Source: Bacillus rhizoplanae | GTDB lineage: Bacteria; Bacillota; Bacilli; Bacillales; Bacillaceae_G | Assembly: GCF_917563915.1 (NCBI RefSeq) | Contig: NZ_CAKJTI010000012.1 | Span: 28,016-92,015, forward strand | Reading direction: 5' to 3' | DNA: 64,000 bases | Shown here: piece after piece, positions 1 through 64,000 of the stretch | Numbering within the stretch: position 1 is the stretch's first letter | Layout of the letters: each line of letters opens with the position of its first letter | Translations under genes and position numbers: made by a program | The notes under the pieces: generated by a model | What the model saw: only the letters and a program-made list of their open reading frames with translations | What the model was told of the DNA's origin: nothing | Database searches by the model: none

Positions 1-785
1 TCTTTCGGTTCTTGAGGTTCTGTCATTGGAGCTTTTTCTAAGTAGTTACTTGGAAAGTAAGAAATATATTGACGTGCTTTTGAAATTGCATCTTCTTCTG
101 TTTTGCACAGGACATCTCCGCAACCAGATACAGAACAATGCATACGTGCTCCGCCCATTTCTTCTAATGTTACTTTTTCACCGATTACCATCTCAGCCAT
201 ACGAGGTGAACCAAGATACATGGATGCATTTCCTTCAACCATCATAACAACGTCACAGAAAGCAGGAATATATGCACCGCCAGCAGCCGATGGACCAAAT
301 AGTAAACAAACTTGCGGTACTTTTCCGGATAATTTTACTTGGTTATAGAAAATGCGCCCTGCGCCGCGTCTCCCTGGGAACATTTCAACTTGGTCAGTAA
401 TACGTGCGCCAGCGGAGTCAACAAGATAAAAGAGCGGTACACGTAATTTTTCAGCTGTTTCTTGAATACGTAAAATCTTTTCTACTGTACGAGATCCCCA
501 TGATCCTGCTTTTACGGTAGAATCGTTTGCCATTACACAAACAGTACGCCCATTTACTTTACCAGTTGCGGTAACAACTCCATCAGCAGGTAAGCCTTCT
601 TGTTCGCAGTTTGCAAATAACGCATCTTCTACATACTCACCGTTATCAAACAAAAGCGCCAAACGATCACGAACAAACAGTTTCCCTTTTGCTGTATTTT
701 GCTCATGATATTTCGGTGCACCGCCTTGCTTTATCGTTTCTACGCGTTCTTCTAATGTACGAAATTGTTGTTTTTGATCTAGCAT
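1..785 (-). CDS. yngE: Acyl-CoA carboxylase carboxyltransferase subunit (methylcrotonyl-CoA carboxylase beta type), 3' end cut by window
   Basis: About 261 N-terminal codons of a roughly 510-residue carboxyltransferase are present; the rest lies beyond the left edge. The reading starts MLDQKQQFRTLEERV and contains the family signatures GSWGSRTVEKI, LVDSAGARI and FGPSAAGGAYIPAFCD, which form the acyl-CoA and carboxybiotin site. The start at 785 lies 2 nt before the end of the preceding enoyl-CoA hydratase gene, so translation is probably coupled. In the leucine pathway this subunit moves CO2 from carboxybiotin on the small carrier (2514-2729) to 3-methylcrotonyl-CoA. A propionyl-CoA carboxylase activity cannot be excluded from sequence alone, but HMG-CoA lyase in the same operon favours methylcrotonyl-CoA. 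Confidence 0.92.
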   Translation of the reverse strand, partial: MLDQKQQFRTLEERVETIKQGGAPKYHEQNTAKGKLFVRDRLALLFDNGEYVEDALFANCEQEGLPADGVVTATGKVNGRTVCVMANDSTVKAGSWGSRTVEKILRIQETAEKLRVPLFYLVDSAGARITDQVEMFPGRRGAGRIFYNQVKLSGKVPQVCLLFGPSAAGGAYIPAFCDVVMMVEGNASMYLGSPRMAEMVIGEKVTLEEMGGARMHCSVSGCGDVLCKTEEDAISKARQYISYFPSNYLEKAPMTEPQEPK

Positions 786-787
786 GT

Positions 788-1576
788 TCATTCCCCCTTA
801 TAAATCGGCTTCCGTTTTTCGCGAAATGCTTGTAATCCTTCTAAGCGATCTTCCGTATGAATCACTCCTTCATACGCTTGCTTTTCCATTTGTAAACCAG
901 TCTTTAAATCTACTTGCATGCCATTTGTAATCGCTTCTTTCGCAAGGCGAACAGCAATTGGGCCATTCTCTGCAATTTGCTTTGCAATTTCAATTGCTTT
1001 TTCTTCTAGTTCATCAGCAGGAACAACATATTCTACAAGTCCATATTCCTTTGCTTCTTCAGCTGCAATACGTCTTGCTGTATAAATTAATTCTTTTGCA
1101 CGTCCAATTCCAATTAAACGCGGAAGACGCTGCGTGCCACCAGCTCCTGGAATAATCGCAAGCGAAGTTTCTGTTAAACCAAGACTTGCTGTTTCAGAAG
1201 CAATGCGAATATCACAAGCAAGACTTAATTCTGTACCGCCACCAAGCGCAATTCCATTTAGAACTGCAATAACAGGTTGTGATAATTGTTCTACCATATC
1301 CATTGTAGAGCGAATCATCCCAACTGCATGGCGCACTTGTTCTTCGTTCATATTCGCGCGTTCTTTTAAATCTGCACCTGCACAAAATGCTTTTGCACCT
1401 GCACCCGTAATCATTACGACACGGACATTATTTTCTTCGTTAATACGACTAAGTGTCTCTTGTAATTCTTCTAAAAGAGCAAGTGATAAAGCATTTGCTT
1501 GTCGTTCACGATTTAACGTCACTTTCACAATATGAGGAGTTACGTATTCAACTGAAATATTTTGCAGCTGTAACAT
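788..1576 (-). CDS. yngF: Enoyl-CoA hydratase, probable 3-methylglutaconyl-CoA hydratase
   Basis: This 262-residue crotonase-family protein has the CoA oxyanion-hole segments AFCAGADLKER and LNGIALGGGTELSLACD. It also has the two acidic catalytic positions in the SLGLTETSLAIIPGAGGTQRLPR region. Length is normal for monofunctional hydratases. It sits between HMG-CoA lyase (4-nt gap) and the carboxyltransferase gene, as in the B. subtilis yng operon. From that context its substrate should be 3-methylglutaconyl-CoA, giving HMG-CoA. Family membership is plain from sequence; the exact substrate is inferred from neighbours. Confidence 0.93.
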   Translation of the reverse strand: MLQLQNISVEYVTPHIVKVTLNRERQANALSLALLEELQETLSRINEENNVRVVMITGAGAKAFCAGADLKERANMNEEQVRHAVGMIRSTMDMVEQLSQPVIAVLNGIALGGGTELSLACDIRIASETASLGLTETSLAIIPGAGGTQRLPRLIGIGRAKELIYTARRIAAEEAKEYGLVEYVVPADELEEKAIEIAKQIAENGPIAVRLAKEAITNGMQVDLKTGLQMEKQAYEGVIHTEDRLEGLQAFREKRKPIYKGE

Positions 1577-1580
1577 GGGA

Positions 1581-2492
1581 TCACCTACTCACTGTTTTAT
1601 GTTGCAAGGCACGGTATACATGGCTTGGAATCTGCATATCGAGCTTGCTTTGAATAAATTTCGTTGCCTGTAATAACTTTTCTTCATTTACATTTGTCTG
1701 CACGCCCATTTTATGAAGCATGTGAACTAAATCATTTGTTGCGACGTTTCCAGACGCACCTGGTGCATACGGGCATCCGCCAAGACCACCGCACGAACTA
1801 TCAAATGTTGTAACACCGCATTCTAATGACTTTACAACATTGGCAAGTGCCATGCCGTACGTGTTATGAAAGTGCATCGCAAATTTAGAAGAATCATATT
1901 TTTTGAGTAAATGCTCTAGTACACGTTCTACTTGTGCTGGATTTGCTACCCCAATCGTATCTCCAAGCGATACTTCATAAATACCGTACGAAAACAATTT
2001 GTCACAAAGTTCATCAACGGCATGAATGCTTATTTCGTCCTCATACGGACAACCAAACACAGTAGATACGTAACCACGTACCGTTTTCCCAGCAAATAGC
2101 GATTGTTTCGTTATATCTTCAATAACAGAAAGTGCTTCATCAATTGATTTATTAATATTTTTCTTATTATGCGTTTCACTAGCAGATAAAAAGACGTTCA
2201 CCTCATCTACATCTTGCAAAAGCGCCCGCTCCAAACCATTTTGATTTGGAACGAGAGCTGCATATGTAACATGTGGTTTCCGCTCAAGCATTGTAAACAC
2301 ATCTTGTGCATCTGCTAAAGCAGGAATCCATTTAGGGTGAACGAAAGATGAAACTTCAATATAAGAAAGACCTGCGTCTGCTAACATATGAATCCATTTC
2401 ACTTTATCCTTTGAGCCAACAATTTTCTTTTCATTTTGCAAACCATCACGCGGTCCAACTTCTTTAATAGAAGCAAAAGAAGGTAGTTTCAA
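1581..2492 (-). CDS. yngG: Hydroxymethylglutaryl-CoA lyase
   Basis: This 303-residue TIM-barrel lyase begins with the substrate motif EVGPRDGLQNE near residue 11. It contains the metal-binding HFHNTYG segment and the cysteine loop GGLGGCPYAPGASGN, whose cysteine is catalytic in the family. It cleaves HMG-CoA to acetoacetate and acetyl-CoA, the last step of leucine breakdown. It is closely packed with the biotin carrier gene upstream (21 nt) and the hydratase gene downstream (4 nt). Nothing looks truncated. The related isopropylmalate/homocitrate synthases lack the cysteine loop, which makes this call firm. Confidence 0.95.
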   Translation of the reverse strand: MKLPSFASIKEVGPRDGLQNEKKIVGSKDKVKWIHMLADAGLSYIEVSSFVHPKWIPALADAQDVFTMLERKPHVTYAALVPNQNGLERALLQDVDEVNVFLSASETHNKKNINKSIDEALSVIEDITKQSLFAGKTVRGYVSTVFGCPYEDEISIHAVDELCDKLFSYGIYEVSLGDTIGVANPAQVERVLEHLLKKYDSSKFAMHFHNTYGMALANVVKSLECGVTTFDSSCGGLGGCPYAPGASGNVATNDLVHMLHKMGVQTNVNEEKLLQATKFIQSKLDMQIPSHVYRALQHKTVSR

Positions 2493-2513
2493 TCGATTAC
2501 ACCCCGTTTCTAA

Positions 2514-2729
2514 TTATTCAATTTCTACTAATACATCTCCCTCATTAACAAAATCGCCTTCTTGCACAAGAATCTTCATAACTGTGCCAGATTCTTCTAC
2601 AGCGATTGGAATTTCCATTTTCATAGATTCTAAAATGACGACGTCTTGATCTTCCTCTACTGTATCCCCTACACCTACCACAATTTTCCAAACATTTCCT
2701 GCCATCGTTGCATATACTTTTGTCATCAT
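2514..2729 (-). CDS. yngHB: Small biotin/lipoyl carrier protein of the acyl-CoA carboxylase
   Basis: This 71-residue stand-alone biotinyl domain carries the biotinylation site ESMKMEIPI; the lysine between the two methionines is the modified residue. The fold pattern (VYATMAGNVWKIVV at the start, EGDFVNEGDVLVEIE at the end) is that of a complete lipoyl/biotinyl sandwich with no missing strands. It would carry carboxybiotin between the biotin carboxylase encoded just upstream and the carboxyltransferase encoded at the left edge. Free-standing carriers of this size replace the fused BCCP domain of larger carboxylases. Confidence 0.93.
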   Translation of the reverse strand: MMTKVYATMAGNVWKIVVGVGDTVEEDQDVVILESMKMEIPIAVEESGTVMKILVQEGDFVNEGDVLVEIE

Positions 2730-2757
2730 TTATTTCCTCCTTTAAATTTCGTAACCT

Positions 2758-4095
2758 TTATTTTTTCACAAGCTGTTTCGTTACAAAGCTTGTTGTGTAA
2801 ATACCACTTTGGAATACTTCATCTTCTAATACTTGCAGAAGCATCGGCGTATTTGTTTTAATACCTTCCACTTTCAATTCTTCTAATGCCACTTGCAATT
2901 TTTGAATTGCATCTTCACGCGTTTCACCATGTGCAATTATTTTTGCAATCATTGGATCATAAAACGGCGTAATTGTTACACCATCTTCTAAGAAATGATC
3001 GATGCGAATTGATGGTGGAAGAGAAAGAGACGTGATTTTCCCTGGTGATGGGAAAAATGTTTTTGGATCTTCCGCATAAATACGAGCTTCAATGGCATGA
3101 CCACTGCGTTTTACTTCGTCTTGCGTAAACGAAAGTGTTTCGCCTGATGCGATGCGCAGTTGTTGCTCTACTAAATCAAGACCTGTAATTTCTTCTGTTA
3201 CCGGATGCTCTACTTGTAATCTCGTATTCATTTCTAAGAAATAGAAATTTTTCTCATCATCAACGAGAAATTCAATCGTTCCTGCATTCGCATAACCAAG
3301 TGCTTTTGCAGCTTTTACCGCAACTTCCCCCATCGCCTTGCGCGTTTCTTCATCTAAAAATGGAGATGGCGCTTCTTCGATTACTTTTTGGTTACGGCGC
3401 TGCACAGAGCATTCACGTTCCCACAAATACACCGTATTCCCTTGTTTATCGGCAAGCACTTGAATCTCAATATGATGCGCGTTTGTAATCAATCGTTCCA
3501 TATACATTTCCCCGTTTCCGAAGAAATTTTTTGCACGCGTTTGATTACTTTCAAATGCTTGAGTGAGCGCTTGTTCAGTTTCAATCACTTGCATACCAAT
3601 GCCTCCGCCGCCAGCGGATGCTTTTAACATAAGTGGATAACCAATTTGACTTGCAATTTCTTTCGCTTCTTCAACTGTGGGAATGCTAGTTGAAATACCA
3701 GGTACAATTGGAACTTCAGCTTCTAGCATTGCTTTACGGGACTCTATTTTGCTTCCCATCTTCGCAATAACATCTTTAGAAGGACCAATGAAGACAATTC
3801 CTTCTTCTTCACAGCGCGCTGCAAATGTTGGATTTTCTGATAACAATCCATAACCTGGGTGAATTGCCTCTACATTTGTTTCTTTTGCAATTTCAATGAT
3901 CTTTTCAAGATTTAAATAACTTTCTTGGACGCGCGGACCACCAACAAGATATGCTTCATTTGCCATTTTCACATGAAGTGCAAACTCATCAGCTTCTGAA
4001 TAAATCGCAACTGTACGAATCCCAAGTTTTTGACACGTCTTTATAATACGAACAGCAATTTCACCGCGGTTCGCAATTAATATTTTTCGAAACAT
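2758..4095 (-). CDS. yngH: Biotin carboxylase subunit of acyl-CoA carboxylase
   Basis: The protein starts MFRKILIANRGEIAVR, and a GGAGGGG ribosome binding site lies 5 nt before this ATG; the upstream in-frame ATG at 4119 has none and overlaps the previous gene. It has the ATP-grasp elements KASAGGGGIGMQ and EMNTRLQVEHPVTE, plus the RRNQKVIEEAPSP loop, so all three biotin carboxylase subdomains are present (445 residues, normal length). It makes carboxybiotin from bicarbonate and ATP on the small carrier protein encoded next. Housekeeping AccC is a close relative, but the leucine operon context supports a methylcrotonyl-CoA carboxylase role. Confidence 0.93.
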   Translation of the reverse strand: MFRKILIANRGEIAVRIIKTCQKLGIRTVAIYSEADEFALHVKMANEAYLVGGPRVQESYLNLEKIIEIAKETNVEAIHPGYGLLSENPTFAARCEEEGIVFIGPSKDVIAKMGSKIESRKAMLEAEVPIVPGISTSIPTVEEAKEIASQIGYPLMLKASAGGGGIGMQVIETEQALTQAFESNQTRAKNFFGNGEMYMERLITNAHHIEIQVLADKQGNTVYLWERECSVQRRNQKVIEEAPSPFLDEETRKAMGEVAVKAAKALGYANAGTIEFLVDDEKNFYFLEMNTRLQVEHPVTEEITGLDLVEQQLRIASGETLSFTQDEVKRSGHAIEARIYAEDPKTFFPSPGKITSLSLPPSIRIDHFLEDGVTITPFYDPMIAKIIAHGETREDAIQKLQVALEELKVEGIKTNTPMLLQVLEDEVFQSGIYTTSFVTKQLVKK

Positions 4096-4109
4096 AGTGA
4101 CCCCTCCTA

Positions 4110-5255
4110 TTAACGACATCCTAAATGTCTTGAAATAACGAGACGTTGAATTTCAGAAGTACCTTCACCAATTTCTAATAACTTTGCATCACGAATATGA
4201 CGCTCTACTTCATACTCACGCATATATCCGTAACCACCATGAATTTGAACCGCTTGATTTGATACACGGCTTGCTGTTTCAGATGCAAAAAGCTTTGCCA
4301 TCGCAGCTTCTTTCCCAAATGGCTTATCATTGTCTTTTAACCAAGCAGCTTTATGTACCATATTGCGTGCTAATTCAATTTCTGTTGCCATATCAGCCAA
4401 TTTAAATTGAATTGCTTGGAAGTTTGATAGAGAACGACCAAATTGTTTACGCTCCTTTGCGTATTGCAATGCACGCTCAAATGCAGATTGAGCAATCCCT
4501 ACTGCTAATGAAGCAATAGAAATACGGCCACCATCTAACGTATATAAAAATTGTTTAAATCCTTTATTTACATCGCCAAGGATATTTTCCTTTGGTACAC
4601 GAACGCCATCTAATACAATTTCACATGTATTCGAAGCACGAACACCCATCTTGTCGTACGGACTAGAAATTGTTAATCCTTCGCTATTTGTCGGTACGAT
4701 AAAAGCAGAAATTCGCTTCTTACCACTTTCCTCAACGCCATTGATAGCGGTTACAATAATCGTATTTGCATACTCAGCATTTGTAATCCAGCACTTCTCG
4801 CCGCTAATTACATACTCATCGCCATCTAATACCGCTTTCGTTTGTGTACCACCAGCATCAGATCCAGCATTTGGCTCTGTTAATCCAAATGCACCAAGCG
4901 TCTTACCAGATGCCATTGGAACTAAATATTTTTGTTTTTGTTCTTCTGTACCAAAATAATAAATAGGAGAAGCGCCCAGTGAGATTGTTGCAGCATAACT
5001 TAATCCTGTACCACCGCAAGCACGGCCAATTTCTTCAACTGCTAATGCATACGATAACGTATCGCCGCCAGAACCACCGTATTCTTCAGGGAATGGGATT
5101 CCTAACAAACCAAGTTCGCCCATCTTTTGAAACGTTTCATATGGGAATTCTGCCGTTTTGTCGTAATACACCGCTTTTGGAGCGATTTCCTTTTCAGCAA
5201 AGTCGCGCACCATTTCTTTGATCATTTGTTTTTCTCTAGTAAGAGTAAATTCCAT
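4110..5255 (-). CDS. yngJ: Acyl-CoA dehydrogenase, probable isovaleryl-CoA dehydrogenase
   Basis: This 381-residue FAD-dependent dehydrogenase has the family signatures GAFGLTEPNAGSDAGG and QAVQIHGGYGYMREYEVERH, and ends with RDAKLLEIGEGTSEIQR. It is the first gene of the leucine catabolic operon as read on the minus strand, and its stop lies 14 nt before the start of the biotin carboxylase gene. It should oxidise isovaleryl-CoA to 3-methylcrotonyl-CoA, passing electrons to ETF. Substrate choice is inferred from the carboxylase and lyase that follow. The gene for a CoA ligase seen in the B. subtilis operon (yngI) is not between these genes. Confidence 0.92.
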   Translation of the reverse strand: MEFTLTREKQMIKEMVRDFAEKEIAPKAVYYDKTAEFPYETFQKMGELGLLGIPFPEEYGGSGGDTLSYALAVEEIGRACGGTGLSYAATISLGASPIYYFGTEEQKQKYLVPMASGKTLGAFGLTEPNAGSDAGGTQTKAVLDGDEYVISGEKCWITNAEYANTIIVTAINGVEESGKKRISAFIVPTNSEGLTISSPYDKMGVRASNTCEIVLDGVRVPKENILGDVNKGFKQFLYTLDGGRISIASLAVGIAQSAFERALQYAKERKQFGRSLSNFQAIQFKLADMATEIELARNMVHKAAWLKDNDKPFGKEAAMAKLFASETASRVSNQAVQIHGGYGYMREYEVERHIRDAKLLEIGEGTSEIQRLVISRHLGCR

Positions 5256-5403
5256 TTGTCACACCCCTTATCGAATTCGTTATTTCGACAGCGTGCGCGT
5301 ATATAGTACAAATCTTGCCCCGAAAAAAGAATGAACAGTAGTGAGATAATTGCTATAATTCTGTCATAATTCAATTGTAAAACAGAATCTGTACTAATGC
5401 ACG

Positions 5404-5440
5404 AAAAAATTCCTACATTGTTCTACAACAACATAGGAAT
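5404..5440 (-). terminator. Intrinsic terminator after the TetR/DUF523 operon
   Basis: Read on the minus strand, ATTCCTA-GTTGTT and AACAA-TAGGAAT arms form a near-perfect stem with a 4-nt loop, followed by a run of T. It lies just past the stop at 5469 and separates the exporter operon from the leucine operon. Confidence 0.8.
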
Positions 5441-5468
5441 AAAAAGGTCGAATTATGTAGTTTTTTGT

Positions 5469-6437
5469 TTAATAATCTCTTCCTTTTCCAGAATCTGTGA
5501 TTTCCACTAAAACTTCTGGATACGGTTCAAAATATGTTTGTCTCAGTAAATATGTTTCCTCAAACCGAAGTGCCCACGATTTTAAAATAGTGAGAATACT
5601 GCTTAATGGTATTTTCTTTTCTGCATACTTACTAAGTAAAGAAAGAAAATGATCTTTCTCTTCTTTCTTCAATTTATTTTTAAAATAGCCAAAAATATGC
5701 TGACATACGTTTATATTTGATGTATACCGCGGTGTACGTTTTAACAACTCATACAATGTTTTTTCATACTTTGCAAATACTTCATCAATCGGACATTTTT
5801 CCTGATTAGCAATGATACGCCCTAATTCTTTTTGCTTCGTTTGATTGTACGCCATAAATAAGTATTTATACTCAGATTGAAATTCAACCAAGGCCTTCAT
5901 GTTTTTCTTTTTCTTTAACGTTTTAAAATGAGCAATCGTAAATAACTGCGTAAAGAAATGTTCACGAATGATGAAATTCGACAATCTTCCTTCTTCCTCA
6001 ATTGCTAAATGTGAAAAAGTAGCTAATACTGCACTGCCAAATACCCCGGCGCCCTTTCCTTTTGTTGGCGCTTTTCCTACCCCAGCATATATTTTCACAT
6101 CACGAGTTCCGCAACTTGGGGAACGATTTTTTAAAATAAAGCCATCTACATCTGGTAAAGACGATAAAAATACATCTGAAAACTGCTGCATTTTCTCCGT
6201 TAAATCATCTCCTGTTGATGGCTGCACTAATTTTTGCGTCCCATCTTGTTCAACAATACGAATAGTTTCTCTTGGAATACTGAGGCCAATCTCCACTTCT
6301 GGACAAACTGGAATGAATTCTACATACGGCTGTAAATTACGCACTGTTGCATCAGAAATCTTGTCACCGTTATAACGGCATGCTTCAAATTCTAAACATT
6401 TACTTACGACAACTGTTGGTTTTACAAATTGCCTCAT
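5469..6437 (-). CDS. DUF523 and DUF1722 domain protein (YbgA-like)
   Basis: This 322-residue protein has an N-terminal DUF523 domain (about 8-150) with conserved cysteines in SKCLEFEACRYNG and NRSPSCGTRDV. A C-terminal DUF1722 (YbgA) domain (about 185-305) follows. Its role is not established; the cysteine pattern hints at metal binding. Its start lies 4 nt after the end of the tetR gene (6442), so it is the last gene of the ABC exporter-tetR transcript and is closed off by the hairpin at 5404-5440. Whether it takes part in export or regulation cannot be told. Confidence 0.85.
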   Translation of the reverse strand: MRQFVKPTVVVSKCLEFEACRYNGDKISDATVRNLQPYVEFIPVCPEVEIGLSIPRETIRIVEQDGTQKLVQPSTGDDLTEKMQQFSDVFLSSLPDVDGFILKNRSPSCGTRDVKIYAGVGKAPTKGKGAGVFGSAVLATFSHLAIEEEGRLSNFIIREHFFTQLFTIAHFKTLKKKKNMKALVEFQSEYKYLFMAYNQTKQKELGRIIANQEKCPIDEVFAKYEKTLYELLKRTPRYTSNINVCQHIFGYFKNKLKKEEKDHFLSLLSKYAEKKIPLSSILTILKSWALRFEETYLLRQTYFEPYPEVLVEITDSGKGRDY

Positions 6438-6441
6438 ATTA

Positions 6442-7095
6442 TTACCTCCGAGGTGTTAGCCCGTATAAAATGAATTGAACTGTAGACTCGACCTCAGCAT
6501 CATCATCCCATTTTTCTTCTGGTAGTAATAAAAAACGAGTTAAAATTAAACCAATAACAGGTGATAATGTAAACCGTAATACTGCCGGCTTGGGAAGTTC
6601 AATAATTTGTCCCTGCTTCTGAAAATGATCAACGATTTTTTCAAAACGAGAGTAAATTTCTTTTGCTAGTAATTGTTGAATTTCATCTTTCAATTCAGGA
6701 TGAAACGGTACTTCTTGAATTAAAATTTTCAGCATCGGAAAGTGTTTTCTTGCAAATTCAAAGCGATTGCGAATGACAGCACGTAAAAAATTTTCATATG
6801 AATCATACGTATTTTCAAATATTTCTTTTGCAAAAGTTTGCACAAAAAACGGTGCGGCAAATTTCGTCAAAGTCGGCATCACAACGGCAAACAACAAATC
6901 TTTTTTCGTTTTATAGTAGCGGAAGATTGTTCCTTCCGCTACACCGGCACGTTTCGCAATTTCACTCGTTGAAGTTGCCGAATATCCTTTTTCACTAAAC
7001 ATATCCACTGCCGCTTCTAAAATGCGCATTTGCCGTTCATTGCGCTTATCCGTTCCTGTGGCGGCAATTAATTCTTCTAACCAATCCTCTTTCAT
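6442..7095 (-). CDS. TetR-family transcriptional regulator
   Basis: This 217-residue regulator has a classical N-terminal helix-turn-helix (about 24-70), with FSEKGYSATSTSEIAKRAGVAEGTIFRYYKTK as the recognisable HTH block. The C-terminal part is a variable ligand-binding domain. It is encoded immediately downstream of an ABC-2 exporter pair and probably represses that operon, including itself. The likely target is the strong palindrome at 8888-8911 in front of the operon. Its ligand is unknown; a drug or amphipathic compound pumped by the exporter is the usual arrangement. Confidence 0.93.
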   Translation of the reverse strand: MKEDWLEELIAATGTDKRNERQMRILEAAVDMFSEKGYSATSTSEIAKRAGVAEGTIFRYYKTKKDLLFAVVMPTLTKFAAPFFVQTFAKEIFENTYDSYENFLRAVIRNRFEFARKHFPMLKILIQEVPFHPELKDEIQQLLAKEIYSRFEKIVDHFQKQGQIIELPKPAVLRFTLSPVIGLILTRFLLLPEEKWDDDAEVESTVQFILYGLTPRR

Positions 7096-7117
7096 GATAA
7101 GCTCCTTTTTATTTCCA

Positions 7118-8140
7118 TTATATTCTTCTATGCTTCTTCAAAGCAAATACGTTACCTACTGCAAACACAAGCGCAAATAATAATAAAACTCCAAGATCAC
7201 CCGCAATTTCGCTAAATCCTTGATTTCGAATCATAACTTGCCGCATCGCATCTGCACCGTATGTTAATGGAAATAACTTTCCAAGAAGTTGTAACGACTT
7301 ATTCATAGACTCAATCGGAAATAAGCCCGAAAAGAAAATTTGTGGTACGATCACTAATGGGATAAATTGAATCATTTGAAATTCATTGTTTGCATACGCT
7401 GATAAAAATGTTCCAAGCGTTAGCGCCGTTAATGAAAGCATACATGTAATAAGTAATGTGAGCCAAGGTGAACCTGCAACATATAAATCAAGAAGATACA
7501 CAGAAAAACTAACAATCAGTACGGATTGTAAAAACGCAAAGATGCCGAAGCCAATGATATAACCTGCAACAATCTCCCAGCGTCGAATTGGGGTCGATAA
7601 TAATCGTTCCAAAGTACCGCTTAAACGCTCTCGAACGAATGAAACTCCTGATAAAATAAAGACAAAGAAGAATGTAAAGAAACCAATTAATACCGGACCT
7701 AATCCATCAAACATCGTAAAATCAGCTGATCCATGTAAATAAGAAACATCAGGCTTCATAGTCGTCGTTTCTGTTTTCTCCATACTCTTTTGCAAAACTT
7801 GCATGACAGCACGATTTTTCGATGAATCACTACCTTCTAACGTTATTTTCATCTTTCCATGATCTACAGTAATTATCGCATCAATTGCTTGATCTTCTAA
7901 TTTACTATGTGCTTTCTCTTTATCATACTCATAAAAAAAAGCATCTTGTTTTTTCATTGAGTCTACAATTGGTGCTGGTACATCAACTAAAGCAATATGA
8001 GGCTTATAATCTTTTTGTGTGAATACAAGTGAAAGAAGCCAAAGAAGTAACATCGGTGCTCCGAACATAAGCGCAAGCGACCTTTTATCTCGGAAAAACT
8101 GACGAATAATGCGGATAACAACTCCAAATACTCTCATCAT
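7118..8140 (-). CDS. ABC-2 type transporter permease
   Basis: This 340-residue membrane protein has one N-terminal membrane helix (about 20-42), then an extracytoplasmic segment of about 130 residues rich in charged residues. A cluster of about five helices fills the second half. This is the YhgE/Pip-like exporter permease layout. The conserved ABC-2 element VRERLSGTLERLLSTPIRRWEI is present at the start of the C-terminal half. The start overlaps the stop of the ATPase gene by 4 nt, so the two are translationally coupled and form one exporter. The substrate is unknown; drug or lipid-like molecules are likely from family behaviour. Confidence 0.92.
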   Translation of the reverse strand: MMRVFGVVIRIIRQFFRDKRSLALMFGAPMLLLWLLSLVFTQKDYKPHIALVDVPAPIVDSMKKQDAFFYEYDKEKAHSKLEDQAIDAIITVDHGKMKITLEGSDSSKNRAVMQVLQKSMEKTETTTMKPDVSYLHGSADFTMFDGLGPVLIGFFTFFFVFILSGVSFVRERLSGTLERLLSTPIRRWEIVAGYIIGFGIFAFLQSVLIVSFSVYLLDLYVAGSPWLTLLITCMLSLTALTLGTFLSAYANNEFQMIQFIPLVIVPQIFFSGLFPIESMNKSLQLLGKLFPLTYGADAMRQVMIRNQGFSEIAGDLGVLLLFALVFAVGNVFALKKHRRI

Positions 8141-8865
8141 TCCACCGCTCCTTCCAGTAAAAAGACATCCTCAATACGTCCCGACGTTGTCCGCTCTTTT
8201 AATTCATCTGGAGAACCCGTTGCGATTAACTTCCCTTCACGAATTAAACCAAGACGTTCACAAAACTCTGCTTCATCCATAATGTGCGTTGTAACAATAA
8301 TTGTTGTACCTTGTTTTTTCAGCTCATAAAACTTATCCCAAATTGATTTTCGAAGAACAGGATCAATCCCAACAGTCGGTTCATCTAAAATAAGAAGCTT
8401 AGGTTCATGCAACAGTGACATGGCAAGTGATAAACGCTTTTTCATTCCACCTGAAAAGTGCTGCACTTGCTTTTTTGCATCCTGAGATAACTGGACTAGT
8501 TCAAAAACTTCTGAGATGCGCTCCTTCTTTTGCTTTCCTTTTAATCCGTACATTGTCGCAATAAAATCAGCATTTTCATAAGCAGATAGTTCATCATACA
8601 ATGCATCAGCTTGAGCCATATAGCCAATTTGTTTCATTCCATCCAAGTTTGGCATAACCGTTTGTAGTGCAGTTACTTCTCCTGAGGTTGCTTCACTAAT
8701 ACCAGCAATCATTTTAATAAGTGTCGTCTTCCCTGAACCAGAAGGACCGACTAAACCAAATATTTCAGCTTCTCCGACAGAAAATGAAATATCTTGAATC
8801 ACTTGTTTCTTTCCAAAGTACTTGGAAACACATTTAAGCGTTACTGCCTCATTTATTGGAGACAT
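8137..8865 (-). CDS. ABC transporter ATP-binding protein
   Basis: This 242-residue nucleotide-binding domain has Walker A GPSGSGKTT, a slightly diverged signature HFSGGMKKRLS and Walker B KLLILDEPTVGIDP. The H-loop is TTHIMDEAEF. It is the first gene of the exporter-tetR operon and powers the permease encoded by the overlapping next gene. Transcription should begin just upstream, where a palindromic TetR-type operator occupies 8888-8911. Confidence 0.94.
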   Translation of the reverse strand: MSPINEAVTLKCVSKYFGKKQVIQDISFSVGEAEIFGLVGPSGSGKTTLIKMIAGISEATSGEVTALQTVMPNLDGMKQIGYMAQADALYDELSAYENADFIATMYGLKGKQKKERISEVFELVQLSQDAKKQVQHFSGGMKKRLSLAMSLLHEPKLLILDEPTVGIDPVLRKSIWDKFYELKKQGTTIIVTTHIMDEAEFCERLGLIREGKLIATGSPDELKERTTSGRIEDVFLLEGAVE

Positions 8866-8887
8866 ATACTTTCCTCCTCTTCATAAT

Positions 8888-8911
8888 AAAAGTGAGTGAG
8901 TACTCACTTTT
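8888..8911. promoter_or_regulatory. Palindromic operator for the TetR-regulated exporter operon
   Basis: A perfect 10-bp inverted repeat (AAAAGTGAGT / ACTCACTTTT) is separated by 4 bp. It contains a second overlapping palindrome, TGAGTACTCA at 8897-8906. The start codon of the ATPase gene lies only 23 bp away. TGAGT-ACTCA type sites are typical for TetR-family repressors of exporters, and the operon encodes one. Assignment to the regulator at 6442-7095 is inference. Confidence 0.8.
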
Positions 8912-9202
8912 ATTTTAAGCTAATATTAATGTATGTCAAATGTTTCTTTTTATTGTTGATTGCATACATATTTTTTTATTAACATTGTTGGTATATACGC
9001 TATTCTTCTTCAACTAACCGATAGGCTCTAAGGCACCATAGTTGATCGACCTTCTTCTCCCAGCCATAAAATTTTCATCCTCTGTGGTGCAGCGCTTGCG
9101 CTGTATGAATCGTTAACAGGCAGTTATTTGCAAAAAACAACGTAATTTTCGTATTGATTTAATGGTTCTACACGCGGTAAAATTTGTAAAACAAAGATCA
9201 TT
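8912..9202. other. Gene-poor stretch with possible eroded gene end
   Basis: No convincing gene is present. On the plus strand a 37-codon open segment (9032-9145) ends in TAA and reads like ordinary protein (CGAALALYESLTG...), but it has no start or ribosome binding site. The local base content (about 9010-9125) is richer in GC than the flanks, and the arms GGCACCATAG / CTGTGGTGC can pair. It may be the decayed end of a gene or of a repeat element. I cannot identify it. Confidence 0.3.
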
Positions 9203-9216
9203 AGGAGGAAGGTAGA

Positions 9217-9897
9217 GTGCCAAATAAAATAAAGAGTTACCTTGACTATCCAATGGTAAAAATTCCTGGGGGAGAAATTGAATTAAGAGACGATAGAATA
9301 AAAAGCAAATGGAAAGCTGAAATAAGACCTTTTCTTCTTGCCCAGTATCCTGTAACTATGGATCTTTACTATGCTATTACAAATAACTCACCTAATTCTT
9401 TTGACGGAGATTTAAAACCGGTTGTGAATATTTCCTGGAATGATGCAATTTCTTTTTGTAATCTACTTTCACAAAAAGCTGGACTGAAAGAGTGTTATTC
9501 TATAAGTAATGATGGTGAAAACATTATTTGTGATTGGGAATCAGACGGCTATCGACTTCCTTCAGAAGCAGAGTGGCAATACGCATGTAAAGCAGGGACT
9601 ACTGGTTATAGATACGGAGAGCTTGATAAGATTGCCTGGTATAATGAAAATTCAGGAGGCAAAATCCATGAAGTAGGAAGAAAGGAACCGAATGCTTGGG
9701 GTTTGTATGATATGTTAGGTAGTGTTTGGGAGTGGTGTTGGGATTTATATGATGAACAAGTGTACGGCTCCTACCGAATTTTTCGGGGAGGTAGCTGGGC
9801 TGAGGATGCTAGAGGGTGTGGAGCTTCGTGTCGTCGTCGTAGCCATCCGTCATTTTGCATAGACGACCTTGGATTCCGTCTTGCCCAGTCTTTTTAA
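9217..9897 (+). CDS. FGE-sulfatase (SUMF1) domain protein, non-canonical active site
   Basis: This 226-residue single-domain protein begins at a GTG 8 nt after AGGAGG. It has the SUMF1 hallmarks: MVKIPGGE near the start, PVVNISWNDAISFCN, YRLPSEAEWQYACKAGT, WGLYDMLGSVWEWCWD and the ending FRGGSW...DLGFRLA. True formylglycine-generating enzymes use two cysteines five residues apart after the GGS motif. By eye the first is replaced here (GSWAED) and only the second is kept (ARGCGASC). It therefore probably does not convert sulfatases in the standard way. It stands alone, ends with a terminator at 9965, and no sulfatase gene is in view. The biochemical role is unknown. Confidence 0.85.
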   Translation: MPNKIKSYLDYPMVKIPGGEIELRDDRIKSKWKAEIRPFLLAQYPVTMDLYYAITNNSPNSFDGDLKPVVNISWNDAISFCNLLSQKAGLKECYSISNDGENIICDWESDGYRLPSEAEWQYACKAGTTGYRYGELDKIAWYNENSGGKIHEVGRKEPNAWGLYDMLGSVWEWCWDLYDEQVYGSYRIFRGGSWAEDARGCGASCRRRSHPSFCIDDLGFRLAQSF

Positions 9898-9964
9898 CTT
9901 CTACAAACAAGTCAACTTTCGAGATTTTACAGTTCAACTAACGGAGCGCTAATTTTAACATCTA

Positions 9965-10007
9965 AAAAAGCTATTGGAATTAGTAAACATAATTCCAATA
10001 GCTTTTT
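9965..10007. terminator. Bidirectional intrinsic terminator
   Basis: A perfect 18-bp stem (AAAAAGCTATTGGAATTA and its complement) with a 7-nt loop is flanked by A and T runs on the two sides. It can end the FGE-like gene on the plus strand and the small spore-like gene (10049-10183) on the minus strand. Confidence 0.88.
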
Positions 10008-10048
10008 CACTTTACTACGTTACAGAGTAAACTCATGAAAAATTATGA

Positions 10049-10183
10049 TTAACTACGTTTTTGTCTCTTATTTGATGAAGGTACTTTCATGGAACCTGTT
10101 TCTTGCGTAGTAGTTCCTTGACCTTCGACTTGTGAAGAACCAAGGCCTGCTCTGGAAGGATCCTGTTTAGTTTTTCGACCCAC
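10049..10183 (-). CDS. Small basic hydrophilic protein, 44 residues, possibly spore-associated
   Basis: This short gene has a GTG start with GGAGGT 7 nt upstream. It encodes MGRKTKQDPSRAGLGSSQVE followed by a Gln/Thr/Ser-rich middle and a basic tail ending KRQKRS. There are no hydrophobic segments. The composition (Gly, Gln, Ser, Lys, no Trp or Cys) resembles minor small acid-soluble spore proteins of Bacillus, but I cannot match it to a named Ssp family. Its stop is followed by the shared terminator at 9965-10007, so it has its own transcript. The coding call rests on start, ribosome binding site, length and composition. Confidence 0.65.
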   Translation of the reverse strand: MGRKTKQDPSRAGLGSSQVEGQGTTTQETGSMKVPSSNKRQKRS

Positions 10184-10373
10184 TTTGCTCACCTCCAACG
10201 TTACTTTTTGCTTAGATGTTAGAAACTATGCAGGACAAAGTAAAAAACTCCCTTCCCTTTTAATTAACTTCTTTTTCATAGTTTCAAACAGGAAAGTCAT
10301 AAACGCTGGTTGTATATATAAAGTAATTAATCCCTTTATAATTTGAAATTAACTGAAACTGGAGGAATTTTTA

Positions 10374-10892
10374 ATGAAACATCCAGCATTACAAACGTAT
10401 GATTATCACGTATGGGCAAACAAAAGGCTATTTGAACACTTAAAAACATTACCAGCGGACGTTTGGTCTACAGAAGTACAAAGTGTATTTCCCTCTATTT
10501 CACAAACATTTGCGCATATGTATATTACTGATACAATCTGGCTACACACTTTATCCGGTAAACCTTTTGATGAAGTAAAGGCATCAGCAATACATCTTTC
10601 AGAAAAAATAAAAGAGACAGCTATTAAAGAAATGGAACAATTATTTTTAAATTTATTTGAAGACTACCAAGCATTCTTCACTAGTAAGGAGAACTTAAAT
10701 GAAGCCATTTCCCCTGAACACCCTCACTTTGGACGGCTAGAAACGACTGTTTTTGAATTGATACAGCATGTTGTTAATCATGGAACATATCATCGCGGAA
10801 ATATAACAGCTATGTTAAGGCAGTTAGGTTATACAGGAACTTCGACTGATTATATTTTTTATTTGTACGCAATGAGTAAATCAAAAAAATAA
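10374..10892 (+). CDS. DinB-family protein (putative metal-dependent thiol transferase fold)
   Basis: This 172-residue four-helix DinB/YfiT-like protein starts at an ATG with GGAGG upstream. The three metal-ligand histidines of the family are visible: one in QTFAHMYITD (about residue 46) and two in the HGTYHRGN motif near residue 140. Members are zinc or nickel proteins; some act as bacillithiol- or mycothiol-dependent transferases. It stands alone with about 190 nt of promoter region in front. The reaction is unknown. Confidence 0.88.
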   Translation: MKHPALQTYDYHVWANKRLFEHLKTLPADVWSTEVQSVFPSISQTFAHMYITDTIWLHTLSGKPFDEVKASAIHLSEKIKETAIKEMEQLFLNLFEDYQAFFTSKENLNEAISPEHPHFGRLETTVFELIQHVVNHGTYHRGNITAMLRQLGYTGTSTDYIFYLYAMSKSKK

Positions 10893-11009
10893 TGTTCATT
10901 TTGAACTTTTCATACGTAGAAATATAAGAGAGGCTATTTTAACGAATATGTCTAAAATATAAAAAAAGATACTCCCTTAAAGCTTTACATAATGTAAGGA
11001 GGAATAAAC

Positions 11010-11174
11010 ATGGACTCTAAACAGAAAGACTATAATATTGAATATCAATGTCCTAAAGGAGTTGTGTATTACAGAAAAGTACAAGCGAGTAATATTGAAG
11101 AAGCAAAACAACAAATATTAGCTCAACAACCCGACATGAAAGTTAGGGCTGTTAACCTTATTGATTCTAAATAA
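11010..11174 (+). CDS. Small hypothetical protein, 54 residues
   Basis: ATG is preceded by AAGGAGG (spacing 7), a very good ribosome binding site. The 54-residue product starts MDSKQKDYNIEYQCPKGVVYY and ends with an Ile/Gln-rich helix followed by VRAVNLIDSK. It is cytosolic, has no membrane segment and a single Cys, and I do not recognise the family. A perfect terminator hairpin begins right at its stop codon, which supports a real monocistronic gene. Confidence 0.72.
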   Translation: MDSKQKDYNIEYQCPKGVVYYRKVQASNIEEAKQQILAQQPDMKVRAVNLIDSK

Positions 11175-11231
11175 ACAACAATAGCTAGAGTTGAGGTAGA
11201 TAACTACTACGAGCTCTAGCTATTGTTGTTT
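11174..11231 (+). terminator. Intrinsic terminator after the 54-residue gene
   Basis: AACAACAATAGCTAGAG pairs perfectly with CTCTAGCTATTGTTGTT across a 23-nt loop. The stem begins at the stop codon of the small gene. It can also act for the minus-strand gene that ends at 11268. Confidence 0.8.
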
Positions 11232-11267
11232 CATTCACATAATTGATGTCAGCAGAAAATAATATTA

Positions 11268-11723
11268 TTATTTTTCAATTTGCTTTATAAACGCAGATAC
11301 GTTTCCTAAACAACAAGAACCTTGAGGATTATTTATCTCGCATCCACAACGATTTGCTTTAATATGCATTGATATCTCTTGTACTGCTTGGCTCTTTCCG
11401 GTTTGTTTTATTTCTTCATGAATACGTGATCGTGTCCAATTAAAACAGTAACAAGCAGGCACTTCTTCCTCTATATCTTTTTGAAAAACAGGAACCTTAA
11501 GATCATTTTTAATAAATACTTGCTGTTCTTCATTAAAGTACACTACGTTACATTCTTGCTCTGAACAAAAATAGTATGTTTTATCTGACTCCAATTGAGC
11601 TAAAGCATTAGCATTCAGCAAGCTTTTTAATGTAATCAATTTGACCTGTTTTCCTTTCATTTTGCATAAAGGACAAACAACATCGCTCGTTACACTTTTC
11701 GAAGCACCGCAGCAGTCTCCCAT
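11268..11723 (-). CDS. Cysteine-rich Fe-S/zinc metallochaperone-like protein (CopZ N-domain type)
   Basis: This 151-residue protein starts MGDCCGAS and has two cysteine clusters. An N-terminal zinc-ribbon part has CPLCKMKGK and CSEQECN; a C-terminal part has CYCFNW, CGCEINN and SCC. This is the layout of the [2Fe-2S]- and zinc-binding domain of archaeal CopZ copper chaperones. It stands alone here, without the HMA domain or a copper ATPase nearby. The RBS GGAGG lies 7 nt before the ATG. Metal specificity is not shown by the sequence; copper or mercury handling is the usual proposal for relatives. Confidence 0.8.
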   Translation of the reverse strand: MGDCCGASKSVTSDVVCPLCKMKGKQVKLITLKSLLNANALAQLESDKTYYFCSEQECNVVYFNEEQQVFIKNDLKVPVFQKDIEEEVPACYCFNWTRSRIHEEIKQTGKSQAVQEISMHIKANRCGCEINNPQGSCCLGNVSAFIKQIEK

Positions 11724-11799
11724 TTTATATAGAACCTCCTTTTACAAAAATTTCACCACCAAACCAAAGTGTATATTCGTATCTATCAGGTATGATACT

Positions 11800-12507
11800 T
11801 TAGGAAACCTTTGGACAAGTAAGTGATTTTCCATTGTCTTTGGATGTGATACTAAGCATGTATGGTACAGCGACATGTGACCAAGCTTCAGGTGTTGGGG
11901 AATTTGATATATATTCTGGTGCACACGAATGCAGCATCGGAGTATCGATGCTACCACCTGGATCCATTGAAACCACTGCCATTTCTTTTGGTAATTCTAA
12001 TGCCATTGATTGAGTCAGACCCTCAATAGCAAACTTGGAAGCACAGTACGGTGCAAGTTTAGCTTCTCCAGACCTTCCCCAACTAGAGCTAATGTTGATA
12101 ATGACACCTCGTTTATTATGAATCATAGCTGGAACAAATGACCGTATCACATTGACTACACCATTCACATTGATATTCATAACATTTGCAAATTCTTCCG
12201 AAGAAATAGTCCAAAGCGTTGCATTTTTATTAACGATAGAAGCATTATTAATAAGTAAATCTGGTGCATCGTATCGCTGGAGAATATATTCTCCCCAAGC
12301 TCTAACAGCCTTATCGTCCGAAACATCAACGGATTGAAAATCATGTTTGTCGTCAAATTGACTCCTAATTTGTTCTATCTTGCTTTGAGAACGGCCACAT
12401 CCAACAATCAACCAACCGAGTTCAGAAAAACGGTCAATTAATGACCGACCTAAACCTTGCGTTACTCCAGTGATTACCACAAGTTTTTTATTATTTTCTC
12501 TACTCAA
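11800..12507 (-). CDS. Short-chain dehydrogenase/reductase
   Basis: This 235-residue classical SDR has the nucleotide-binding motif TGVTQGLGRS near the N-terminus, LINNAS at about 87, and the catalytic Ser plus Tyr-x-x-x-Lys as NISSSWG and APYCASKFA. Length is normal and no membrane segment is present. The arginine after the glycine motif and GCGRS at the end of strand 2 suggest NADP(H). The substrate is unknown. It is separated from the metallochaperone gene by 76 nt and may be read together with it. Confidence 0.9.
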   Translation of the reverse strand: MSRENNKKLVVITGVTQGLGRSLIDRFSELGWLIVGCGRSQSKIEQIRSQFDDKHDFQSVDVSDDKAVRAWGEYILQRYDAPDLLINNASIVNKNATLWTISSEEFANVMNINVNGVVNVIRSFVPAMIHNKRGVIINISSSWGRSGEAKLAPYCASKFAIEGLTQSMALELPKEMAVVSMDPGGSIDTPMLHSCAPEYISNSPTPEAWSHVAVPYMLSITSKDNGKSLTCPKVS

Positions 12508-12653
12508 TTAGTTTCTCTCTCCCTTCTAACATTTTGATTCTTAAATTCATTTTACATTTTTTCAATTATAGATACTTGCTACATATTGACTAAATTTTCT
12601 CCAACTTTAGTAGTAATTTAAATATTGTCGTCAACTGACTTAATAAACTAAAC

Positions 12654-12689
12654 AAAAAGAGATGCTCTAAAGATATAAGCATCTCTTTT
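12654..12689 (-). terminator. Intrinsic terminator after pepD
   Basis: On the minus strand AAAAGAGATGCT and AGCATCTCTTTTT pair across a loop of about 11 nt and are followed by T residues. It lies just past the PepD stop. Confidence 0.85.
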
Positions 12690-12703
12690 CATCTCAAACA
12701 TAT

Positions 12704-14170
12704 TTAAACTAAAGACTTCGTCTCCCGCAATACTTCAATAAAATACTCCCAGTTATTCAAAACAGAAGGAATACTTACATGCTCATCTGGCGTATGAACA
12801 TGAAACATATCTGGTCCAAGTGAAATCGCATCTAGTCCTGGAATTTTCTCCATAAATACCCCGCACTCAATTCCTGCATGAACTGCAAAGATCTCTGCAT
12901 CTGTACCATACTTTTCTTTATGCACCTTTTCAAATAAGCTGCGAATTGAGGAATTTGGATTATATGGCCACTCTGGGTACTCAGATTCTTTTTCAAACTG
13001 AGCTCCAACTAGTTCTGCAATATGCTTAATTTCATTTACAATATGTTGTTTTAAGCTTTTTACAGAACTTCTTACTTCGTTTCTTAATTTCATTTCATTA
13101 TGTAACGTTTCAACAACACCTAAGTTTGTAGAACTTTCTACTAGTCCTTTTATATCCATACTCATACTTTGAATACCGTTAGGGATTAAAAATAATGAAG
13201 AAATAAGCTGTTTTTGCGTTTTTTGTGCGAATACCTTCTCAACTGTTTCTTCTAATTTCGTAAGTGAAACATACACATCTGGGTCTACAGCACGTAGTTC
13301 TTCTTGCAAAATGCCTGTCCACTCTTCCACTTTCTCCTCTACTTTTTGCGCATCACTTGCAGAAAGTAAAATCGTCGCTGTACTTTCACGTGGAATCGCA
13401 TTCATTTTTAATCCACCATGAACTTCATTTATAAAAAATGAAATTTCATTCGATACATCACGAAGGACTCTACCTAAAATTTTATTTGCATTTCCTCTTT
13501 CTTTATCAATTTCCATACCGGAATGTCCACCTTTTAATCCGCCAACAAAAAGACGATACGGTAATACGTTAGCTGGCGTTTCTTCCCAAACGATAGAAAT
13601 TGTTTCAACTGCTTTTGCACCGCCCGCACTGCTTACTAACAATTTATGATCTTCTTCTGAGTCAAGATTAATAAAAATTTTACCGCTAAAATGATTTGGA
13701 TCAACCGCAAAAGCGCCGCCCATCGTTGTTTCTTCTTCTGTCGTAATGACTACTTCAAGAGCAGGATGTGGAATATCTGTTGCATTTAATAAAGCTAAAG
13801 CATATGCAACAGCAATCCCATTATCTGCACCTAACGTTGTATGATTTGCATACAGCATATCCTCTACAATTCGTAATTGAATTGGATCTTTCTCAAAATC
13901 ATGAACAGTCGATTGATTCTTCTCACATACCATATCCATGTGACCTTGAATAATAATTGTTGGCACTTGCTCATATCCAGGTGTTGCCGGCTTTTTCATA
14001 ATGACATTTAACGCATGGTCTTGCACAACTTCTAAATTTCTATCTTGTGCAAACTTTACTAAATAATCACTAATCTCTTTCTCATTACCAGATCCTCTTG
14101 GAATCTTTGAAATTTCTGCAAAATGATGAAATACAGGATGCTTTATTAATTCTTCTAAATTCGTATACAT
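12704..14170 (-). CDS. pepD: Aminoacyl-histidine dipeptidase (M20 family, PepD)
   Basis: This 488-residue metallopeptidase has the zinc ligands of the M20 family: GHMDMVCE (His-x-Asp), LGADNGIAVA, EEETTMGGA and a late HAGIECG. It carries the lid domain insertion expected between them and matches bacterial PepD in length. It hydrolyses Xaa-His and other dipeptides in the cytosol. The gene is monocistronic, with a terminator at 12654-12689. A truncated copy of the dispersed repeat lies just upstream at 14233-14319. Confidence 0.95.
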   Translation of the reverse strand: MYTNLEELIKHPVFHHFAEISKIPRGSGNEKEISDYLVKFAQDRNLEVVQDHALNVIMKKPATPGYEQVPTIIIQGHMDMVCEKNQSTVHDFEKDPIQLRIVEDMLYANHTTLGADNGIAVAYALALLNATDIPHPALEVVITTEEETTMGGAFAVDPNHFSGKIFINLDSEEDHKLLVSSAGGAKAVETISIVWEETPANVLPYRLFVGGLKGGHSGMEIDKERGNANKILGRVLRDVSNEISFFINEVHGGLKMNAIPRESTATILLSASDAQKVEEKVEEWTGILQEELRAVDPDVYVSLTKLEETVEKVFAQKTQKQLISSLFLIPNGIQSMSMDIKGLVESSTNLGVVETLHNEMKLRNEVRSSVKSLKQHIVNEIKHIAELVGAQFEKESEYPEWPYNPNSSIRSLFEKVHKEKYGTDAEIFAVHAGIECGVFMEKIPGLDAISLGPDMFHVHTPDEHVSIPSVLNNWEYFIEVLRETKSLV

Positions 14171-14232
14171 ATGCTTCGCCTCTTTCTACCCATGGTAAAA
14201 TGAAATTCTCATTTTGTCTGCTTCTTCTTACT

Positions 14233-14319
14233 TTGAACCAATCGGGATTTTACGGGCAGTTATCCCCACATATCTTCTTCGGATTTCAGGGTCTTGCCCG
14301 CGAATAACAGGATAAACAA
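14233..14319 (+). repeat. Truncated copy of bcr1-like dispersed repeat
   Basis: The sequence runs from TTGAACCAATCGGG through TTTTACGGGCAGTTATCCCC to CGCGAATAACAGGATAAA. It matches the right two-thirds of the full copies at 36180 and 46890, but the GTGGGGG-type terminal hairpin is missing and the inner stem is decayed. It lies between divergently transcribed pepD and the polyketide synthase gene. Confidence 0.75.
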
Positions 14320-14436
14320 TCCTATATAAGTATTGTACCACTTTCAATTGATATATCATCTATTTTCATTTCTTGAATACTTCCACATAAAATTGTGCAC
14401 CGTATAATCTATATGATGAAAAATGGAGTAGATACT

Positions 14437-15534
14437 ATGCCTAAAATTATATCAGTTGGAATTTGTCCACCTCCTCACATAATCAATCAAAAAACAGTCG
14501 TCCACTTTGCAAAAGATTTATTTGGAGATGCTTTTAAAGATATAAAACGTTTATTACAAGTATTTGAAAACGGACAAATAGAAAAACGCCATATCGCAAA
14601 AGAGCTATCTTGGTTTGAAAATGATCATACATTTGAGGATAAAAATAATGCGTATATAGAGTGCTCCATTACACTCGGTGCTCAAGCAATCGAAAACTGC
14701 GTAACCAATAAAACATTTTTGAAGCAAAATATGAAACTAGAAGAGATTGAAGCATTGTTTTATATTTCTTCTACAGGACTCGCAACCCCAACGATTGATG
14801 CGAGAATTATGAACGTTTTACCATTTTCTTCACATACGAAACGGATTCCTCTTTGGGGTCTTGGGTGTGCAGGCGGAGCAGCAGGATTAGCAAGAGCTTT
14901 TGAATATTGCAAAGCTTTTCCAAAGGCAAAAGTCCTTGTTCTTGCTGTTGAATTATGCAGTCTCACATTTCAGCGCAATGATTTGTCCAAAAGCAACCTA
15001 ATTGGAACATCTCTTTTTGCTGACGGTGCAGCATGTGCTTTAATAGCAGGTGATGAAGTGGATATTTCAGCTATGTCTTCTCTTTCTATTCTTCCTTCTT
15101 ATATTGATTCACAATCTACTCTTATGAAAGATAGTGAAGATGTAATGGGATGGGACGTAAGAAATGAAGGATTGTACGTTATCTTTTCCAAAGATATCCC
15201 AAGTATTATTAGTACTTGGTTTCATCCGAACGTAAAAGAATTTTTAACGAAGAATCATACTCAGCTTAGTGATCTTTCTCATTTCATTGTACATCCTGGC
15301 GGAAAAAAAGTACTAGAAGCTTATGAATATGCGCTAGGAATAGATGCACGGAAAATGCAGATTTCTTTTGATATACTACGTGAATATGGAAATATGTCGT
15401 CTGTTACTGTATTGTATGTGTTACAAAAGTATGTACAGACTGTCAACAAAAGCGGTGAACTCGGGTTAATTGGAGCACTTGGACCAGGTTTTAGTTCAGA
15501 GTTAGTCCTTCTACGCTGGGAGGATATTCAATGA
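14437..15534 (+). CDS. bpsA: Type III polyketide synthase (chalcone/stilbene synthase family)
   Basis: The ATG at 14437 is chosen because GGAG lies 8 nt upstream and the product then begins MPKIISVGICPPPHIINQ, matching family N-termini. The 365-residue protein has the Cys-His-Asn triad: Cys in WGLGCAGGAAGLARAF, His in IVHPGGKKVLEAYE and Asn in YGNMSSVTVLYVL. In Bacillus such enzymes extend fatty acyl-CoAs with malonyl-CoA to make alkylpyrones. The next gene overlaps by 4 nt and encodes a methyltransferase that O-methylates these products in B. subtilis. Confidence 0.92.
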   Translation: MPKIISVGICPPPHIINQKTVVHFAKDLFGDAFKDIKRLLQVFENGQIEKRHIAKELSWFENDHTFEDKNNAYIECSITLGAQAIENCVTNKTFLKQNMKLEEIEALFYISSTGLATPTIDARIMNVLPFSSHTKRIPLWGLGCAGGAAGLARAFEYCKAFPKAKVLVLAVELCSLTFQRNDLSKSNLIGTSLFADGAACALIAGDEVDISAMSSLSILPSYIDSQSTLMKDSEDVMGWDVRNEGLYVIFSKDIPSIISTWFHPNVKEFLTKNHTQLSDLSHFIVHPGGKKVLEAYEYALGIDARKMQISFDILREYGNMSSVTVLYVLQKYVQTVNKSGELGLIGALGPGFSSELVLLRWEDIQ

Positions 15535-16076
15535 TTTTTTTTATTGCTTTCATTCTTATTGTAATGCAACGCCTCATAGAGTTAGCAATTGCAAAACGAA
15601 ATGAAAGATATATGAAACAAAAAGGCGCACTAGAATTCGGAAAAGCACATTATAAATACATTGTATTACTTCACACTTCCTTTCTCATTTCAATTTTTTT
15701 AGAAGTTACAATCTTTCATCGTCAACTTTCACCTATTTGGTACATACTTCTTACTTTTTTACTTTTGACTCAACTCCTTCGTGTTTGGACGATCACTTCT
15801 CTCGGCTCGTATTGGAACACCAAGATTATTGTTTTACCTAACACCTCCGCAACAACAAAAGGTCCCTATAAATTTATACGGCACCCCAACTATATGATTG
15901 TAATCTTGGAAATTTTACTCATTCCACTTTTATTTCAAGCATATATCACTGCTGTTGTTTTTAGTTTCTTCAACTTAGCTGTTCTATCAATCCGAATTCG
16001 TGAAGAAGAGAAAGCGCTCATAGAAGTAACCAATTATAAAGAAGCGTTTCAGCATATTTCACGATTTCGCCCATAA
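15531..16076 (+). CDS. bpsB: Isoprenylcysteine carboxyl methyltransferase-like protein (alkylpyrone methyltransferase)
   Basis: This 181-residue integral membrane protein has about four to five hydrophobic helices. The ICMT-type cofactor motif is visible as GPYKFIRHPNYMIVILEI, with REEEKALIE near the C-terminus. Its ATG overlaps the TGA of the polyketide synthase gene (ATGA), so the two are co-translated. In B. subtilis the partner of the synthase O-methylates alkylpyrones using S-adenosylmethionine. The same role is inferred here from the conserved pairing. Confidence 0.9.
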   Translation: MIFFIAFILIVMQRLIELAIAKRNERYMKQKGALEFGKAHYKYIVLLHTSFLISIFLEVTIFHRQLSPIWYILLTFLLLTQLLRVWTITSLGSYWNTKIIVLPNTSATTKGPYKFIRHPNYMIVILEILLIPLLFQAYITAVVFSFFNLAVLSIRIREEEKALIEVTNYKEAFQHISRFRP

Positions 16077-16077
16077 T

Positions 16078-16112
16078 GAAAGAGGATGTGTCTACACACC
16101 CTCTTTCATTTT
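16078..16112 (+). terminator. Intrinsic terminator after bpsAB
   Basis: GAAAGAGGATGTGT pairs with ACACACCCTCTTTC (one mismatch) with a very short loop, followed by ATTTTTC. It directly follows the bpsB stop. Confidence 0.83.
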
Positions 16113-16157
16113 TCCCTTACGTATATATAGATTACCAACTTCTATACCCTGTCTATA

Positions 16158-16895
16158 TTAGAGTGATATATGCTTCGGAATTTCTCCTTCTGGCACTTCT
16201 CCATCCATGCTCAAATAATAATGTCGAATCGGTTGTAAATTATCATCTAATTCATACACAAGCGGAATGCTTGTAGGGATATTTAACGTTACAACTCCAT
16301 CATCAGATAAGTGATCTAAATATTTTACAAGTGAGCGAATTGTATTACCGTGCGAGGAAATAATTACTTTCTCACCACTTTTTAATACTGGCGCAATTTC
16401 TTCATACCAATACTTAAGAACTCGTTTTTCTGTATCTTCTAGACACTCTGTAAGAGGAAATTCGCCTTCTTCGAGATATTTATATCTGGGATCTGAAACT
16501 TCATAACGCGGATCATTTTCCGTAAGTGCTGGCGGTCTTACATTTGTACTTCTGCGCCATATATTTACTTGTTCTTCCCCATATTTTTTAATCGTTTCAT
16601 CCTTATTTAAACCTTGCAGTGCACCGTAATGCCTTTCATTTAAATGCCATGTTTTATAAACAGGTACCCAAGCGAGATCCATCTCATGAAGAATAATCCA
16701 TAACGTTCGAATTGCTCGTTTTAACACGGAAGTGTGTGCCACATCAAACGTATAACCATTCGCCTTTAAAATTTGTCCTGCTTCTCTTGCTTCCTGTAAT
16801 CCTTTTTCAGACATATCAACATCCGTCCATCCAGTAAACCTATTTTCCAAATTCCATACACTTTGACCGTGACGAAGAAGTACAAGTTTAATCAT
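16158..16895 (-). CDS. gpmA: 2,3-bisphosphoglycerate-dependent phosphoglycerate mutase
   Basis: The product is 245 residues from the ATG at 16895, which has GGAGG 9 nt upstream; a longer frame to 16916 lacks support. It contains the phosphohistidine motif [22 protein letters not shown] and the second histidine in SSHGNTIRS, with the full dPGM length. It interconverts 3- and 2-phosphoglycerate in glycolysis. Bacillus also encodes the cofactor-independent GpmI with the glycolytic operon, so this is the second, stand-alone mutase. It converges on the bpsAB unit. Confidence 0.95.
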
Positions 16896-17092
16896 GACGA
16901 CGTTTCCTCCTAACAATAAAAATTTTTAACCTTACAATTATGCTGTTTCTTTTCTTTACTCCTATGATGTGCTATTACACGATTTGTTCTATTTATGCTA
17001 TATAAATCATGTAAATGTTATCGTAGTTTCAATTTAGATGATTCTTCATCCAATCCTCACACTTGTTAGTATATCCGTCATTTTTTACATAC

Positions 17093-17133
17093 AAAAAAAA
17101 CATGAGTCCCCTATTCAAAGGATACTCATGTTT
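17093..17133 (-). terminator. Intrinsic terminator after the DEAD-box helicase gene
   Basis: On the minus strand AAACATGAGTATCC pairs with GGGGACTCATGTTT (minor mismatch), followed by eight T. It lies about 20 nt past the helicase stop. Confidence 0.88.
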
Positions 17134-17154
17134 CATGATTTATATAGCTTCAAC

Positions 17155-18474
17155 TTATCTTCCGCGATTTTTCTGTCCCGGCTTTGCACTGCGTTTCTTC
17201 TTGCTTGGTTGACCGTAACGTGATTTTTCTGTTTTCGTTCCTTCTTTTCTATCACGACTTCTAGATTGATCAGATTGCTTCTTCTCTTTAAATTGTTTCT
17301 TTTCTTTTGGCTTTTGCGATTTTGTTTCCTTTTTCACAGATTCTTGCTTGTTAGGCTGCTCTAATACTTGTCGTTGTAATGATGCGTTAATTCCTTTTTC
17401 AATTTGTTGTAGATACATTTTATCTTTTGGCGCAACTAATGTAATGGCAAGTCCACTTCCGCCAGCACGACCTGTTCGACCGATGCGGTGAATGTAACTC
17501 TCAACATCTTCTGGAATGTCATAGTTAAACACATGTGTAACCCCTTCTACATCAAGACCTCTTGCCGCTACGTCCGTTGCGATTAAATATTGACTTTCGG
17601 CATCTCGAAAACGTTTCATGACACGTTCACGTTTTGCTTGTGATAAATCGCCATGAAGTTCATCACAGTTGTAACCGTATCCCTTTAGCGCTTCATACAA
17701 GTTTGTAACTCTGCGTTTCGTACGGCAGAAAATAACTGCTAAAAACGGTTGATCTCGTTCCATTAATTGACGCAGCGTATCCTGCTTTGCTCGGTCTGTC
17801 GTTTCAACAACGCGTTGTTGAATATTATTTACTGTTACCTCTGCACTTTGAATTTTTATAATTTCAGGTTTTCTCATATAACGCTTTGCAAGAGATTGAA
17901 TTTGCTTAGCCATCGTTGCAGAAAACAACATTGTTTGTCTCTCTACAGGTGTTTGTTCAATAATTTCTTCTACCTCTGGTAAAAAACCAAAATGCAGCAT
18001 TTGGTCCGCTTCATCTAAAACAAGCATAGATACATGTGATAATTCAATTGTTCCGCGGCGTAAATGGTCTAATAATCGTCCAGGTGTCGCCACAACAATA
18101 TGTGTATTTCCTTGCAATTTCTTCATTTGCTGTGAAACATCTTGTCCACCATAAACAGCAAGCACATGAATATCCTTTACATGCACAATCATTTTTTGAA
18201 TTTCATTTGTGATTTGCAATGCTAATTCTCGTGTTGGTGCTACAATTAACGCCTGAACATGACTGGACTGTGGATTTATTTTTTCTATTATCGGCAAAAT
18301 AAATGCTAATGTTTTTCCCGTTCCTGTTTTTGCTTGTCCAATAATATCTTTTCCTGCTAGAACTACTGGGATTGCTTTTTCTTGAATTGGAGTCGATTCC
18401 GCGATTCCGTTTTCTCTTAATGTATCATTTAACGTTGTGCTAATTCCTAATTCTAAAAAACCTTTCAAATCCAT
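17155..18474 (-). CDS. DEAD-box ATP-dependent RNA helicase
   Basis: About 439 residues carry the whole motif set: Q-motif near LGIS...PIQEKAIP, motif [16 protein letters not shown], and [10 protein letters not shown] of motif VI. Two RecA domains fill about 1-365. The last 70 residues are a Lys/Arg/Gln-rich tail, probably an RNA-binding extension, which matches the Csh-type helicases of B. cereus that act in cold adaptation and RNA turnover. The ATG at 18474 follows an in-frame GTG; the RBS (AAGAAGTG) is weak. The exact Csh number cannot be fixed from sequence alone. Confidence 0.93.
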
Positions 18475-18541
18475 CACTTCTTTTCACTATTTTTCATATC
18501 AAATATTGATTGTACCATTTATTTAGCTAAATATGAAAAAC

Positions 18542-18587
18542 AAAAACGCGCTATTATTGTATTTATTCAAAATAAGAGCGCGTTTTT
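18542..18587 (-). terminator. Intrinsic terminator after the MutS2-like gene
   Basis: AAAAACGCGCT and AGCGCGTTTTT arms form an 11-bp GC-centred stem with extra pairing inside, flanked by A/T runs. It can serve the minus-strand MutS2-like gene. Confidence 0.82.
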
Positions 18588-18672
18588 ACACATTTATTCT
18601 ATTTTTAACGTTTAAGTGGGGGCTTGTTGACAATCGAATTATATCTTGAATACTCGTACAGAAATTCTTAGT

Positions 18673-20568
18673 TTACTTTTTTCTAATTTCTTGTTGTATT
18701 TTTCTTAATGCTTTTTTAGAACCTCGTTCTATATCATGTTGTAACTTTCTCTCTTTATAACTTACAAATAACGTATTTAAATCATAGCCTTCTGGATACA
18801 ACTCTGCTGCTTTCAATTCCAGAATAACGCGCTTACAATTCACTTCAATAAACTCTTCTTTGTATAGTCCTACAATATTATTGAAACTATCTTTTTTCTT
18901 GTATACAATGCCGTAATCATTGTGATCTAATAATTTTACTTTGTCTCCAATCTCATACTCATAAATTTCTTTCGTTTTCACCGCATTCACTTCAGGCTTC
19001 TTTAATTTATTTTCTCTTACTAGCTCTAAGCTATAATCTTTATTTTCCATGTAACACTGTGCCCGTTGCAAAACATTTTCTCGTAAATTCATCTTCCTCG
19101 AAATCCAAAGTGCGTTGCTATCTCCGGACTCTCCAATAATTAACTTATACATAGGCTCTAATGTTTCATTATTGAATTGCATAGCCGCATTCATGAAGTC
19201 ACTGTGAATTTCTGAGAATCGTTTAATTTCACCATAATGAGTCGTAGCAACTGTTATACACCCCATATGATAAAACTCTTCTAAAATGGCAATCGCAAGT
19301 GCAGCACCTTCATTCGGTTCTGTACCACTACCAATTTCATCAAATAACAACAACGTATTATTGTTAGATATCCTCATAATTTCTGAAATATTTTTCATAT
19401 GTGATGAAAATGTACTTAAAGCATTTTCAATACTTTGATTATCACCTATATCTACAAAAATGTGATCAAAAAGTGCAATTTCCGTCTCTTCATCACCATG
19501 AATATGAAACCCTGACATTGCTGCTAAAGTTAATAATCCAATTGTTTTCAAGACAATTGTTTTTCCTCCAGCATTCGGTCCCGTAATGACTAAACTGCGA
19601 TATTCTTTTCCAATCTCAAAATTTAATGGAACAATCTCACCTTGTAAAAGAGGATGTTTACATTCAACTAGTTTTATATATCCATGACTATTTAATTTCG
19701 GTGCTATACCATCAATACTCTTACTAAATTTAGCTTTCGCGAAAATCATATCATATTGACTTATAAGCTCAATATTGATTTTTATATCACTAACATTCTC
19801 ACGAATCATTCCTGATAAAGTCGCTAATATTTGATACTCCTCTATCACCTCTTCCGCTTTTAAACTCGCCAACTCCCCGCTTAATTTGGAAATAACAGCA
19901 GGTTCCATAAATACTGTTGAACCTTTAGAAGAAATCTCTACAATTGTTCCTGCAACTTGATTTTTATAAGAAGCCTTAATAGGAACAGTATATCGATCAT
20001 CTTTTTTACTAATAAAGAATTCTTGAATATACTCCTTATTTGCACTACTTTTTAAAAATTTATTTAAGCGATCTCCAATCTTTTCTTCTGTTGTTTCAAT
20101 ATGATTTCGAATTCGCTTTAATTCTTTACTTGCAGCAGAATCAACTCGATTCCCTTTAATAGAAAAATGAATCTCTTCCTCAATATTTTTGAACTCTGAC
20201 ATAGAGTATGCGTAAGAACTTAAAACAGGCGCAAAAAATGCTTTACTTAACATGAATCCCTTAATTTTTCTACATCCTCTTAAAAAATCTGATATGCTAA
20301 CTAATTCTGTTGGTTCCAAAATTATTCCTTTTTCAAGCTTTCCAATGATACCTTCTATATTAGAAATTCCTATCAATGGAACGTGACTCTCTGTATTTAA
20401 AATTGATTTTGCTTCAGTCGTTTCATTTAATCGATTCTTCACTACTTTCATATTTGAGCTTGGCTGCAATTTATCTAATAATTGTTTTCCTAATCCACTT
20501 ACACAATATGACTTTACAATTTCCTTTAATTCGTTATACTGCAATTTTTCAAATGTCATGATATTCAT
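18673..20568 (-). CDS. MutS2-like ATPase without Smr nuclease domain
   Basis: This 631-residue protein of the MutS2 branch starts at the ATG with GAGGAG 7 nt upstream (MNIMTFEKLQ). It shows the MutS2 lever and clamp region (about 120-290, with DDRYTVPIKASYKNQ and SSKGSTVFMEP). An ABC-type ATPase follows, with Walker A TGPNAGGKT and Walker B LLLFDEIGSGTEPNEGAALA. A short KOW-like segment (YEIGDKVKLLDHNDYGIVY) and a basic tail end the protein. Standard MutS2 is about 780 residues and ends in an Smr endonuclease domain; that domain is absent here. MutS2 is known in B. subtilis to act on collided ribosomes. The attenuator-type leader in front suggests induction by translation stress, so a ribosome-rescue role is my inference. 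Confidence 0.88.
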   Translation of the reverse strand: MNIMTFEKLQYNELKEIVKSYCVSGLGKQLLDKLQPSSNMKVVKNRLNETTEAKSILNTESHVPLIGISNIEGIIGKLEKGIILEPTELVSISDFLRGCRKIKGFMLSKAFFAPVLSSYAYSMSEFKNIEEEIHFSIKGNRVDSAASKELKRIRNHIETTEEKIGDRLNKFLKSSANKEYIQEFFISKKDDRYTVPIKASYKNQVAGTIVEISSKGSTVFMEPAVISKLSGELASLKAEEVIEEYQILATLSGMIRENVSDIKINIELISQYDMIFAKAKFSKSIDGIAPKLNSHGYIKLVECKHPLLQGEIVPLNFEIGKEYRSLVITGPNAGGKTIVLKTIGLLTLAAMSGFHIHGDEETEIALFDHIFVDIGDNQSIENALSTFSSHMKNISEIMRISNNNTLLLFDEIGSGTEPNEGAALAIAILEEFYHMGCITVATTHYGEIKRFSEIHSDFMNAAMQFNNETLEPMYKLIIGESGDSNALWISRKMNLRENVLQRAQCYMENKDYSLELVRENKLKKPEVNAVKTKEIYEYEIGDKVKLLDHNDYGIVYKKKDSFNNIVGLYKEEFIEVNCKRVILELKAAELYPEGYDLNTLFVSYKERKLQHDIERGSKKALRKIQQEIRKK

Positions 20569-20607
20569 TTCTGTTCTCCTCACTGTGATTTAATAATTGA
20601 ATCATGT

Positions 20608-20813
20608 ATGAAGATACCTAATAATAAGATTTCAATGAGTTTCTATAAAGTGAAAATAAAAAAAGCTACGGGGATACCGTAGCTTTACATACATTTACAA
20701 GACAAGTGTAAAAACAAGTATCTATCATTAAACAAACCTTTTTCAAATAAAGGTCTAGGTCTTTAATAATAAATACCGCTACATGCTTTATAAAGTGTTG
20801 TAGGTATCTTCAT
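20608..20813 (-). promoter_or_regulatory. Structured leader with long-range 13-nt inverted repeat around the attenuator
   Basis: ATGAAGATACCTA at plus-strand 20608-20620 and its exact complement at 20801-20813 enclose the leader terminator. In the RNA the upstream arm can instead join a local hairpin (ATACCTACA with TGTAGCGGTAT). A second hairpin (ACCTTT / AAAGGT) lies between. These mutually exclusive pairings are what a transcription attenuator needs. The alternative folds were judged by eye only. Confidence 0.6.
20657..20686 (-). terminator. Leader terminator (attenuator) upstream of the MutS2-like gene
   Basis: On the minus strand AAAGCTACGG and CCGTAGCTTT form a perfect 10-bp stem with a 5-nt loop, followed by TTTTTTT. 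It lies between the promoter at 20988-21016 and the start codon at 20568, so readthrough is needed for gene expression. Confidence 0.85.
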
Positions 20814-20905
20814 AGGTAACTTAAATAAATCCATGACCGAATACAGGGTATATATTGATATAAAAAATACCCTTCATCATCAGATTTATTTAATTAAATT
20901 TTTGC

Positions 20906-20929
20906 CTATTTAGATACTACTCCACTCAC
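20906..20929 (-). CDS. Leader peptide ORF, 7 residues (MSGVVSK)
   Basis: GTG AGT GGA GTA GTA TCT AAA TAG is preceded by GAGGTG with a 5-6 nt spacing. It lies about 50 nt after the predicted transcription start and 220 nt before the leader terminator. Short translated leader ORFs of this kind sense ribosome stalling in front of antibiotic-resistance genes. Translation is inferred from the ribosome binding site and position; such a short ORF has no statistical support on its own. Confidence 0.5.
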   Translation of the reverse strand: MSGVVSK

Positions 20930-20987
20930 AAAAAGCACCTCGTCTAATTTATTTTTTTATTCTCATTGAAATCTAAATTATGGAATT

Positions 20988-21016
20988 ATTATACTATATG
21001 TACAAAATCAAGTAAA
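20988..21016 (-). promoter_or_regulatory. Sigma-A promoter for the MutS2-like leader
   Basis: On the minus strand the -35 is TTTACT (21011-21016) and the -10 is TATAAT (20988-20993), with a spacer of exactly 17 nt. The start would lie near 20981, giving a leader of about 410 nt. Confidence 0.75.
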
Positions 21017-21083
21017 GGTACGTTAAATTACCTATAAAGCAAATTTACTTCGATGAAGATTCTCATTTCGAAAAACAATTTTC

Positions 21084-21596
21084 TTATTTTGCTGTAAGTT
21101 GTACTTCAAACTCTATAATAGATTCCTCGTTTTCACCTATTCTTTCCACTGTAATTTTATCAATAGTGAATCGCATAGTCTCTCGAAGTGGATGAAGATT
21201 TTTTATAATACGGAAAGCCTGTTCTTTATCACCTTTCCTTCCTAATGTAACATGAGGAATATAAGGAATTTCTTTGCGAAGAAACGGTTGAAGAAAATCT
21301 GTATACAACTTATGATGTAACTCAATTATATTTTCTTTTCCTTCTTCTATGAGTAAAAATAAGTACTCATCCTCATTGGTTACAACTGGATTTAACGTAA
21401 TATAAAAAGAATTCATGCTGCCTATAATTGTTTCTATATGTTTTTTTAAACACTCATTTGGCACTTCACTCACAAAAGGAAATACTAGCGTAATATGAGG
21501 TGAAATCAAACCAAATAAAGGATCATGTTTTCTTCTTATCGCTTCAATTTCTTCTAAATCATTATTACCTAAGAAAAGTAAAATTGTTCTCTCCAT
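21084..21596 (-). CDS. 2H phosphoesterase / 2'-5' RNA ligase family protein
   Basis: This 170-residue LigT-like protein has the two His-x-Thr motifs of the 2H superfamily: SPHITLVFPF (about 34) and IPHVTLGRKG (about 117). Members cleave or join 2'-5' or cyclic phosphate bonds in RNA or nucleotides. The gene lies 5 nt downstream of the methyltransferase gene and is probably co-transcribed with it. It ends about 70 nt before the promoter of the MutS2-like leader. The actual substrate is unknown. Confidence 0.88.
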   Translation of the reverse strand: MERTILLFLGNNDLEEIEAIRRKHDPLFGLISPHITLVFPFVSEVPNECLKKHIETIIGSMNSFYITLNPVVTNEDEYLFLLIEEGKENIIELHHKLYTDFLQPFLRKEIPYIPHVTLGRKGDKEQAFRIIKNLHPLRETMRFTIDKITVERIGENEESIIEFEVQLTAK

Positions 21597-21601
21597 CGAA
21601 A

Positions 21602-22315
21602 TTACCCTTTCTTTCTAAAAAGAGCCGTCCAAAGAAATGCTTCACCAAACACCTCATTTGGTTGCTTAATTTCATTCATTTTACGCAGTTCAATAACCTC
21701 AAAATCTTGAAAAACATCACGCAGTTTTTCTTCTGAATACGCAATTCCTCCCTGTAAGCTCCACCCTCGATATACATCCCAATCTGATATTTCCGAACCA
21801 TTTTTTTCGTCTGATTCTCCTGCAGCAAAGCATGTTAAACCGAAATACCCGTTTGGCTTTAATGCTTGCTTGACTAACTCCACATAATGTATTCTTCGGT
21901 GAGGTGGGATATGATGTAAACAGCCAGAATCATATACAAAGTCATATTGGTTCTCGACTTGTAAATCAAAGATAGACTTACAGATAAAACGCACTGATAC
22001 GTTTTGCTCAGCCGCTCTTTCTTCTCCCCATTTAATCCCTTCTTCTGATAAATCAACTGCATCTACTTCACAGCCCGTTTTTGCTAAATACAAAGCATTT
22101 CGACCAGGACCGCAGCCTAATTCTAGCACTTTTCCTTTCTGAATCACGTTTCTATCAAAATAAGAAACTAAATTTTCATCCGGTACATTAGCAAAGAAAG
22201 GTACTTCTTTACCACGATCAGAATAAAAATGATTCCAAAACGACTCAGGTGATCTTAATAGAGAGTCTAACATAGTAATAATATCATCCATAGTATGTAA
22301 AGTTTCATTTCTCAT
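21602..22315 (-). CDS. Class I SAM-dependent methyltransferase
   Basis: This 237-residue protein has SAM motif I VLELGCGPGRNALYLA, the acidic end of strand 2 in VDAVDLSEEGI and motif IV FVYDSGCLHHIPPH. This pattern resembles the thiopurine/tellurite-resistance type of small-molecule methyltransferases. The start is at 22315 with AGAGGTG upstream. It is followed closely by the 2H phosphoesterase gene. The substrate cannot be assigned. Confidence 0.88.
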   Translation of the reverse strand: MRNETLHTMDDIITMLDSLLRSPESFWNHFYSDRGKEVPFFANVPDENLVSYFDRNVIQKGKVLELGCGPGRNALYLAKTGCEVDAVDLSEEGIKWGEERAAEQNVSVRFICKSIFDLQVENQYDFVYDSGCLHHIPPHRRIHYVELVKQALKPNGYFGLTCFAAGESDEKNGSEISDWDVYRGWSLQGGIAYSEEKLRDVFQDFEVIELRKMNEIKQPNEVFGEAFLWTALFRKKG

Positions 22316-22473
22316 AATCGAATTTCACCTCTTATAAATTATGCTTATAAGATAATTATACCAAATCCCATTCAAATTTAACGTCTATTCAGAATTATCC
22401 TGAGTAATTTGGAACTACTATTAATTAAACAAATTTATATTTTATTAACTTTTAATAGTCGAGATTTTGGGGC

Positions 22474-22511
22474 ATAAAAACACCCCTTTAGAAAATCAAA
22501 TCTAAAGGGGT
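22474..22511 (-). terminator. Intrinsic terminator downstream of the tautomerase-like gene
   Basis: ACCCCTTTAGA and TCTAAAGGGGT form a perfect 11-bp stem with an 8-nt loop, followed on the minus strand by GTTTTTATG. It lies about 190 nt after the tautomerase-like stop, with a decayed repeat in between. Confidence 0.75.
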
Positions 22512-22531
22512 AAAGCATTGCAAATTTGTCT

Positions 22532-22604
22532 CACTATTCGTGGGCAGTAAAACTCCCACCTCAAGATTATAAAAAAAATCCTACTGATGAAAGTTTCACT
22601 TTAT
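22532..22604 (-). repeat. Internally deleted copy of bcr1-like repeat
   Basis: It reads CTATTCGTGGGCAGTAAAACTCCCACCTCAAGATT, then jumps to CTACTGATGAAAGTTTCACTTTA. These are the two outer parts of the full copy at 45525-45672 with the middle lost. Orientation follows that copy. Confidence 0.7.
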
Positions 22605-22701
22605 TTCTAAACAGCTTAACTCTGTTTTAAATCTACATCAAATCAAGATTTCTTTAAGTTATCACTGCTTGATTAATAAATAAGTTGCCTTAGTATCGAA
22701 A

Positions 22702-23091
22702 TTAAACATCCAGCTTAAAGGTAACACCTATTTGAGAAGCTTGCTGCCCTCCTTTAAATCCCCAATTATCAAGAGATGGTTCGTGTAGCGTTATAATTAT
22801 GGCATTCTTGTTGATTTTCAATATATTTGATACTTGTTCTGTTATTTCTTTTAGCAATTTAGCTTTTGTTTCTTTCTTGCGTCCAGGCAAGATTAGAAGC
22901 TCAATAAAGACCTTTTCTTCTTCCCATCCATCGGGCATAAACCAGTCACTTTCATCTATTTCAAAAAACTTTACAGGTCCATCATTAGCAGGCACTTTAA
23001 AAACATCCTTAAGTATCTCTCTTACAGTAAAAGCAATCAATTTTTTATCTATTCCATTTCTTTTTTTTAAATAAATTTTTACTAATGGCAT
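22702..23091 (-). CDS. Tautomerase/MIF-superfamily-like protein
   Basis: The ATG at 23091 is chosen because GGGAG lies just upstream and the product then starts Met-Pro (MPLVKIYLKKRNG). This gives the N-terminal proline that is the catalytic base in 4-oxalocrotonate tautomerases. It is 129 residues, about twice a single 4-OT subunit, with a second beta-alpha-beta unit visible around KVFIELLILPGRKKETKAKLL. No partner genes point to a substrate. The call is by pattern, not by a close match to a characterised enzyme. Confidence 0.7.
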   Translation of the reverse strand: MPLVKIYLKKRNGIDKKLIAFTVREILKDVFKVPANDGPVKFFEIDESDWFMPDGWEEEKVFIELLILPGRKKETKAKLLKEITEQVSNILKINKNAIIITLHEPSLDNWGFKGGQQASQIGVTFKLDV

Positions 23092-23356
23092 AAAGACACT
23101 CCCTACATTTCCTTTATTGTGTAGCATGTGTATAAATAATTCGTTTGTAGTAACAAAATATCCTTTCTATGTTTTTCCTTAATCTTGTTTTCTCATCTTT
23201 GTATACTTTATTCATATGAAGTTAACATACCATTATCGGTAGCAAGCAAACTGTAAACCCTCTTCCCGTATTTTGGTTTGTTTACTTTCTTTTTTTTAAA
23301 TTGTAATTATTATTACGATACGTGAAATTACCAACTATTATCTCCATCCAAAATTA

Positions 23357-23393
23357 AACAAGCGAGCATTGATATATCAATGCTCGCTTGTTT
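23357..23393 (-). terminator. Intrinsic terminator at the end of xpaC
   Basis: AACAAGCGAGCATTGATA and its complement form an 18-bp perfect palindromic stem that touches the xpaC stop codon. It is flanked by AATTAA/TTAATT. It can act in both directions. Confidence 0.82.
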
Positions 23394-24222
23394 AATTCTT
23401 AAATTTCTCTTTCGCTGCACGCATCTTCACTTGTAAATCATAATCAACAGCGTTACGAATATTACGTTCTACTGCTTCCATTTCTTTTTGGAATCCTTTT
23501 AGATAAACAGTAAGCTCTTCTTCTTTCTCCGAACGCTGTGCTGGTGGAATTTGTGCAATGAGTGACAACATATCTACTAAGTCTTTCATTAAGAAAGTCT
23601 CAAGTTTATGCTGCTGTTCAAACATACGATTTTCTTGATAATACGGAATGGCATGTAAAACGGAGATTGTCACATCATCAATGCTTCTTTGCAATGATGG
23701 ATTCACTGAACGTTTATACATTTCAATGTCTTTTAATGCGTCCGGATAACGATCATAGAAGTATAGCTTGTAAAATGAGAAATCTTTCGGCTTCGATGAT
23801 TGCTGTGATTCTTGTTTCAAGAATTCTTTTACTTTCATCGTTGCCATTTCCATATCTTCACTTGTAATTTGCTTTGTTGTTTTTACAACATAATGTAGTT
23901 TTTTCTGTTTTTCCCTCGGCAACATTGAAAAAACCTGTTCCTTTGTGCGCTGATTAGCTGTGCAAAAAAGAACTGTAAATGCTTTTTGACTACTGCTTCC
24001 TTCTGTGCGAATCCAGCGGTAAAACAATGGATGTTGTGTAAATTCTTGTAAGAATGGTATTGTGCTGTGTGATAAGCGCTCCATTGAATCTGCCGCTCGT
24101 TTATACGGTTTTGTCCATGATATATAAAACTTTCGTCCAAAATAAGCAAGTAAAATTACTGCAGTAAGTCCTAACAAAAGAACAATACCTATCAGCATCA
24201 AGATAAATTGAAAGAAATTCAT
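23392..24222 (-). CDS. xpaC: XpaC-family protein (5-bromo-4-chloroindolyl phosphate hydrolysis protein)
   Basis: This 276-residue protein has one N-terminal membrane helix (about 5-28) and a long soluble, helix-rich part. That architecture is typical of XpaC proteins encoded beside telA. The historical name refers to weak phosphatase behaviour of a B. subtilis homologue, and no active site is apparent. Its start lies 23 nt after the telA stop, so the two form one operon, closed by the hairpin at 23357. A role in envelope stress or toxic anion tolerance is inferred from the pairing. Confidence 0.85.
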   Translation of the reverse strand: MNFFQFILMLIGIVLLLGLTAVILLAYFGRKFYISWTKPYKRAADSMERLSHSTIPFLQEFTQHPLFYRWIRTEGSSSQKAFTVLFCTANQRTKEQVFSMLPREKQKKLHYVVKTTKQITSEDMEMATMKVKEFLKQESQQSSKPKDFSFYKLYFYDRYPDALKDIEMYKRSVNPSLQRSIDDVTISVLHAIPYYQENRMFEQQHKLETFLMKDLVDMLSLIAQIPPAQRSEKEEELTVYLKGFQKEMEAVERNIRNAVDYDLQVKMRAAKEKFKN

Positions 24223-24245
24223 GTTTTCACCTCCTCTATTGCAGC

Positions 24246-25352
24246 TTATTTAGTTGGACGCTGAATGAGCTTCTTTTTCATTTCATCGTTGAACGAATCT
24301 AGTTCTTTTACAAACATTTTACTTGATTCGATAATTCGCTCTGTTGATTTTTCAGACGCTTCAATCGCTGCAAAGACGTTTTGGAACGATTCACGAAGTT
24401 TCTCCATGCCGATTGCTGGATTTTCTAATAATTTTGTCGTTTCTTCTGTATTTTGTTTCAACGCTTGTGAGTTACTTAATATCATAGATTCAATTGCTTC
24501 GTTTGTTGCATTCACTGCGTCAATTGTTTTCCTTTGATTCGTTAATGCCAATTGAATAGCTGCAGATACAGTTACAACGTTTTGTGTCATTGTAATTGCA
24601 TTTCGAATCGCTTCTGTTAATTTTTCATTGTTTTTCTTAATAATATCAACAGAGGCAATGGATTGCAGTAAGACACTCTTCGCTTGCTGCATGTTACGCG
24701 TACGTACAAGAATTTTTTCTAGCGCATCATTAATTAATGGAATATCTTTTTGCCGCTCTGGATTTTGTTTCTCTACTTCCAACATATCCGCAAGTTTCTT
24801 ACCTAAATATACTTGTTTATCAAGCGCATGAATCTTTTGCTGAGACTGTTCTTTTAACATTTCTAAACCAACGCTGTCTTCTTGTAAATTATCACGACCA
24901 ACTAATAATGACTTAATAATCTCTTCGATTTGCTTATCAATGGATTGGTATTTATGAACATACGTTTCCATCGGATTTTTCTTAAATACTTTAAACATAA
25001 TTCGTTTCATACCAGTTGCTTGTAATGAGTTCGGATCTAATTCTGAAACAACTTTACGTAAATCAAGCAATGTTTTAGGAATATCCTCATTTTTTCCATT
25101 CATCATTGCCGTTACTGGACGTTTTAATGCCGTTAATGTTTGTCCTGCATCGCGTTGTTCTTTATCTCCTAAATCAGCCAGTTGTGACAATACTTTTGAA
25201 AGATCTGCATTATGCTCACTATTTAACTTTTGTACATACAAATCTGCCTCTTTATTTAGTTCAACTAATTCATCCTCTTTAATTACTGTATCCACAACTA
25301 CTTCCATATTGTCCTCTACTGATAAAGTTTCCTTCTTTTGCAATTCCGTCAA
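24246..25352 (-). CDS. telA: TelA-family toxic anion resistance protein
   Basis: The TTG at 25352 is preferred because AAAGGAG lies 8 nt upstream; a frame to 25379 lacks a binding site. The product (368 residues) is soluble and almost entirely helical, with long coiled-coil segments. The TelA/KlaA hallmarks around DLRKVVSELDPN and the repeated helical NAITMTQNVVTVSAAIQ region are visible. Relatives are linked to tellurite, bacteriocin and envelope stress tolerance, though the mechanism is unclear. It forms an operon with xpaC. Confidence 0.9.
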   Translation of the reverse strand: MTELQKKETLSVEDNMEVVVDTVIKEDELVELNKEADLYVQKLNSEHNADLSKVLSQLADLGDKEQRDAGQTLTALKRPVTAMMNGKNEDIPKTLLDLRKVVSELDPNSLQATGMKRIMFKVFKKNPMETYVHKYQSIDKQIEEIIKSLLVGRDNLQEDSVGLEMLKEQSQQKIHALDKQVYLGKKLADMLEVEKQNPERQKDIPLINDALEKILVRTRNMQQAKSVLLQSIASVDIIKKNNEKLTEAIRNAITMTQNVVTVSAAIQLALTNQRKTIDAVNATNEAIESMILSNSQALKQNTEETTKLLENPAIGMEKLRESFQNVFAAIEASEKSTERIIESSKMFVKELDSFNDEMKKKLIQRPTK

Positions 25353-25558
25353 CAAAATCGCTCCTTTATATGCATACACTTATAATTATGGTTAGGTTAC
25401 CATATCTCTAAACAGTTTATATTGCATTCATTCCCTGTTTTATATTATAAGTATACCTATTGTATTTTTGATTGTCCTCAGACTTAAGGCTGAGAAACAT
25501 CCATTCTTTAGTCGGATTCTTTAGTTTAGGGGCTAACACTTCCTCTTAAATGTTCTAT

Positions 25559-26146
25559 TCAGCTATTTTTCCGCATTACATAGGCACCCATCTTAAAAGG
25601 CAATAACACTGTTTCAAAGCTTTCCTCTTCTTCGACTAACTCAAAAAACTTCTGTAATTCTTCCACATGCGAAGTCGCATTGTCAATGACGATAACTCCT
25701 TTAGGTGTTAAAATACGTTTTAAATCTTCCCACCACCACATATACTGCGTTCGTTCTGCATCTAAAAAAATAAAATCGTATGACTTGTCTAGCTGTTCTG
25801 ATAAAAATGCACCAGCTTCTTGATTATGGGTATGAATATAGTTTGTGAGGTTTGCTTTTTGGAAGTTTTCAATTGCTTGTGCAACTCGTTTCGATGAGAG
25901 TTCAACTGTTGTAACAGTTCCTCTTGTTTCCTCTGCAGAATTGGCAAGCCATAACGTAGAAAATCCATTCGAAGTTCCAATTTCTAGAATATGTTTTGCT
26001 TCACACATTTTCACCAAAATAGATAAAAACTGCCCCATTTCTTTAGAAACGTTACGCAGCTTTTCTTCCCTCGTTTCTTTTGTGTGGTCATGTTCTAATC
26101 CGAATGTTTCAAGGTTTTGCAGTAACTTTTCTACTTCTATTCTCAT
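25559..26146 (-). CDS. O-methyltransferase, class I SAM-dependent
   Basis: This 195-residue methyltransferase has motif I ILEIGTSNGFSTLWLA, VTTVELSSKR at strand 2 and the metal/substrate loop YDFIFLDAERTQYMWWW followed by GVIVIDNATSH. These are features of the cation-dependent catechol-type O-methyltransferase family (Methyltransf_3 type). It is monocistronic, with an RBS of GGGGG shortly before the ATG. The methyl acceptor is unknown. Confidence 0.88.
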   Translation of the reverse strand: MRIEVEKLLQNLETFGLEHDHTKETREEKLRNVSKEMGQFLSILVKMCEAKHILEIGTSNGFSTLWLANSAEETRGTVTTVELSSKRVAQAIENFQKANLTNYIHTHNQEAGAFLSEQLDKSYDFIFLDAERTQYMWWWEDLKRILTPKGVIVIDNATSHVEELQKFFELVEEEESFETVLLPFKMGAYVMRKNS

Positions 26147-26468
26147 GCATAATCCCCCTTATTTACGCTGCATATGGATGATACTGAAAATGATATGTAG
26201 GTCTACTTACAATTATATGCCATTAGAAAGGCTTTTTCCTGTATGGAGGCGAACTATTATTTTATTAAATACAAAATAGACAAAGGGTGATCCAATTTCA
26301 GTATATTATTGTGCTTGTTGTAAGTATTAAAGGATTTCATCTTTTTACAAATGACATATCAGCGACATTTTATAACTTTTTGTATAGGTGTTAGCAAGTT
26401 CGTTTGTAAACTTGTTAGCACTTTTTTATATTTCTTGAATTAAATAGATCTTCGCAAATACATCATAC
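26147..26468. other. Intergenic stretch with one hairpin
   Basis: No gene is visible in this 322-bp gap between two minus-strand genes. It holds the promoter side of the methyltransferase gene and the 3' flank of the YHYH gene. The only structure is the inverted repeat at 26388-26427. Confidence 0.5.
26388..26427 (+). terminator. Hairpin with T-run, possible terminator
   Basis: GTGTTAGCAAGTT can pair with AACTTGTTAGCAC (two G-U or mismatched positions), followed by TTTTTTAT on the plus strand. No plus-strand gene ends here, so it may work only weakly in reverse for the YHYH gene, or it may be a relic. Confidence 0.4.
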
Positions 26469-26834
26469 TTATTTTGAACCACCCGAATGACCTTGGTCAA
26501 TACCATCTTCAAAACCATTACCGTAATCTTGCGTACCATTCCATTCCCATTCATATTCCTGGCAATTAGAAGCATATTTATATGCCGTTTCATACCCTTT
26601 TTGATAACCACTATCATATTCAGCTTGCGGATCATATTCTGGCTCATTATTATCACTTGCATTGTCATTTCCTCCGTTGTGGATATGGTACTGTCCGTTT
26701 TTTAAATCCCAATTCTCACAATTTGTCCAACAATAGTGGCCACGACTACTATCAGTTCGTCCTAGGTGCGCTAATGTAATTTGCGGAATCAAGAAAAAAT
26801 AAAAGAAAAATATGTATACAATGTTTTTTAGCAA
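26469..26834 (-). CDS. Secreted YHYH-type small protein
   Basis: The TTG at 26834 with GAGGGGG 5 nt upstream is the best start. The product (121 residues) then begins MLKNIVYIFFFYFFLIPQIT, a signal peptide, cut around AHLGRTDS. The mature part has Cys-containing YCWTNCENW, the YHIHNGG motif of YHYH-domain proteins, and an acidic C-terminal part with Tyr-Gly repeats (GYQKGYETAYKYA). Function is unknown; relatives are secreted and often lie near excalibur or nuclease genes, as here. Confidence 0.75.
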   Translation of the reverse strand: MLKNIVYIFFFYFFLIPQITLAHLGRTDSSRGHYCWTNCENWDLKNGQYHIHNGGNDNASDNNEPEYDPQAEYDSGYQKGYETAYKYASNCQEYEWEWNGTQDYGNGFEDGIDQGHSGGSK

Positions 26835-26971
26835 ACTATCCCCCTCATTTCTATAATTTATAACAATGAAATATTCAACAAAATATATGTATGTCCTTGA
26901 TAACAAAAACATCTATTGGAAGAATTACTAATTACACTCTTGGTTACACTTCATAATGAGGTGAAGTGTAC

Positions 26972-27667
26972 GTGGCTAGACGGAAAACCTATAAAAATAA
27001 AGCTGCAGCAAATGTTATAGCAGTATTTTGGTTCATCATCGCTGGAATCTTTTTATATGGACTGTATTTATTTGCGGGCTTTCTCGATTATTTAATCGAT
27101 GAAATACGAAATAAAAACATCTTTATTATCTCTTCACTGATGACAAGTTCGATTATAGGTTTATGGCTCTTTTTCAGATCTGTAATACAGTATTTCGAAC
27201 GGCAATCTGCATTGATTGAAGAAGCTGAAGAGAGATTGAAACTAGAAGAAATACGAAGAATAGAAAGAGAACGTAAATTACGTACGTTGGAAGGTCTTCG
27301 TGACATGGATCCATTTGATTTTGAGGAACTTGTGGCAGACATTTTCCGAAAACGTGGATATAAAGCTCAAGTTACAAGTCGAAGTAATGATGGTGGTAAG
27401 GACATTATTTTACGTAGAAATGGCCAGGTGGCTTTCGTTGAATGCAAGAGATATAATGCGAAGAAAAAAGTTGGTAGACCAGACATGCAAAAATTTCATA
27501 GCGCTCTAGTAGACGCAAATGCCAATAAAGGTTATTTCGTCACGTCTAATGAATTTGCAAGCACTGCACAGGAATATGCAAAAGGTAAAGGGATACAACT
27601 AATCGATGGAATAAAACTTTTAGAAATGATGGAGAAAAATTCGAAATATGTATTATCAAAAAAATAA
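26972..27667 (+). CDS. Membrane-anchored Mrr-type restriction endonuclease domain protein
   Basis: Start is the GTG at 26972, 8 nt after GAGGTG; a GTG at 26966 is too close to the binding site. The 231-residue product has two membrane helices (about 15-38 and 45-70), a charged linker helix and an Mrr-family PD-(D/E)xK nuclease domain from about 105. The motif is seen in SNDGGKDIILRRN and FVECKRYNAKKKVG, with a Gln in the last helix. Such anchored nucleases act on modified or foreign DNA in some systems, but this one has no partner methylase. It is monocistronic, ending with a hairpin at 27665. Confidence 0.87.
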   Translation: MARRKTYKNKAAANVIAVFWFIIAGIFLYGLYLFAGFLDYLIDEIRNKNIFIISSLMTSSIIGLWLFFRSVIQYFERQSALIEEAEERLKLEEIRRIERERKLRTLEGLRDMDPFDFEELVADIFRKRGYKAQVTSRSNDGGKDIILRRNGQVAFVECKRYNAKKKVGRPDMQKFHSALVDANANKGYFVTSNEFASTAQEYAKGKGIQLIDGIKLLEMMEKNSKYVLSKK

Positions 27668-27691
27668 CCCAGCTCACAAAAGAGCTGGGTT
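27665..27691 (+). terminator. Intrinsic terminator after the Mrr-type gene
   Basis: AACCCAGCTC and GAGCTGGGTT form a perfect 10-bp stem with a 6-nt loop, then TTC. It starts at the stop codon. Confidence 0.82.
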
Positions 27692-27830
27692 TCTAGCATT
27701 TCAAGGTAATATTTATATGAAATATTTTACTTTATAACCATAAAAATCAAAAATCATGTAAAATTACCCTCCCCCTTCTGATATACTTAACATTGTAATA
27801 TATACATATTTTCCGAGGGGGAAACAAGTA

Positions 27831-28439
27831 ATGCAGAGTAAGTTTTGGACTATTTTCTTTTTAATCATCTTCTTTCCAATTGGTTTATTTTTAATGTGGA
27901 AGCATAAACATTTCACAAAAACAGTACGTGTTATCATTACATTATTTTTCCTAATTTTTATTCTATTCACATCGTGTAGTAATAACACAAGTAGTGCCCA
28001 GAAAGCTAAATTAGAAAAGAAAGAACAACAATTAAATAAGAAAGAGAAAGACTTAGACAAACTTGAGAAAAAATTGAAAGAAAAAGAAATGGAACTAGAT
28101 GAAAAATCTAAAGAATGCCAAAAGGTTGATGAAGAAAAGAAAAAACTAGAAGAGCAAAAGAAACTAGAAGAAGAGAAACGTAAACAAGAGGAAGAACAAC
28201 ACAAGCAAGAAGAAGCGAGAAAACAAGAGGAATTGAAAAAACAACAAGAACAACAAACTCAATCTGAGCAGCAACAAACTGCACAGCAACAATCAAACAA
28301 CGATTTACCTCAAGAGAAGTATAATTTTAAAAGTTGTAAAGAAGCAAAAGCGGCTGGCTTCTCTAACATTAAAAAAGGGGAACCGGCGTACTCATCTAAA
28401 CTGGATCGTGATGGCGATGGATTAGCTTGTGATAAATAA
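27831..28439 (+). CDS. Membrane-anchored coiled-coil protein with excalibur calcium-binding domain
   Basis: This 202-residue protein follows a GAGGGGG ribosome binding site. Two hydrophobic helices (about 5-23 and 33-48, the second ending FTSC, an imperfect lipobox) lead into a Lys/Glu/Gln-rich coiled coil of about 100 residues. The C-terminus is an excalibur domain, NFKSCKEAKAAGF...DRDGDGLACDK, with the DxDxDG calcium loop and paired cysteines. It is most likely anchored and exposed at the cell surface. Excalibur domains often accompany extracellular nucleases, but no nuclease domain is present in this protein. Confidence 0.88.
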   Translation: MQSKFWTIFFLIIFFPIGLFLMWKHKHFTKTVRVIITLFFLIFILFTSCSNNTSSAQKAKLEKKEQQLNKKEKDLDKLEKKLKEKEMELDEKSKECQKVDEEKKKLEEQKKLEEEKRKQEEEQHKQEEARKQEELKKQQEQQTQSEQQQTAQQQSNNDLPQEKYNFKSCKEAKAAGFSNIKKGEPAYSSKLDRDGDGLACDK

Positions 28440-28448
28440 TTAATTGTA

Positions 28449-28472
28449 GAGCCGACTCGCAAGAGCCGGCTC
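28449..28472. terminator. Short GC-rich hairpin between convergent reading frames
   Basis: GAGCCGACTC and GAGCCGGCTC pair (one mismatch) over a GCAA tetraloop. There is only a weak T-rich tail on the plus side (CTATTATT). It lies between the excalibur gene and the SH3 fragment and may stop both. Confidence 0.6.
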
Positions 28473-28478
28473 CTATTA

Positions 28479-28562
28479 TTACTTCTCAAATCTCACATAT
28501 TCACCTGATACCCATTGATCGCCTCCAACGTTGTACCACCCATTAGAAACAAGTATCCGACA
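28479..28562 (-). pseudogene. Remnant of an SH3-domain cell-wall hydrolase, C-terminal 27 codons
   Basis: Read on the minus strand, an open segment encodes GWYNVGGDQWVSGEYVRFEK followed by TAA. That is the typical last strand pair of bacterial SH3 (SH3_3-type) domains ending amidases and lysozymes. A TGA lies 28 codons upstream and no start or binding site is present. The upstream gene body is missing; the next gene (28563) begins its own frame right at the break. I read it as a deletion relic. Confidence 0.65.
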
Positions 28563-28922
28563 TCAATCTCTCATACGTTTCCTAATATCTGCTGCCACCT
28601 TAGTCGGATTATCAATCTCAAACATAACATACTTGTATTTTTCGTGCCCTTCTAATTCAATCATTACGAGAGAAACTCTGTTTTCATAAGAAAGAAAGTA
28701 CCACTCATCGGCGTATTTAAAGCTTCCTTCAAAGATATTAAGGGCAGAAATAGATGTTCCAGGCATCCGAAGCATCCATTGCGGGGCATCAAAATAATCA
28801 ACATATACACTTTTAATCGTGTGAAATGGAATTTTTAATTTTAGTTTCAATGCAAAAAAACCAGTTACTCCATTCAACTTCAAAACTACACCTTCGTCAT
28901 CAAAGAGCACTTCTCTCCCCAT
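28563..28922 (-). CDS. PH-like domain hypothetical protein, 119 residues
   Basis: Starts MGREVLFDDEGVVLKLNG with GGAGG before the ATG. The sequence alternates beta strands and ends with a helix (NPTKVAADIRKRMRD), the order of a pleckstrin-homology-like fold. IPFHTIKSVYVDYFDAPQW resembles bacterial PH domain loops. No signal peptide or membrane segment is present. It has no obvious operon partner. Function is unknown. Confidence 0.7.
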   Translation of the reverse strand: MGREVLFDDEGVVLKLNGVTGFFALKLKLKIPFHTIKSVYVDYFDAPQWMLRMPGTSISALNIFEGSFKYADEWYFLSYENRVSLVMIELEGHEKYKYVMFEIDNPTKVAADIRKRMRD

Positions 28923-29122
28923 GTTCTCCCTCCTAATTTTTTATACCGTATTTACCACCTAAATTATACCATGTCTATTTCAAGATTGTTCAAAGATACT
29001 GTCAGAATCCATATACCTATAAACCATTTTCGTATATACATTCGTACTTTTGAACGATATAAACAGCAAAGAAAAAACATATTATACTATTAAAATCTAT
29101 GATTTATAAGGAGTGATCCATT

Positions 29123-29437
29123 ATGTCACTTAGCAATATGTTAAAAAAAGAGATTCTTAGCTGGGAAGGTGTGACTGAAAAGGCGCATCGATACGGTGGG
29201 GTTGAATTTAATTATAAAAATAAAGAATTAGGTCATGTTCACGGAGACACATTAGCTGATTTGCCATTTCCAAAATCAATAAGAGATGAGATATTAAAAC
29301 AAGAATTAGCTCAACCACATCATATTTTACCTAATTCTGGTTGGATTAGTTATCACATAAAAAGTGAAGATGACCTTCCTTTGCTCATTCATCTTTTTCG
29401 TTTACAATACGATAGATTCGTAAAAAAAATTAGATAA
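29123..29437 (+). CDS. Luciferase-domain (DUF5519) family protein
   Basis: This 104-residue protein has the features KAHRYGGVEFNYKNKELGHVHG and HILPNSGWISYHIKSEDDL of the small family annotated as luciferase domain / DUF5519. The conserved His residues sit in GHVHGD. It starts at ATG with AAGGAGTG 9 nt upstream, is monocistronic and ends before the hairpin at 29457. The name is historical and does not imply light production. Confidence 0.82.
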   Translation: MSLSNMLKKEILSWEGVTEKAHRYGGVEFNYKNKELGHVHGDTLADLPFPKSIRDEILKQELAQPHHILPNSGWISYHIKSEDDLPLLIHLFRLQYDRFVKKIR

Positions 29438-29456
29438 CAACCAAATGTAAAAATAT

Positions 29457-29490
29457 AAAAGGTATATTAGCTCCAACTAATATACCTTTT
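29457..29490. terminator. Bidirectional intrinsic terminator
   Basis: AAAAGGTATATTAG and CTAATATACCTTTT form a perfect 14-bp stem with a 6-nt loop. It separates the convergent DUF5519 and acetyltransferase genes. Confidence 0.87.
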
Positions 29491-29510
29491 ATACTAAATC
29501 CATATATCAT

Positions 29511-29984
29511 CTATTCTTCCCTGCTAATTATGAGGCGGAATACATCTTCTTCTTGATCAAATTTCCCTGCTTCAACAAAACCAAAACTTTTATATAATTG
29601 ACGAGCAGCATGGTTTTCTTTATGAGCTGTTAAGCGAATTTCTTTGCACTGCGGATATTGATTTATAATCCAATTCACCATTTTATATAGAGCCGCTCTA
29701 CCGTACCCTTTACCTTGATGCTTTTCATCAATGATGAATCCGTTAATCCAATACATATCATCAGTATTTTCTACATAAGCATGCATCACAAAACCAATCA
29801 TACCATGCGCTTCTTCATAAATTGCAAAGGGAAGATAATTCACATTATCACCATCTGGTTTAATATATACTTTAGCAAGTGATACCGCTACAGTGGGAAC
29901 GAACTGATTTTGAACATCTTTAACTTTTAATCTTAGGGCCTCTTGCCAATTCTCTCTTGTCACTGCTTCCAATTGCACTTTCAT
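29511..29984 (-). CDS. GNAT-family N-acetyltransferase (BltD/spermidine-acetyltransferase-like)
   Basis: This 157-residue GNAT protein has the acetyl-CoA loop IDEKHQGKGYGRAALYKM and the family C-terminus AARQLYKSFGFVEAGKF. The YWINGFIIDEKHQGKGYG stretch is like diamine N-acetyltransferases of the BltD type. It is alone, with no drug pump gene beside it as bltD has in B. subtilis, so the substrate remains open. Confidence 0.87.
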   Translation of the reverse strand: MKVQLEAVTRENWQEALRLKVKDVQNQFVPTVAVSLAKVYIKPDGDNVNYLPFAIYEEAHGMIGFVMHAYVENTDDMYWINGFIIDEKHQGKGYGRAALYKMVNWIINQYPQCKEIRLTAHKENHAARQLYKSFGFVEAGKFDQEEDVFRLIISREE

Positions 29985-30178
29985 CTTATTCCTCCATCTT
30001 TAATTTAGTTCTACATTTCTCTACTTCTTAAAGTTCTCCTTCTTTTTTTTAAAAATGTGCTATGTATACTCTATTTCATCACTCAGTAAGCAAATTATTC
30101 AACATTATCTTTACATGTATTACCAAATAAACCACATACTAAGTGTAAATTTATTTAGAATAAAGTGAGGCCCATTAC

Positions 30179-31693
30179 ATGATGAAAACTCCTAAAGCTA
30201 TTATTGTTATTTTTGGCGCAACAGGTGATTTAGCCAAGCGTAAATTGTTTCCTTCTATTTATAGATTGTATCGTAACGGAAAAATTTCTGAAGATTTCGC
30301 CGTTGTTGGTGTTGCAAGAAGACCTTGGTCTAATGAAACATTTCGTGAAAATGTCAAACAATCTGTTAACCACTTTCCAGATGATGATGGAAATCAGGAG
30401 ACATTTGCTTCCCATTTCTATTACCATCCTTTTGATGTAACAAACGTATCTTCTTATCAAGAGCTTAAAAGTTTATTAAGCACTCTTGATAACAATTATA
30501 ATACGAATGGAAACCGCATTTTTTATTTAGCGATGGCACCTGATTTTTTTGGTACAATTGCCACAAATTTAAAGTCAGAAGGATTAACTTCTACGGAAGG
30601 ATGGATTCGTTTAGTTATTGAAAAGCCGTTTGGCCATGACTACGAATCAGCCGAAGAGCTAAACAACCAGCTTCGCCAAGCGTTTACAGAAGAACAAATT
30701 TATCGAATTGACCATTACTTAGGAAAAGAAATGGTTCAAAATATTAAAGTAATTCGTTTTGCTAACGCTATTTTCGAACCACTTTGGAACAATCAATATA
30801 TTGCTAACGTTCAAATTACTTCAAGTGAAACATTAGGAGTTGAGGATCGCGGACGTTATTACGAGTCCTCAGGTGCTCTCCGTGATATGGTTCAAAATCA
30901 TATGTTACAAATGGTTGCTCTCCTTGCAATGGAACCGCCCATTAAATTAACAGCAGATGAGATTCGAAGCGAGAAAATAAAAATTTTTCGTGCTTTAAGA
31001 TCACTTACTGAAGAACAAGTCGAACAATATTTTGTTCGTGGACAGTACGGGTCCGGCATCGTAAACGAAGAAAAGGTGATTAGCTACAAAGAAGAAAACG
31101 CGGTAGATCCCACATCGAATACAGAGACATTTGTCTCTGGTAAGCTTATGATTGACAACTTTAGATGGGCAGGGATTCCTTTTTATATTCGAACAGGTAA
31201 ACGTATGCAAGAGAAATCGACTGAAATTGTCATACAATTTAAAGACTTGCCAATGAACTTGTATTTTAATAAAGAAAAAAAGACTCATCCTAACTTACTA
31301 ATTATTCATATTCAACCCGATGAAGGAATTACACTGCATTTAAATGCCCAAAAAACAAATAGCAGTGTTACATCAACACCAATTAGATTAAGTTATTGTA
31401 ATAACTGTGCAGATAAAATGAACACACCCGAGGCATATGAGGTTCTCCTATATGATTGCATGCGTGGTGACTCAACCAATTTTGCGCATTGGGAGGAAGT
31501 GGCCCTTTCCTGGAAATTTGTTGATGTTATCTCAAATGTTTGGACAAACAAAAAAGCTGAAAACTTCCCTAACTATGAGTCTGGATCAATGGGTCCTAAA
31601 GAATCTGATGCTTTATTAGAAAAAGATGATTTTCATTGGTGGCCAACTATAACAACTCGTTTTAAAGAAGAGAACGACAATGAAAATATATGA
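30179..31693 (+). CDS. zwf: Glucose-6-phosphate 1-dehydrogenase
   Basis: This 504-residue enzyme begins with the NADP motif VIFGATGDLAKRKLFPSIY and contains the catalytic RIDHYLGKEMVQN with its Asp-His pair, plus IEKPFGHDYESA. It opens the oxidative pentose phosphate pathway. The ATG at 30179 follows GTGAGG with 8-nt spacing. No 6-phosphogluconate dehydrogenase gene is adjacent. The start codon of a broken cyclase gene overlaps its last codons. Confidence 0.95.
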   Translation: MMKTPKAIIVIFGATGDLAKRKLFPSIYRLYRNGKISEDFAVVGVARRPWSNETFRENVKQSVNHFPDDDGNQETFASHFYYHPFDVTNVSSYQELKSLLSTLDNNYNTNGNRIFYLAMAPDFFGTIATNLKSEGLTSTEGWIRLVIEKPFGHDYESAEELNNQLRQAFTEEQIYRIDHYLGKEMVQNIKVIRFANAIFEPLWNNQYIANVQITSSETLGVEDRGRYYESSGALRDMVQNHMLQMVALLAMEPPIKLTADEIRSEKIKIFRALRSLTEEQVEQYFVRGQYGSGIVNEEKVISYKEENAVDPTSNTETFVSGKLMIDNFRWAGIPFYIRTGKRMQEKSTEIVIQFKDLPMNLYFNKEKKTHPNLLIIHIQPDEGITLHLNAQKTNSSVTSTPIRLSYCNNCADKMNTPEAYEVLLYDCMRGDSTNFAHWEEVALSWKFVDVISNVWTNKKAENFPNYESGSMGPKESDALLEKDDFHWWPTITTRFKEENDNENI

Positions 31694-31875
31694 TATAACA
31701 GCACCTGTTTTTGAAGGAATAACTGTTTACAAAAATAAGCTTGAAAAACAACCAAAATTTTCGAAAGTAACAAACGCTCCGTATAGAGTTAGATGTTCAT
31801 AGCGGTACACATATTGACGTACCTCTACATATGATCAATGAAGGAAAAACACTTGAAACAATTTCATTTTTCTGA
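31680..31875 (+). pseudogene. Truncated, frameshifted cyclase-family (arylformamidase-like) gene
   Basis: ATG at 31680 overlaps the zwf stop and opens MKIYDITAPVFEGITVYKNK. After CCGTATAGAGTTAG the frame breaks (stop within about 35 codons). The next frame continues ELDVHSGTHIDVPLHMINEG, which is the metal-binding HxGTHxDxPxH motif of the cyclase/KynB family. It then ends at a TGA after ISFF, about 65 codons in total, where about 200 are normal. It is therefore frameshifted and 3'-deleted. The motif makes the family call firm. Confidence 0.8.
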
Positions 31876-32051
31876 TTTTTTCATTTACTAATTGACGTTA
31901 AAATCTTACAATAACCCTTAAGATATTCCATTTAGAAAGGAAATGTACATATATGTATCACTATGTAATAGACATATAGTAACTTCATTTCATGTCGTGG
32001 ACCTCCTCTTATATATTACAGCTATAAATATATAACTCAGGAGGAATTACT

Positions 32052-32804
32052 ATGAAGGACACTTTTTACCATTTCATTAAACAGGCGGATAAGCCTTTTC
32101 ATGGGTGGAACTTCTCGTTTTTAGCAGATACCGGAAGGCTAAGCACAGAACCTCTACCATGGAGTTATGCAGCAAATGTATTACACTATATACAAAAAGT
32201 AGATAGCATGCTAGATATGGGGACTGGTGGCGGTGAGTTTTTATCTTTGTTAACCCCGCTTCCTGATAGAACTGCAGCAACAGAAGGCTATCCGCCAAAT
32301 GTAGCTTTAGCAAAAGCAAAATTAGAACCTTTAGGTGTCTCTGTTTATCCCGTCGAGGATGATACATGTTTGCCTTTCGCAAACAATCAATTTGATTTAA
32401 TTATTAATAAACATGAATCATATTGCGAATTAGAAATAAAACGAATTTTAAAACCAAACGGAATTTTTATTACACAGCAAGTTGGCGGATTAGATAATTT
32501 AGAATTAAATCACCTGCTTCATGCATATAATGAAAATGAATATAGTTATTGGAACATGCAGTACGCCTCTTCACAACTAAAACAAGCTGGCTTTCAAATT
32601 CTTAAGCAACAAGAAGCATTCCCGTATCAACGCTTTTACGACATCGGAAGCATTGTGTATTATTTAAAAGCAGTTCCATGGCAAATCCCTGATTTTTCAG
32701 TATCCAAATATGAAGATCGCTTACTTTGCACTTATAACTCCATTCAACAAAATGGGTATATTGAAGTAAAAGCACATCGATTCTATATCGTAGCTTCCTT
32801 ATAA
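32052..32804 (+). CDS. Class I SAM-dependent methyltransferase
   Basis: This 250-residue protein has motif I MLDMGTGGGEFLSLL, the strand-2 acid in AATEGYPPNVALAKA and a motif IV-like FDLIINKHESYCELEIKRIL. That pattern fits UbiE/Methyltransf_11-type small-molecule methyltransferases. It starts at ATG after AGGAGGAATT. It is monocistronic and ends before the hairpin at 32812. The substrate is unknown. Confidence 0.88.
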   Translation: MKDTFYHFIKQADKPFHGWNFSFLADTGRLSTEPLPWSYAANVLHYIQKVDSMLDMGTGGGEFLSLLTPLPDRTAATEGYPPNVALAKAKLEPLGVSVYPVEDDTCLPFANNQFDLIINKHESYCELEIKRILKPNGIFITQQVGGLDNLELNHLLHAYNENEYSYWNMQYASSQLKQAGFQILKQQEAFPYQRFYDIGSIVYYLKAVPWQIPDFSVSKYEDRLLCTYNSIQQNGYIEVKAHRFYIVASL

Positions 32805-32811
32805 TGCCTCA

Positions 32812-32844
32812 CCTCTCCAAGCAAGTTAATCCTGCATGGAGAGG
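32812..32844 (+). terminator. Intrinsic terminator after the methyltransferase gene
   Basis: CCTCTCCA pairs with TGGAGAGG, with additional AGCA/TGC pairing inside, followed by CCATTTG. The T-tract is weak. Confidence 0.7.
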
Positions 32845-32943
32845 CCATTTGTTAAAATAGCCAAAAATGTTACCATCACTTGCAATATTTCTCATTTCGT
32901 TGTAAAATGAAACCGTAGAGTACAATATGCAGACAAATCCACT

Positions 32944-33020
32944 TCACATATTATCAAGCATCAATAGGGATGATATGCGTTCCTTATGGGTTTTTGATAA
33001 TATGTGAATTTTTATTTTCT
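32944..33020 (+). promoter_or_regulatory. Terminator-like hairpin in the cold-shock gene leader
   Basis: TTCACATATTATCAA (32944-32958) is matched exactly by TTGATAATATGTGAA (32995-33009), a 15-bp perfect stem, followed by TTTTTATTTTC. It sits 60-130 nt before the csp start codon. It could stop transcription of the leader at high temperature, or fold the long leader as a cold-responsive structure. Only the stem and T-run are seen; the function is inference. Confidence 0.6.
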
Positions 33021-33076
33021 TAGAAATAAGACGGATCATATTATATTTATTTTTTTATTTTTAGGAGGCATTTACC

Positions 33077-33280
33077 ATGACATTAACAGGTAAAGTAAAA
33101 TGGTTTAACAGCGAAAAAGGTTTCGGATTCATCGAAGTTGCAGACGGAAACGACGTATTCGTTCACTTCTCAGCTATCACTGGCGACGGCTTCAAAACTC
33201 TTGACGAAGGTCAAGAAGTTAGCTTCGAAGTTGAAGAAGGTAACCGCGGACCTCAAGCTAAAAACGTTGTAAAGCTATAA
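33077..33280 (+). CDS. Cold-shock protein (CspA family)
   Basis: This 67-residue OB-fold protein has both nucleic-acid motifs, KGFGFIEV (RNP1) and VFVHFSAI (RNP2). It starts with [11 protein letters not shown] and follows a strong AGGAGG site. It is an RNA chaperone that melts structures at low temperature. A long leader of at least 130 nt with a hairpin precedes it, and the YdjO-like gene follows after a terminator. Which csp paralogue of B. cereus it is cannot be fixed from sequence alone. Confidence 0.95.
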
Positions 33281-33290
33281 TTTAGACAAT

Positions 33291-33327
33291 AAAAAGGTTG
33301 TTAACACGAACGGTTAACAACCTTTTT
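33291..33327 (+). terminator. Intrinsic terminator between csp and the YdjO-like gene
   Basis: AAAAAGGTTGTTAAC and GTTAACAACCTTTTT form a perfect 15-bp stem. The gene pair is thus only partly coupled; readthrough would be needed for joint expression. Confidence 0.88.
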
Positions 33328-33367
33328 ACTTATACAAACAAATATTTCACATAAAAGGAGTGATCTC

Positions 33368-33553
33368 ATGTATCGTAACAAAAAGAATGACGTTGCAGAA
33401 GTACCACCAGAAGAAATCCCAGTTTGGGAATGTGAGTCAGAAGAGTGCTTAGGATGGATGCGAAAGAACTTCGCATTTGAAGAACATCCGAAATGTCCTT
33501 TATGTGGAAGTGAAATGAAAAGCGGAGAACGTTTATTGCCTCGATTAGGATAA
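33368..33553 (+). CDS. Small zinc-ribbon protein, YdjO family (cold-inducible)
   Basis: This 61-residue protein starts at ATG after AAAGGAG. It carries four cysteines as WECESEECLGW and KCPLCGSEM, a zinc ribbon. It matches the cold-inducible YdjO family, which lies downstream of csp genes in several Bacilli. The role is unknown; the csp-linked position and small zinc fold suggest RNA or ribosome binding in the cold. Confidence 0.85.
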   Translation: MYRNKKNDVAEVPPEEIPVWECESEECLGWMRKNFAFEEHPKCPLCGSEMKSGERLLPRLG

Positions 33554-33566
33554 ACCATAGGTTGCC

Positions 33567-33597
33567 CCTTGCAAGATGTTCTCTGCAAGGCTTTTTC
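33567..33597 (+). terminator. Intrinsic terminator after the YdjO-like gene
   Basis: CCTTGCA and TGCAAGG pair (7 bp) over an approximately 10-nt loop, followed by CTTTTTC. Confidence 0.78.
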
Positions 33598-33960
33598 TTT
33601 CATCTCTCCTAAATGATAATTCAAATGATTTCCAAGCGATACATAATTGCCAACAGCTATTGAACTCTCTTCCTCCCTTATTATCACCAGCATAAAATAC
33701 ATCATATTACTAACTATATGAATCATTAAGTATTTTCTATTTTCCCTTATACTTCATTACAACAAAAAGTAAAGTAGTAAATAAACTACTTTGCTTTTTT
33801 GTTATGCTTACTCCTTTATGTAACTCTTTTCCTACACAGTACTTCCATTCCCCTTCTATATCGTATCATTGTGGATTATCGTACTTGAAAAAGCTCCCTT
33901 TTCCATAGCTTTTATTTATTTGTATATTTTACCTATTTTATCAAAAAATAAGTTTAGCTT
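33598..33960. other. Intergenic stretch without gene
   Basis: No coding frame with a start signal is visible; a long minus-strand open frame across 33301-33726 has no ribosome binding site and unlikely composition. The stretch holds the A/T-flanked hairpin at 33761-33803 and the promoter side of the pyruvate oxidase gene. Confidence 0.5.
33761..33803. terminator. Hairpin with T-run, likely terminator relic or bidirectional terminator
   Basis: AACAAAAAGTAAAGTAGT and ACTACTTTGCTTTTTTGTT pair with one mismatch and one bulge over a short loop. No gene ends immediately here, so its partner transcript is unclear. Confidence 0.6.
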
Positions 33961-33981
33961 AATAATAAAGGAGTGAGTACG

Positions 33982-35682
33982 TTGTTTCGAAAAACAGCCG
34001 GTGAAGTACTAGTCGATTTACTAATCGAATGGGGCGTTGATCACGTATATGGCATGCCTGGTGATTCCATTAATTCTATTATCGAACCTCTTCGTAAAGC
34101 ACAAGATAAAATTAAATTCATTCAAGTTCGTCACGAAGAAGCAGGTGCTTTAGCTGCTGCTTCTTATGCAAAATTAACTGGAAAACTCGGCGTATGTATG
34201 GCAATCGCAGGGCCAGGTGCAATTCATTTACTAAATGGATTGTATGATGCCAAATTAGATCAAGCACCCGTCCTCGCTATTACCGGTCAGATTGAGTCTG
34301 ATTTAATTGGAACTGGTTTTTTCCAAGAAGTAAATTTAGAAAGAATGTTTGATGATGTCGCAGTTTATAACCAGCGAATCATGTCAGCTGAGCAGCTGCC
34401 AGCTGTTGTAAATCAAGCAATTCGCATGGCTTATACAAAAAAAGGGGTGTCAGTTCTTACAATTCCAGATGACATTCAAAAATTTGAGGTAGATGCAAAA
34501 GCACGGATTACAACCTCTTCTTTTACGATGCCGGAGTTATTTCCGCAAAAACATGATTTAGAAAAAGCAACGGCTGCATTAAATGAAGCAGAAAAGCCTG
34601 TTATTCTAGCAGGAAAAGGGGCAAAAGATGCAAGGGAATCTTTGCTTGCTTTTGCAGAACATATTGGAGCTCCTATTGTGTTAACACTTCCAGCTAAGGG
34701 GATTATTCCAGATGAGCATCCACTTTGTATTGGTGGTTTAGGTTTAATCGGAACAAAACCTTCATATGAAGCGATGAAGAATGCCGATACACTCATTATG
34801 GTCGGTACTTCTTACCCATTCACAGGATTTTTACCAGACAAAGCAAAAACAATTCATATCGACACAGATCCAGCACAAATCGGAAAGCGTTATCCAACCG
34901 ATATTGGTCTTGCTGGTAATGCTGATAAAACCTTAAAATGGCTCACACAAAATATTGAAAAGCATACTGATCACTCTTTCTTAGAACATCATCAAGAACT
35001 GATGAAGAAATGGGAAGAAAGACTGCACAATCAAGAAAACGACACTTCTATTCCAATTAAACCACAAAGAGTAATGCATGCTGTACAGCAAGTTGCACAC
35101 GATGATGCTATTTTATCAGTAGATGTAGGCAATGTAACAGTTTGGACAGCGCGCCATTTCCGTATGACAAATCAGCGCTTTATTTTATCAAGCTGGTTAG
35201 CAACACTTGGCTGTGGTCTTCCCGGCGCAATCGCTGGGCAGATTGCATATCCAAATAAACAAGTTTTCGCAATTTGCGGAGATGGTGGATTTGGTATGAC
35301 GATGAACGATTTTGTAACAGCTGTGAAATATAACCTCCCAATCATTGTAGTTGTATTAAACAACCATAAAATCGCTATGATTAAATTTGAACAAGAAGTA
35401 ATGGGAAATATTGAGTTTGGTACAGAACTTACAAATCCAAACTTCGCAAAATATGCTGAAGCATGCGGTGGAATCGGTTACCGCGTGGAAAAACTTGAGG
35501 AATTAATGCCTGCTTTTGAAAAAGCTGTAAAGCAAAATAAACCATGTATTATTGATGTTATCGTTGATGTCAATGAAGCCCCTATGCCGGCAAAAATTAC
35601 ATTCGCACAGGCAGCTGGCTATACAAAGCACATGCTGAAAGAGTTATTTGAAGAAGGAAAAATTGATTTACCTCCTTTATAA
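33982..35682 (+). CDS. Thiamine-diphosphate enzyme, pyruvate oxidase (YdaP-like)
   Basis: Start is the TTG at 33982, 8 nt after AAAGGAG, giving MFRKTAGEVLVDLLIEWGVDH; the in-frame GTG at 33973 overlaps the binding site. The 566-residue protein has three TPP-enzyme domains. The catalytic Glu is in VRHEEAGALAAASYAKLTG, and the TPP-binding GDGGFGMTMNDFVTAVKYNLPIIVVVLNN motif is near 440. The sequence resembles YdaP/pyruvate oxidase more than acetolactate synthase, because of its length and N-terminus. It would decarboxylate pyruvate oxidatively to acetate or acetyl-phosphate. It is monocistronic. Confidence 0.9.
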   Translation: MFRKTAGEVLVDLLIEWGVDHVYGMPGDSINSIIEPLRKAQDKIKFIQVRHEEAGALAAASYAKLTGKLGVCMAIAGPGAIHLLNGLYDAKLDQAPVLAITGQIESDLIGTGFFQEVNLERMFDDVAVYNQRIMSAEQLPAVVNQAIRMAYTKKGVSVLTIPDDIQKFEVDAKARITTSSFTMPELFPQKHDLEKATAALNEAEKPVILAGKGAKDARESLLAFAEHIGAPIVLTLPAKGIIPDEHPLCIGGLGLIGTKPSYEAMKNADTLIMVGTSYPFTGFLPDKAKTIHIDTDPAQIGKRYPTDIGLAGNADKTLKWLTQNIEKHTDHSFLEHHQELMKKWEERLHNQENDTSIPIKPQRVMHAVQQVAHDDAILSVDVGNVTVWTARHFRMTNQRFILSSWLATLGCGLPGAIAGQIAYPNKQVFAICGDGGFGMTMNDFVTAVKYNLPIIVVVLNNHKIAMIKFEQEVMGNIEFGTELTNPNFAKYAEACGGIGYRVEKLEELMPAFEKAVKQNKPCIIDVIVDVNEAPMPAKITFAQAAGYTKHMLKELFEEGKIDLPPL

Positions 35683-35694
35683 AAATACAAATAT

Positions 35695-35728
35695 AAAACA
35701 GCGGTTTTTTTTCAATAACCGCTGTTTT
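35695..35728. terminator. Intrinsic terminator after the pyruvate oxidase gene
   Basis: AAAACAGCGGTT and AACCGCTGTTTT form a perfect 12-bp stem. It is shared with the decayed Nudix gene that converges from the right. Confidence 0.87.
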
Positions 35729-35752
35729 ATCGGTATCTATCCTGTTATTTCA

Positions 35753-36160
35753 TTAAAAAGCCACCAAAAATGGTTGTTTCTTTTCATCTAAACAATATAA
35801 AATACGCTCTTTGAAATTTGTCCATGTTACCATTTGTAATACTTCTTCAATAGGAAAATACCCTACATCTAAGCTTTCACTACTTGTTGCAAATTGTCCA
35901 CCGACTGGCTTTCCTAAGAACAAATGGTTACAGATACATTGTGAAACATTTTGATACACTCCGCAATATTTTATAATCTCAATATCGATTCCAGTCTATT
36001 CTTTCGCTTCTCTAATAGCACCTACTGGAATTGCTTCTCCTTCTTCTACTTGACCACCAGGGATCTCCCAGCCTCGCATTGGACTTTTTAAAAGTAAAAT
36101 TTCATTTTGATCATTTAATACGACCGTTGCAGCCGTTACAATATGCTTTGGATAAGGCAC
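35753..36160 (-). pseudogene. Nudix hydrolase gene with in-frame amber stop in the Nudix box
   Basis: A GTG at 36160 with GGAGGGG 5 nt upstream opens MPYPKHIVTAATVVLNDQ. The frame carries the Nudix box GGQVEEGEAIPVGAIREAKE, then a TAG at 35996-35998, then continues in the same frame TGIDIEIIKYCGVYQNVS to a normal end at 35753. The stop replaces the second Glu of the REAKEE metal-binding motif. Everything else is intact (about 135 residues), so this is a very recent inactivation, a sequencing error or a case of suppression. A dispersed repeat copy lies directly upstream. Confidence 0.85.
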
Positions 36161-36179
36161 ACATACCCCTCCTTTGTAT

Positions 36180-36335
36180 AAAGTGAGACTTCCATCAGTG
36201 GGGGTTTTTTTCATCCCCCACTGATGGTTAGTTGAACCAATCGGGCTTTTACGGGCAGTTATCCCCCACCTATCTTCCTCGCTTCTTTCTGAAGCTTGAG
36301 GTGGGGAGCTTACTGCCCGTTAATGCGGGATAAAG
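36180..36335 (+). repeat. Full copy of bcr1-like dispersed repeat
   Basis: About 155 bp contain two nested hairpins: the CATCAGTGGGGG / CCCCCACTGATGG terminal stem, and GGGCAGTTATCCCCCACCT / AGGTGGGGAGCTTACTGCCC. Bordering tags read ACTTCCATCAG and GCGGGATAAAGT. GC content is far above the surroundings. It lies between the promoter of the Nudix pseudogene and the next gene's 3' end. It matches the copies at 45525 and 46890. Confidence 0.85.
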
Positions 36336-36345
36336 TAATGGATTT

Positions 36346-36978
36346 CTATACACAATGAATAGGTAAGACAGACCAAGAACTGACAAGTGTAATTTGTTCC
36401 CCCTCTATACGTAACACTTGTTCAGATGGGTTTGCTATATGGTGTAATTGAGGGAATACTTCTTTCACATACTGTTGGTGGGCTGCTGAATCTTTCCATA
36501 AAGACAAAACAATATACCGATTCGAAGAAAGAGATCTTCCAACAACTCCTCCCATCATTCCTTCTGTTCTTGCCATACCTGGATTCCAAACGGTTTCTTG
36601 CATATGTAAAAATTGTTTTTCGTTACCTTGCTCCACATCACATATTGCTACTCGTAAGAAGGAACTATGCTCCAGTGCTTCTACAAATGAAGTATCCGTT
36701 ATGTCAAATAAAGATTGATATAGCTCTGTTTCACATGATGTATACGTGCTTTTTTGATTGCTGCTATGAAAAATCGTATCATGTGTTTCATTCATAAAAC
36801 TTTGATACATTTTCATATTTTCCCAGCAACCAACTATATAAGCTTCTGATTCATTCCATCCCCCGATTTGTCCGTGAAACCCTTCTAATTCCTTCAACTC
36901 GCCCCATTGTTCTTGAGCAGCTGAAAATGCTTCCTTTCTCTCTTCATCAATTTGACAAATAATCGACTTAATGAGCAT
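36346..36978 (-). CDS. YdbC-like DUF4937 domain protein
   Basis: This 210-residue protein consists of two ferredoxin-like halves. The first half (EGFHGQIGGWNESEAYIVGCWENM) carries the DUF4937/YdbC features. The second (VVGRSLSSNRYIVLSLWKDSAAHQQY) looks like an antibiotic-biosynthesis monooxygenase (ABM)-type half. No cofactor motif is visible. It begins at an ATG after GGGGGATAC, is monocistronic, and its stop borders the repeat at 36180-36335. The role is unknown. Confidence 0.8.
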   Translation of the reverse strand: MLIKSIICQIDEERKEAFSAAQEQWGELKELEGFHGQIGGWNESEAYIVGCWENMKMYQSFMNETHDTIFHSSNQKSTYTSCETELYQSLFDITDTSFVEALEHSSFLRVAICDVEQGNEKQFLHMQETVWNPGMARTEGMMGGVVGRSLSSNRYIVLSLWKDSAAHQQYVKEVFPQLHHIANPSEQVLRIEGEQITLVSSWSVLPIHCV

Positions 36979-37366
36979 ACATGTATCCCCCTTATTTTCT
37001 ATAAAAACCTTAATGTGGTTTAGCTTTTTCTAACCACATCACTAAAATCTTATAATTTTATTTTAAAGAAATTAAATAGAAATATCAAAATTATAAGAAA
37101 AATAACATTACAAAAAGTAATTACTATTGATTTGAAATAAAGTCGCGACATTTATAAAAAAGTTGCGATGTTTTGAATGAAGTTAAACCGTTTGTAAAAA
37201 AGTTTAATCAAAATCCTGTCCTGAAAAGCTGGACTTTATTCTCTCCTCGTATTAATGAGTAAAAGGAAATTCGTATTGAAATGGGGAATAATACATTACT
37301 ATCTATTAATGAGGGAGAAAAGACAAAACGAATAACATTAATTTAATAGAATGAAGGGGGATTATT
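36979..37366. other. AT-rich intergenic region between divergent genes
   Basis: This 388-bp gap holds the promoters of the YdbC-like gene (minus) and the serine hydrolase gene (plus). It has runs such as AAAAAAGTT and a partial repeat of GTCGCGACATTTATAAAAAAGT / GTTGCGATGTTTT. I see no coding frame or terminator-like hairpin. Confidence 0.5.
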
Positions 37367-38392
37367 TTGAGCAATCGAGTTTTGGACCTTACTAAAGCAA
37401 TTCATAACATAATAGATGAACAATTTTCTGGAGCTATTTACATCAAGGATAACGATGAAATCTTATTTGAATCAGCATTTGGTTATGCGAACAGGGCTGA
37501 TAAAAAATTGAATACTGTTGATACACGTTTTGGAATTGCATCTGGCTGTAAGTTGTTTACAGCTGTTGCTATTTGCCAACTCATTAAAAAAGGTTTACTA
37601 TCATTTGACACTCGTCTTGAAGATTGTTTGAATATAAAATTTCCGCATTTTAACAAAGACATAACAATTCATCACCTTTTGACTCACACTTCTGGAATAC
37701 CGGACTATTTTGATGAACAAGTAATGGATAACTTTGAAGACCTTTGGAAACAAACACCTATGTATCTTTTGAGTGACGTAAAAGATTTTCTTCCTTTATT
37801 TCAAAAGGAGAATATGATGTTCCAACCTGGAGATAAATTCCACTACAATAATGCCGGTTTCATTGTTTTAGGTTTAATCGTAGAACAACAATCAGGACTT
37901 TCTTTTACCAACTATATTGAATCAAATCTCTTCCAACAATGTGGAATGAATGATTCAGGATATTTTCCTTTAGATCAACTCCCTAAAAACACTGCCTATG
38001 GGTACATAGATAATAAAGATGGAACATGGAGAACGAATATCTACTCTATTCCGATAAAAGGTGGCGCTGATGGGGGTGCTTTTATCACACCATCAGATAT
38101 GATCAAATTTTGGGAAGCATTGTTTAATCATCAGCTTTTGAGTAAAGAATGTACAGAAATACTTTTGAATTCACAAATCCATGTTAAAGATGGGGTAGAT
38201 TATGGATATGGACTTTGGATCACTAAAAGTGAAGAATCTATAATTAAGTATCATGTAATGGGATATGACCCTGGTGTAAGCTTCCATTCTGCTTTTTATC
38301 CTAAGTCAGGAATCAAGATAGCAATACTTTCAAATAAAAGTTCAGGATCCTTTGAAATAATGAAGAGGATTGAAGAAATTTTTGAGATATAA
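37367..38392 (+). CDS. Beta-lactamase-fold serine hydrolase (class C/PBP-like)
   Basis: This 341-residue protein opens at a TTG with GGGGG 6 nt upstream. It has the Ser-x-x-Lys motif as SGCKLFT (about residue 63) and Tyr-x-Asn as HYNNAGF (about 157). A third motif near YHVMGYDPG may fill the KTG position. No signal peptide or lipobox is evident, so it is probably cytosolic, unlike true penicillin-binding proteins. Such proteins are peptidases, esterases or cleavers of D-amino-acid peptides. A large gap with an AT-rich promoter precedes it. Confidence 0.88.
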   Translation: MSNRVLDLTKAIHNIIDEQFSGAIYIKDNDEILFESAFGYANRADKKLNTVDTRFGIASGCKLFTAVAICQLIKKGLLSFDTRLEDCLNIKFPHFNKDITIHHLLTHTSGIPDYFDEQVMDNFEDLWKQTPMYLLSDVKDFLPLFQKENMMFQPGDKFHYNNAGFIVLGLIVEQQSGLSFTNYIESNLFQQCGMNDSGYFPLDQLPKNTAYGYIDNKDGTWRTNIYSIPIKGGADGGAFITPSDMIKFWEALFNHQLLSKECTEILLNSQIHVKDGVDYGYGLWITKSEESIIKYHVMGYDPGVSFHSAFYPKSGIKIAILSNKSSGSFEIMKRIEEIFEI

Positions 38393-38551
38393 TTAAATTT
38401 TTTTATAAAATAATTATTCAATTGAATATATTAAAAATGTGTTTTGATTAATCTTTTTTCAAAACATGCTTTTTCTTTTTGTTCGTTTATCAAGGCAATT
38501 AGTATCAATTTGAACAAACTTTATTCTAAAGCAACAAATACTTCCTAATAG

Positions 38552-38583
38552 AAAAAACAAGGGTCAAAATTCCCTTGTTTTTT
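38552..38583. terminator. Bidirectional intrinsic terminator
   Basis: AAAAAACAAGGG and CCCTTGTTTTTT form a perfect 12-bp stem with an 8-nt loop between the convergent serine hydrolase and metallophosphoesterase genes. Confidence 0.88.
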
Positions 38584-38587
38584 CTAC

Positions 38588-39697
38588 TTAATCAAATGTA
38601 AGTTCTATTTGAATAATCTCTGATCGACTCCCAAGTCTTAAAGCTGGTCCCCAAAATCCAAATCCTGAGGAAACAATCGCATGAAATAAATCTTTCTGTA
38701 CATATCCCCAATCTAATTCATACATTCTTCTTGTAATGATATGATTCGGTGCCATTTGTCCTCTATGCGTATGTCCAGACAATAATAAATCAACACCTGA
38801 TTCTTCAGCTTGCTTTAATTCAAATGGCTGATGATCCATTGCAATGATAGGAAAACTCTTATCTACAGTACTCATTAACTCCTCGAAACTTTTACGATTT
38901 CGGTCCGTCTTATCTCTTCTTCCTACAATATAAAAACAATCTTCAATTTTTACAACTTCATCTAATAATATATTTACATCAATTTTATTCATTTCTTGCA
39001 GAAATTCCGGAATAGCCCCCCCGTAATATTCATGATTTCCTAGCACCCCATAGATGCCAAGCGGAGCATGCATTTGTTTCATCACTTGTCCCATATTCTT
39101 TTTTATAAAATATTCTGGATGATCGTCAATAATATCTCCTGGCAAAAGTATGATATCCGGTTTCATATCATTTACATGATCAACCAATCTTTGAAGGTGC
39201 GACAAGCCAGACAGTTTACCAAAATGCATATCAGAAGCCATCGCAATTCGAAGTGTCTTACGATTACTCACTTTTTTAGGTACGTCAATCTCGTATTTTC
39301 GAACGACTGGACTATACGCATTAAATGTTCCATAGACAAAAATAAGAACAAAAATAATAAGAACGGTTATTCCAGTCCAAAAAATAGATTGTTCTTTCGG
39401 AAACGATAACAAATTTAAAATGAATACTGTTACATCCGCTATTGGTAATAGAATGACTGCATATTGTATGACCGCAAACCAATAAGAACCAATTGTTCTA
39501 AGAGGTGAATCAAATTTAATCAATCGATCTAGAATATACGCGTATGAAAATAATCCAACTACAATCGCATAATATCCCCAAGATTGAACGCCAAAAGTCG
39601 TACGAATCCAAACCCAGCCATTCCATCCAATATAAATCATTAACAGCGTATATAGCATAAATAAAATAAAAATATTAAATACATTTCTCGTTTTCAA
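38588..39697 (-). CDS. Membrane-anchored metallophosphoesterase
   Basis: The TTG at 39697 with GAGGGGG 5 nt upstream is the likely start (product MKTRNVFNIFILFML..., 369 residues). Four N-terminal membrane helices precede a calcineurin-type phosphoesterase domain from about 155. The metal motifs are ASDMHFGKLSG, LPGDIIDDHPEY, LGNHEYYGG and LSGHTHRGQM. The YkuE/YaeI-like domain order suggests hydrolysis of a lipid pyrophosphate or UDP-sugar at the membrane. The substrate is not shown. It is monocistronic. Confidence 0.9.
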   Translation of the reverse strand: MKTRNVFNIFILFMLYTLLMIYIGWNGWVWIRTTFGVQSWGYYAIVVGLFSYAYILDRLIKFDSPLRTIGSYWFAVIQYAVILLPIADVTVFILNLLSFPKEQSIFWTGITVLIIFVLIFVYGTFNAYSPVVRKYEIDVPKKVSNRKTLRIAMASDMHFGKLSGLSHLQRLVDHVNDMKPDIILLPGDIIDDHPEYFIKKNMGQVMKQMHAPLGIYGVLGNHEYYGGAIPEFLQEMNKIDVNILLDEVVKIEDCFYIVGRRDKTDRNRKSFEELMSTVDKSFPIIAMDHQPFELKQAEESGVDLLLSGHTHRGQMAPNHIITRRMYELDWGYVQKDLFHAIVSSGFGFWGPALRLGSRSEIIQIELTFD

Positions 39698-39842
39698 AGT
39701 ATCCCCCTCTTCTATATGTTTCATTATAACCATCCATTTACGAATATTTACGTACTATACATTAATGAATTAACAGTTATATCTAATAAGAATTTTATTT
39801 TGACATAAAAACTTTTATAATTCCACTAATACGCAGCAAAAT

Positions 39843-39889
39843 AAAAAAGAGACTGATTCATAATTTTTTACGAATCAATCTCTTTTTTT
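39843..39889 (-). terminator. Intrinsic terminator after the second DinB gene
   Basis: AAAAAAGAGACTGATTC and GAATCAATCTCTTTTTT pair with one mismatch; on the minus strand the stem is followed by TTATTTTG. It is near-symmetric and may act both ways. Confidence 0.82.
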
Positions 39890-39912
39890 ATTTTCATTTA
39901 CAATTTCATATT

Positions 39913-40449
39913 TCAGCTGGATGGATAAGCATCCGAACTCAAATAACGTTCTTTTATAATTTGGCGATGATGAAGCTCATGACCAGCAATAATACTTGCC
40001 AATGCACGAACCGTTACTTCAGAATTATTTGCCACTCCTCTTTGTAACCAAGCTTCTTCATCTAAACTTTTAAGCAAATGCACAGTAGATTGACGAACAA
40101 CTGTTAAATTCTCGAGAAGATCTTGCATGGATTGCTTATCAAATGCAGCTCTAAGAACATACATATCATCGTTATATCCAGGAAGTTCCGCTGTCTCGCC
40201 TCTCGCTATAGAAAGCAATCGATATCCCATAATACGTTCAGTATCCGCAATATGACCGATTACTTCTTTTATACTCCATTTATTAGGAGCGTATCGAAAA
40301 TGTCCTTCACTATCAGAAATATCCTTCAATAAAAGGTTCGTTTCCTTCATTTGCTCTTTTAAAATATGTATGATATCTCCCTCTGGCAATAAGTTTATGT
40401 ATGTTGAATAATACGGATTATATTCAGTTGCTTCCGGTCTCTTTTGCAT
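39913..40449 (-). CDS. DinB-family protein
   Basis: The ATG at 40449 with AAAGGATG upstream is preferred over the ATG at 40458. The 178-residue four-helix bundle has three candidate metal histidines: VIGHIADTERIMG (about 68) and HELHHRQ near the C-terminus. It is a DinB/YfiT-like paralogue of the protein at 10374-10892, but the two are clearly diverged. Function is unknown. Confidence 0.87.
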   Translation of the reverse strand: MQKRPEATEYNPYYSTYINLLPEGDIIHILKEQMKETNLLLKDISDSEGHFRYAPNKWSIKEVIGHIADTERIMGYRLLSIARGETAELPGYNDDMYVLRAAFDKQSMQDLLENLTVVRQSTVHLLKSLDEEAWLQRGVANNSEVTVRALASIIAGHELHHRQIIKERYLSSDAYPSS

Positions 40450-40703
40450 CTTGATCATCCTTTTTATTATTTTTAGAAAATAAAGTGGAACTTTCCTTAA
40501 TGAAACAAGTTAGAAAAATTTATTATTATCTCCTTATAATTGTAATTCCCTTCCCCTCATCATTTACAGCCATTATAAATTCACACAATATTCTATCCCC
40601 TTTACTATTTTAGTAGATTCTGCCATGATTTTCATCTCTAATAAAATATAAAATGGTATAATTTTCATTTAAAGCTGAGTCAGAGTTAACACTACATAAA
40701 TAA

Positions 40704-40904
40704 GAACTGGCTTTAAAGAAGATTGACATTCCTGATTTTATTCCTTTTATTGGTGAATATGACATTGAAATACGAGGCGAATTTGGATTGGGGACATTCG
40801 GTTACAAATTACGTGCAGGTCAAGAAACTGGTGCGTATGTTGGCGCTGGAAAAGTTGATGGTGGAATATTTACTAAATTTACTAAACCAGGGGGAATAAT
40901 AAAC
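40704..40904 (+). pseudogene. Open fragment resembling the end of a larger glycine-rich toxin-like protein
   Basis: An open frame after the TAA at 40701 reads IDIPDFIPFIGEYDIEIRGE, then LGTFGYKLRAGQETGAYVGA and GGIFTKFTKPGGIIN, running without a stop into the next gene. It has no start codon with a binding site. The Gly/Thr/Tyr-rich beta repeats look like the distal part of secreted Bacillus toxins or surface proteins. I cannot name the family; it may be the decayed partner of the small membrane protein that follows. Confidence 0.45.
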
Positions 40905-41099
40905 ATGTTTAAACAAGCAAGATTTATTAAAATTTTTGGGTTTTCAGCTTTACTTATCTTTAGCCTTTTTGCTCCTTTTGGATTTTGGAAAAAGTTTACT
41001 CTTATTGCTTTTGTACTTATACTAGCCTCCTTATCTTTTGGTACTACAAACTTACTAGAATGTATAACTAATAAATTTAAAAAGAATAGAGATAACTAG
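40905..41099 (+). CDS. Small membrane protein, 64 residues
   Basis: ATG at 40905 follows GGGGGA (9-nt spacing). The product MFKQARFIKIFGFSALLIFS has two membrane helices (about 8-27 and 31-48) and a basic tail. It continues in the same frame as the upstream open fragment, so it could also be its C-terminal end. Two-helix proteins behind toxin-like genes are often immunity proteins; here that is only a guess. Confidence 0.5.
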   Translation: MFKQARFIKIFGFSALLIFSLFAPFGFWKKFTLIAFVLILASLSFGTTNLLECITNKFKKNRDN

Positions 41100-41182
41100 A
41101 TTGTAGAAGAATTGCATAAAGGTAATACGACTGAAAGTAAATTAGTGCTATTTGAAACATTGTTAGAAATGTAAATAAACAT

Positions 41183-41214
41183 AAAACCTCTGTCAAATTA
41201 AAAACAGAGGTTTT
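41183..41214. terminator. Bidirectional intrinsic terminator at the sbcC end
   Basis: AAAACCTCTGT and ACAGAGGTTTT form an 11-bp stem with a 10-nt loop between the small membrane gene and the sbcC stop. Confidence 0.86.
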
Positions 41215-41258
41215 ATTATATAATTGTTACAGATTAACTCCAATCGAACCATATTTAT

Positions 41259-44200
41259 CTATTTCACAACAAATCGAGTCTTACTACATCCATCTTTCTG
41301 CTTCATTACTTCAAGCACTGCTGGCATAGCGTTTTTCAATTCTTGTACGTGTGAGATTACACCAATAAAGCGACCTGATTTTTGGAGATCAATTAAAGCA
41401 TCTACTGCTTTTGTTAACGATTCTTCGTCTAATGAACCGAAGCCTTCGTCAATGAACATCGTTTCAATCGAAATACCGCCTTCATATGATTGAATGATAT
41501 CAGCCATACCAAGCGCTAAGCATAGAGATGCGTTAAATTTTTCACCGCCGGACAATGTTTTCACATCACGTGTTTGCCCCGTATAGGCATCATACACATC
41601 TAATCCTAAACCACTTTGACGATTTCGTTTTTCCACGCGTTCACTTCGTTTTAAATAAAACTGTCCGTTTGATAGTTTACGAAGTCGTTCATTGGCTACT
41701 TGAACAATTTGCTCCAAATATTCTATTAAAATGTAACGCTCAAACGAAATGCGACTTTCATTATCACCTTTCATAACTTCATATAAATCAACAAGTTCTT
41801 GGAATGCCGCTTCTTCTTCATGAATTTGTTCATCAATGCGGCGAATATTTTCATGCAAATCGGAAATATATTCATTGGCACTTTTTGTACGCTGACGCTG
41901 TTCTTTTATGATATCAAGTTGAATTTCTAGTTCTTTCAACTGTTCTTCTAGTTGCGTTAACTCTGTCCATTCTTTTCCTTGTAGCTGCTCTGTTAATTCT
42001 TCAATTTGTTTTGTTAATACTTCAAGCATAGAATAATACGCTTGAATGTGTTGTTGTAAGTCTTTTCGCTCTGCGTCTGATAATTTAGCCTCTGTGTATG
42101 CTTGTTGACTCGCAAAACCACTTGCTTCAAGTTCTGCCATAAAACGTGCATACTTTTCTTCTTTGTTCTCATTTCCTTGTGTATATTGTTGCTGCGCTGC
42201 TTTATATGCTTCTTCAACACGAATTTTTTCACTGGTGCAACGCTGAAATTCCTCTTGTGCTCTTTGCCATGATTCTTGCAGACGACGAAGTAAAGAAGCT
42301 TTTGCTTCATACGCTTGTTGCCACGCTTCTAATGTTTGCATCTCTGCTGGTATTTTTTCTTTGTCATTTTCATACGATGTTCGCAGTTGGATCGATTCCA
42401 TTTCAGAGCGATGCAATTTTTCTTCTATATCACGTTTAGTTGCTTGCAACATATCTAATTCTTCTTCTAGCTTTTGAAGCTGCGATGATAATTGTTTACG
42501 TTTTTCTTCACTTTCTTTTAATTCATTTACTTCTGCAGCTAGCTGTTTTCCTTGTTGGATTAACGTTTGATATGCATCTGCTAACTCTGATACAGCGTAC
42601 CCACGAGCCTGTACTTCTTTACATAATTCTTCATATTGACCTTTATAAAAATTACATTTTTCTTCTATTTGAACGTGTTGCTTTTCAGCTTGTACTTTTT
42701 GTTCACGAAGAATATTTAACTGTTCTTCATTAATAGACACTTCTTGTTCAGTTGCTTTGTTTGGGTGAGAGGTACTACCACAAACCGGGCAAGGGTTACC
42801 ATCATGTAAATGCATCGCTAACTGACCAGCTTGTTCGCTTAACCATGATTTCTCTAACGTTTCATACGCTTGTTGAGCCGCACTCATACGTTCTAACGCA
42901 CCTTTTCTTTCCCTCTCATACTTTTGCACTTCTTGCCACACTTGATATGCATCTTTTAATACTTTTGCATCTTCACGCATACGACTTAACTGTTCTACTT
43001 TTGCTCGGTATTGCTCAAGTGCTTGTTCAATCTGTTTTAGCTTAGCGGAAAGCTGTTGCTTTTGTGTACTGCTGAATTCTTGCTGTTTCTCTAATTTACT
43101 TACCTCAAGCTTAAACTGCTCCATTTGTTTTTCTGATGCCGCTAATATTATTTTTTTATCAGCAAATGTGGCGATAACCTCTTTTAACTCTTCTAACATT
43201 TGTACGTTTCGCTTCGTTTCTTCACGAACTGTTTCATTGTTTTTTTCTTGTTCGTACTGCTGCTCCGCACGCTCATAAGCTAATACAAATTGTTCTTGTT
43301 TGACAGCGATTTGTTTCATATACTTCTCGGCTTGCTGAGCACTTTGAACCGCTTCATCATACCACTGTTCAAAAGGTAATAACCGGCTTGCTTGCTCTGC
43401 TCGTTTAAATTGTTGTTCTTTCACTTCAATAGAAGAACGTTCCTGTTGCAATGAGTCATAACGATTTTGTTTTGTTTGCAAATCTTGCAATCTATCATTT
43501 AAAGCTTTCGCTTCATGATACCCTGTTTCCGCTTCTTTTAATTGCTTTAGCTGTATTGATTCTTGTTTTTCTAATTGCTTTTCTTGTTTTTCATAAAAAG
43601 CGATTTCTTGTTGAAGCGCTTCTACTACTTGATGTGTATTTACATGTTCTTGATTTGCTAATATTTCAAGCAGTGCACCGTCCCGCACCGGAAGCTTGAA
43701 AACGTTACGAAAGTACAATTCTCGTTCTTTTTGCTTTTCTTGCAGAACATCTTTCCATTCTTTACGCTTTTGATCTAATAACTCTCGCATTAATTTATAT
43801 CGATCCGTTTTAAAAATGCGGCGTAAAATTTCTTCTTTATTTTCTGTTTCAGATGTTAATAGTTTACGGAATTCACCTTGTGGAAGCATTACAATTTGAC
43901 TAAATTGATGCTTACTAAGACCAATTAAATCTTCCACTTTTTTGTTTACATCCGTCACGTGGAAGCGATCTACACAAGGAATTTGTTCGTCATTAACGAC
44001 TTCATAAAATTCAATCGCATGACCTGTAATCGTTTTGTTGCCTTGTTTTTTATGACCAAGTTGCCGCTTTATACAATAGGTTTTTGCTTTTAATTGAAAT
44101 AATAATTCAACGCTTGTATACACGTTATCATCAGCAAATTGACTACGAAGCATACTCGTATCATTGCGTTCTTCTCCACTCGCTTCTCCATACAGCGCAT

Positions 44201-44348
44201 AACAAATCGCATCAAAAATCGTTGTTTTTCCTGCACCTGTATTTCCAGAAATCGCAAAGATTCGATGTTCACCTAATTCTTCAAAATCAATTGTTTCCTG
44301 CTGCTTATATGGACCAAACGCTGTCATAATAAGTTTGATAGGTCTCAT
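41259..44348 (-). CDS. sbcC: DNA double-strand break repair ATPase SbcC
   Basis: This 1029-residue SMC-like protein has Walker A ISGNTGAGKTTIF at residue 30, long coiled coils (about 200-470 and 530-830), and the zinc hook CPVCGS at the tip (about 500). The C-terminal half has the ABC signature TLSGGEKFNASL and Walker B MFIDEGFGSLDEE. With SbcD it forms the SbcCD nuclease complex, which cleaves hairpins and double-strand ends. Its ATG overlaps the sbcD stop by 4 nt. Confidence 0.97.
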   Translation of the reverse strand: MRPIKLIMTAFGPYKQQETIDFEELGEHRIFAISGNTGAGKTTIFDAICYALYGEASGEERNDTSMLRSQFADDNVYTSVELLFQLKAKTYCIKRQLGHKKQGNKTITGHAIEFYEVVNDEQIPCVDRFHVTDVNKKVEDLIGLSKHQFSQIVMLPQGEFRKLLTSETENKEEILRRIFKTDRYKLMRELLDQKRKEWKDVLQEKQKERELYFRNVFKLPVRDGALLEILANQEHVNTHQVVEALQQEIAFYEKQEKQLEKQESIQLKQLKEAETGYHEAKALNDRLQDLQTKQNRYDSLQQERSSIEVKEQQFKRAEQASRLLPFEQWYDEAVQSAQQAEKYMKQIAVKQEQFVLAYERAEQQYEQEKNNETVREETKRNVQMLEELKEVIATFADKKIILAASEKQMEQFKLEVSKLEKQQEFSSTQKQQLSAKLKQIEQALEQYRAKVEQLSRMREDAKVLKDAYQVWQEVQKYERERKGALERMSAAQQAYETLEKSWLSEQAGQLAMHLHDGNPCPVCGSTSHPNKATEQEVSINEEQLNILREQKVQAEKQHVQIEEKCNFYKGQYEELCKEVQARGYAVSELADAYQTLIQQGKQLAAEVNELKESEEKRKQLSSQLQKLEEELDMLQATKRDIEEKLHRSEMESIQLRTSYENDKEKIPAEMQTLEAWQQAYEAKASLLRRLQESWQRAQEEFQRCTSEKIRVEEAYKAAQQQYTQGNENKEEKYARFMAELEASGFASQQAYTEAKLSDAERKDLQQHIQAYYSMLEVLTKQIEELTEQLQGKEWTELTQLEEQLKELEIQLDIIKEQRQRTKSANEYISDLHENIRRIDEQIHEEEAAFQELVDLYEVMKGDNESRISFERYILIEYLEQIVQVANERLRKLSNGQFYLKRSERVEKRNRQSGLGLDVYDAYTGQTRDVKTLSGGEKFNASLCLALGMADIIQSYEGGISIETMFIDEGFGSLDEESLTKAVDALIDLQKSGRFIGVISHVQELKNAMPAVLEVMKQKDGCSKTRFVVK

Positions 44349-45502
44349 GCTCTCTCCCCCTCTCGCTCATGAACTGTCTTTAATACTTCTAAGAAGAGAC
44401 GCTCTTTTTCTTCCGATAGCTCAGTCCCTTTCATTTCTTTATAAAAAGCTTTCACAAGGGAAAGATCATCCATTTTATGACGTGAAGTGACTGTAGTATT
44501 TTCATTCACCAACTCTTTTCTTTGCATAACACGCTCTACATGCATCGCATTTGGATAAACAGAACGAATCTTTTCCATTGGCTGCAATACAGGATTTTCA
44601 TCTAATAATTTCACAAATACGTAGTCTTCACAAACAGGATGTTGCAACAATTCATCAATTTTTGCTTCAACCGTTCTCATTTTACGTTGCGGTGTTAATA
44701 ACCGTTTCTCAATTGTTATTTCTCCTGTTTCATTTAATTCAACAATGTAATATCCTTTTTTGTGATGCTCTTCCGAAATCGAATACGCGAGCGGCGAACC
44801 CGCATAACGAATTGTTTCATTACGTACGTAATGCGCTTGGTGTAAATGACCAAGCGCTGTATAATGGAAGGCATCAAAATAATGACTGTTTACATATTCT
44901 GCTCCGCCAATTGATAATGGCCTCTCAGCATCACTTGTATTTTCTTCCGCTTCCCCAGACGCTGTTACGAAAGCATGTCCGATAAAAACATGACGCGCCT
45001 CTTTATCCATACTTTCCGATAACTCATTCATAAAAATACGCATCGCATCATCATGGCTACGAATATCATCATTTTTCATCACATGACGAACAATGCTCGG
45101 ATCAACATACGGAACTAAATGAAAGTGTACTTTTCCGTATTCATCATTCATTACAACGGGCTCATATGGATATTGAAATTGTCCAATAATATGCAGCCCT
45201 TGCTTCTTCATTAAGCCGCTCCCAAAATGAATACGGTCAGGACTATCATGATTCCCAGCTATCGCAAGTACTGGCGTTTGTAATTCAATCACAATTTTTT
45301 GTAATACTTCATTTAATAAATCTACCGCTTCTGTTGGCGGAATTGCGCGGTCGTATAAATCTCCTGCAATAATCACGGCATCTGGTTTTTCCTCTTCAAC
45401 AGCTTGTACGAATTGCTCTAAGACATAACGCTGATCTTCTGTCATATAAACACCGTGAACAAGCTTTCCTAAATGCCAATCGGCTGTATGAAAAAATTTC
45501 AT
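44345..45502 (-). CDS. sbcD: SbcD nuclease subunit
   Basis: This 385-residue metallophosphoesterase-type nuclease begins MKFFHTADWHLGKLVHGVYM. It carries IIAGDLYDRAIPP, IAGNHDSPDR and LGHLHQAHYV, the metal ligands of the Mre11/SbcD family. It is the upstream partner of sbcC; the overlap of the two genes ensures equal production. A full dispersed repeat copy lies a few tens of nucleotides upstream of its start. Confidence 0.97.
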   Translation of the reverse strand: MKFFHTADWHLGKLVHGVYMTEDQRYVLEQFVQAVEEEKPDAVIIAGDLYDRAIPPTEAVDLLNEVLQKIVIELQTPVLAIAGNHDSPDRIHFGSGLMKKQGLHIIGQFQYPYEPVVMNDEYGKVHFHLVPYVDPSIVRHVMKNDDIRSHDDAMRIFMNELSESMDKEARHVFIGHAFVTASGEAEENTSDAERPLSIGGAEYVNSHYFDAFHYTALGHLHQAHYVRNETIRYAGSPLAYSISEEHHKKGYYIVELNETGEITIEKRLLTPQRKMRTVEAKIDELLQHPVCEDYVFVKLLDENPVLQPMEKIRSVYPNAMHVERVMQRKELVNENTTVTSRHKMDDLSLVKAFYKEMKGTELSEEKERLFLEVLKTVHEREGERA

Positions 45503-45524
45503 CTTTCCCTTCCTTTCTTTTTAT

Positions 45525-45672
45525 CCCGCACTAACGGGCAGTAAGACCTCCACCTCAAGATTCAGAGAAAGCGAAGAAGTTAGGTGGAGGATAACTGTCC
45601 GTAAGAGCCCGATTAGTTCAACTAACCATCAGTGGGGGATGAAGCCCCCCCACTGATGGAAGTTTCACTTTA
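45525..45672 (-). repeat. Full copy of bcr1-like dispersed repeat
   Basis: It begins TTATCCCGCACTAACGGGCAGTAAG, has the CCTCCACCT / AGGTGGAGG inner stem, and ends with CCATCAGTGGGGGATG...CCCCCCCACTGATGG and GAAGTTTCACTTTA. Both hairpins are intact. It lies between sbcD and the DUF2584 gene, in opposite orientation to the copy at 36180. Confidence 0.85.
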
Positions 45673-45912
45673 TTAATTCACAGATTGAAGTGAAATAAGC
45701 TGATATAAAAGCGTCGTCTTCTCTTCTGTCCATTCCACTTTTTTTACAACTGCACTTCCAACAAGTTCTTGATTTGTTTTATACACTGGCAATATTTCAT
45801 CAACTACAAATAAATGATATCCTTCTAAAATTAACTGAAATATATTATCTTCTATATGTAATCGTTTCTCTGTTTCGTTTACAATAATCTTTGTATGCAT
45901 TTCAAATTTCAT
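45673..45912 (-). CDS. DUF2584-like small protein, 79 residues
   Basis: This small soluble protein starts MKFEMHTKIIVNETEKRLHI and ends TTLLYQLISLQSVN. The pattern of short beta strands and the LEGYHLFVVDEILPVYKTNQE segment fit the small DUF2584 family of Bacilli. It starts after AGGGGTG and ends exactly where the repeat copy begins, so the repeat provides its 3' flank. Function is unknown. Confidence 0.72.
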   Translation of the reverse strand: MKFEMHTKIIVNETEKRLHIEDNIFQLILEGYHLFVVDEILPVYKTNQELVGSAVVKKVEWTEEKTTLLYQLISLQSVN

Positions 45913-46329
45913 GCAAAAACACCCCTTTTTTTATGTCTCTATTTTAATAGTATAGCGGGCATTACTGATTGACAAGAGAATCAGTAAGAAAGGTATGACT
46001 TCCCTAATGAACATTCCCTCTACTTACAACATTATAACTGCAATATATCTTCAACTTTTCATTTGTAGTATGAGAAAAGTATTAAAAGAATATGAAAACT
46101 CCCGCCACTTATCTCCTTTAGACCTTGAAGTAAGATTTTTCCATGCACCATCTTCAACAAACACCATTGGTACTACTTTTTTTCAGTATGTTATAAGAAC
46201 CCATCCACATCTGCGAATAGCGAGATAGACGCAAAAAATGTTGCTGATACTTTTGTTAACATTTTAATTTTCAATACGGTATGTGAAATTAAATATTTAT
46301 TTAAAATAAAAATGCCGTTCATGGCACTT
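45913..46329. other. Intergenic region, no gene supported
   Basis: A 78-codon plus-strand frame at 45995-46228 has no ribosome binding site and non-protein-like composition. No hairpin or repeat stands out. Confidence 0.45.
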
Positions 46330-46590
46330 TTATTTTTGTAAATAATCCTTCATTACAACGTACAAAACAACAAATAATAATACTGTTGTCAAAAGCCACG
46401 AAAGAATCGCAACGTAATCATTTTGATTTAATGCAAAACTAATCGCAATTGTTAAGATAAGGACCGGGAATACAAATCGTACTTTATCTTGTATAGTATC
46501 ATGCTGTGCATCTTCTTGATGAAAATAGAAAGTTAAACCAATCATAAGAGAAGATAAAATAATGACCGATAATAACAAAGGCCCTGACAT
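46330..46590 (-). CDS. Small membrane protein, 86 residues
   Basis: Starts MSGPLLLSVIILSSLMIGLT with AAAGGGGAG before the ATG. Three membrane helices are visible (about 5-22, 38-55 and 60-79), with a charged loop (HQEDAQHDTIQDKVR) after the first. I do not recognise a named family. It is preceded by a long gap and is monocistronic. Confidence 0.72.
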   Translation of the reverse strand: MSGPLLLSVIILSSLMIGLTFYFHQEDAQHDTIQDKVRFVFPVLILTIAISFALNQNDYVAILSWLLTTVLLFVVLYVVMKDYLQK

Positions 46591-46889
46591 TCCGATCTCC
46601 CCTTTCTTTTCTTTCCTTTCTTATGGCACATTAGACATTCTATACTTGTAATAAATAAAACTTATAAGCGAACTTACTACATATGACATAATAGCAACAA
46701 AACAAAAAATTTAAATATAGAAAATGTATTATCCATATTTATTAAAACCTTTATTCTAAAAAATTACAAATTATATATTTAGTAAAAATCTGTTCAAAAC
46801 AATACCCGTTAGAAGTTGTATATTCCTTTTTCTTTAATGAAAATCCTTCAAAAATAACTCGTCAAAATATGCCAGGTTTTCGTTTCATT

Positions 46890-47040
46890 AAGCGAAACTT
46901 CCATCAGTGGGGGGCTTTATCCCCACTGATGGTTAGTTGAACCAATCGGGCTTTTACGGGCAGTAAGTCCCCACCTATCTTCTTCGCTTCTCTCTCAATC
47001 TTGAGGTGGGGGCTTACTGTCCACGAATAGCGGGATAAAT
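46890..47040 (+). repeat. Full copy of bcr1-like dispersed repeat
   Basis: It carries both hairpins: CCATCAGTGGGG / CCCCACTGATGG, and GGGCAGTAAGTCCCCACCT / AGGTGGGGGCTTACTGTCC. It starts AAACTTCCATCAG and ends GCGGGATAAA, in the same orientation as 36180. Confidence 0.85.
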
Positions 47041-47364
47041 TCTCATGTTTTCCTTCTATATATATTTTTAATTGTTTGTCACTTTTTTATTTTAAAAGAC
47101 ATATTCTTTCAGTCTAAAAACTTTAGCATGATGATACAAAAAACACGAAGCAACTTACTACTTCTCTTCTATTTTCTACAGTATACTCATTGGCTCTTCA
47201 TTTTAAAACAAAAAAAGACATGCAATATGGCAGGATTCAAGAAATGAAACAAGAAAGATATACACAAGAGTTCATCTTTCATAACGATTCAGGAGATCGC
47301 TACATATTTTAATTCGTTGCTACAATTATCACCATAGATGCTCCCGCTCTGTCTTCTTATAAAA

Positions 47365-47390
47365 TGTCTATTTGTTTAGACACTTAAACA
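47365..47390 (+). promoter_or_regulatory. Probable activator-binding site upstream of the enoyl-CoA hydratase operon
   Basis: TGTCTATTTGTTTAGACA (6-bp arms) overlaps TGTTTAGACACTTAAACA (6-bp arms). The TTGTTTAGA core recurs at 53641 and 53673, in front of the other valine-pathway operon. The distance to the sigma-54 promoter (about 45-70 nt) fits an enhancer site. Confidence 0.65.
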
Positions 47391-47432
47391 TTTTGTGTCC
47401 AATCCATCCCCGCTAACATACAGCATTTGAAT

Positions 47433-47448
47433 TGGCACACTTCTTGCA
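47433..47448 (+). promoter_or_regulatory. Sigma-54 (-24/-12) promoter
   Basis: TGGCACACTTCTTGCA has the invariant GG and GC with exactly 10 nt between them and matches the consensus at nearly all positions. It lies 37 nt before the start of the enoyl-CoA hydratase gene. Confidence 0.85.
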
Positions 47449-47484
47449 AAAATAAATATATGATCATAAAGGAGGATATAGATA

Positions 47485-48270
47485 ATGGAAACCAAATTTG
47501 CAAATATAAGAAAACAAAACTTTATTACAATAGTAGAGGTGAACAATGCCCCAGCAAATGCTTTATCATCTGCATGTATAGCTGAATTACGCTCAATCTT
47601 TTCAATGCTTACTGAGGATGACGAAACAAGGGCTATTATTCTAACAGGTGCTGGACGTTTTTTTGTAGCTGGTGCCGATATTAAAGAGTTTGTTTCTGCA
47701 CTAGGAGATCAAGAGAAAGGATTAGCAATGGCAAAAGCAGGACAAGCACTTTGTGACGAAATAGAAGCCATGAAGAAGCCAGTCATTGCTGCCATAAACG
47801 GTCCTGCTCTTGGCGGCGGATTAGAGTTAGCCATGGGATGTCATTTTAGAATTACATCAGATACTGCTATTCTCGGTTTACCGGAATTAAAACTTGGATT
47901 ACTCCCAACATTCGGCGGTACACAACGCCTTAGCAGAATAACAAATATGGCAACGGCTTTAGACTTAATTTTAACTAGTAAACAAATAAGCGGAAAAGAA
48001 GCAGCCAATCTCGGTCTTGTTCAATTGGTTGTTTCCCAAGAAGAATTATTACCAACTGCTCTCTTAATTGCTCAATCCTTTCTCGAAGGAAAAAGCATGA
48101 CTAGTGTCACACGTGCCGTAGAATGTATTACACAAGGATATAACGAAAATATGTCTGAAGGCTTGAAAAGAGAGCGCGAGAAATTCTCTGAATTATTTTT
48201 AACTGATGACGCTAAAGAGGGCATTCAAGCTTTCATCGAGAAGCGGAAACCTAACTTTATACATTCATAA
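47485..48270 (+). CDS. Enoyl-CoA hydratase
   Basis: This 261-residue crotonase has GAGRFFVAGADIKEF and INGPALGGGLELAMGCHFRI as CoA and oxyanion motifs. The catalytic Glu region is ILGLPELKLGLLPTFGGTQRLSR. It is the first gene of a two-gene operon under a sigma-54 promoter; GGAGG lies 10 nt before its ATG. In the valine route it would hydrate methacrylyl-CoA to 3-hydroxyisobutyryl-CoA, the substrate of the next gene's product. Substrate choice is inferred from that neighbour. Confidence 0.9.
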   Translation: METKFANIRKQNFITIVEVNNAPANALSSACIAELRSIFSMLTEDDETRAIILTGAGRFFVAGADIKEFVSALGDQEKGLAMAKAGQALCDEIEAMKKPVIAAINGPALGGGLELAMGCHFRITSDTAILGLPELKLGLLPTFGGTQRLSRITNMATALDLILTSKQISGKEAANLGLVQLVVSQEELLPTALLIAQSFLEGKSMTSVTRAVECITQGYNENMSEGLKREREKFSELFLTDDAKEGIQAFIEKRKPNFIHS

Positions 48271-48284
48271 AAGGAGGATATGTT

Positions 48285-49337
48285 ATGACTGATCAAGTTC
48301 TATTTTCAACTAACGAAAATGGTGTAGCCACTATTACGTTAAATCGTCCGAAAGCATTAAACTCACTTTCTTATGAAATGATAGGACCGATTACACAAAA
48401 GTTAAAAGATTGGGAAGTTGATGATCAAATTCATCTTGTCCTTATAAAAGGCGCAGGTACGAAGGGACTTTGTGCTGGTGGTGACATCAAGACACTTTAC
48501 GAGGCTCGTTTACATGAATCTGCCATGCAAAAAGCAGAGCAATTTTTTGAAGATGAATATAAATTAGATATGCTCGTTTATAAGTTTTCTAAACCGATTA
48601 TCGCATGTTTAGATGGTTTTGTTATGGGCGGAGGCGTCGGACTAACTTACGGAGCGAGCCATAGAATTGTAACTGAGAAGACGAAGTGGGCCATGCCAGA
48701 AATGAATATTGGCTTTTTCCCAGATGTCGGGGCTGCCTATTTCTTAAATAAATCTCCAGGGTATATAGGACGTTACTTAGCATTAACAGCTTCTGTTATT
48801 AAAGCTCCTGATGTACTATATATAAACGGTGCAGATTTTTACATGACAAACGAAAACTTAAATGCTTTTCTTAACCGTGTCGAACATATAGATTGGCCTG
48901 TAAAAGACATACATACAACATTGACACAACTGGTAAATGACTATTCTGAGCTTCCTGTTAACGAAAGTGAGCTATCATCATTCCAAACAGACATTAACAA
49001 TCACTTTTCTTTTCACACAGTTGAAGAGATTGTACATTCTTTAGAAAAAGATGCTAGCCATTTTGCAGCTAAAACAAAAGAAACAATTTTATCAAAATCC
49101 CCATTCTCCTTAAAGATCACTTTAAAACAACTAATTGATGGAGAAGAAAAAACGTTAGAGGATTGCTTTAATACTGATCTTGTACTTGCTAAAAATTTTA
49201 TGAAACATGAAGATTTTTTCGAAGGAGTACGTTCAGTTGTCATTGACAAGGACCAAAATCCGCAATATAAATATAAGCAATTAGAAGATGTTTCAGACGA
49301 GGTTGTGAACAGCTTTTTCAACCTTTTAAGAAGCTAA
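48285..49337 (+). CDS. 3-hydroxyisobutyryl-CoA hydrolase
   Basis: This 350-residue member of the crotonase fold has the HIBCH features LVLIKGAGTKGLCAGGDIKT, the loop KPIIACLDGFVMGGGVGLTYGASHRI, and MPEMNIGFFPDVGAAYFLNK. The extended C-terminal part sets it apart from hydratases. It releases free 3-hydroxyisobutyrate in valine degradation, which the dehydrogenase of the opposite operon (50921) then oxidises. Its start lies 14 nt after the hydratase stop. A strong terminator at 49374 closes the operon. Confidence 0.92.
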   Translation: MTDQVLFSTNENGVATITLNRPKALNSLSYEMIGPITQKLKDWEVDDQIHLVLIKGAGTKGLCAGGDIKTLYEARLHESAMQKAEQFFEDEYKLDMLVYKFSKPIIACLDGFVMGGGVGLTYGASHRIVTEKTKWAMPEMNIGFFPDVGAAYFLNKSPGYIGRYLALTASVIKAPDVLYINGADFYMTNENLNAFLNRVEHIDWPVKDIHTTLTQLVNDYSELPVNESELSSFQTDINNHFSFHTVEEIVHSLEKDASHFAAKTKETILSKSPFSLKITLKQLIDGEEKTLEDCFNTDLVLAKNFMKHEDFFEGVRSVVIDKDQNPQYKYKQLEDVSDEVVNSFFNLLRS

Positions 49338-49373
49338 TTATATCAAGTGAAACTTATACATTTTATTTGAAAT

Positions 49374-49406
49374 AAAAAAAGTGTCCAATACCATGGACAC
49401 TTTTTT
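49374..49406. terminator. Bidirectional intrinsic terminator
   Basis: AAAAAAAGTGTCCA and TGGACACTTTTTT form a 13-bp stem with a 6-nt loop between the two convergent valine operons. Confidence 0.9.
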
Positions 49407-49415
49407 ATATTCTTC

Positions 49416-50876
49416 TTAAAACCAGCGTTCTGTCACTACTTTTTTACGTGTATAAAATTGTACACCATCTTTTCCATTTGTACCTAAGTCACCGTAGAAA
49501 GAAGCTTTATTTCCTGCAAATGCGAAAAATGCCATTGGTGCTGGAACGTTTACGTTTACGCCAATCATCCCTGCATCGATATTATCACGGAATGTTTGTG
49601 CGTGTTTACCACTTGACGTATAAATGACTGCACCATTTGCAAATTTTGATTGGTTTGTAAGCTTAATTCCTTCTTCTAAATCCTTTACTCTCACAATGCT
49701 TAATACTGGAGCAAAAATTTCATCTTGCCAAATTTTCATATCTTGATTCACACCATCAAAGATTGTTGCTCCAACGAAATACCCTTCCCCAACTTCTTCA
49801 TTAATTTTACGGCCATCTACTAATAAAGTAGCTCCATCTGCTACACCGCTATTAATATAGCCTAGTACACGCTCTTTATGAGATTCACGAATTAATGGAC
49901 CTACATAATTCTCTTCATGGAAACCATCACCGACTTTTAATTTACGCGTTTCTGATATAAGAACATCAATGAATTCATCAGCAATTTCATCGACTACCGC
50001 TACAACAGAGCATGCCATGCAGCGCTCTCCACTGCTTGCAAATGCAGAACCAATGACACCTTGTACTGTCTTTTCAATATTGCAGTCCGGCATAACAATT
50101 GCATGGTTTTTCGCTCCTGCAAGTGCTTGTACTCGTTTTCCATATTTTGTTCCTGTTTCGTATACATAGCGTGCAACTGGCTCAGATCCAACAAATGAAA
50201 CAGCTTGAATATCTTTATTTTCTAAAATGCTATTTACAACATCTTTTCCACCTTGTACTAAGTTTAAAACCCCTTTCGGGAAGCCCGCTTCATAGAATAA
50301 TTCTACTAGTCTTTCTGCTAAAAGCGGCGTTCTTTCAGATGTTTTTAATACAAATGTATTACCGCAAGCGATTGCTAACGGGAACATCCATAGTGGAATC
50401 ATCATTGGGAAGTTGAACGGTGTAATACCAGCAACAACTCCAATTGGGTATCTCCAAATTGAACCATCAATTCCACCTGCAATATTTGGAAGTGCTTGCC
50501 CCATCATTAAATTTGGTGTTGATGTTGCCAGTTCTACAGCTTCAATCCCTCGCTGCACTTCGCCAGTTGCATCTTTTAATGTTTTACCATTTTCTAATGT
50601 AATGATTTTTGCAAGCTCATCTTTGTTTTCTTGTAAAAGTTGTAAATATTTATATAGCTGTCTTGAGCGATTTGGAACTGGTACTTTAGACCATGTTTCA
50701 TATGCTGCTTTTGCAGCTTCAACAGCACGATCCACATCTTCTTTTGGAGAAAGTGGAACATAAGCAATTATTTTCCCAGTCGCAGGATTCGGAACAGCTT
50801 CCACTTCTCTGCCAGTAGATTCTACCCATTCACCATTAATATGATTTTTCACGCGTTTAATTTCTGTTGTAATCAT
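49416..50876 (-). CDS. mmsA: Methylmalonate-semialdehyde dehydrogenase (CoA-acylating)
   Basis: This 486-residue aldehyde dehydrogenase has the NAD-binding [19 protein letters not shown], the Gly-rich [15 protein letters not shown], and the catalytic Cys in [15 protein letters not shown]. The MmsA/IolA-specific lack of the usual catalytic Glu fits CoA-dependent chemistry. It converts methylmalonate semialdehyde to propionyl-CoA, CO2 and NADH. It is the last gene of the minus-strand operon. The same enzyme family also serves inositol breakdown, but neighbours favour valine. Confidence 0.93.
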
Positions 50877-50920
50877 TGTATTCGCTCCTTTTTATTTTTT
50901 ATATTTGCTAGTATTCATTG

Positions 50921-51811
50921 TTATTTATGACTAGAGATTAATTGTTCACTTACCTTTTGATATAAAGCAGCCATGTCTTTTTCACCATATCCCGCTTTAC
51001 CAGCTTCATCATACAAATTCAAAAGCATTTCACTCACTGGTAAGTGAAGCTCACTGTCTTTTGCTAAATCAACTGCAAATCCTAAGTCTTTCTTTAGTAG
51101 ATTTACAGTAAATCCTGGTTCATAGTTTTCTGGCGCAATAAAGCTTTTATAATTGCGCTCATAAATTCTACTTTGTCCATAACTCACATTTAAAATATCA
51201 AACATTTTATCTAAATCCATATTGTTTTTCTTTGCTAATGTCAGAGCTTCACTAACACCCGCTGTATAAAAACCAATTAATAAGTTATTAATCAATTTTA
51301 CAGTCGTACCACTATCAATTCGCTCACTCACATGAAATATATTTGCTCCCAATACTTCCATCACTGGTAAACCTTTTTCATATACTTCTTTTGGTCCACC
51401 AACCATAAAAGTTAATGTGCGGTTTTCCGCTCCAATCACTCCACCGCTAACCGGTGCAGCCAAGAATTCGACTTTTTTATCCTTCGCAGCATCTGCAAGC
51501 TTTTTATTTAGCTGCGGAGCTACTGTGCTTGTATCAATTAAAACAACATTCGAATGACTATTCTCAATTAAACCCTCTTCTCCAAAATAAACAGCTTCAA
51601 CAGCTCGCGGTGACGGTAAACTTGTAAAAATCAAATCACATGTTTCTGCTAATTTTCCAATTGATAAACCGATGATTCCCCCTTCTTTCTCGAAGGAAGC
51701 TTCAGCATCTTTATTTAAATCGACTCCATATACCGTATAATTTGATTTAACTAAATTTTTAGACATTGGAAGACCCATATTACCTAAACCGATAAAACCA
51801 ATCTTTTTCAT
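50921..51811 (-). CDS. mmsB: 3-hydroxyisobutyrate dehydrogenase
   Basis: This 296-residue beta-hydroxyacid dehydrogenase begins with the Rossmann motif KKIGFIGLGNMGLPMSKNL and contains the substrate motif APVSGGVIGAENRTLTFMVGG and the catalytic Lys in GTTVKLINNLLIG. It oxidises 3-hydroxyisobutyrate to methylmalonate semialdehyde. It lies between the acyl-CoA dehydrogenase (16 nt) and MmsA (44 nt). Confidence 0.94.
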   Translation of the reverse strand: MKKIGFIGLGNMGLPMSKNLVKSNYTVYGVDLNKDAEASFEKEGGIIGLSIGKLAETCDLIFTSLPSPRAVEAVYFGEEGLIENSHSNVVLIDTSTVAPQLNKKLADAAKDKKVEFLAAPVSGGVIGAENRTLTFMVGGPKEVYEKGLPVMEVLGANIFHVSERIDSGTTVKLINNLLIGFYTAGVSEALTLAKKNNMDLDKMFDILNVSYGQSRIYERNYKSFIAPENYEPGFTVNLLKKDLGFAVDLAKDSELHLPVSEMLLNLYDEAGKAGYGEKDMAALYQKVSEQLISSHK

Positions 51812-51827
51812 ACTGCTCTCCTCCTAT

Positions 51828-53537
51828 TTAAACAATATATTTCCCGCGATTTATAATCGTTTTTGCGATTTCTCTCTTTTTCGTAAACAAGTTCGTGTAT
51901 AGAGGTACTGACAGTTGACGAATTTCATCTAGAATGGTGTTTCTAGTTTGCTCTTCTTGCACCGCTGCAGAAAGAAGAACAATTGCTGCTGATTCTACTT
52001 TTCGATATCCTTCTTCACAAAGCACATCCGTTATAAACTGTTTTGTACGTTCTTTTTCTTCACCATTTTTACTTATCGCTTTCTTTGTACGTAAAAATGC
52101 CGATTCCATTACATATACATCTTTCAACATGTCTGCTAACACGCGTGAATATTCTTGTTCTTGTTCGATTTTTAATTCAGGAGTTCGAGATAGCGTTTTC
52201 AAAGATTGCTTCAATAATTGTTTCGATAATAAAATATAACGATGATTTCGTTCTACATTTTCAAATGTGTCTTCATCTACTTGGTCTCCTAGTTGTTTCG
52301 TTTGTTTCATTAACATTTTCGCAACTGTTAAGCGGTTAATTTCATTCGTTCCTTCAAATATACGGCTAATTCTAGCATCACGATATAATCGTTCTACTTC
52401 ATATTCTTGCATATAACCATAACCACCATGAATTTGTACCGCTTCATCCACAATATTTCCAAGTGTTTCTGAGGCATTCACTTTGTTGATCGCACACTCC
52501 ATTGCAAATTGAGACATTTTCTGCATAATACCTTCATCACTCTCATGAATTGCTTCATCAATTACGCCTGCTGTTCGATAAGCTGCGCTCTCTGCACCGT
52601 ATGTAGCGATAATCATATTTGCAATTTTCTCTTGAATCATCGTGAAATCAACTAATTCTGTTTGAAACTGTTTTCGTTCTTTTCCGTATTGAACAGATAG
52701 GCCAATTGCTTGCTTTGCTGTTCCAATATTTCCGAAAGCAAGTTTCAATCTAGCAAAATTGAGAATATTAAGAGCTACATGATGTCCCTTTCCTACTTCC
52801 CCTAGTACATTTTCAGCAGGAATGACGACATCCTCTAAAATCAGTGTCGCAGTTGAAGAACCTTTAATACCCATTTTCTTTTCTTCTAGGCCAATCGAAA
52901 CGCCTTCACATGTTCTTTCGACAATAAATGCTGTCATTCCTTTATTTGTCTTTGCAAAAACAACATATACGTCAGCCATATGAGCATTTGTAATCCACTG
53001 TTTTTCACCATTTAATGTCCAAGCTGTTCCTTCTTCATTTAAGACAGCACTTGTTTTTGCACTTAATGCATCAGATCCAGCATTAGGTTCTGTTAAAGCA
53101 TAAGCTCCAATCCATTCGCCTGATGCAATTTTAGGTAAGTATTTTTCCTTCTGCTCTTTTGTTCCGTAATATATATATGGCAGCGTTCCTACTCCAGCAT
53201 GAATATTAAAGGAAACACTAAAGGCTCCTGCATATCCCATCTTTTCCGCCACAAGTCCAGAAACTGCTTTCCCTAATTCAAATCCACCATACTCTTCTGG
53301 AACCTCTATACTCAACAATCCAAGTTCTCCAGCCTTTTCAAACAACCTGCGGGAAACTTGATAATTGTGCTGCTCAATATTTTCAATTTGAGGAACAATT
53401 TCCTGTTTCACAAATTGTTCTGTTGTTTTTGCGATTAAATCTTCATCACCTGAAAAATCCTCAGGTGTAAAAAAGGTTGTATTAAGCTCCTGATTCAGCG
53501 AAAAAAATTCGTCCCATTGCAACTTTGTTTTCTCCAT
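51828..53537 (-). CDS. Acyl-CoA dehydrogenase with C-terminal extension, probable isobutyryl-CoA dehydrogenase
   Basis: At 569 residues it is longer than the normal 380-residue enzymes. Residues about 30-410 form a standard dehydrogenase with GAYALTEPNAGSDALSAKTS and AVQIHGGYGYMQEYEVERLYRDARISRIFEGTNEINR. The last 150 residues are a helical extension of the kind seen in very-long-chain-like and FadE-type forms. It is the first gene of the minus-strand valine operon and should oxidise isobutyryl-CoA to methacrylyl-CoA. The sigma-54 promoter at 53577 lies 40 nt upstream. Confidence 0.9.
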   Translation of the reverse strand: MEKTKLQWDEFFSLNQELNTTFFTPEDFSGDEDLIAKTTEQFVKQEIVPQIENIEQHNYQVSRRLFEKAGELGLLSIEVPEEYGGFELGKAVSGLVAEKMGYAGAFSVSFNIHAGVGTLPYIYYGTKEQKEKYLPKIASGEWIGAYALTEPNAGSDALSAKTSAVLNEEGTAWTLNGEKQWITNAHMADVYVVFAKTNKGMTAFIVERTCEGVSIGLEEKKMGIKGSSTATLILEDVVIPAENVLGEVGKGHHVALNILNFARLKLAFGNIGTAKQAIGLSVQYGKERKQFQTELVDFTMIQEKIANMIIATYGAESAAYRTAGVIDEAIHESDEGIMQKMSQFAMECAINKVNASETLGNIVDEAVQIHGGYGYMQEYEVERLYRDARISRIFEGTNEINRLTVAKMLMKQTKQLGDQVDEDTFENVERNHRYILLSKQLLKQSLKTLSRTPELKIEQEQEYSRVLADMLKDVYVMESAFLRTKKAISKNGEEKERTKQFITDVLCEEGYRKVESAAIVLLSAAVQEEQTRNTILDEIRQLSVPLYTNLFTKKREIAKTIINRGKYIV

Positions 53538-53576
53538 CTGTATCCCCCTATCATTTCGGTCTTCATTTTATTTATA

Positions 53577-53592
53577 TGCAAAATCTATGCCA
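53577..53592 (-). promoter_or_regulatory. Sigma-54 (-24/-12) promoter
   Basis: On the minus strand TGGCATAGATTTTGCA has GG and GC with exactly 10 nt between. It lies 40 nt before the acyl-CoA dehydrogenase start codon and downstream of the enhancer-binding protein gene. Confidence 0.82.
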
Positions 53593-53634
53593 ATCTAAAA
53601 ACTTGATAGAACAAGGGCAAAATGAAAAGAAAAC

Positions 53635-53681
53635 GTAAAATTGTTTAGACAGTTTTACACTTGATATAACAATTGTTTAGA
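53635..53681 (-). promoter_or_regulatory. Probable enhancer sites for the sigma-54 activator
   Basis: GTAAAACTGT / ACAATTTTAC arms form a near-perfect inverted repeat at 53635-53658, with TTGTTTAGA (plus strand) at 53641. A second TTGTTTAGA at 53673 lies 32 bp away, about three helical turns, and overlaps the end of the activator gene. The same core is found at 47372, upstream of the other sigma-54 promoter. Confidence 0.65.
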
Positions 53682-55437
53682 TTTTGAATCTTGACAATTT
53701 ATTATAAAGGGTCGCCCTAGAAATCCCTAACAATGCCGCTGCTTTTGACTTATTTCCTTTTGCTTCTTTTAAAACGCGTTCAATTAATCCTCTTTCTTCC
53801 TCTTCACGCACCACTTTCATCGCTTCTTGTTTTGCAGGTAAAGACTGAATCATAGGTACTAATTTCTTTTGCTCCATATCCCGATAATAAAATTCTTCTG
53901 GTAAATCCTTAGCCCGTATATGTGCATCATCTGATAGTGCAAATAGCCTTTCTAACACATTGATTAATTCCCTGACATTACCCGGCCAATTATAATGGAA
54001 CATAAGGCGTAATACCTCTTTATCAAGTGTCTTTTCTTCGGCACCATACATTTGACATAACTTTTGTAAATGTTCTTCGACAATGAGTGGTATATCTTGT
54101 TTTCGAAAGCGAAGCGGTGGAATATGAATCGGAATAACATGAAGACGATGATATAAATCCTCCCTAAAGGTTCCTTCTCTAACCATTTGTTTTAAATCTT
54201 TATTTGTCGCTGCGATTAGCCTGAAATCAACAGAAATTGGATGTGTACCACCTATTCTTTCTATTTCCCTTTCTTGTAAAACACGTAAAATTTTCACTTG
54301 CGTTAATAGAGACATATCGCCAATCTCGTCTAAAAATAATGTTCCATGATTTGCAAGTTCAAACTTCCCTGCCTTCCCATTCTTTTTCGCACCTGTAAAA
54401 GCACCTTCTGCATAACCAAACAATTCAGATTCTAGTAAATTATCAGGAATAGCAGCACAGTTCACACTAATAAATGGACCGTTTTTTGTTATACCGGTAT
54501 CATGTATAGCACGTGCAAATTGCTCTTTACCAACACCGCTTTCCCCAGTAATTAATACGGATGCTTTTGATCCAGCTGCTTTTCGAGCCATTCTTTTCGT
54601 TTCAGAAATTGTTTGGCTTTCTCCAAGAATATCTTCAAATCGAATCTGCTTCTTTTTCGGTTTGGAAAACGTTGGTTTGATTGTCCTATCCTTTTGATCA
54701 AATCGTTCTAGTATTTTATAAATATCTGAAATCCCTTCATGAATAAGCATCCCTACAGCACCTATCACTCTTCCCTGCTTCCAAATTGGCATCCGGTGCA
54801 CAACTAGATTCTGTCCTTGCAGACGGTGCACTTGATTTCTTTCTGGTACTCCTGTTTTTAATACAACTGGAAGCCGCGTATTCTCAATTACATTTTCAGC
54901 GCGCTGCCCAATTGCTTCTTCTTTCGTTACACCAACAAAGCGACTATACGTGTCATTAAACATTTGGATAACTCCATTTTCATCCACAATTGCAATACCT
55001 TCATATGCAGTATCAAAACAAAGTTTAAACCACTCTATCGTTTGATGTGCATTTTCGATTTCTTGAACCAAATCTTTATGAAACGCTAATAATTCCTTGT
55101 TACTAACTACTCCTTTAAGCTCCCCATTCTCCTCACAAGTCACGTAAAGTGGAATATTCTCTAATTCGCTTAATGAAAAGTCTTCCCTCACCTTATAGAA
55201 AGAATGTCTCAGTATAGTGACAATCGGTTCATCCCACTCTGAATGATCCTCTAACCACTTTACACAATCAATTAGTTTCACAACCCCAATCACATCATTA
55301 TTTTCTAAAACAGGGAGTTCTGTACTCTCTGATTCAGCTAGTAGTCGTAATGCTTCTCGAATCGTATCATCTTTCCTCAAAATGTATGGGTCCTGCTTCA
55401 TCCATTTTCGAACAGGGTCATATTTTGCGGCCATCAT
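53677..55437 (-). CDS. Sigma-54-dependent enhancer-binding protein (CBS-PAS-AAA-HTH)
   Basis: This 586-residue regulator has two CBS repeats (about 12-120, starting MKQDPYILRKDDTIREAL), a PAS domain (about 140-245) and a sigma-54 AAA+ domain (about 265-495). The latter has Walker A TGESGVGKE, the sigma-54 contact loop YAEGAFTGA, LFLDEIGDM and the arginine fingers. A Fis-type helix-turn-helix ends the protein (about 545-586, KSKAAALLGISRATLYNK). It should sense a metabolite through the CBS or PAS domain and activate the two -24/-12 promoters in this block. Adjacent placement to the valine operon supports this; the effector is unknown. Confidence 0.94.
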   Translation of the reverse strand: MMAAKYDPVRKWMKQDPYILRKDDTIREALRLLAESESTELPVLENNDVIGVVKLIDCVKWLEDHSEWDEPIVTILRHSFYKVREDFSLSELENIPLYVTCEENGELKGVVSNKELLAFHKDLVQEIENAHQTIEWFKLCFDTAYEGIAIVDENGVIQMFNDTYSRFVGVTKEEAIGQRAENVIENTRLPVVLKTGVPERNQVHRLQGQNLVVHRMPIWKQGRVIGAVGMLIHEGISDIYKILERFDQKDRTIKPTFSKPKKKQIRFEDILGESQTISETKRMARKAAGSKASVLITGESGVGKEQFARAIHDTGITKNGPFISVNCAAIPDNLLESELFGYAEGAFTGAKKNGKAGKFELANHGTLFLDEIGDMSLLTQVKILRVLQEREIERIGGTHPISVDFRLIAATNKDLKQMVREGTFREDLYHRLHVIPIHIPPLRFRKQDIPLIVEEHLQKLCQMYGAEEKTLDKEVLRLMFHYNWPGNVRELINVLERLFALSDDAHIRAKDLPEEFYYRDMEQKKLVPMIQSLPAKQEAMKVVREEEERGLIERVLKEAKGNKSKAAALLGISRATLYNKLSRFKI

Positions 55438-55609
55438 AACTGGATTTTCCCTCCTTTAGAATGTCTATTCCTCTCTTTTACTATCTGTAAACACGCTAGT
55501 TCCTTTCTAGAGAGAAAAAATATTATAGTAACTACACTGATGGGAATTTTCTTCATTCTTCACTCAATGGCTTTTATCAATCAAATTCTTACCATTCGTT
55601 AATATAACA

Positions 55610-55673
55610 AAAAAGCGATGATTTATTTCACATCAAGCAGGTGTTTTTGCTAAAGATGTGTATCATCGCTTTC
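55610..55673 (-). terminator. Intrinsic terminator after prpB
   Basis: AAAGCGATGAT pairs with ATCATCGCTTT, and inside it CACATC pairs with GATGTG. On the minus strand the outer stem is followed by TTTTTTG. Confidence 0.86.
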
Positions 55674-55682
55674 TTATTTTAT

Positions 55683-56591
55683 CTATTGCCCATCAGATAA
55701 GACTGTTTTAGCAATTCCCTTATCTAACTCTTCAAAATCATGATACGAAATCGTTTCATATAATTCACTTCTTGTTTGCATATCAGAAAGCCCTTCTTTT
55801 TGCGATCCTTCCTCTTTTATGAGCTGAAAAATACGCTCATAAGCTTTTGCTGCTACGCGAAGAGACGTCACTGGATATATGACCATTTGATAACCGATAT
55901 TAGCAAACTCTTCAGCAGTATAATACGGTGTTTTTCCAAATTCAGTCATATTAGCAAGTAAAGGTACTGTTACTTTCTTTGTAAATAAACGAAACTCTTC
56001 TTCTGACTGCAAAGCTTCTGGGAAAATAGCATCTGCACCTGCTTCAATGTAAGCAATTGCTCTCTCAATCGATGCATCTAATCCTTCAACTGCACGAGCA
56101 TCCGTACGAGCTACAACAACCATCGATGGTGCTACTTCTTTTATAACTTTAATTTTTTGTTGCATTTCTTCAATGGAAACAAGTTTTTTCCCATTGAGAT
56201 GTCCACACTTTTTAGGGAGTTGCTGATCTTCAATTTGGACAGCGGCTACATTTGCTTCCACCATTTCTACAGCAGTTCTCGCTACATTTAACACTCCACC
56301 AAATCCTGTATCAATATCGACAAGAAGAGGTAAATCCGTTGCTCTCACAAGATCTCTTGCTCTTTCAGCCACTTCAGTAGATGTTATAATACCTAAATCT
56401 GGTAAACCCTTACTCGCTGTATAAGCAGCTCCTGATAAATAAAGAGCTGAAAATCCAGTATTTTTTGCAACAAGAGCAGCCATCGCATCATGTGCACCAG
56501 GAATTTGCAAGATTTCAGGTGATTCTACTAAAGCTCGGAATCGATTGGCAAGTTCTTCTTGTGTTGACTGTTTATTTACAACCCAAGCCAT
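55683..56591 (-). CDS. prpB: Methylisocitrate lyase
   Basis: This 302-residue protein of the isocitrate lyase superfamily has the active-site loop KKCGHLNGK with the catalytic cysteine, DIDTGFGG for metal binding and VARTDARAVEGLD. It cleaves 2-methylisocitrate to pyruvate and succinate, the last step of the methylcitrate cycle. It is the third gene of prpC-prpD-prpB, with 17 nt between it and prpD. Confidence 0.94.
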   Translation of the reverse strand: MAWVVNKQSTQEELANRFRALVESPEILQIPGAHDAMAALVAKNTGFSALYLSGAAYTASKGLPDLGIITSTEVAERARDLVRATDLPLLVDIDTGFGGVLNVARTAVEMVEANVAAVQIEDQQLPKKCGHLNGKKLVSIEEMQQKIKVIKEVAPSMVVVARTDARAVEGLDASIERAIAYIEAGADAIFPEALQSEEEFRLFTKKVTVPLLANMTEFGKTPYYTAEEFANIGYQMVIYPVTSLRVAAKAYERIFQLIKEEGSQKEGLSDMQTRSELYETISYHDFEELDKGIAKTVLSDGQ

Positions 56592-56608
56592 TCTTATTCC
56601 CCCTATAC

Positions 56609-58045
56609 TTAGATTAAGAAAAGATCTACAAATTCATTTACATTCATATTTTCTAATTTTTCTTCATTCAAACAAGCTTCATGAATTTCTTCTTGTTGTT
56701 TATTAGAATAATGAACAGCCATATTTGCAGAGAACTTTTGAACAACCTTTGGAATCGCTTCGTCTCTACGGAAACGGTGACCTAATGGATATTCACATTC
56801 TACGTTTTCTGTTACTGTACCATCTTTAAAATGAATTTGAACAGCGTTGGCGATTGAGCGCTTGTTCGGATCAAGGTAATCTAAACTGTATTGTTTATTT
56901 TCAACAACAACCATCTTATTTCGTAATTCATCTACGCGAGGGTCAGAAGCTACTTCATCCTCATAATCATCTGCAACAATGTCACCTTTTAATAAACCGA
57001 TTGCAGTAATGTATTGCAAGCAATGATCGCGGTCAGCTGGGTTATTTAATGGACCCTCTTTATCAATAATACGAACTGCTGATTCATGTGTCGTAATTGT
57101 AATACGGTCAATTTCATCTAATCGTTCTTTCACTTCTGGATGTAATTTCACTGCGCATTCTGCAGCTGTTTGAGCATGGAATTCTGCTGGATATGATACT
57201 TTAAACAATACATTTTCCATTACATAAGAATCTAAAGGTCTTGCTAATTTTAGTTCTTGCTTGTTAAACAATACATCTTGGAATCCCCATCCTGGTGCAG
57301 ATAATGCTGTTGGGTAACCCATTTCACCTTTTAATGCAGTAAGTGCAAGATGAACACCACGGCTTGTTGCATCCCCAGCTGCCCATGACTTACGTGAGCC
57401 TGTATTTGGAGCATGACGATATGTACGAAGACTAGAGTTATCAATCCATGCGTGAGACAATGCATTAAAGATTTCTTCACGTGTGCCACCAAGCATTTTA
57501 GTAACAACTGCTGTTGTCGCTACTTTTACGTATAACACATGGTCAAGACCAACGCGGTTTAAACTATTTTCTAATGCAAGTACACCTTGGATTTCATGCG
57601 CTTTAATCATCATTTCAAGTACATCTCGTACTTTTAATGGTTCTTTTCCTTCTGAAATACGAACGCGGCTCACATAATCTGCAACAGCTAAAATGCCACC
57701 TAAATTATCAGACGGATGTCCCCATTCTGCCGCAAGCCACGTATCGTTATAATCTAACCAACGAATCATACATCCAATATTAAACGCACCACGTACTGGA
57801 TCAAGTACAAATGATGTTCCCGGTACACGTGTACCATTTGGCACAATTGTTCCTGGTACAACTGGTCCTAGTAATTTCGTACACTCAGGATATTGCAGTG
57901 CTAGAATTCCACATCCAAGCGTATCAAGTAACACATAGCGTGCTGTACTGAATGCTTCTGAGCTTGTCACCTCTTTATTTAATACATAATCCGTAATTTC
58001 TTCTAAAATTGCATCTTTTTGTTTAATTTCGTTTGTTTTAATCAC
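56609..58045 (-). CDS. prpD: 2-methylcitrate dehydratase
   Basis: This 478-residue MmgE/PrpD family protein starts at a GTG with GGAAGGA 5 nt upstream. Family features include [40 protein letters not shown] and the repeated helix bundle to the C-terminus. It dehydrates 2-methylcitrate to 2-methylaconitate/methylisocitrate. It lies between prpC (98-nt gap with hairpins) and prpB. Confidence 0.94.
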
Positions 58046-58086
58046 GCTATCCTTCCCTTTCTGTCAAAAATTCGCTATTATTAAGA

Positions 58087-58143
58087 ATGGGTGTCGGTCA
58101 AACACCCACATGGCGGGCGGCCTTAACAACTCCCCAGTTGTTT
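58087..58143 (-). promoter_or_regulatory. Intercistronic hairpins between prpC and prpD
   Basis: Two stems fit in the 98-nt gap: GGGTGT / ACACCC (58089-58107), and AACAACT / AGTTGTT over CCCC (58126-58142), the latter directly after the prpC stop. A GGCGGGCG / CGCCCGCC complementarity also links the gap to the end of prpC. These could stabilise the mRNA end or tune prpD relative to prpC. The effect is inference. Confidence 0.5.
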
Positions 58144-59262
58144 TTATTTGCTAAGCACATGTCGCCCGCCGATATAATTTACACGTGGGCGGAACAATCG
58201 ATTATTTGTATGTTGCTCAATCACATGCGCACATAAGCCTACCGTTCTTGAACTGAAAAAGATTGGTGTGTACAGTTGAATTGGAATACCTAACATCCAA
58301 TAGACTGGAGCAGCATAATAATCTAAGTTTGGATAGATTCCTTTTTCCTTCTCCATAATCTTTTCTCCAGCTTCACACATTTCATATAATGTATAATCGC
58401 CTTTCACATCACATAACTGTTTTAATGCTTCCTTCATCATGAGTGCTCTTGGATCTATCTTCTTCATGTAGACGCGATGTCCAAATCCCATAATTTTTTC
58501 TTTGTTATACAGTTTCTTTTGCAGTAATTCTTCAAATTTCTCAACAGTACCCGCTTCAAGCAGCATGTACATTACTGCCTCATTTGCCCCCCCATGTAAA
58601 TTACCTTTTAAAGAAGCAACTGCTCCGGTTAAAGCACCGTATAAATCTGATTGTGTCGACGCAATTACTCTAGCCGTAAAAGTAGAATTAGGCATCTCGT
58701 GTTCACTATACAGAACAAGTGATTTATCAAATATTTTTTCTTCTAATTCAGAAGGCTTCTTACCCGTAAGCATATGGAAGAAGTTCGCACTATAAGATAA
58801 CTCTTGAATTGGTTCAATTGGTTCTTCATTATTCAAAATCCGATAACTGTTAGCTACTATATTCGGCACTTTACTTAACAATTTATAAGCACGTTTTTTA
58901 TTCACATCCAATGATCGATCATCAATTTCATTGTCATAACCAGAGAGTGCTGAAATTCCCGTGCGTAACCCGTCCATCGGATGCGTTTGTTTTGGCAATG
59001 CTTTTAAAACATCAAAAACACCAGTAGGAACTTCATATTCATGCTTTAGCGTTTCTTCTAATGCCGCCTTTTCATCTGAATTAGGAAGTTTCTCCTCTAA
59101 TAAAAGATGAACAATATCTAAATAACTTTTCGCTTTAGATAACTCAATCAGGTCATACCCTTGAATAACGATTTCTCCTTTTTTTGTATCAAGAAAAGAA
59201 ATCTTCGTCTCTGTTGCAACTACCCCATCAAGTCCTGGAAAATAATTTTTTTCAGCTTCCAT
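58144..59262 (-). CDS. prpC: 2-methylcitrate synthase (citrate synthase family)
   Basis: This 372-residue citrate-synthase-type enzyme has the catalytic GFGHRVYMKKIDPRA, NFFHMLTGKKPSELE and the substrate histidine region in LHGGANEAVMYML. The length and the prpD/prpB partners identify it as methylcitrate synthase, which condenses propionyl-CoA with oxaloacetate. It is the first gene of the prp operon and starts after TAGGAGGAAG. No sigma-54 promoter is visible in front, so control differs from the valine operons. Confidence 0.92.
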   Translation of the reverse strand: MEAEKNYFPGLDGVVATETKISFLDTKKGEIVIQGYDLIELSKAKSYLDIVHLLLEEKLPNSDEKAALEETLKHEYEVPTGVFDVLKALPKQTHPMDGLRTGISALSGYDNEIDDRSLDVNKKRAYKLLSKVPNIVANSYRILNNEEPIEPIQELSYSANFFHMLTGKKPSELEEKIFDKSLVLYSEHEMPNSTFTARVIASTQSDLYGALTGAVASLKGNLHGGANEAVMYMLLEAGTVEKFEELLQKKLYNKEKIMGFGHRVYMKKIDPRALMMKEALKQLCDVKGDYTLYEMCEAGEKIMEKEKGIYPNLDYYAAPVYWMLGIPIQLYTPIFFSSRTVGLCAHVIEQHTNNRLFRPRVNYIGGRHVLSK

Positions 59263-59903
59263 TTTGTCTTCCTCCTATCCAAATAGATCTTCGTTTACAA
59301 TTCTGTAAGCCTTTCCAAGATTGCACAAATATATTTTCCTTAGTATTCTCTTCTAGTTACTTCATCCACTAATAAAGAATACGTGGTAAGCAGCATATAA
59401 GATTTTTCTATGTTTAGATTGTTCATAATAGTAGTCTTGAAAGAATTAAGAATTTAAGTGGCCATTCCAAACAGAGAATTTCTCATAGCTTCATACTTAT
59501 TAATGAACTTCGACAATAACAAATAACTTTTCAAGAAGCTGTTACTATACGAAGAGATACTATAAAACATATTTTCTACCTTCGCACTTAACACCTCCTA
59601 TTCACATAGACTTTGATGTGTACTAAACCAGGCAAGGGCCTCATAGCATCCAAATAGCGCAACTTCCCTTTTAAGAAGCTAGAACGAACACTATATCCTC
59701 ACCAGTTTTACATCTATTACTTTTTCTACTTAAATATATCAGACTCTTCTAATAATTACAATTTATTTTACTTTCGGTATTTTTAAATATTCTAACTATT
59801 AATTTTATTAATATACTTATTATCATTTTTATTCTGTTTTTTATGATAATGAATTTAAATTTTCAGTAGCGGCGTCACTCACCTCCCACAAGATGATTTT
59901 CAA
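59263..59903. other. Long non-coding upstream region of prpC
   Basis: No convincing gene is seen in this stretch of over 600 bp. On the minus strand AGGAGGTG at 59592-59599 precedes only a 3-codon frame in its spacing, and GGGAGGTG near 59885 precedes a 7-codon frame. These may be relics or leader ORFs. A partial activator-like CTAAACA occurs near 59410. The operon's promoter should be within 59270-59450, but I cannot point to a clear one. Confidence 0.4.
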
Positions 59904-59932
59904 TAAAAAAAGATAGCAACAAGCTATCCTTT
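59904..59932 (-). terminator. Intrinsic terminator after the DUF4870 gene
   Basis: On the minus strand AAAAGGATAGC and GCTATCTTTTTTT arms pair over a short loop followed by T residues. Confidence 0.86.
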
Positions 59933-59955
59933 TCACACATTTATACTTATTAATT

Positions 59956-60264
59956 CTATTTCAACCATGACCCAACAATCGGATATTGAAAAGGTCGATC
60001 TTTTATCGCACGAACGATACCGACGATTGGAGTAATTAAAGCAATTAACCCGAAAATAATTAAGAACGGAATTCCAATTAATACCCAAGAAAAAAATACT
60101 GAAATAGCAATTAATACACCTATTACAAAATGAAATATAACTGCTTGTAATGATAAACTTTTAATTGCTTGATCAGAACTAACAAGAAATATAATAAACG
60201 GAACTAATACAGGTGCAAACCAAGTACTAGCATGAATGAATATTTTCAGTCCTTTATTCTCCAT
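59956..60264 (-). CDS. DUF4870 membrane protein, 102 residues
   Basis: Starts MENKGLKIFIHASTWFAPVL. Three to four hydrophobic helices and the conserved LSLQAVIFHFVIGVLI and GIVRAIKDRPFQYPIVG segments match the DUF4870 family (Tic20-like small membrane proteins). A good AAGGAG precedes the ATG. It is monocistronic. Function unknown. Confidence 0.87.
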   Translation of the reverse strand: MENKGLKIFIHASTWFAPVLVPFIIFLVSSDQAIKSLSLQAVIFHFVIGVLIAISVFFSWVLIGIPFLIIFGLIALITPIVGIVRAIKDRPFQYPIVGSWLK

Positions 60265-60402
60265 TTAAAAATTACTCCTTTTCATTCGCATTTTCTTTAT
60301 TATGTAATATTTTACATTTTATTCTATAATATGTGAATGAATCTTGAGACTGATTTATATTCATTCAAAAGTTGGATAATTTACTCTGACTTTAAACCAA
60401 TA

Positions 60403-61719
60403 TTAGCTTCTATTAGCACTCTTTTGATTACCACGAGACCAGACAATGACTGGGATAAGCAGTAATGAAAGGATACCTCCTGCAAATGAAAGTGTTGCGT
60501 AACTGGAATGAGCTACGACCATCCCAGATAGTGCTCCTCCTGATGCCCCCGCCAAAGCGATCAAAACATCAACCGATCCTTGCGTCTTTGCGCGATTGGA
60601 CGGAGTAGTTGCATCCACGATGAGCGCAGTGCCGCTAATCAAGCCAAAATTCCAACCAAGCCCAAGTAAAATGAGAGCGATGATGAGTACTAGCATGGAG
60701 TCAGCAGGTGCAACAGCAGCCAGAACACCAGCAGCAAGTAGAGTAGTACCAGAAGCGATTGCCATTGCAGTACGTCCAATCTTATCCACGAGGATACCAG
60801 TCATAAGAGATGGTAGGTACATTGCGCCTATATGAAAACCAATTACCAGTCCTACCTCTTTCAAATCATGTCCATGATGTCCCATATGCACAGGTGTCAT
60901 TGTCATAATTGAAACCATGACAATCTGAGTTAAGACCATGATTGCGGCACCAACAACGATTCCTCGTTTTTTTATTGCTAATTTACTAGATCTCTCATCT
61001 GAAAGATTACTCCCGTCCGTTCTCTGCACATCTGCAATTGCTTTCGCAACAACGAGAGGGTCTGGGCGAAGTAGAGCTAGAAGTACCAAACCGGCAAGGA
61101 TATAGGCTGCAGCTGCTAGAATGAACGGACCGGCTAGAGCAGGAACTTTAATTGTTATTGCGAATCGACCCATTGTATCAACCAAATTTGGCCCTGCGAC
61201 AGCACCTAAGGTGGTTGATACCATTGCAATACTGATTGCTGTTGCTCGCTGTGTAGAATTTGCTAGGTCTGTACCTGCATAGCGTGCTTGCAAATTTGTA
61301 GCAGTTCCAGCACCATAGATTAGTAGTGAAGAAAAAAGAAGTACAAGATTATTAGTTAATGCTGAAATCACTACTCCGATTGCGCCGATACCGCCAGTCA
61401 AAAATCCTGTCGCGAGTCCGAAACGTCGTCCAAAACGCTGAGAGAGTCGCCCTACAAGTAGCGCTGCCCCAGCAGAACCCAAAGTGAACAACGCAGCCGG
61501 AACCCCTGCAAAACTATCTGTACCTAGCATGTCTTGTGCAAGAAGTGCTCCGACGGTTACGCCCGCTGCAAGTCCTGCACCACCGAAAATTTGTGAAATA
61601 ACAACGATGATCAATGTCCGTCGATATAACTGTCGTTGTTTTTCTGGAGAATCAATGTAACTTTGTAACCAAGCCGGTTGATTTTCTAAAGCTTTTTCGT
61701 CATCAACTTTATGCAGCAT
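60403..61719 (-). CDS. MFS transporter
   Basis: This 438-residue major facilitator protein has 12 predicted membrane helices; motif A appears as LVGRLSQRFGRRFGLATG between helices 2 and 3. An N-terminal soluble stretch of about 35 residues (QPAWLQSYIDSPEKQRQLYRR) is unusual in length. The ATG at 61719 follows AGGTGG by 8 nt. Its sequence is visibly richer in GC than its neighbours, with a different codon feel (GCC, GCG, CTA), which hints at horizontal transfer. Substrate unknown. Confidence 0.9.
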   Translation of the reverse strand: MLHKVDDEKALENQPAWLQSYIDSPEKQRQLYRRTLIIVVISQIFGGAGLAAGVTVGALLAQDMLGTDSFAGVPAALFTLGSAGAALLVGRLSQRFGRRFGLATGFLTGGIGAIGVVISALTNNLVLLFSSLLIYGAGTATNLQARYAGTDLANSTQRATAISIAMVSTTLGAVAGPNLVDTMGRFAITIKVPALAGPFILAAAAYILAGLVLLALLRPDPLVVAKAIADVQRTDGSNLSDERSSKLAIKKRGIVVGAAIMVLTQIVMVSIMTMTPVHMGHHGHDLKEVGLVIGFHIGAMYLPSLMTGILVDKIGRTAMAIASGTTLLAAGVLAAVAPADSMLVLIIALILLGLGWNFGLISGTALIVDATTPSNRAKTQGSVDVLIALAGASGGALSGMVVAHSSYATLSFAGGILSLLLIPVIVWSRGNQKSANRS

Positions 61720-61722
61720 CAC

Positions 61723-62089
61723 TCAGTCCACCTTTCCTAGGAACTGACTTTGCAAATTGTATAAGCCAATTGTTAAAGCCTTCTTTCCGATTAGATCTCA
61801 ATACTAATCTCTCAATTTCAGAACACAAGCTAAATTCTCTCAAATTAACTCTCCTAACCTCATATTATTTACACTTACCCTTTAAACGGAAAGTTCTGAC
61901 AATAATAATTTACCATATTTACTCCTTCAATACCCATTAATATTCATTTCACTTTAATCAATTTTTATGCTATTTTGTTTTCCCTTTACATTTACCATTC
62001 TAAAAAACACTCCAATTTTGTTCCTTATTTTAAATTTACACTCCCTACTGCACAATAAAACAAATAGACTCATATCCTATTCCATATTT
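61723..62089. other. Promoter side of MFS gene and 5' flank of the broken cupin gene
   Basis: AT-rich sequence without a supported gene. The plus-strand open frame from 61967 has no ribosome binding site and becomes meaningful only after about 62090, where the cupin remnant begins. Confidence 0.45.
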
Positions 62090-62749
62090 TCGAAACAGAA
62101 AGGCAGGAAAAAAATTACTTCTTATATAGATTACACCTCTCCTTCTATCCAATTCGCTCAAGACGTAAGTAAAAGTAATTTTTTCACAAAGGATGCGCAG
62201 AATTATATAAACGTGTTAGGTATTAAACAATTAAATACATTAGATAATACATCTTGACTAGACATTTTTTTAAGTGCGGATAATATTGTAGAGCCGCATG
62301 TACACCAAAATGCCGCTGAACTCGTTTATTGTATTTTTGGTGCAGCTGTTGTTTCCTTACTTAATCCATTTACGAATCAAATACTTAATTTCCCCATAAA
62401 AACAGGTCAGGTTACTAATGTACCGCAAGGTTGGTGGCATTATGAAATTGCCACTGTAGACAATACACATTTATTAGCCATTTTTAATGCTCCTACGCCA
62501 GAAGTTATTTTTGGATCAGATATTTTAAGATTAACTCCATCCAACGTAATGGCCCATACTTATTGTCTCGATGAACAACAATGGAAACAAGCGGTATCTC
62601 CTATTCAATCTACTACTGTAATTGGCCCTCCAAAAGACTGTAATCAAAGTCAACATCGAAATACAATACATCATATACCCAACCAAAATCAAACACACGC
62701 CAACATCCATCTTATTATTACCAACCCCAAGTTCCATATCAATATTAGG
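62090..62749 (+). pseudogene. Cupin-domain protein gene broken by in-frame stop and frameshift
   Basis: One frame reads SYIDYTSPSIQFAQDVSKSN and LGIKQLNTLDNTS, then TGA (62255-62257). It continues in frame LDIFLSADNIVEPHVHQNAA with the cupin histidines (EPHVHQNAAELVY) and PQGWWHYEIA, through SDILRLTPSNVM to about 62690. There the sensible C-terminus (PSYYYQPQVPYQY, ending TAG at 62749) is in another frame. So two lesions exist and the N-terminus has no clear start. Gln/Asn/Tyr-rich tails like this occur in spore-surface proteins of the B. cereus group. Confidence 0.75.
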
Positions 62750-62872
62750 GATATTGATATGACAAACTACCTTTAAATTCCATTTTCGATGTATACTTTT
62801 GCAAAAACACCATACTTAACTGTTAGTTGTCCAATTTCTTTATACCTTTTATAAGAACAATAATAATGTAAG

Positions 62873-62906
62873 AAAAAAAGCTGACTCTTATGAGCCAGCT
62901 TTTTTT
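62873..62906 (-). terminator. Intrinsic terminator after the GH25 lysozyme gene
   Basis: AAAAAAAGCTG-CTC and GAG-CAGCTTTTTT pair (one mismatch) over a 4-nt loop, with T residues on both sides. It touches the stop codon. Confidence 0.88.
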
Positions 62907-62907
62907 C

Positions 62908-63732
62908 TTACATTTGTGAAACCCACATTCCATACCCCGGATACACTGCTTTCAATTTCGCATAAGTCTCATCGCACCATGTTTTTGAATTAAAATCACC
63001 AACTGCAATGCGGTGATTTCCATCATCTAGACACTGTACCCAAACACCATAACCAGGTAATATTTCTTTAATTTTTTTCAATACATCTGCAATCCACTCA
63101 ACAGAATTGAAATCCCCTACATAAATACGATAGGACTCTGTGCCTTTAAACCATTCTAACGGCTTGTCCCCTGTTAATAGGTTCACATCAACTTTCCCAA
63201 TCCCTTCAACATAACCATTATCACTGTATTGCCACAAGTCACACGCATAATCAGGTTTTACCTGTGGTGTTCCGTCATTTGTTCCATAACGAGGTAACCA
63301 TATGAAATCTGCATTCACATTTTGCAATCCGTAAGATCCGTACATATAGTGCGATACATATAACCCTACTTTCCATCCAGCCTCCTTACATGTATCAATA
63401 AAGGTCTGCGACGCTTCTGCTAGATTAACAGCTCCGCAGCTTGTTAAAGTATCATTCTCAACATCTAGAACTAGGAATTTAGCATTAGAGCTTACTCGGT
63501 TCATAAAATCTTTCGCTTCTACAATAGCATCTGCCACAGATACATAGCAACCGTAAGCATAAGCTGCATGGGGAATACCTCGTGCTTCTAAATGTTCCAC
63601 ATGGTCTGTATATCTCTCATCTATTTTTCGGGAACCATACTGCACACGGCAGATTGCTAAATCAATGTGCTGGGCAGCTATATCCCAATTTATATTTTCA
63701 TTCCATTTTGAAATATCTATGATATATCCCAT
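62908..63732 (-). CDS. GH25 lysozyme (muramidase) with C-terminal SPOR-like repeats
   Basis: This 274-residue protein begins MGYIIDISKWNENINWDI, a GH25 start with catalytic Asp. The second acidic pair is in FLVLDVEND, and the barrel end is IWLPRYGTNDGTPQ. Residues about 195-274 hold two copies of a SPOR-type repeat (YRIYVGDFNSVEWIADVLKK and HRIAVGDFNSKTWCDETYAK) that bind peptidoglycan. No signal peptide is present, as in phage-type endolysins. AAAGGAG precedes the ATG. No holin or other phage genes are nearby, so it is a domesticated or stand-alone lysin. Confidence 0.92.
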   Translation of the reverse strand: MGYIIDISKWNENINWDIAAQHIDLAICRVQYGSRKIDERYTDHVEHLEARGIPHAAYAYGCYVSVADAIVEAKDFMNRVSSNAKFLVLDVENDTLTSCGAVNLAEASQTFIDTCKEAGWKVGLYVSHYMYGSYGLQNVNADFIWLPRYGTNDGTPQVKPDYACDLWQYSDNGYVEGIGKVDVNLLTGDKPLEWFKGTESYRIYVGDFNSVEWIADVLKKIKEILPGYGVWVQCLDDGNHRIAVGDFNSKTWCDETYAKLKAVYPGYGMWVSQM

Positions 63733-64000
63733 AATTTATTTTCTCCTTTTGGATTATTGTATTTGATAGCTTGTCTCATAATCCTGTATAAACGCTTAAA
63801 ACAAAACCAAATCCTTCTCGTTTTGTCACTATCTCAGTATATCCTGCTTCATTTTGTTCTTCTTTTTTCATCAGGACACATCATACTTTGTAAGCTGTTC
63901 CATTCAATATCTTCCTCCTCTCACACTACTTTTCTACTTCAATTGCATTTCTTTATATATATAAAACACCACGCTATAATTTGGCATAATAATATTGCTG
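63733..64000. other. Upstream region of the GH25 gene, no gene seen
   Basis: AT-rich promoter-side sequence. I see no coding frame, repeat or terminator in the last 268 bp. Confidence 0.5.

Follow-up and report, generated by a model that had tools for sequence, protein, structure and literature searches.

The DNA analysed here, a 64,000-nucleotide stretch from Bacillus rhizoplanae (the window), carries on its minus strand a gene for a shortened MutS2 paralogue behind a long structured leader. The whole is best explained, with a probability that we put at roughly three in four, by an attenuator that holds this gene off until ribosomes stall, likely through an antibiotic, whereupon the product would split them. 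The computed part of this picture comprises the anatomy of the locus, its conservation, the covariation of most helices, the energetics of the terminator switch, and the paralogy and domain make-up of the protein.

Layout of the locus and conservation of the leader

The layout given in the initial annotation, i.e. a promoter, a seven-codon upstream ORF (uORF) with its own Shine-Dalgarno sequence (SD) and a terminator before a MutS2-like gene, was borne out in all its parts (Table 1). The main start codon, ATG 20568, opens a frame of 631 codons (631 aa), and the program-listed ORF starting from GTG 20583 (636 aa) is probably five codons too long. The terminator consists of ten mismatch-free pairs, a loop TATCC and a run of seven T. 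The alternative hairpins described in the same annotation were also found: segment B' of the class I leaders defined below is complementary, wholly or partly, to three places (the 3' half of the uORF, GGTATC in the terminator and segment C), and the folding energy of the leader was −116.8 kcal/mol, compared with −76.0 ± 5.5 kcal/mol for shuffled sequences (z = −7.4).

Table 1 Features of the short mutS2 locus in the window
Feature	Position	Strand	Detail
Promoter TTTACT-17-TATAAT	20988..21016	(-)	TTTACT 21016-21011, TATAAT 20993-20988, 17 nt between
Segment A (AGATTTCAATGAG), 5' strand of long-range helix A:A'	20962..20974	(-)	13 pairs with 20639-20627
uORF SD, GAGGTG	20936..20941	(-)	
uORF, GTG start, seven codons, MSGVVSK + stop	20906..20929	(-)	
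uORF 3' half, partner of B' (anti-antiterminator P1)	20905..20920	(-)	pairing counts
Hairpin P2, inside P1	20823..20891	(-)	fold; AAATAA / TTATTT arms by eye in alignment A1, uncounted
Segment B' (CCTATGAAGATACCTAC), master segment, can pair with any of three partners	20800..20816	(-)	
Intrinsic terminator; contains GGTATC, which pairs with B' in the antiterminator	20662..20686	(-)	
Segment A' (CTCATTGAAATCT), only in read-through RNA	20627..20639	(-)	
Segment C (AGGTATCTTCAT)	20608..20619	(-)	partner is B' or, via TCTTCA, main SD
Main SD GTGAGGAG	20576..20583	(-)	
Smr-less MutS2 paralogue, 631 aa	18673..20568	(-)	MutS core, ATPase, KOW-like domain, conserved basic tail

The promoter motif alone was not above chance, with 29 promoter-like sites in 5 kb compared with 24.0 ± 5.1 in shuffles. 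Of 76 related loci, 74 have a hexamer pair scoring at least 9/12 ahead of the uORF, a best-of-scan count in A+T-rich DNA without a shuffled control, and this pair mostly lies at an equal distance from the uORF within one leader class. Terminator-like sites numbered 4 in 5 kb, compared with 1.5 ± 1.4 by chance.

Relatives of the gene were collected in one scan of species genomes, which matched 86 of them; 80 loci with products 50–77% identical were kept. They occur in Bacilli, including Enterococcus and Aerococcus, and in Clostridia. Upstream DNA was available for 79 loci, L063 having been dropped for lack of it. The attenuator of the initial annotation implies a conserved leader ORF and terminator, and the comparison across homologous loci showed both to be conserved. 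An M-S-... uORF with an SD precedes 76 of the 79 relatives and 1 of 20 full-length mutS2 controls taken from the same genomes, the search covering 650 nt at distances above 200 nt before the short gene and 500 nt without a distance limit before the controls. The search pattern required Ser at codon 2, which is therefore counted by construction, and candidates with inner stops as well as four look-alike peptides were removed by hand. The three relatives in which no MS-type uORF was found are L055, L059 and L080, the last from a genome with a stop within its copy of the gene. A terminator-like hairpin lies within 350 nt upstream in 66 of the 79 relatives, compared with 3 of 20 full-length mutS2 genes; the detector found none in the other 13. 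Three other stretches of the same loci (78–79 each) gave 11–20 terminators and 3–8 MS-type uORFs with near-identical rather than the same detectors, the control terminator detector being a slight rewrite of the first.

The uORF has exactly seven codons in 67 of 77 leaders (window included), and the leaders fall into two classes. Class I (n = 40, including the window) has uORFs such as MSAVVSK, MSVVGSK and MSGVVSK, with Ser2 encoded by AGT or AGC in the 30 that have seven codons. In class II (n = 37; MSGVGIN, MSVVGIN and others) every uORF has exactly seven codons and Ser2 is encoded by TCN. That Ser2 comes from two codon boxes with no connection to each other speaks for selection acting on the peptide, even though the pattern demanded this residue. 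Codons 3, 5 and 6 vary between Ala, Val, Gly, Ser, Ile and others.

Several further leaders were noted. Short MutS2 genes with 36–39% identity are located on records of Cytobacillus and Paenibacillus that are filed as plasmids (L113, L158 and L159; the tree placement of L113 is unsure because of its long branch). They follow unrelated leaders with seven-codon uORFs (MLGVVLN, MSVNVLN and MTTGVLN, respectively), each with a perfect 11–12 nt complement of the uORF downstream. In Anaeromonas (L055 and L059), a 19-codon uORF ending in VGVRRLNK/R lies about 150 nt before the gene and has an 18-nt downstream complement; by eye, there is an SD-covering hairpin and no terminator, and the leader is perhaps an attenuator of the translation type. 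Two unannotated contigs from a phage collection, labelled as Enterococcus and Listeria phages (OR846605.1 and OR846885.1), carry a short mutS2 with the uORFs MSVVGI and MSVAGI, recognised by eye, and may represent host DNA. For a 42% identical short mutS2 (L145 / L191), the leader uORF is MSVTGI, and about 400 nt of repeated-looking sequence lie between the terminator and the gene.

Alternative pairings and folding of the leader

Pairing in class I was counted in alignment A1 of 31 of the 40 leaders, the nine in which segment A was unrecognisable being omitted. Choosing rows partly by a recognisable segment A favours the helix A:A', and since the leaders are akin to one another, the shuffle counts below are not probabilities. 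The uORF:B' helix was paired in 94.1% of the cells compared with 35–51% when slid. Its covariation was weak: 2 pairs changed on both sides, a number that 84 of the 500 shuffles also attained, and 4 and 3 such pairs arose after a shift of +1 or +3 columns, respectively. For B':terminator together with P3, 88.5% of the cells were paired (25–48% when slid), with 5 both-side pairs (2 and 3; 0/500 shuffles). A:A' and B':C jointly reached 93.1% (36–46% when slid) with 9 both-side pairs and 16 both-side cells (0/500 shuffles); taken separately, A:A' had 93.2% of cells paired and 5 both-side pairs in these leaders picked for A, and B':C 93.0% and 4. The pairing of C with the main SD amounted to 94.5%, compared with 47–79% when slid, and showed no covariation beyond shuffles.

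The class II model was built from 18 of the 37 leaders, namely those with a recognisable AGACTGCTT, after removal of near-copies. The RNAalifold structure, in which the uORF is paired with a downstream TACCTAC, has 98.3% of its cells paired, compared with 26–47%, as well as 40 both-side cells (0/500 shuffles) and 8 both-side pairs (15/500). Four rows have GCA (Ala) in place of GTA (Val) at codon 4 together with G in place of A in the partner, and three rows have the intermediate U-G step. As in attenuators of the vmlR, cplR and hflXr type, the leader has an anti-antiterminator of which the uORF is a part and an antiterminator that competes with it.

The effect of a ribosome was simulated by masking the uORF in the nascent class I RNA, which extends to the terminator loop. 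In the unmasked RNA, B' paired with the uORF (mean 12.5 bp) and hardly with the terminator (0.03 bp); a masked uORF made it pair with the 5' half of the terminator instead (mean 6.8 bp). Masking increased this pairing by at least 2 bp in all 31 leaders. Shuffling the terminator half (plain letter shuffles, five per leader) gave a mean of 2.7 bp, and the real value was higher in 29 of 31. When a ribosome footprint was placed so that codon 1, 2 or 3 occupied the P site, B' and the terminator formed at least 3 bp in 30 of the 31 leaders, compared with 26 for codon 5 and 24 for codon 7. Since footprints at early and late codons flip the fold, drugs stalling initiation and drugs stalling elongation fit equally.

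The full read-through RNA was folded at equilibrium for 28 leaders (L050, L061 and L005 omitted). Of these, 5 showed more B':C pairing and 5 a freed SD when the uORF was masked; the main SD remains covered in most leaders even then, and in the window masking changed nothing in B':C or the SD. The covariation by itself would suggest a translational layer, which is less certain.

To summarize, the proposal of the initial annotation that the leader is a ribosome-sensing attenuator is supported by the conservation of the uORF and the leader, by covariation and by the masking test. If the uORF is translated and then vacated, its 3' half would pair with B', the terminator would form and transcription would stop. 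A ribosome lingering on the seven codons would leave B' free to pair with the 5' half of the terminator, resulting in read-through. In the read-through RNA, A:A' would close the leader and B' could pair with C, which otherwise would hide the main SD, so that translational control might be added. The likely physiological trigger would be an antibiotic that makes ribosomes stall at initiation or shortly afterwards.

As the fold flips with the ribosome at each of the codons examined (24–30 of 31 leaders), the anatomy cannot tell which drug is sensed, or whether it is a drug at all. This would fit general translation-stress sensing, and we regard it as improbable that the uORF senses slow translation or a shortage of charged tRNA (e.g. 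for valine or serine) and that the gene serves a broader response to starvation or translation stress and not one to antibiotics. The Val- and Ser-rich uORF is consistent with charged-tRNA sensing, and VmlR is also induced by translation defects according to a section heading in PMC9226507. However, the variable codons 3, 5 and 6 are unlike runs of one regulatory codon, and no conserved neighbour is tied to amino-acid metabolism.

Indeed, no operon partner was found that is conserved beyond a few kin, the largest neighbour family being present at 10 of the 80 loci. Since the neighbours are not conserved, the leader and the gene seem to travel alone. One window ORF, 26966–27667 (+), resembles what we take to be an Mrr-type restriction endonuclease. 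Megablast of the window DNA against plasmid and phage records revealed no copies. For the neighbouring DEAD-box gene, the top-scoring DNA match in a set of 398 Bacilli genomes had 71% identity.

We then used covariance models of the class I uORF-to-B' part (R1) and of class II (R2) in genome searches. R1 gave matches in 25 genomes when 299 from one order were searched and in 11 when 398 from the class were searched (32 distinct loci), and R2 matched 5 of 299; several of these genomes had also supplied model sequences, and stricter filters lose weak matches. All 37 model loci precede a short mutS2, as the next complete ORF resembles the window protein more closely than it does any of the 20 full-length MutS2, and the leader was not found on other genes among these 37 R1/R2 matches. 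The ORFs have 628–670 codons and end with the RGSKK tail in 36 of 37 cases, and that of G380 stops at 535. Identity of their products is 68–79%, with the weakest match at 42%.

Domain make-up and possible function of the protein

The window protein matched the MutS2 profile TIGR01069 with 572.6 bits (curated cut-off: 400). Walker A comprises residues 330–337 and Walker B residues 406–418; G330, N332, G334–T337 and D410–E411 are invariant over 37 alignment rows. These alignments contained 36 relatives, i.e. 34 of the 80 loci and the two phage-collection contigs; L013 was left out because of a stop in its translation. In Pfam, only MutS domains III and V were matched, III below its cut-off. A KOW-like small barrel follows the ATPase in the C-terminal model of the window protein, which was examined by VIA-align. 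No match was detected to the Smr domain or the coiled-coil linker, the profile alignment stopping at MutS2 column 520, and the place of Smr is taken by a conserved basic C-terminal tail (residues 590–623, LYPEGYDL...RGSKKALRK; A8). Its identity amounts to 45–77% with the aligned proteins from the same clade and to 37% with full-length MutS2 in a profile alignment. Full-length MutS2 is also present in all 20 genomes checked. We conclude that the short protein is a paralogue of MutS2 and not the canonical MutS2.

The Smr domain aids recruitment of MutS2 to collisions. MutS2 of B. subtilis is described as splitting collided ribosomes; its Walker B mutant is reported to be erythromycin-sensitive, and its KOW or Smr mutants only very modestly so (PMC10897456). 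This mild phenotype fits a splitter able to work without Smr. With the MutS2 ATPase and the KOW-like domain retained, the short protein probably splits drug-stalled ribosomes, similarly to what has been proposed for HflXr. The existence of further splitters besides MutS2 has been argued for in B. subtilis (PMC11633108). An increase of E. faecium 'MutS2' under sub-inhibitory chloramphenicol is reported in PMC12441150, and we do not count it as support because the copy is unspecified there.

It is unlikely, in our view distinctly so, that the protein acts on DNA in anti-recombination or repair, with the leader doing no more than coupling it to stress and the name 'endonuclease MutS2' being right. 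The MutS-family fold would be suitable for such a role, and older literature presents MutS2 as a putative anti-recombination endonuclease (PMC3410868). However, Smr is missing, the Pfam matches are confined to the two domains mentioned above, current work presents MutS2 as a ribosome splitter (PMC10897456), and the leader appears to sense ribosomes.

Possible role and comparison with known systems

A riboswitch or a protein- or sRNA-bound element with an incidental uORF is very improbable: the structure is large and elaborate, and the lack of an Rfam match at gathering score in the window (eight relatives' loci searched up to E 1 gave one match, which did not reach its gathering score and lay elsewhere than in the leader) would allow for an unknown ligand, but the length of the uORF and Ser2 are kept with unrelated codons, the uORF itself forms a helix strand, and seven-codon uORFs are kept in relatives with unrelated RNA.

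Returning to the attenuator, translation inhibitors are likely to be the inducers and the protein is likely to counteract them, by analogy with vmlR, cplR and hflXr. The recurrence of the switch together with the gene across many Gram-positive bacteria suggests a natural, so far undescribed response to antibiotics that block ribosomes, for which we infer drug induction, ribosome splitting, resistance and a translational step. Among the titles and abstracts listed from an open-access library, neither a MutS2 attenuator nor a short MutS2 in an antibiotic response was found. We tentatively consider a broader picture, whose chances fall somewhat short of even: a widespread Firmicute family of antibiotic-response splitters ('MutS2r') might exist beside the housekeeping MutS2, the seven-codon leader peptides (MS-x-V-x-x-N/K and relatives, such as MLGVVLN, MSVNVLN and MTTGVLN, carried by unrelated RNAs) might constitute a new drug-dependent arrest motif, and HflX and MutS2 might have been recruited independently to the same circuit.

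In the literature surveyed, dedicated antibiotic-response splitting is tied to HflXr. If our reading is true, a second, unrelated splitter family under a similar switch would suggest a general strategy, and genes named 'endonuclease MutS2' or 'mismatch repair' would need new names. The leader would offer a natural reporter for whatever drug the uORF senses, and the short protein bears on the testable question of which MutS2 domains suffice for rescue without Smr.

The closest parallel in circuitry is described for hflXr (Listeria lmo0762, rli80; PMC6310831), where a duplicated ribosome-splitting factor is controlled by a uORF-dependent transcription attenuator and another copy is retained. HflX is an unrelated GTPase, whereas the window protein belongs to the MutS family by its profile matches and is not an HflX-family GTPase. 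The HflXr uORF is described as having 14 codons with an RLR motif (PMC6310831), compared with seven codons without RLR here, and a possible translational layer further distinguishes the short-mutS2 leader. The leaders of vmlR (PMC9226507) and cplR (PMC10201436) are described with a uORF, an anti-antiterminator or uORF hairpin, an antiterminator, a terminator, an SD-covering hairpin and strands with several partners; our leader has counterparts of all of these, that of the SD-covering hairpin being putative. Their uORFs have three codons (MIN and MRI) instead of seven, their products are ARE-ABCF proteins with another mode of action on drug-bound ribosomes, and the long-range A:A' helix of the window leader was not encountered in these two sources. 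Finally, the protein shares with B. subtilis MutS2 the MutS core, the P-loop ATPase with Walker A and B and the KOW-like domain (PMC10897456; PDB 7qv3, 8r55), but it lacks a match to the coiled-coil linker or Smr and ends instead in the conserved basic tail.
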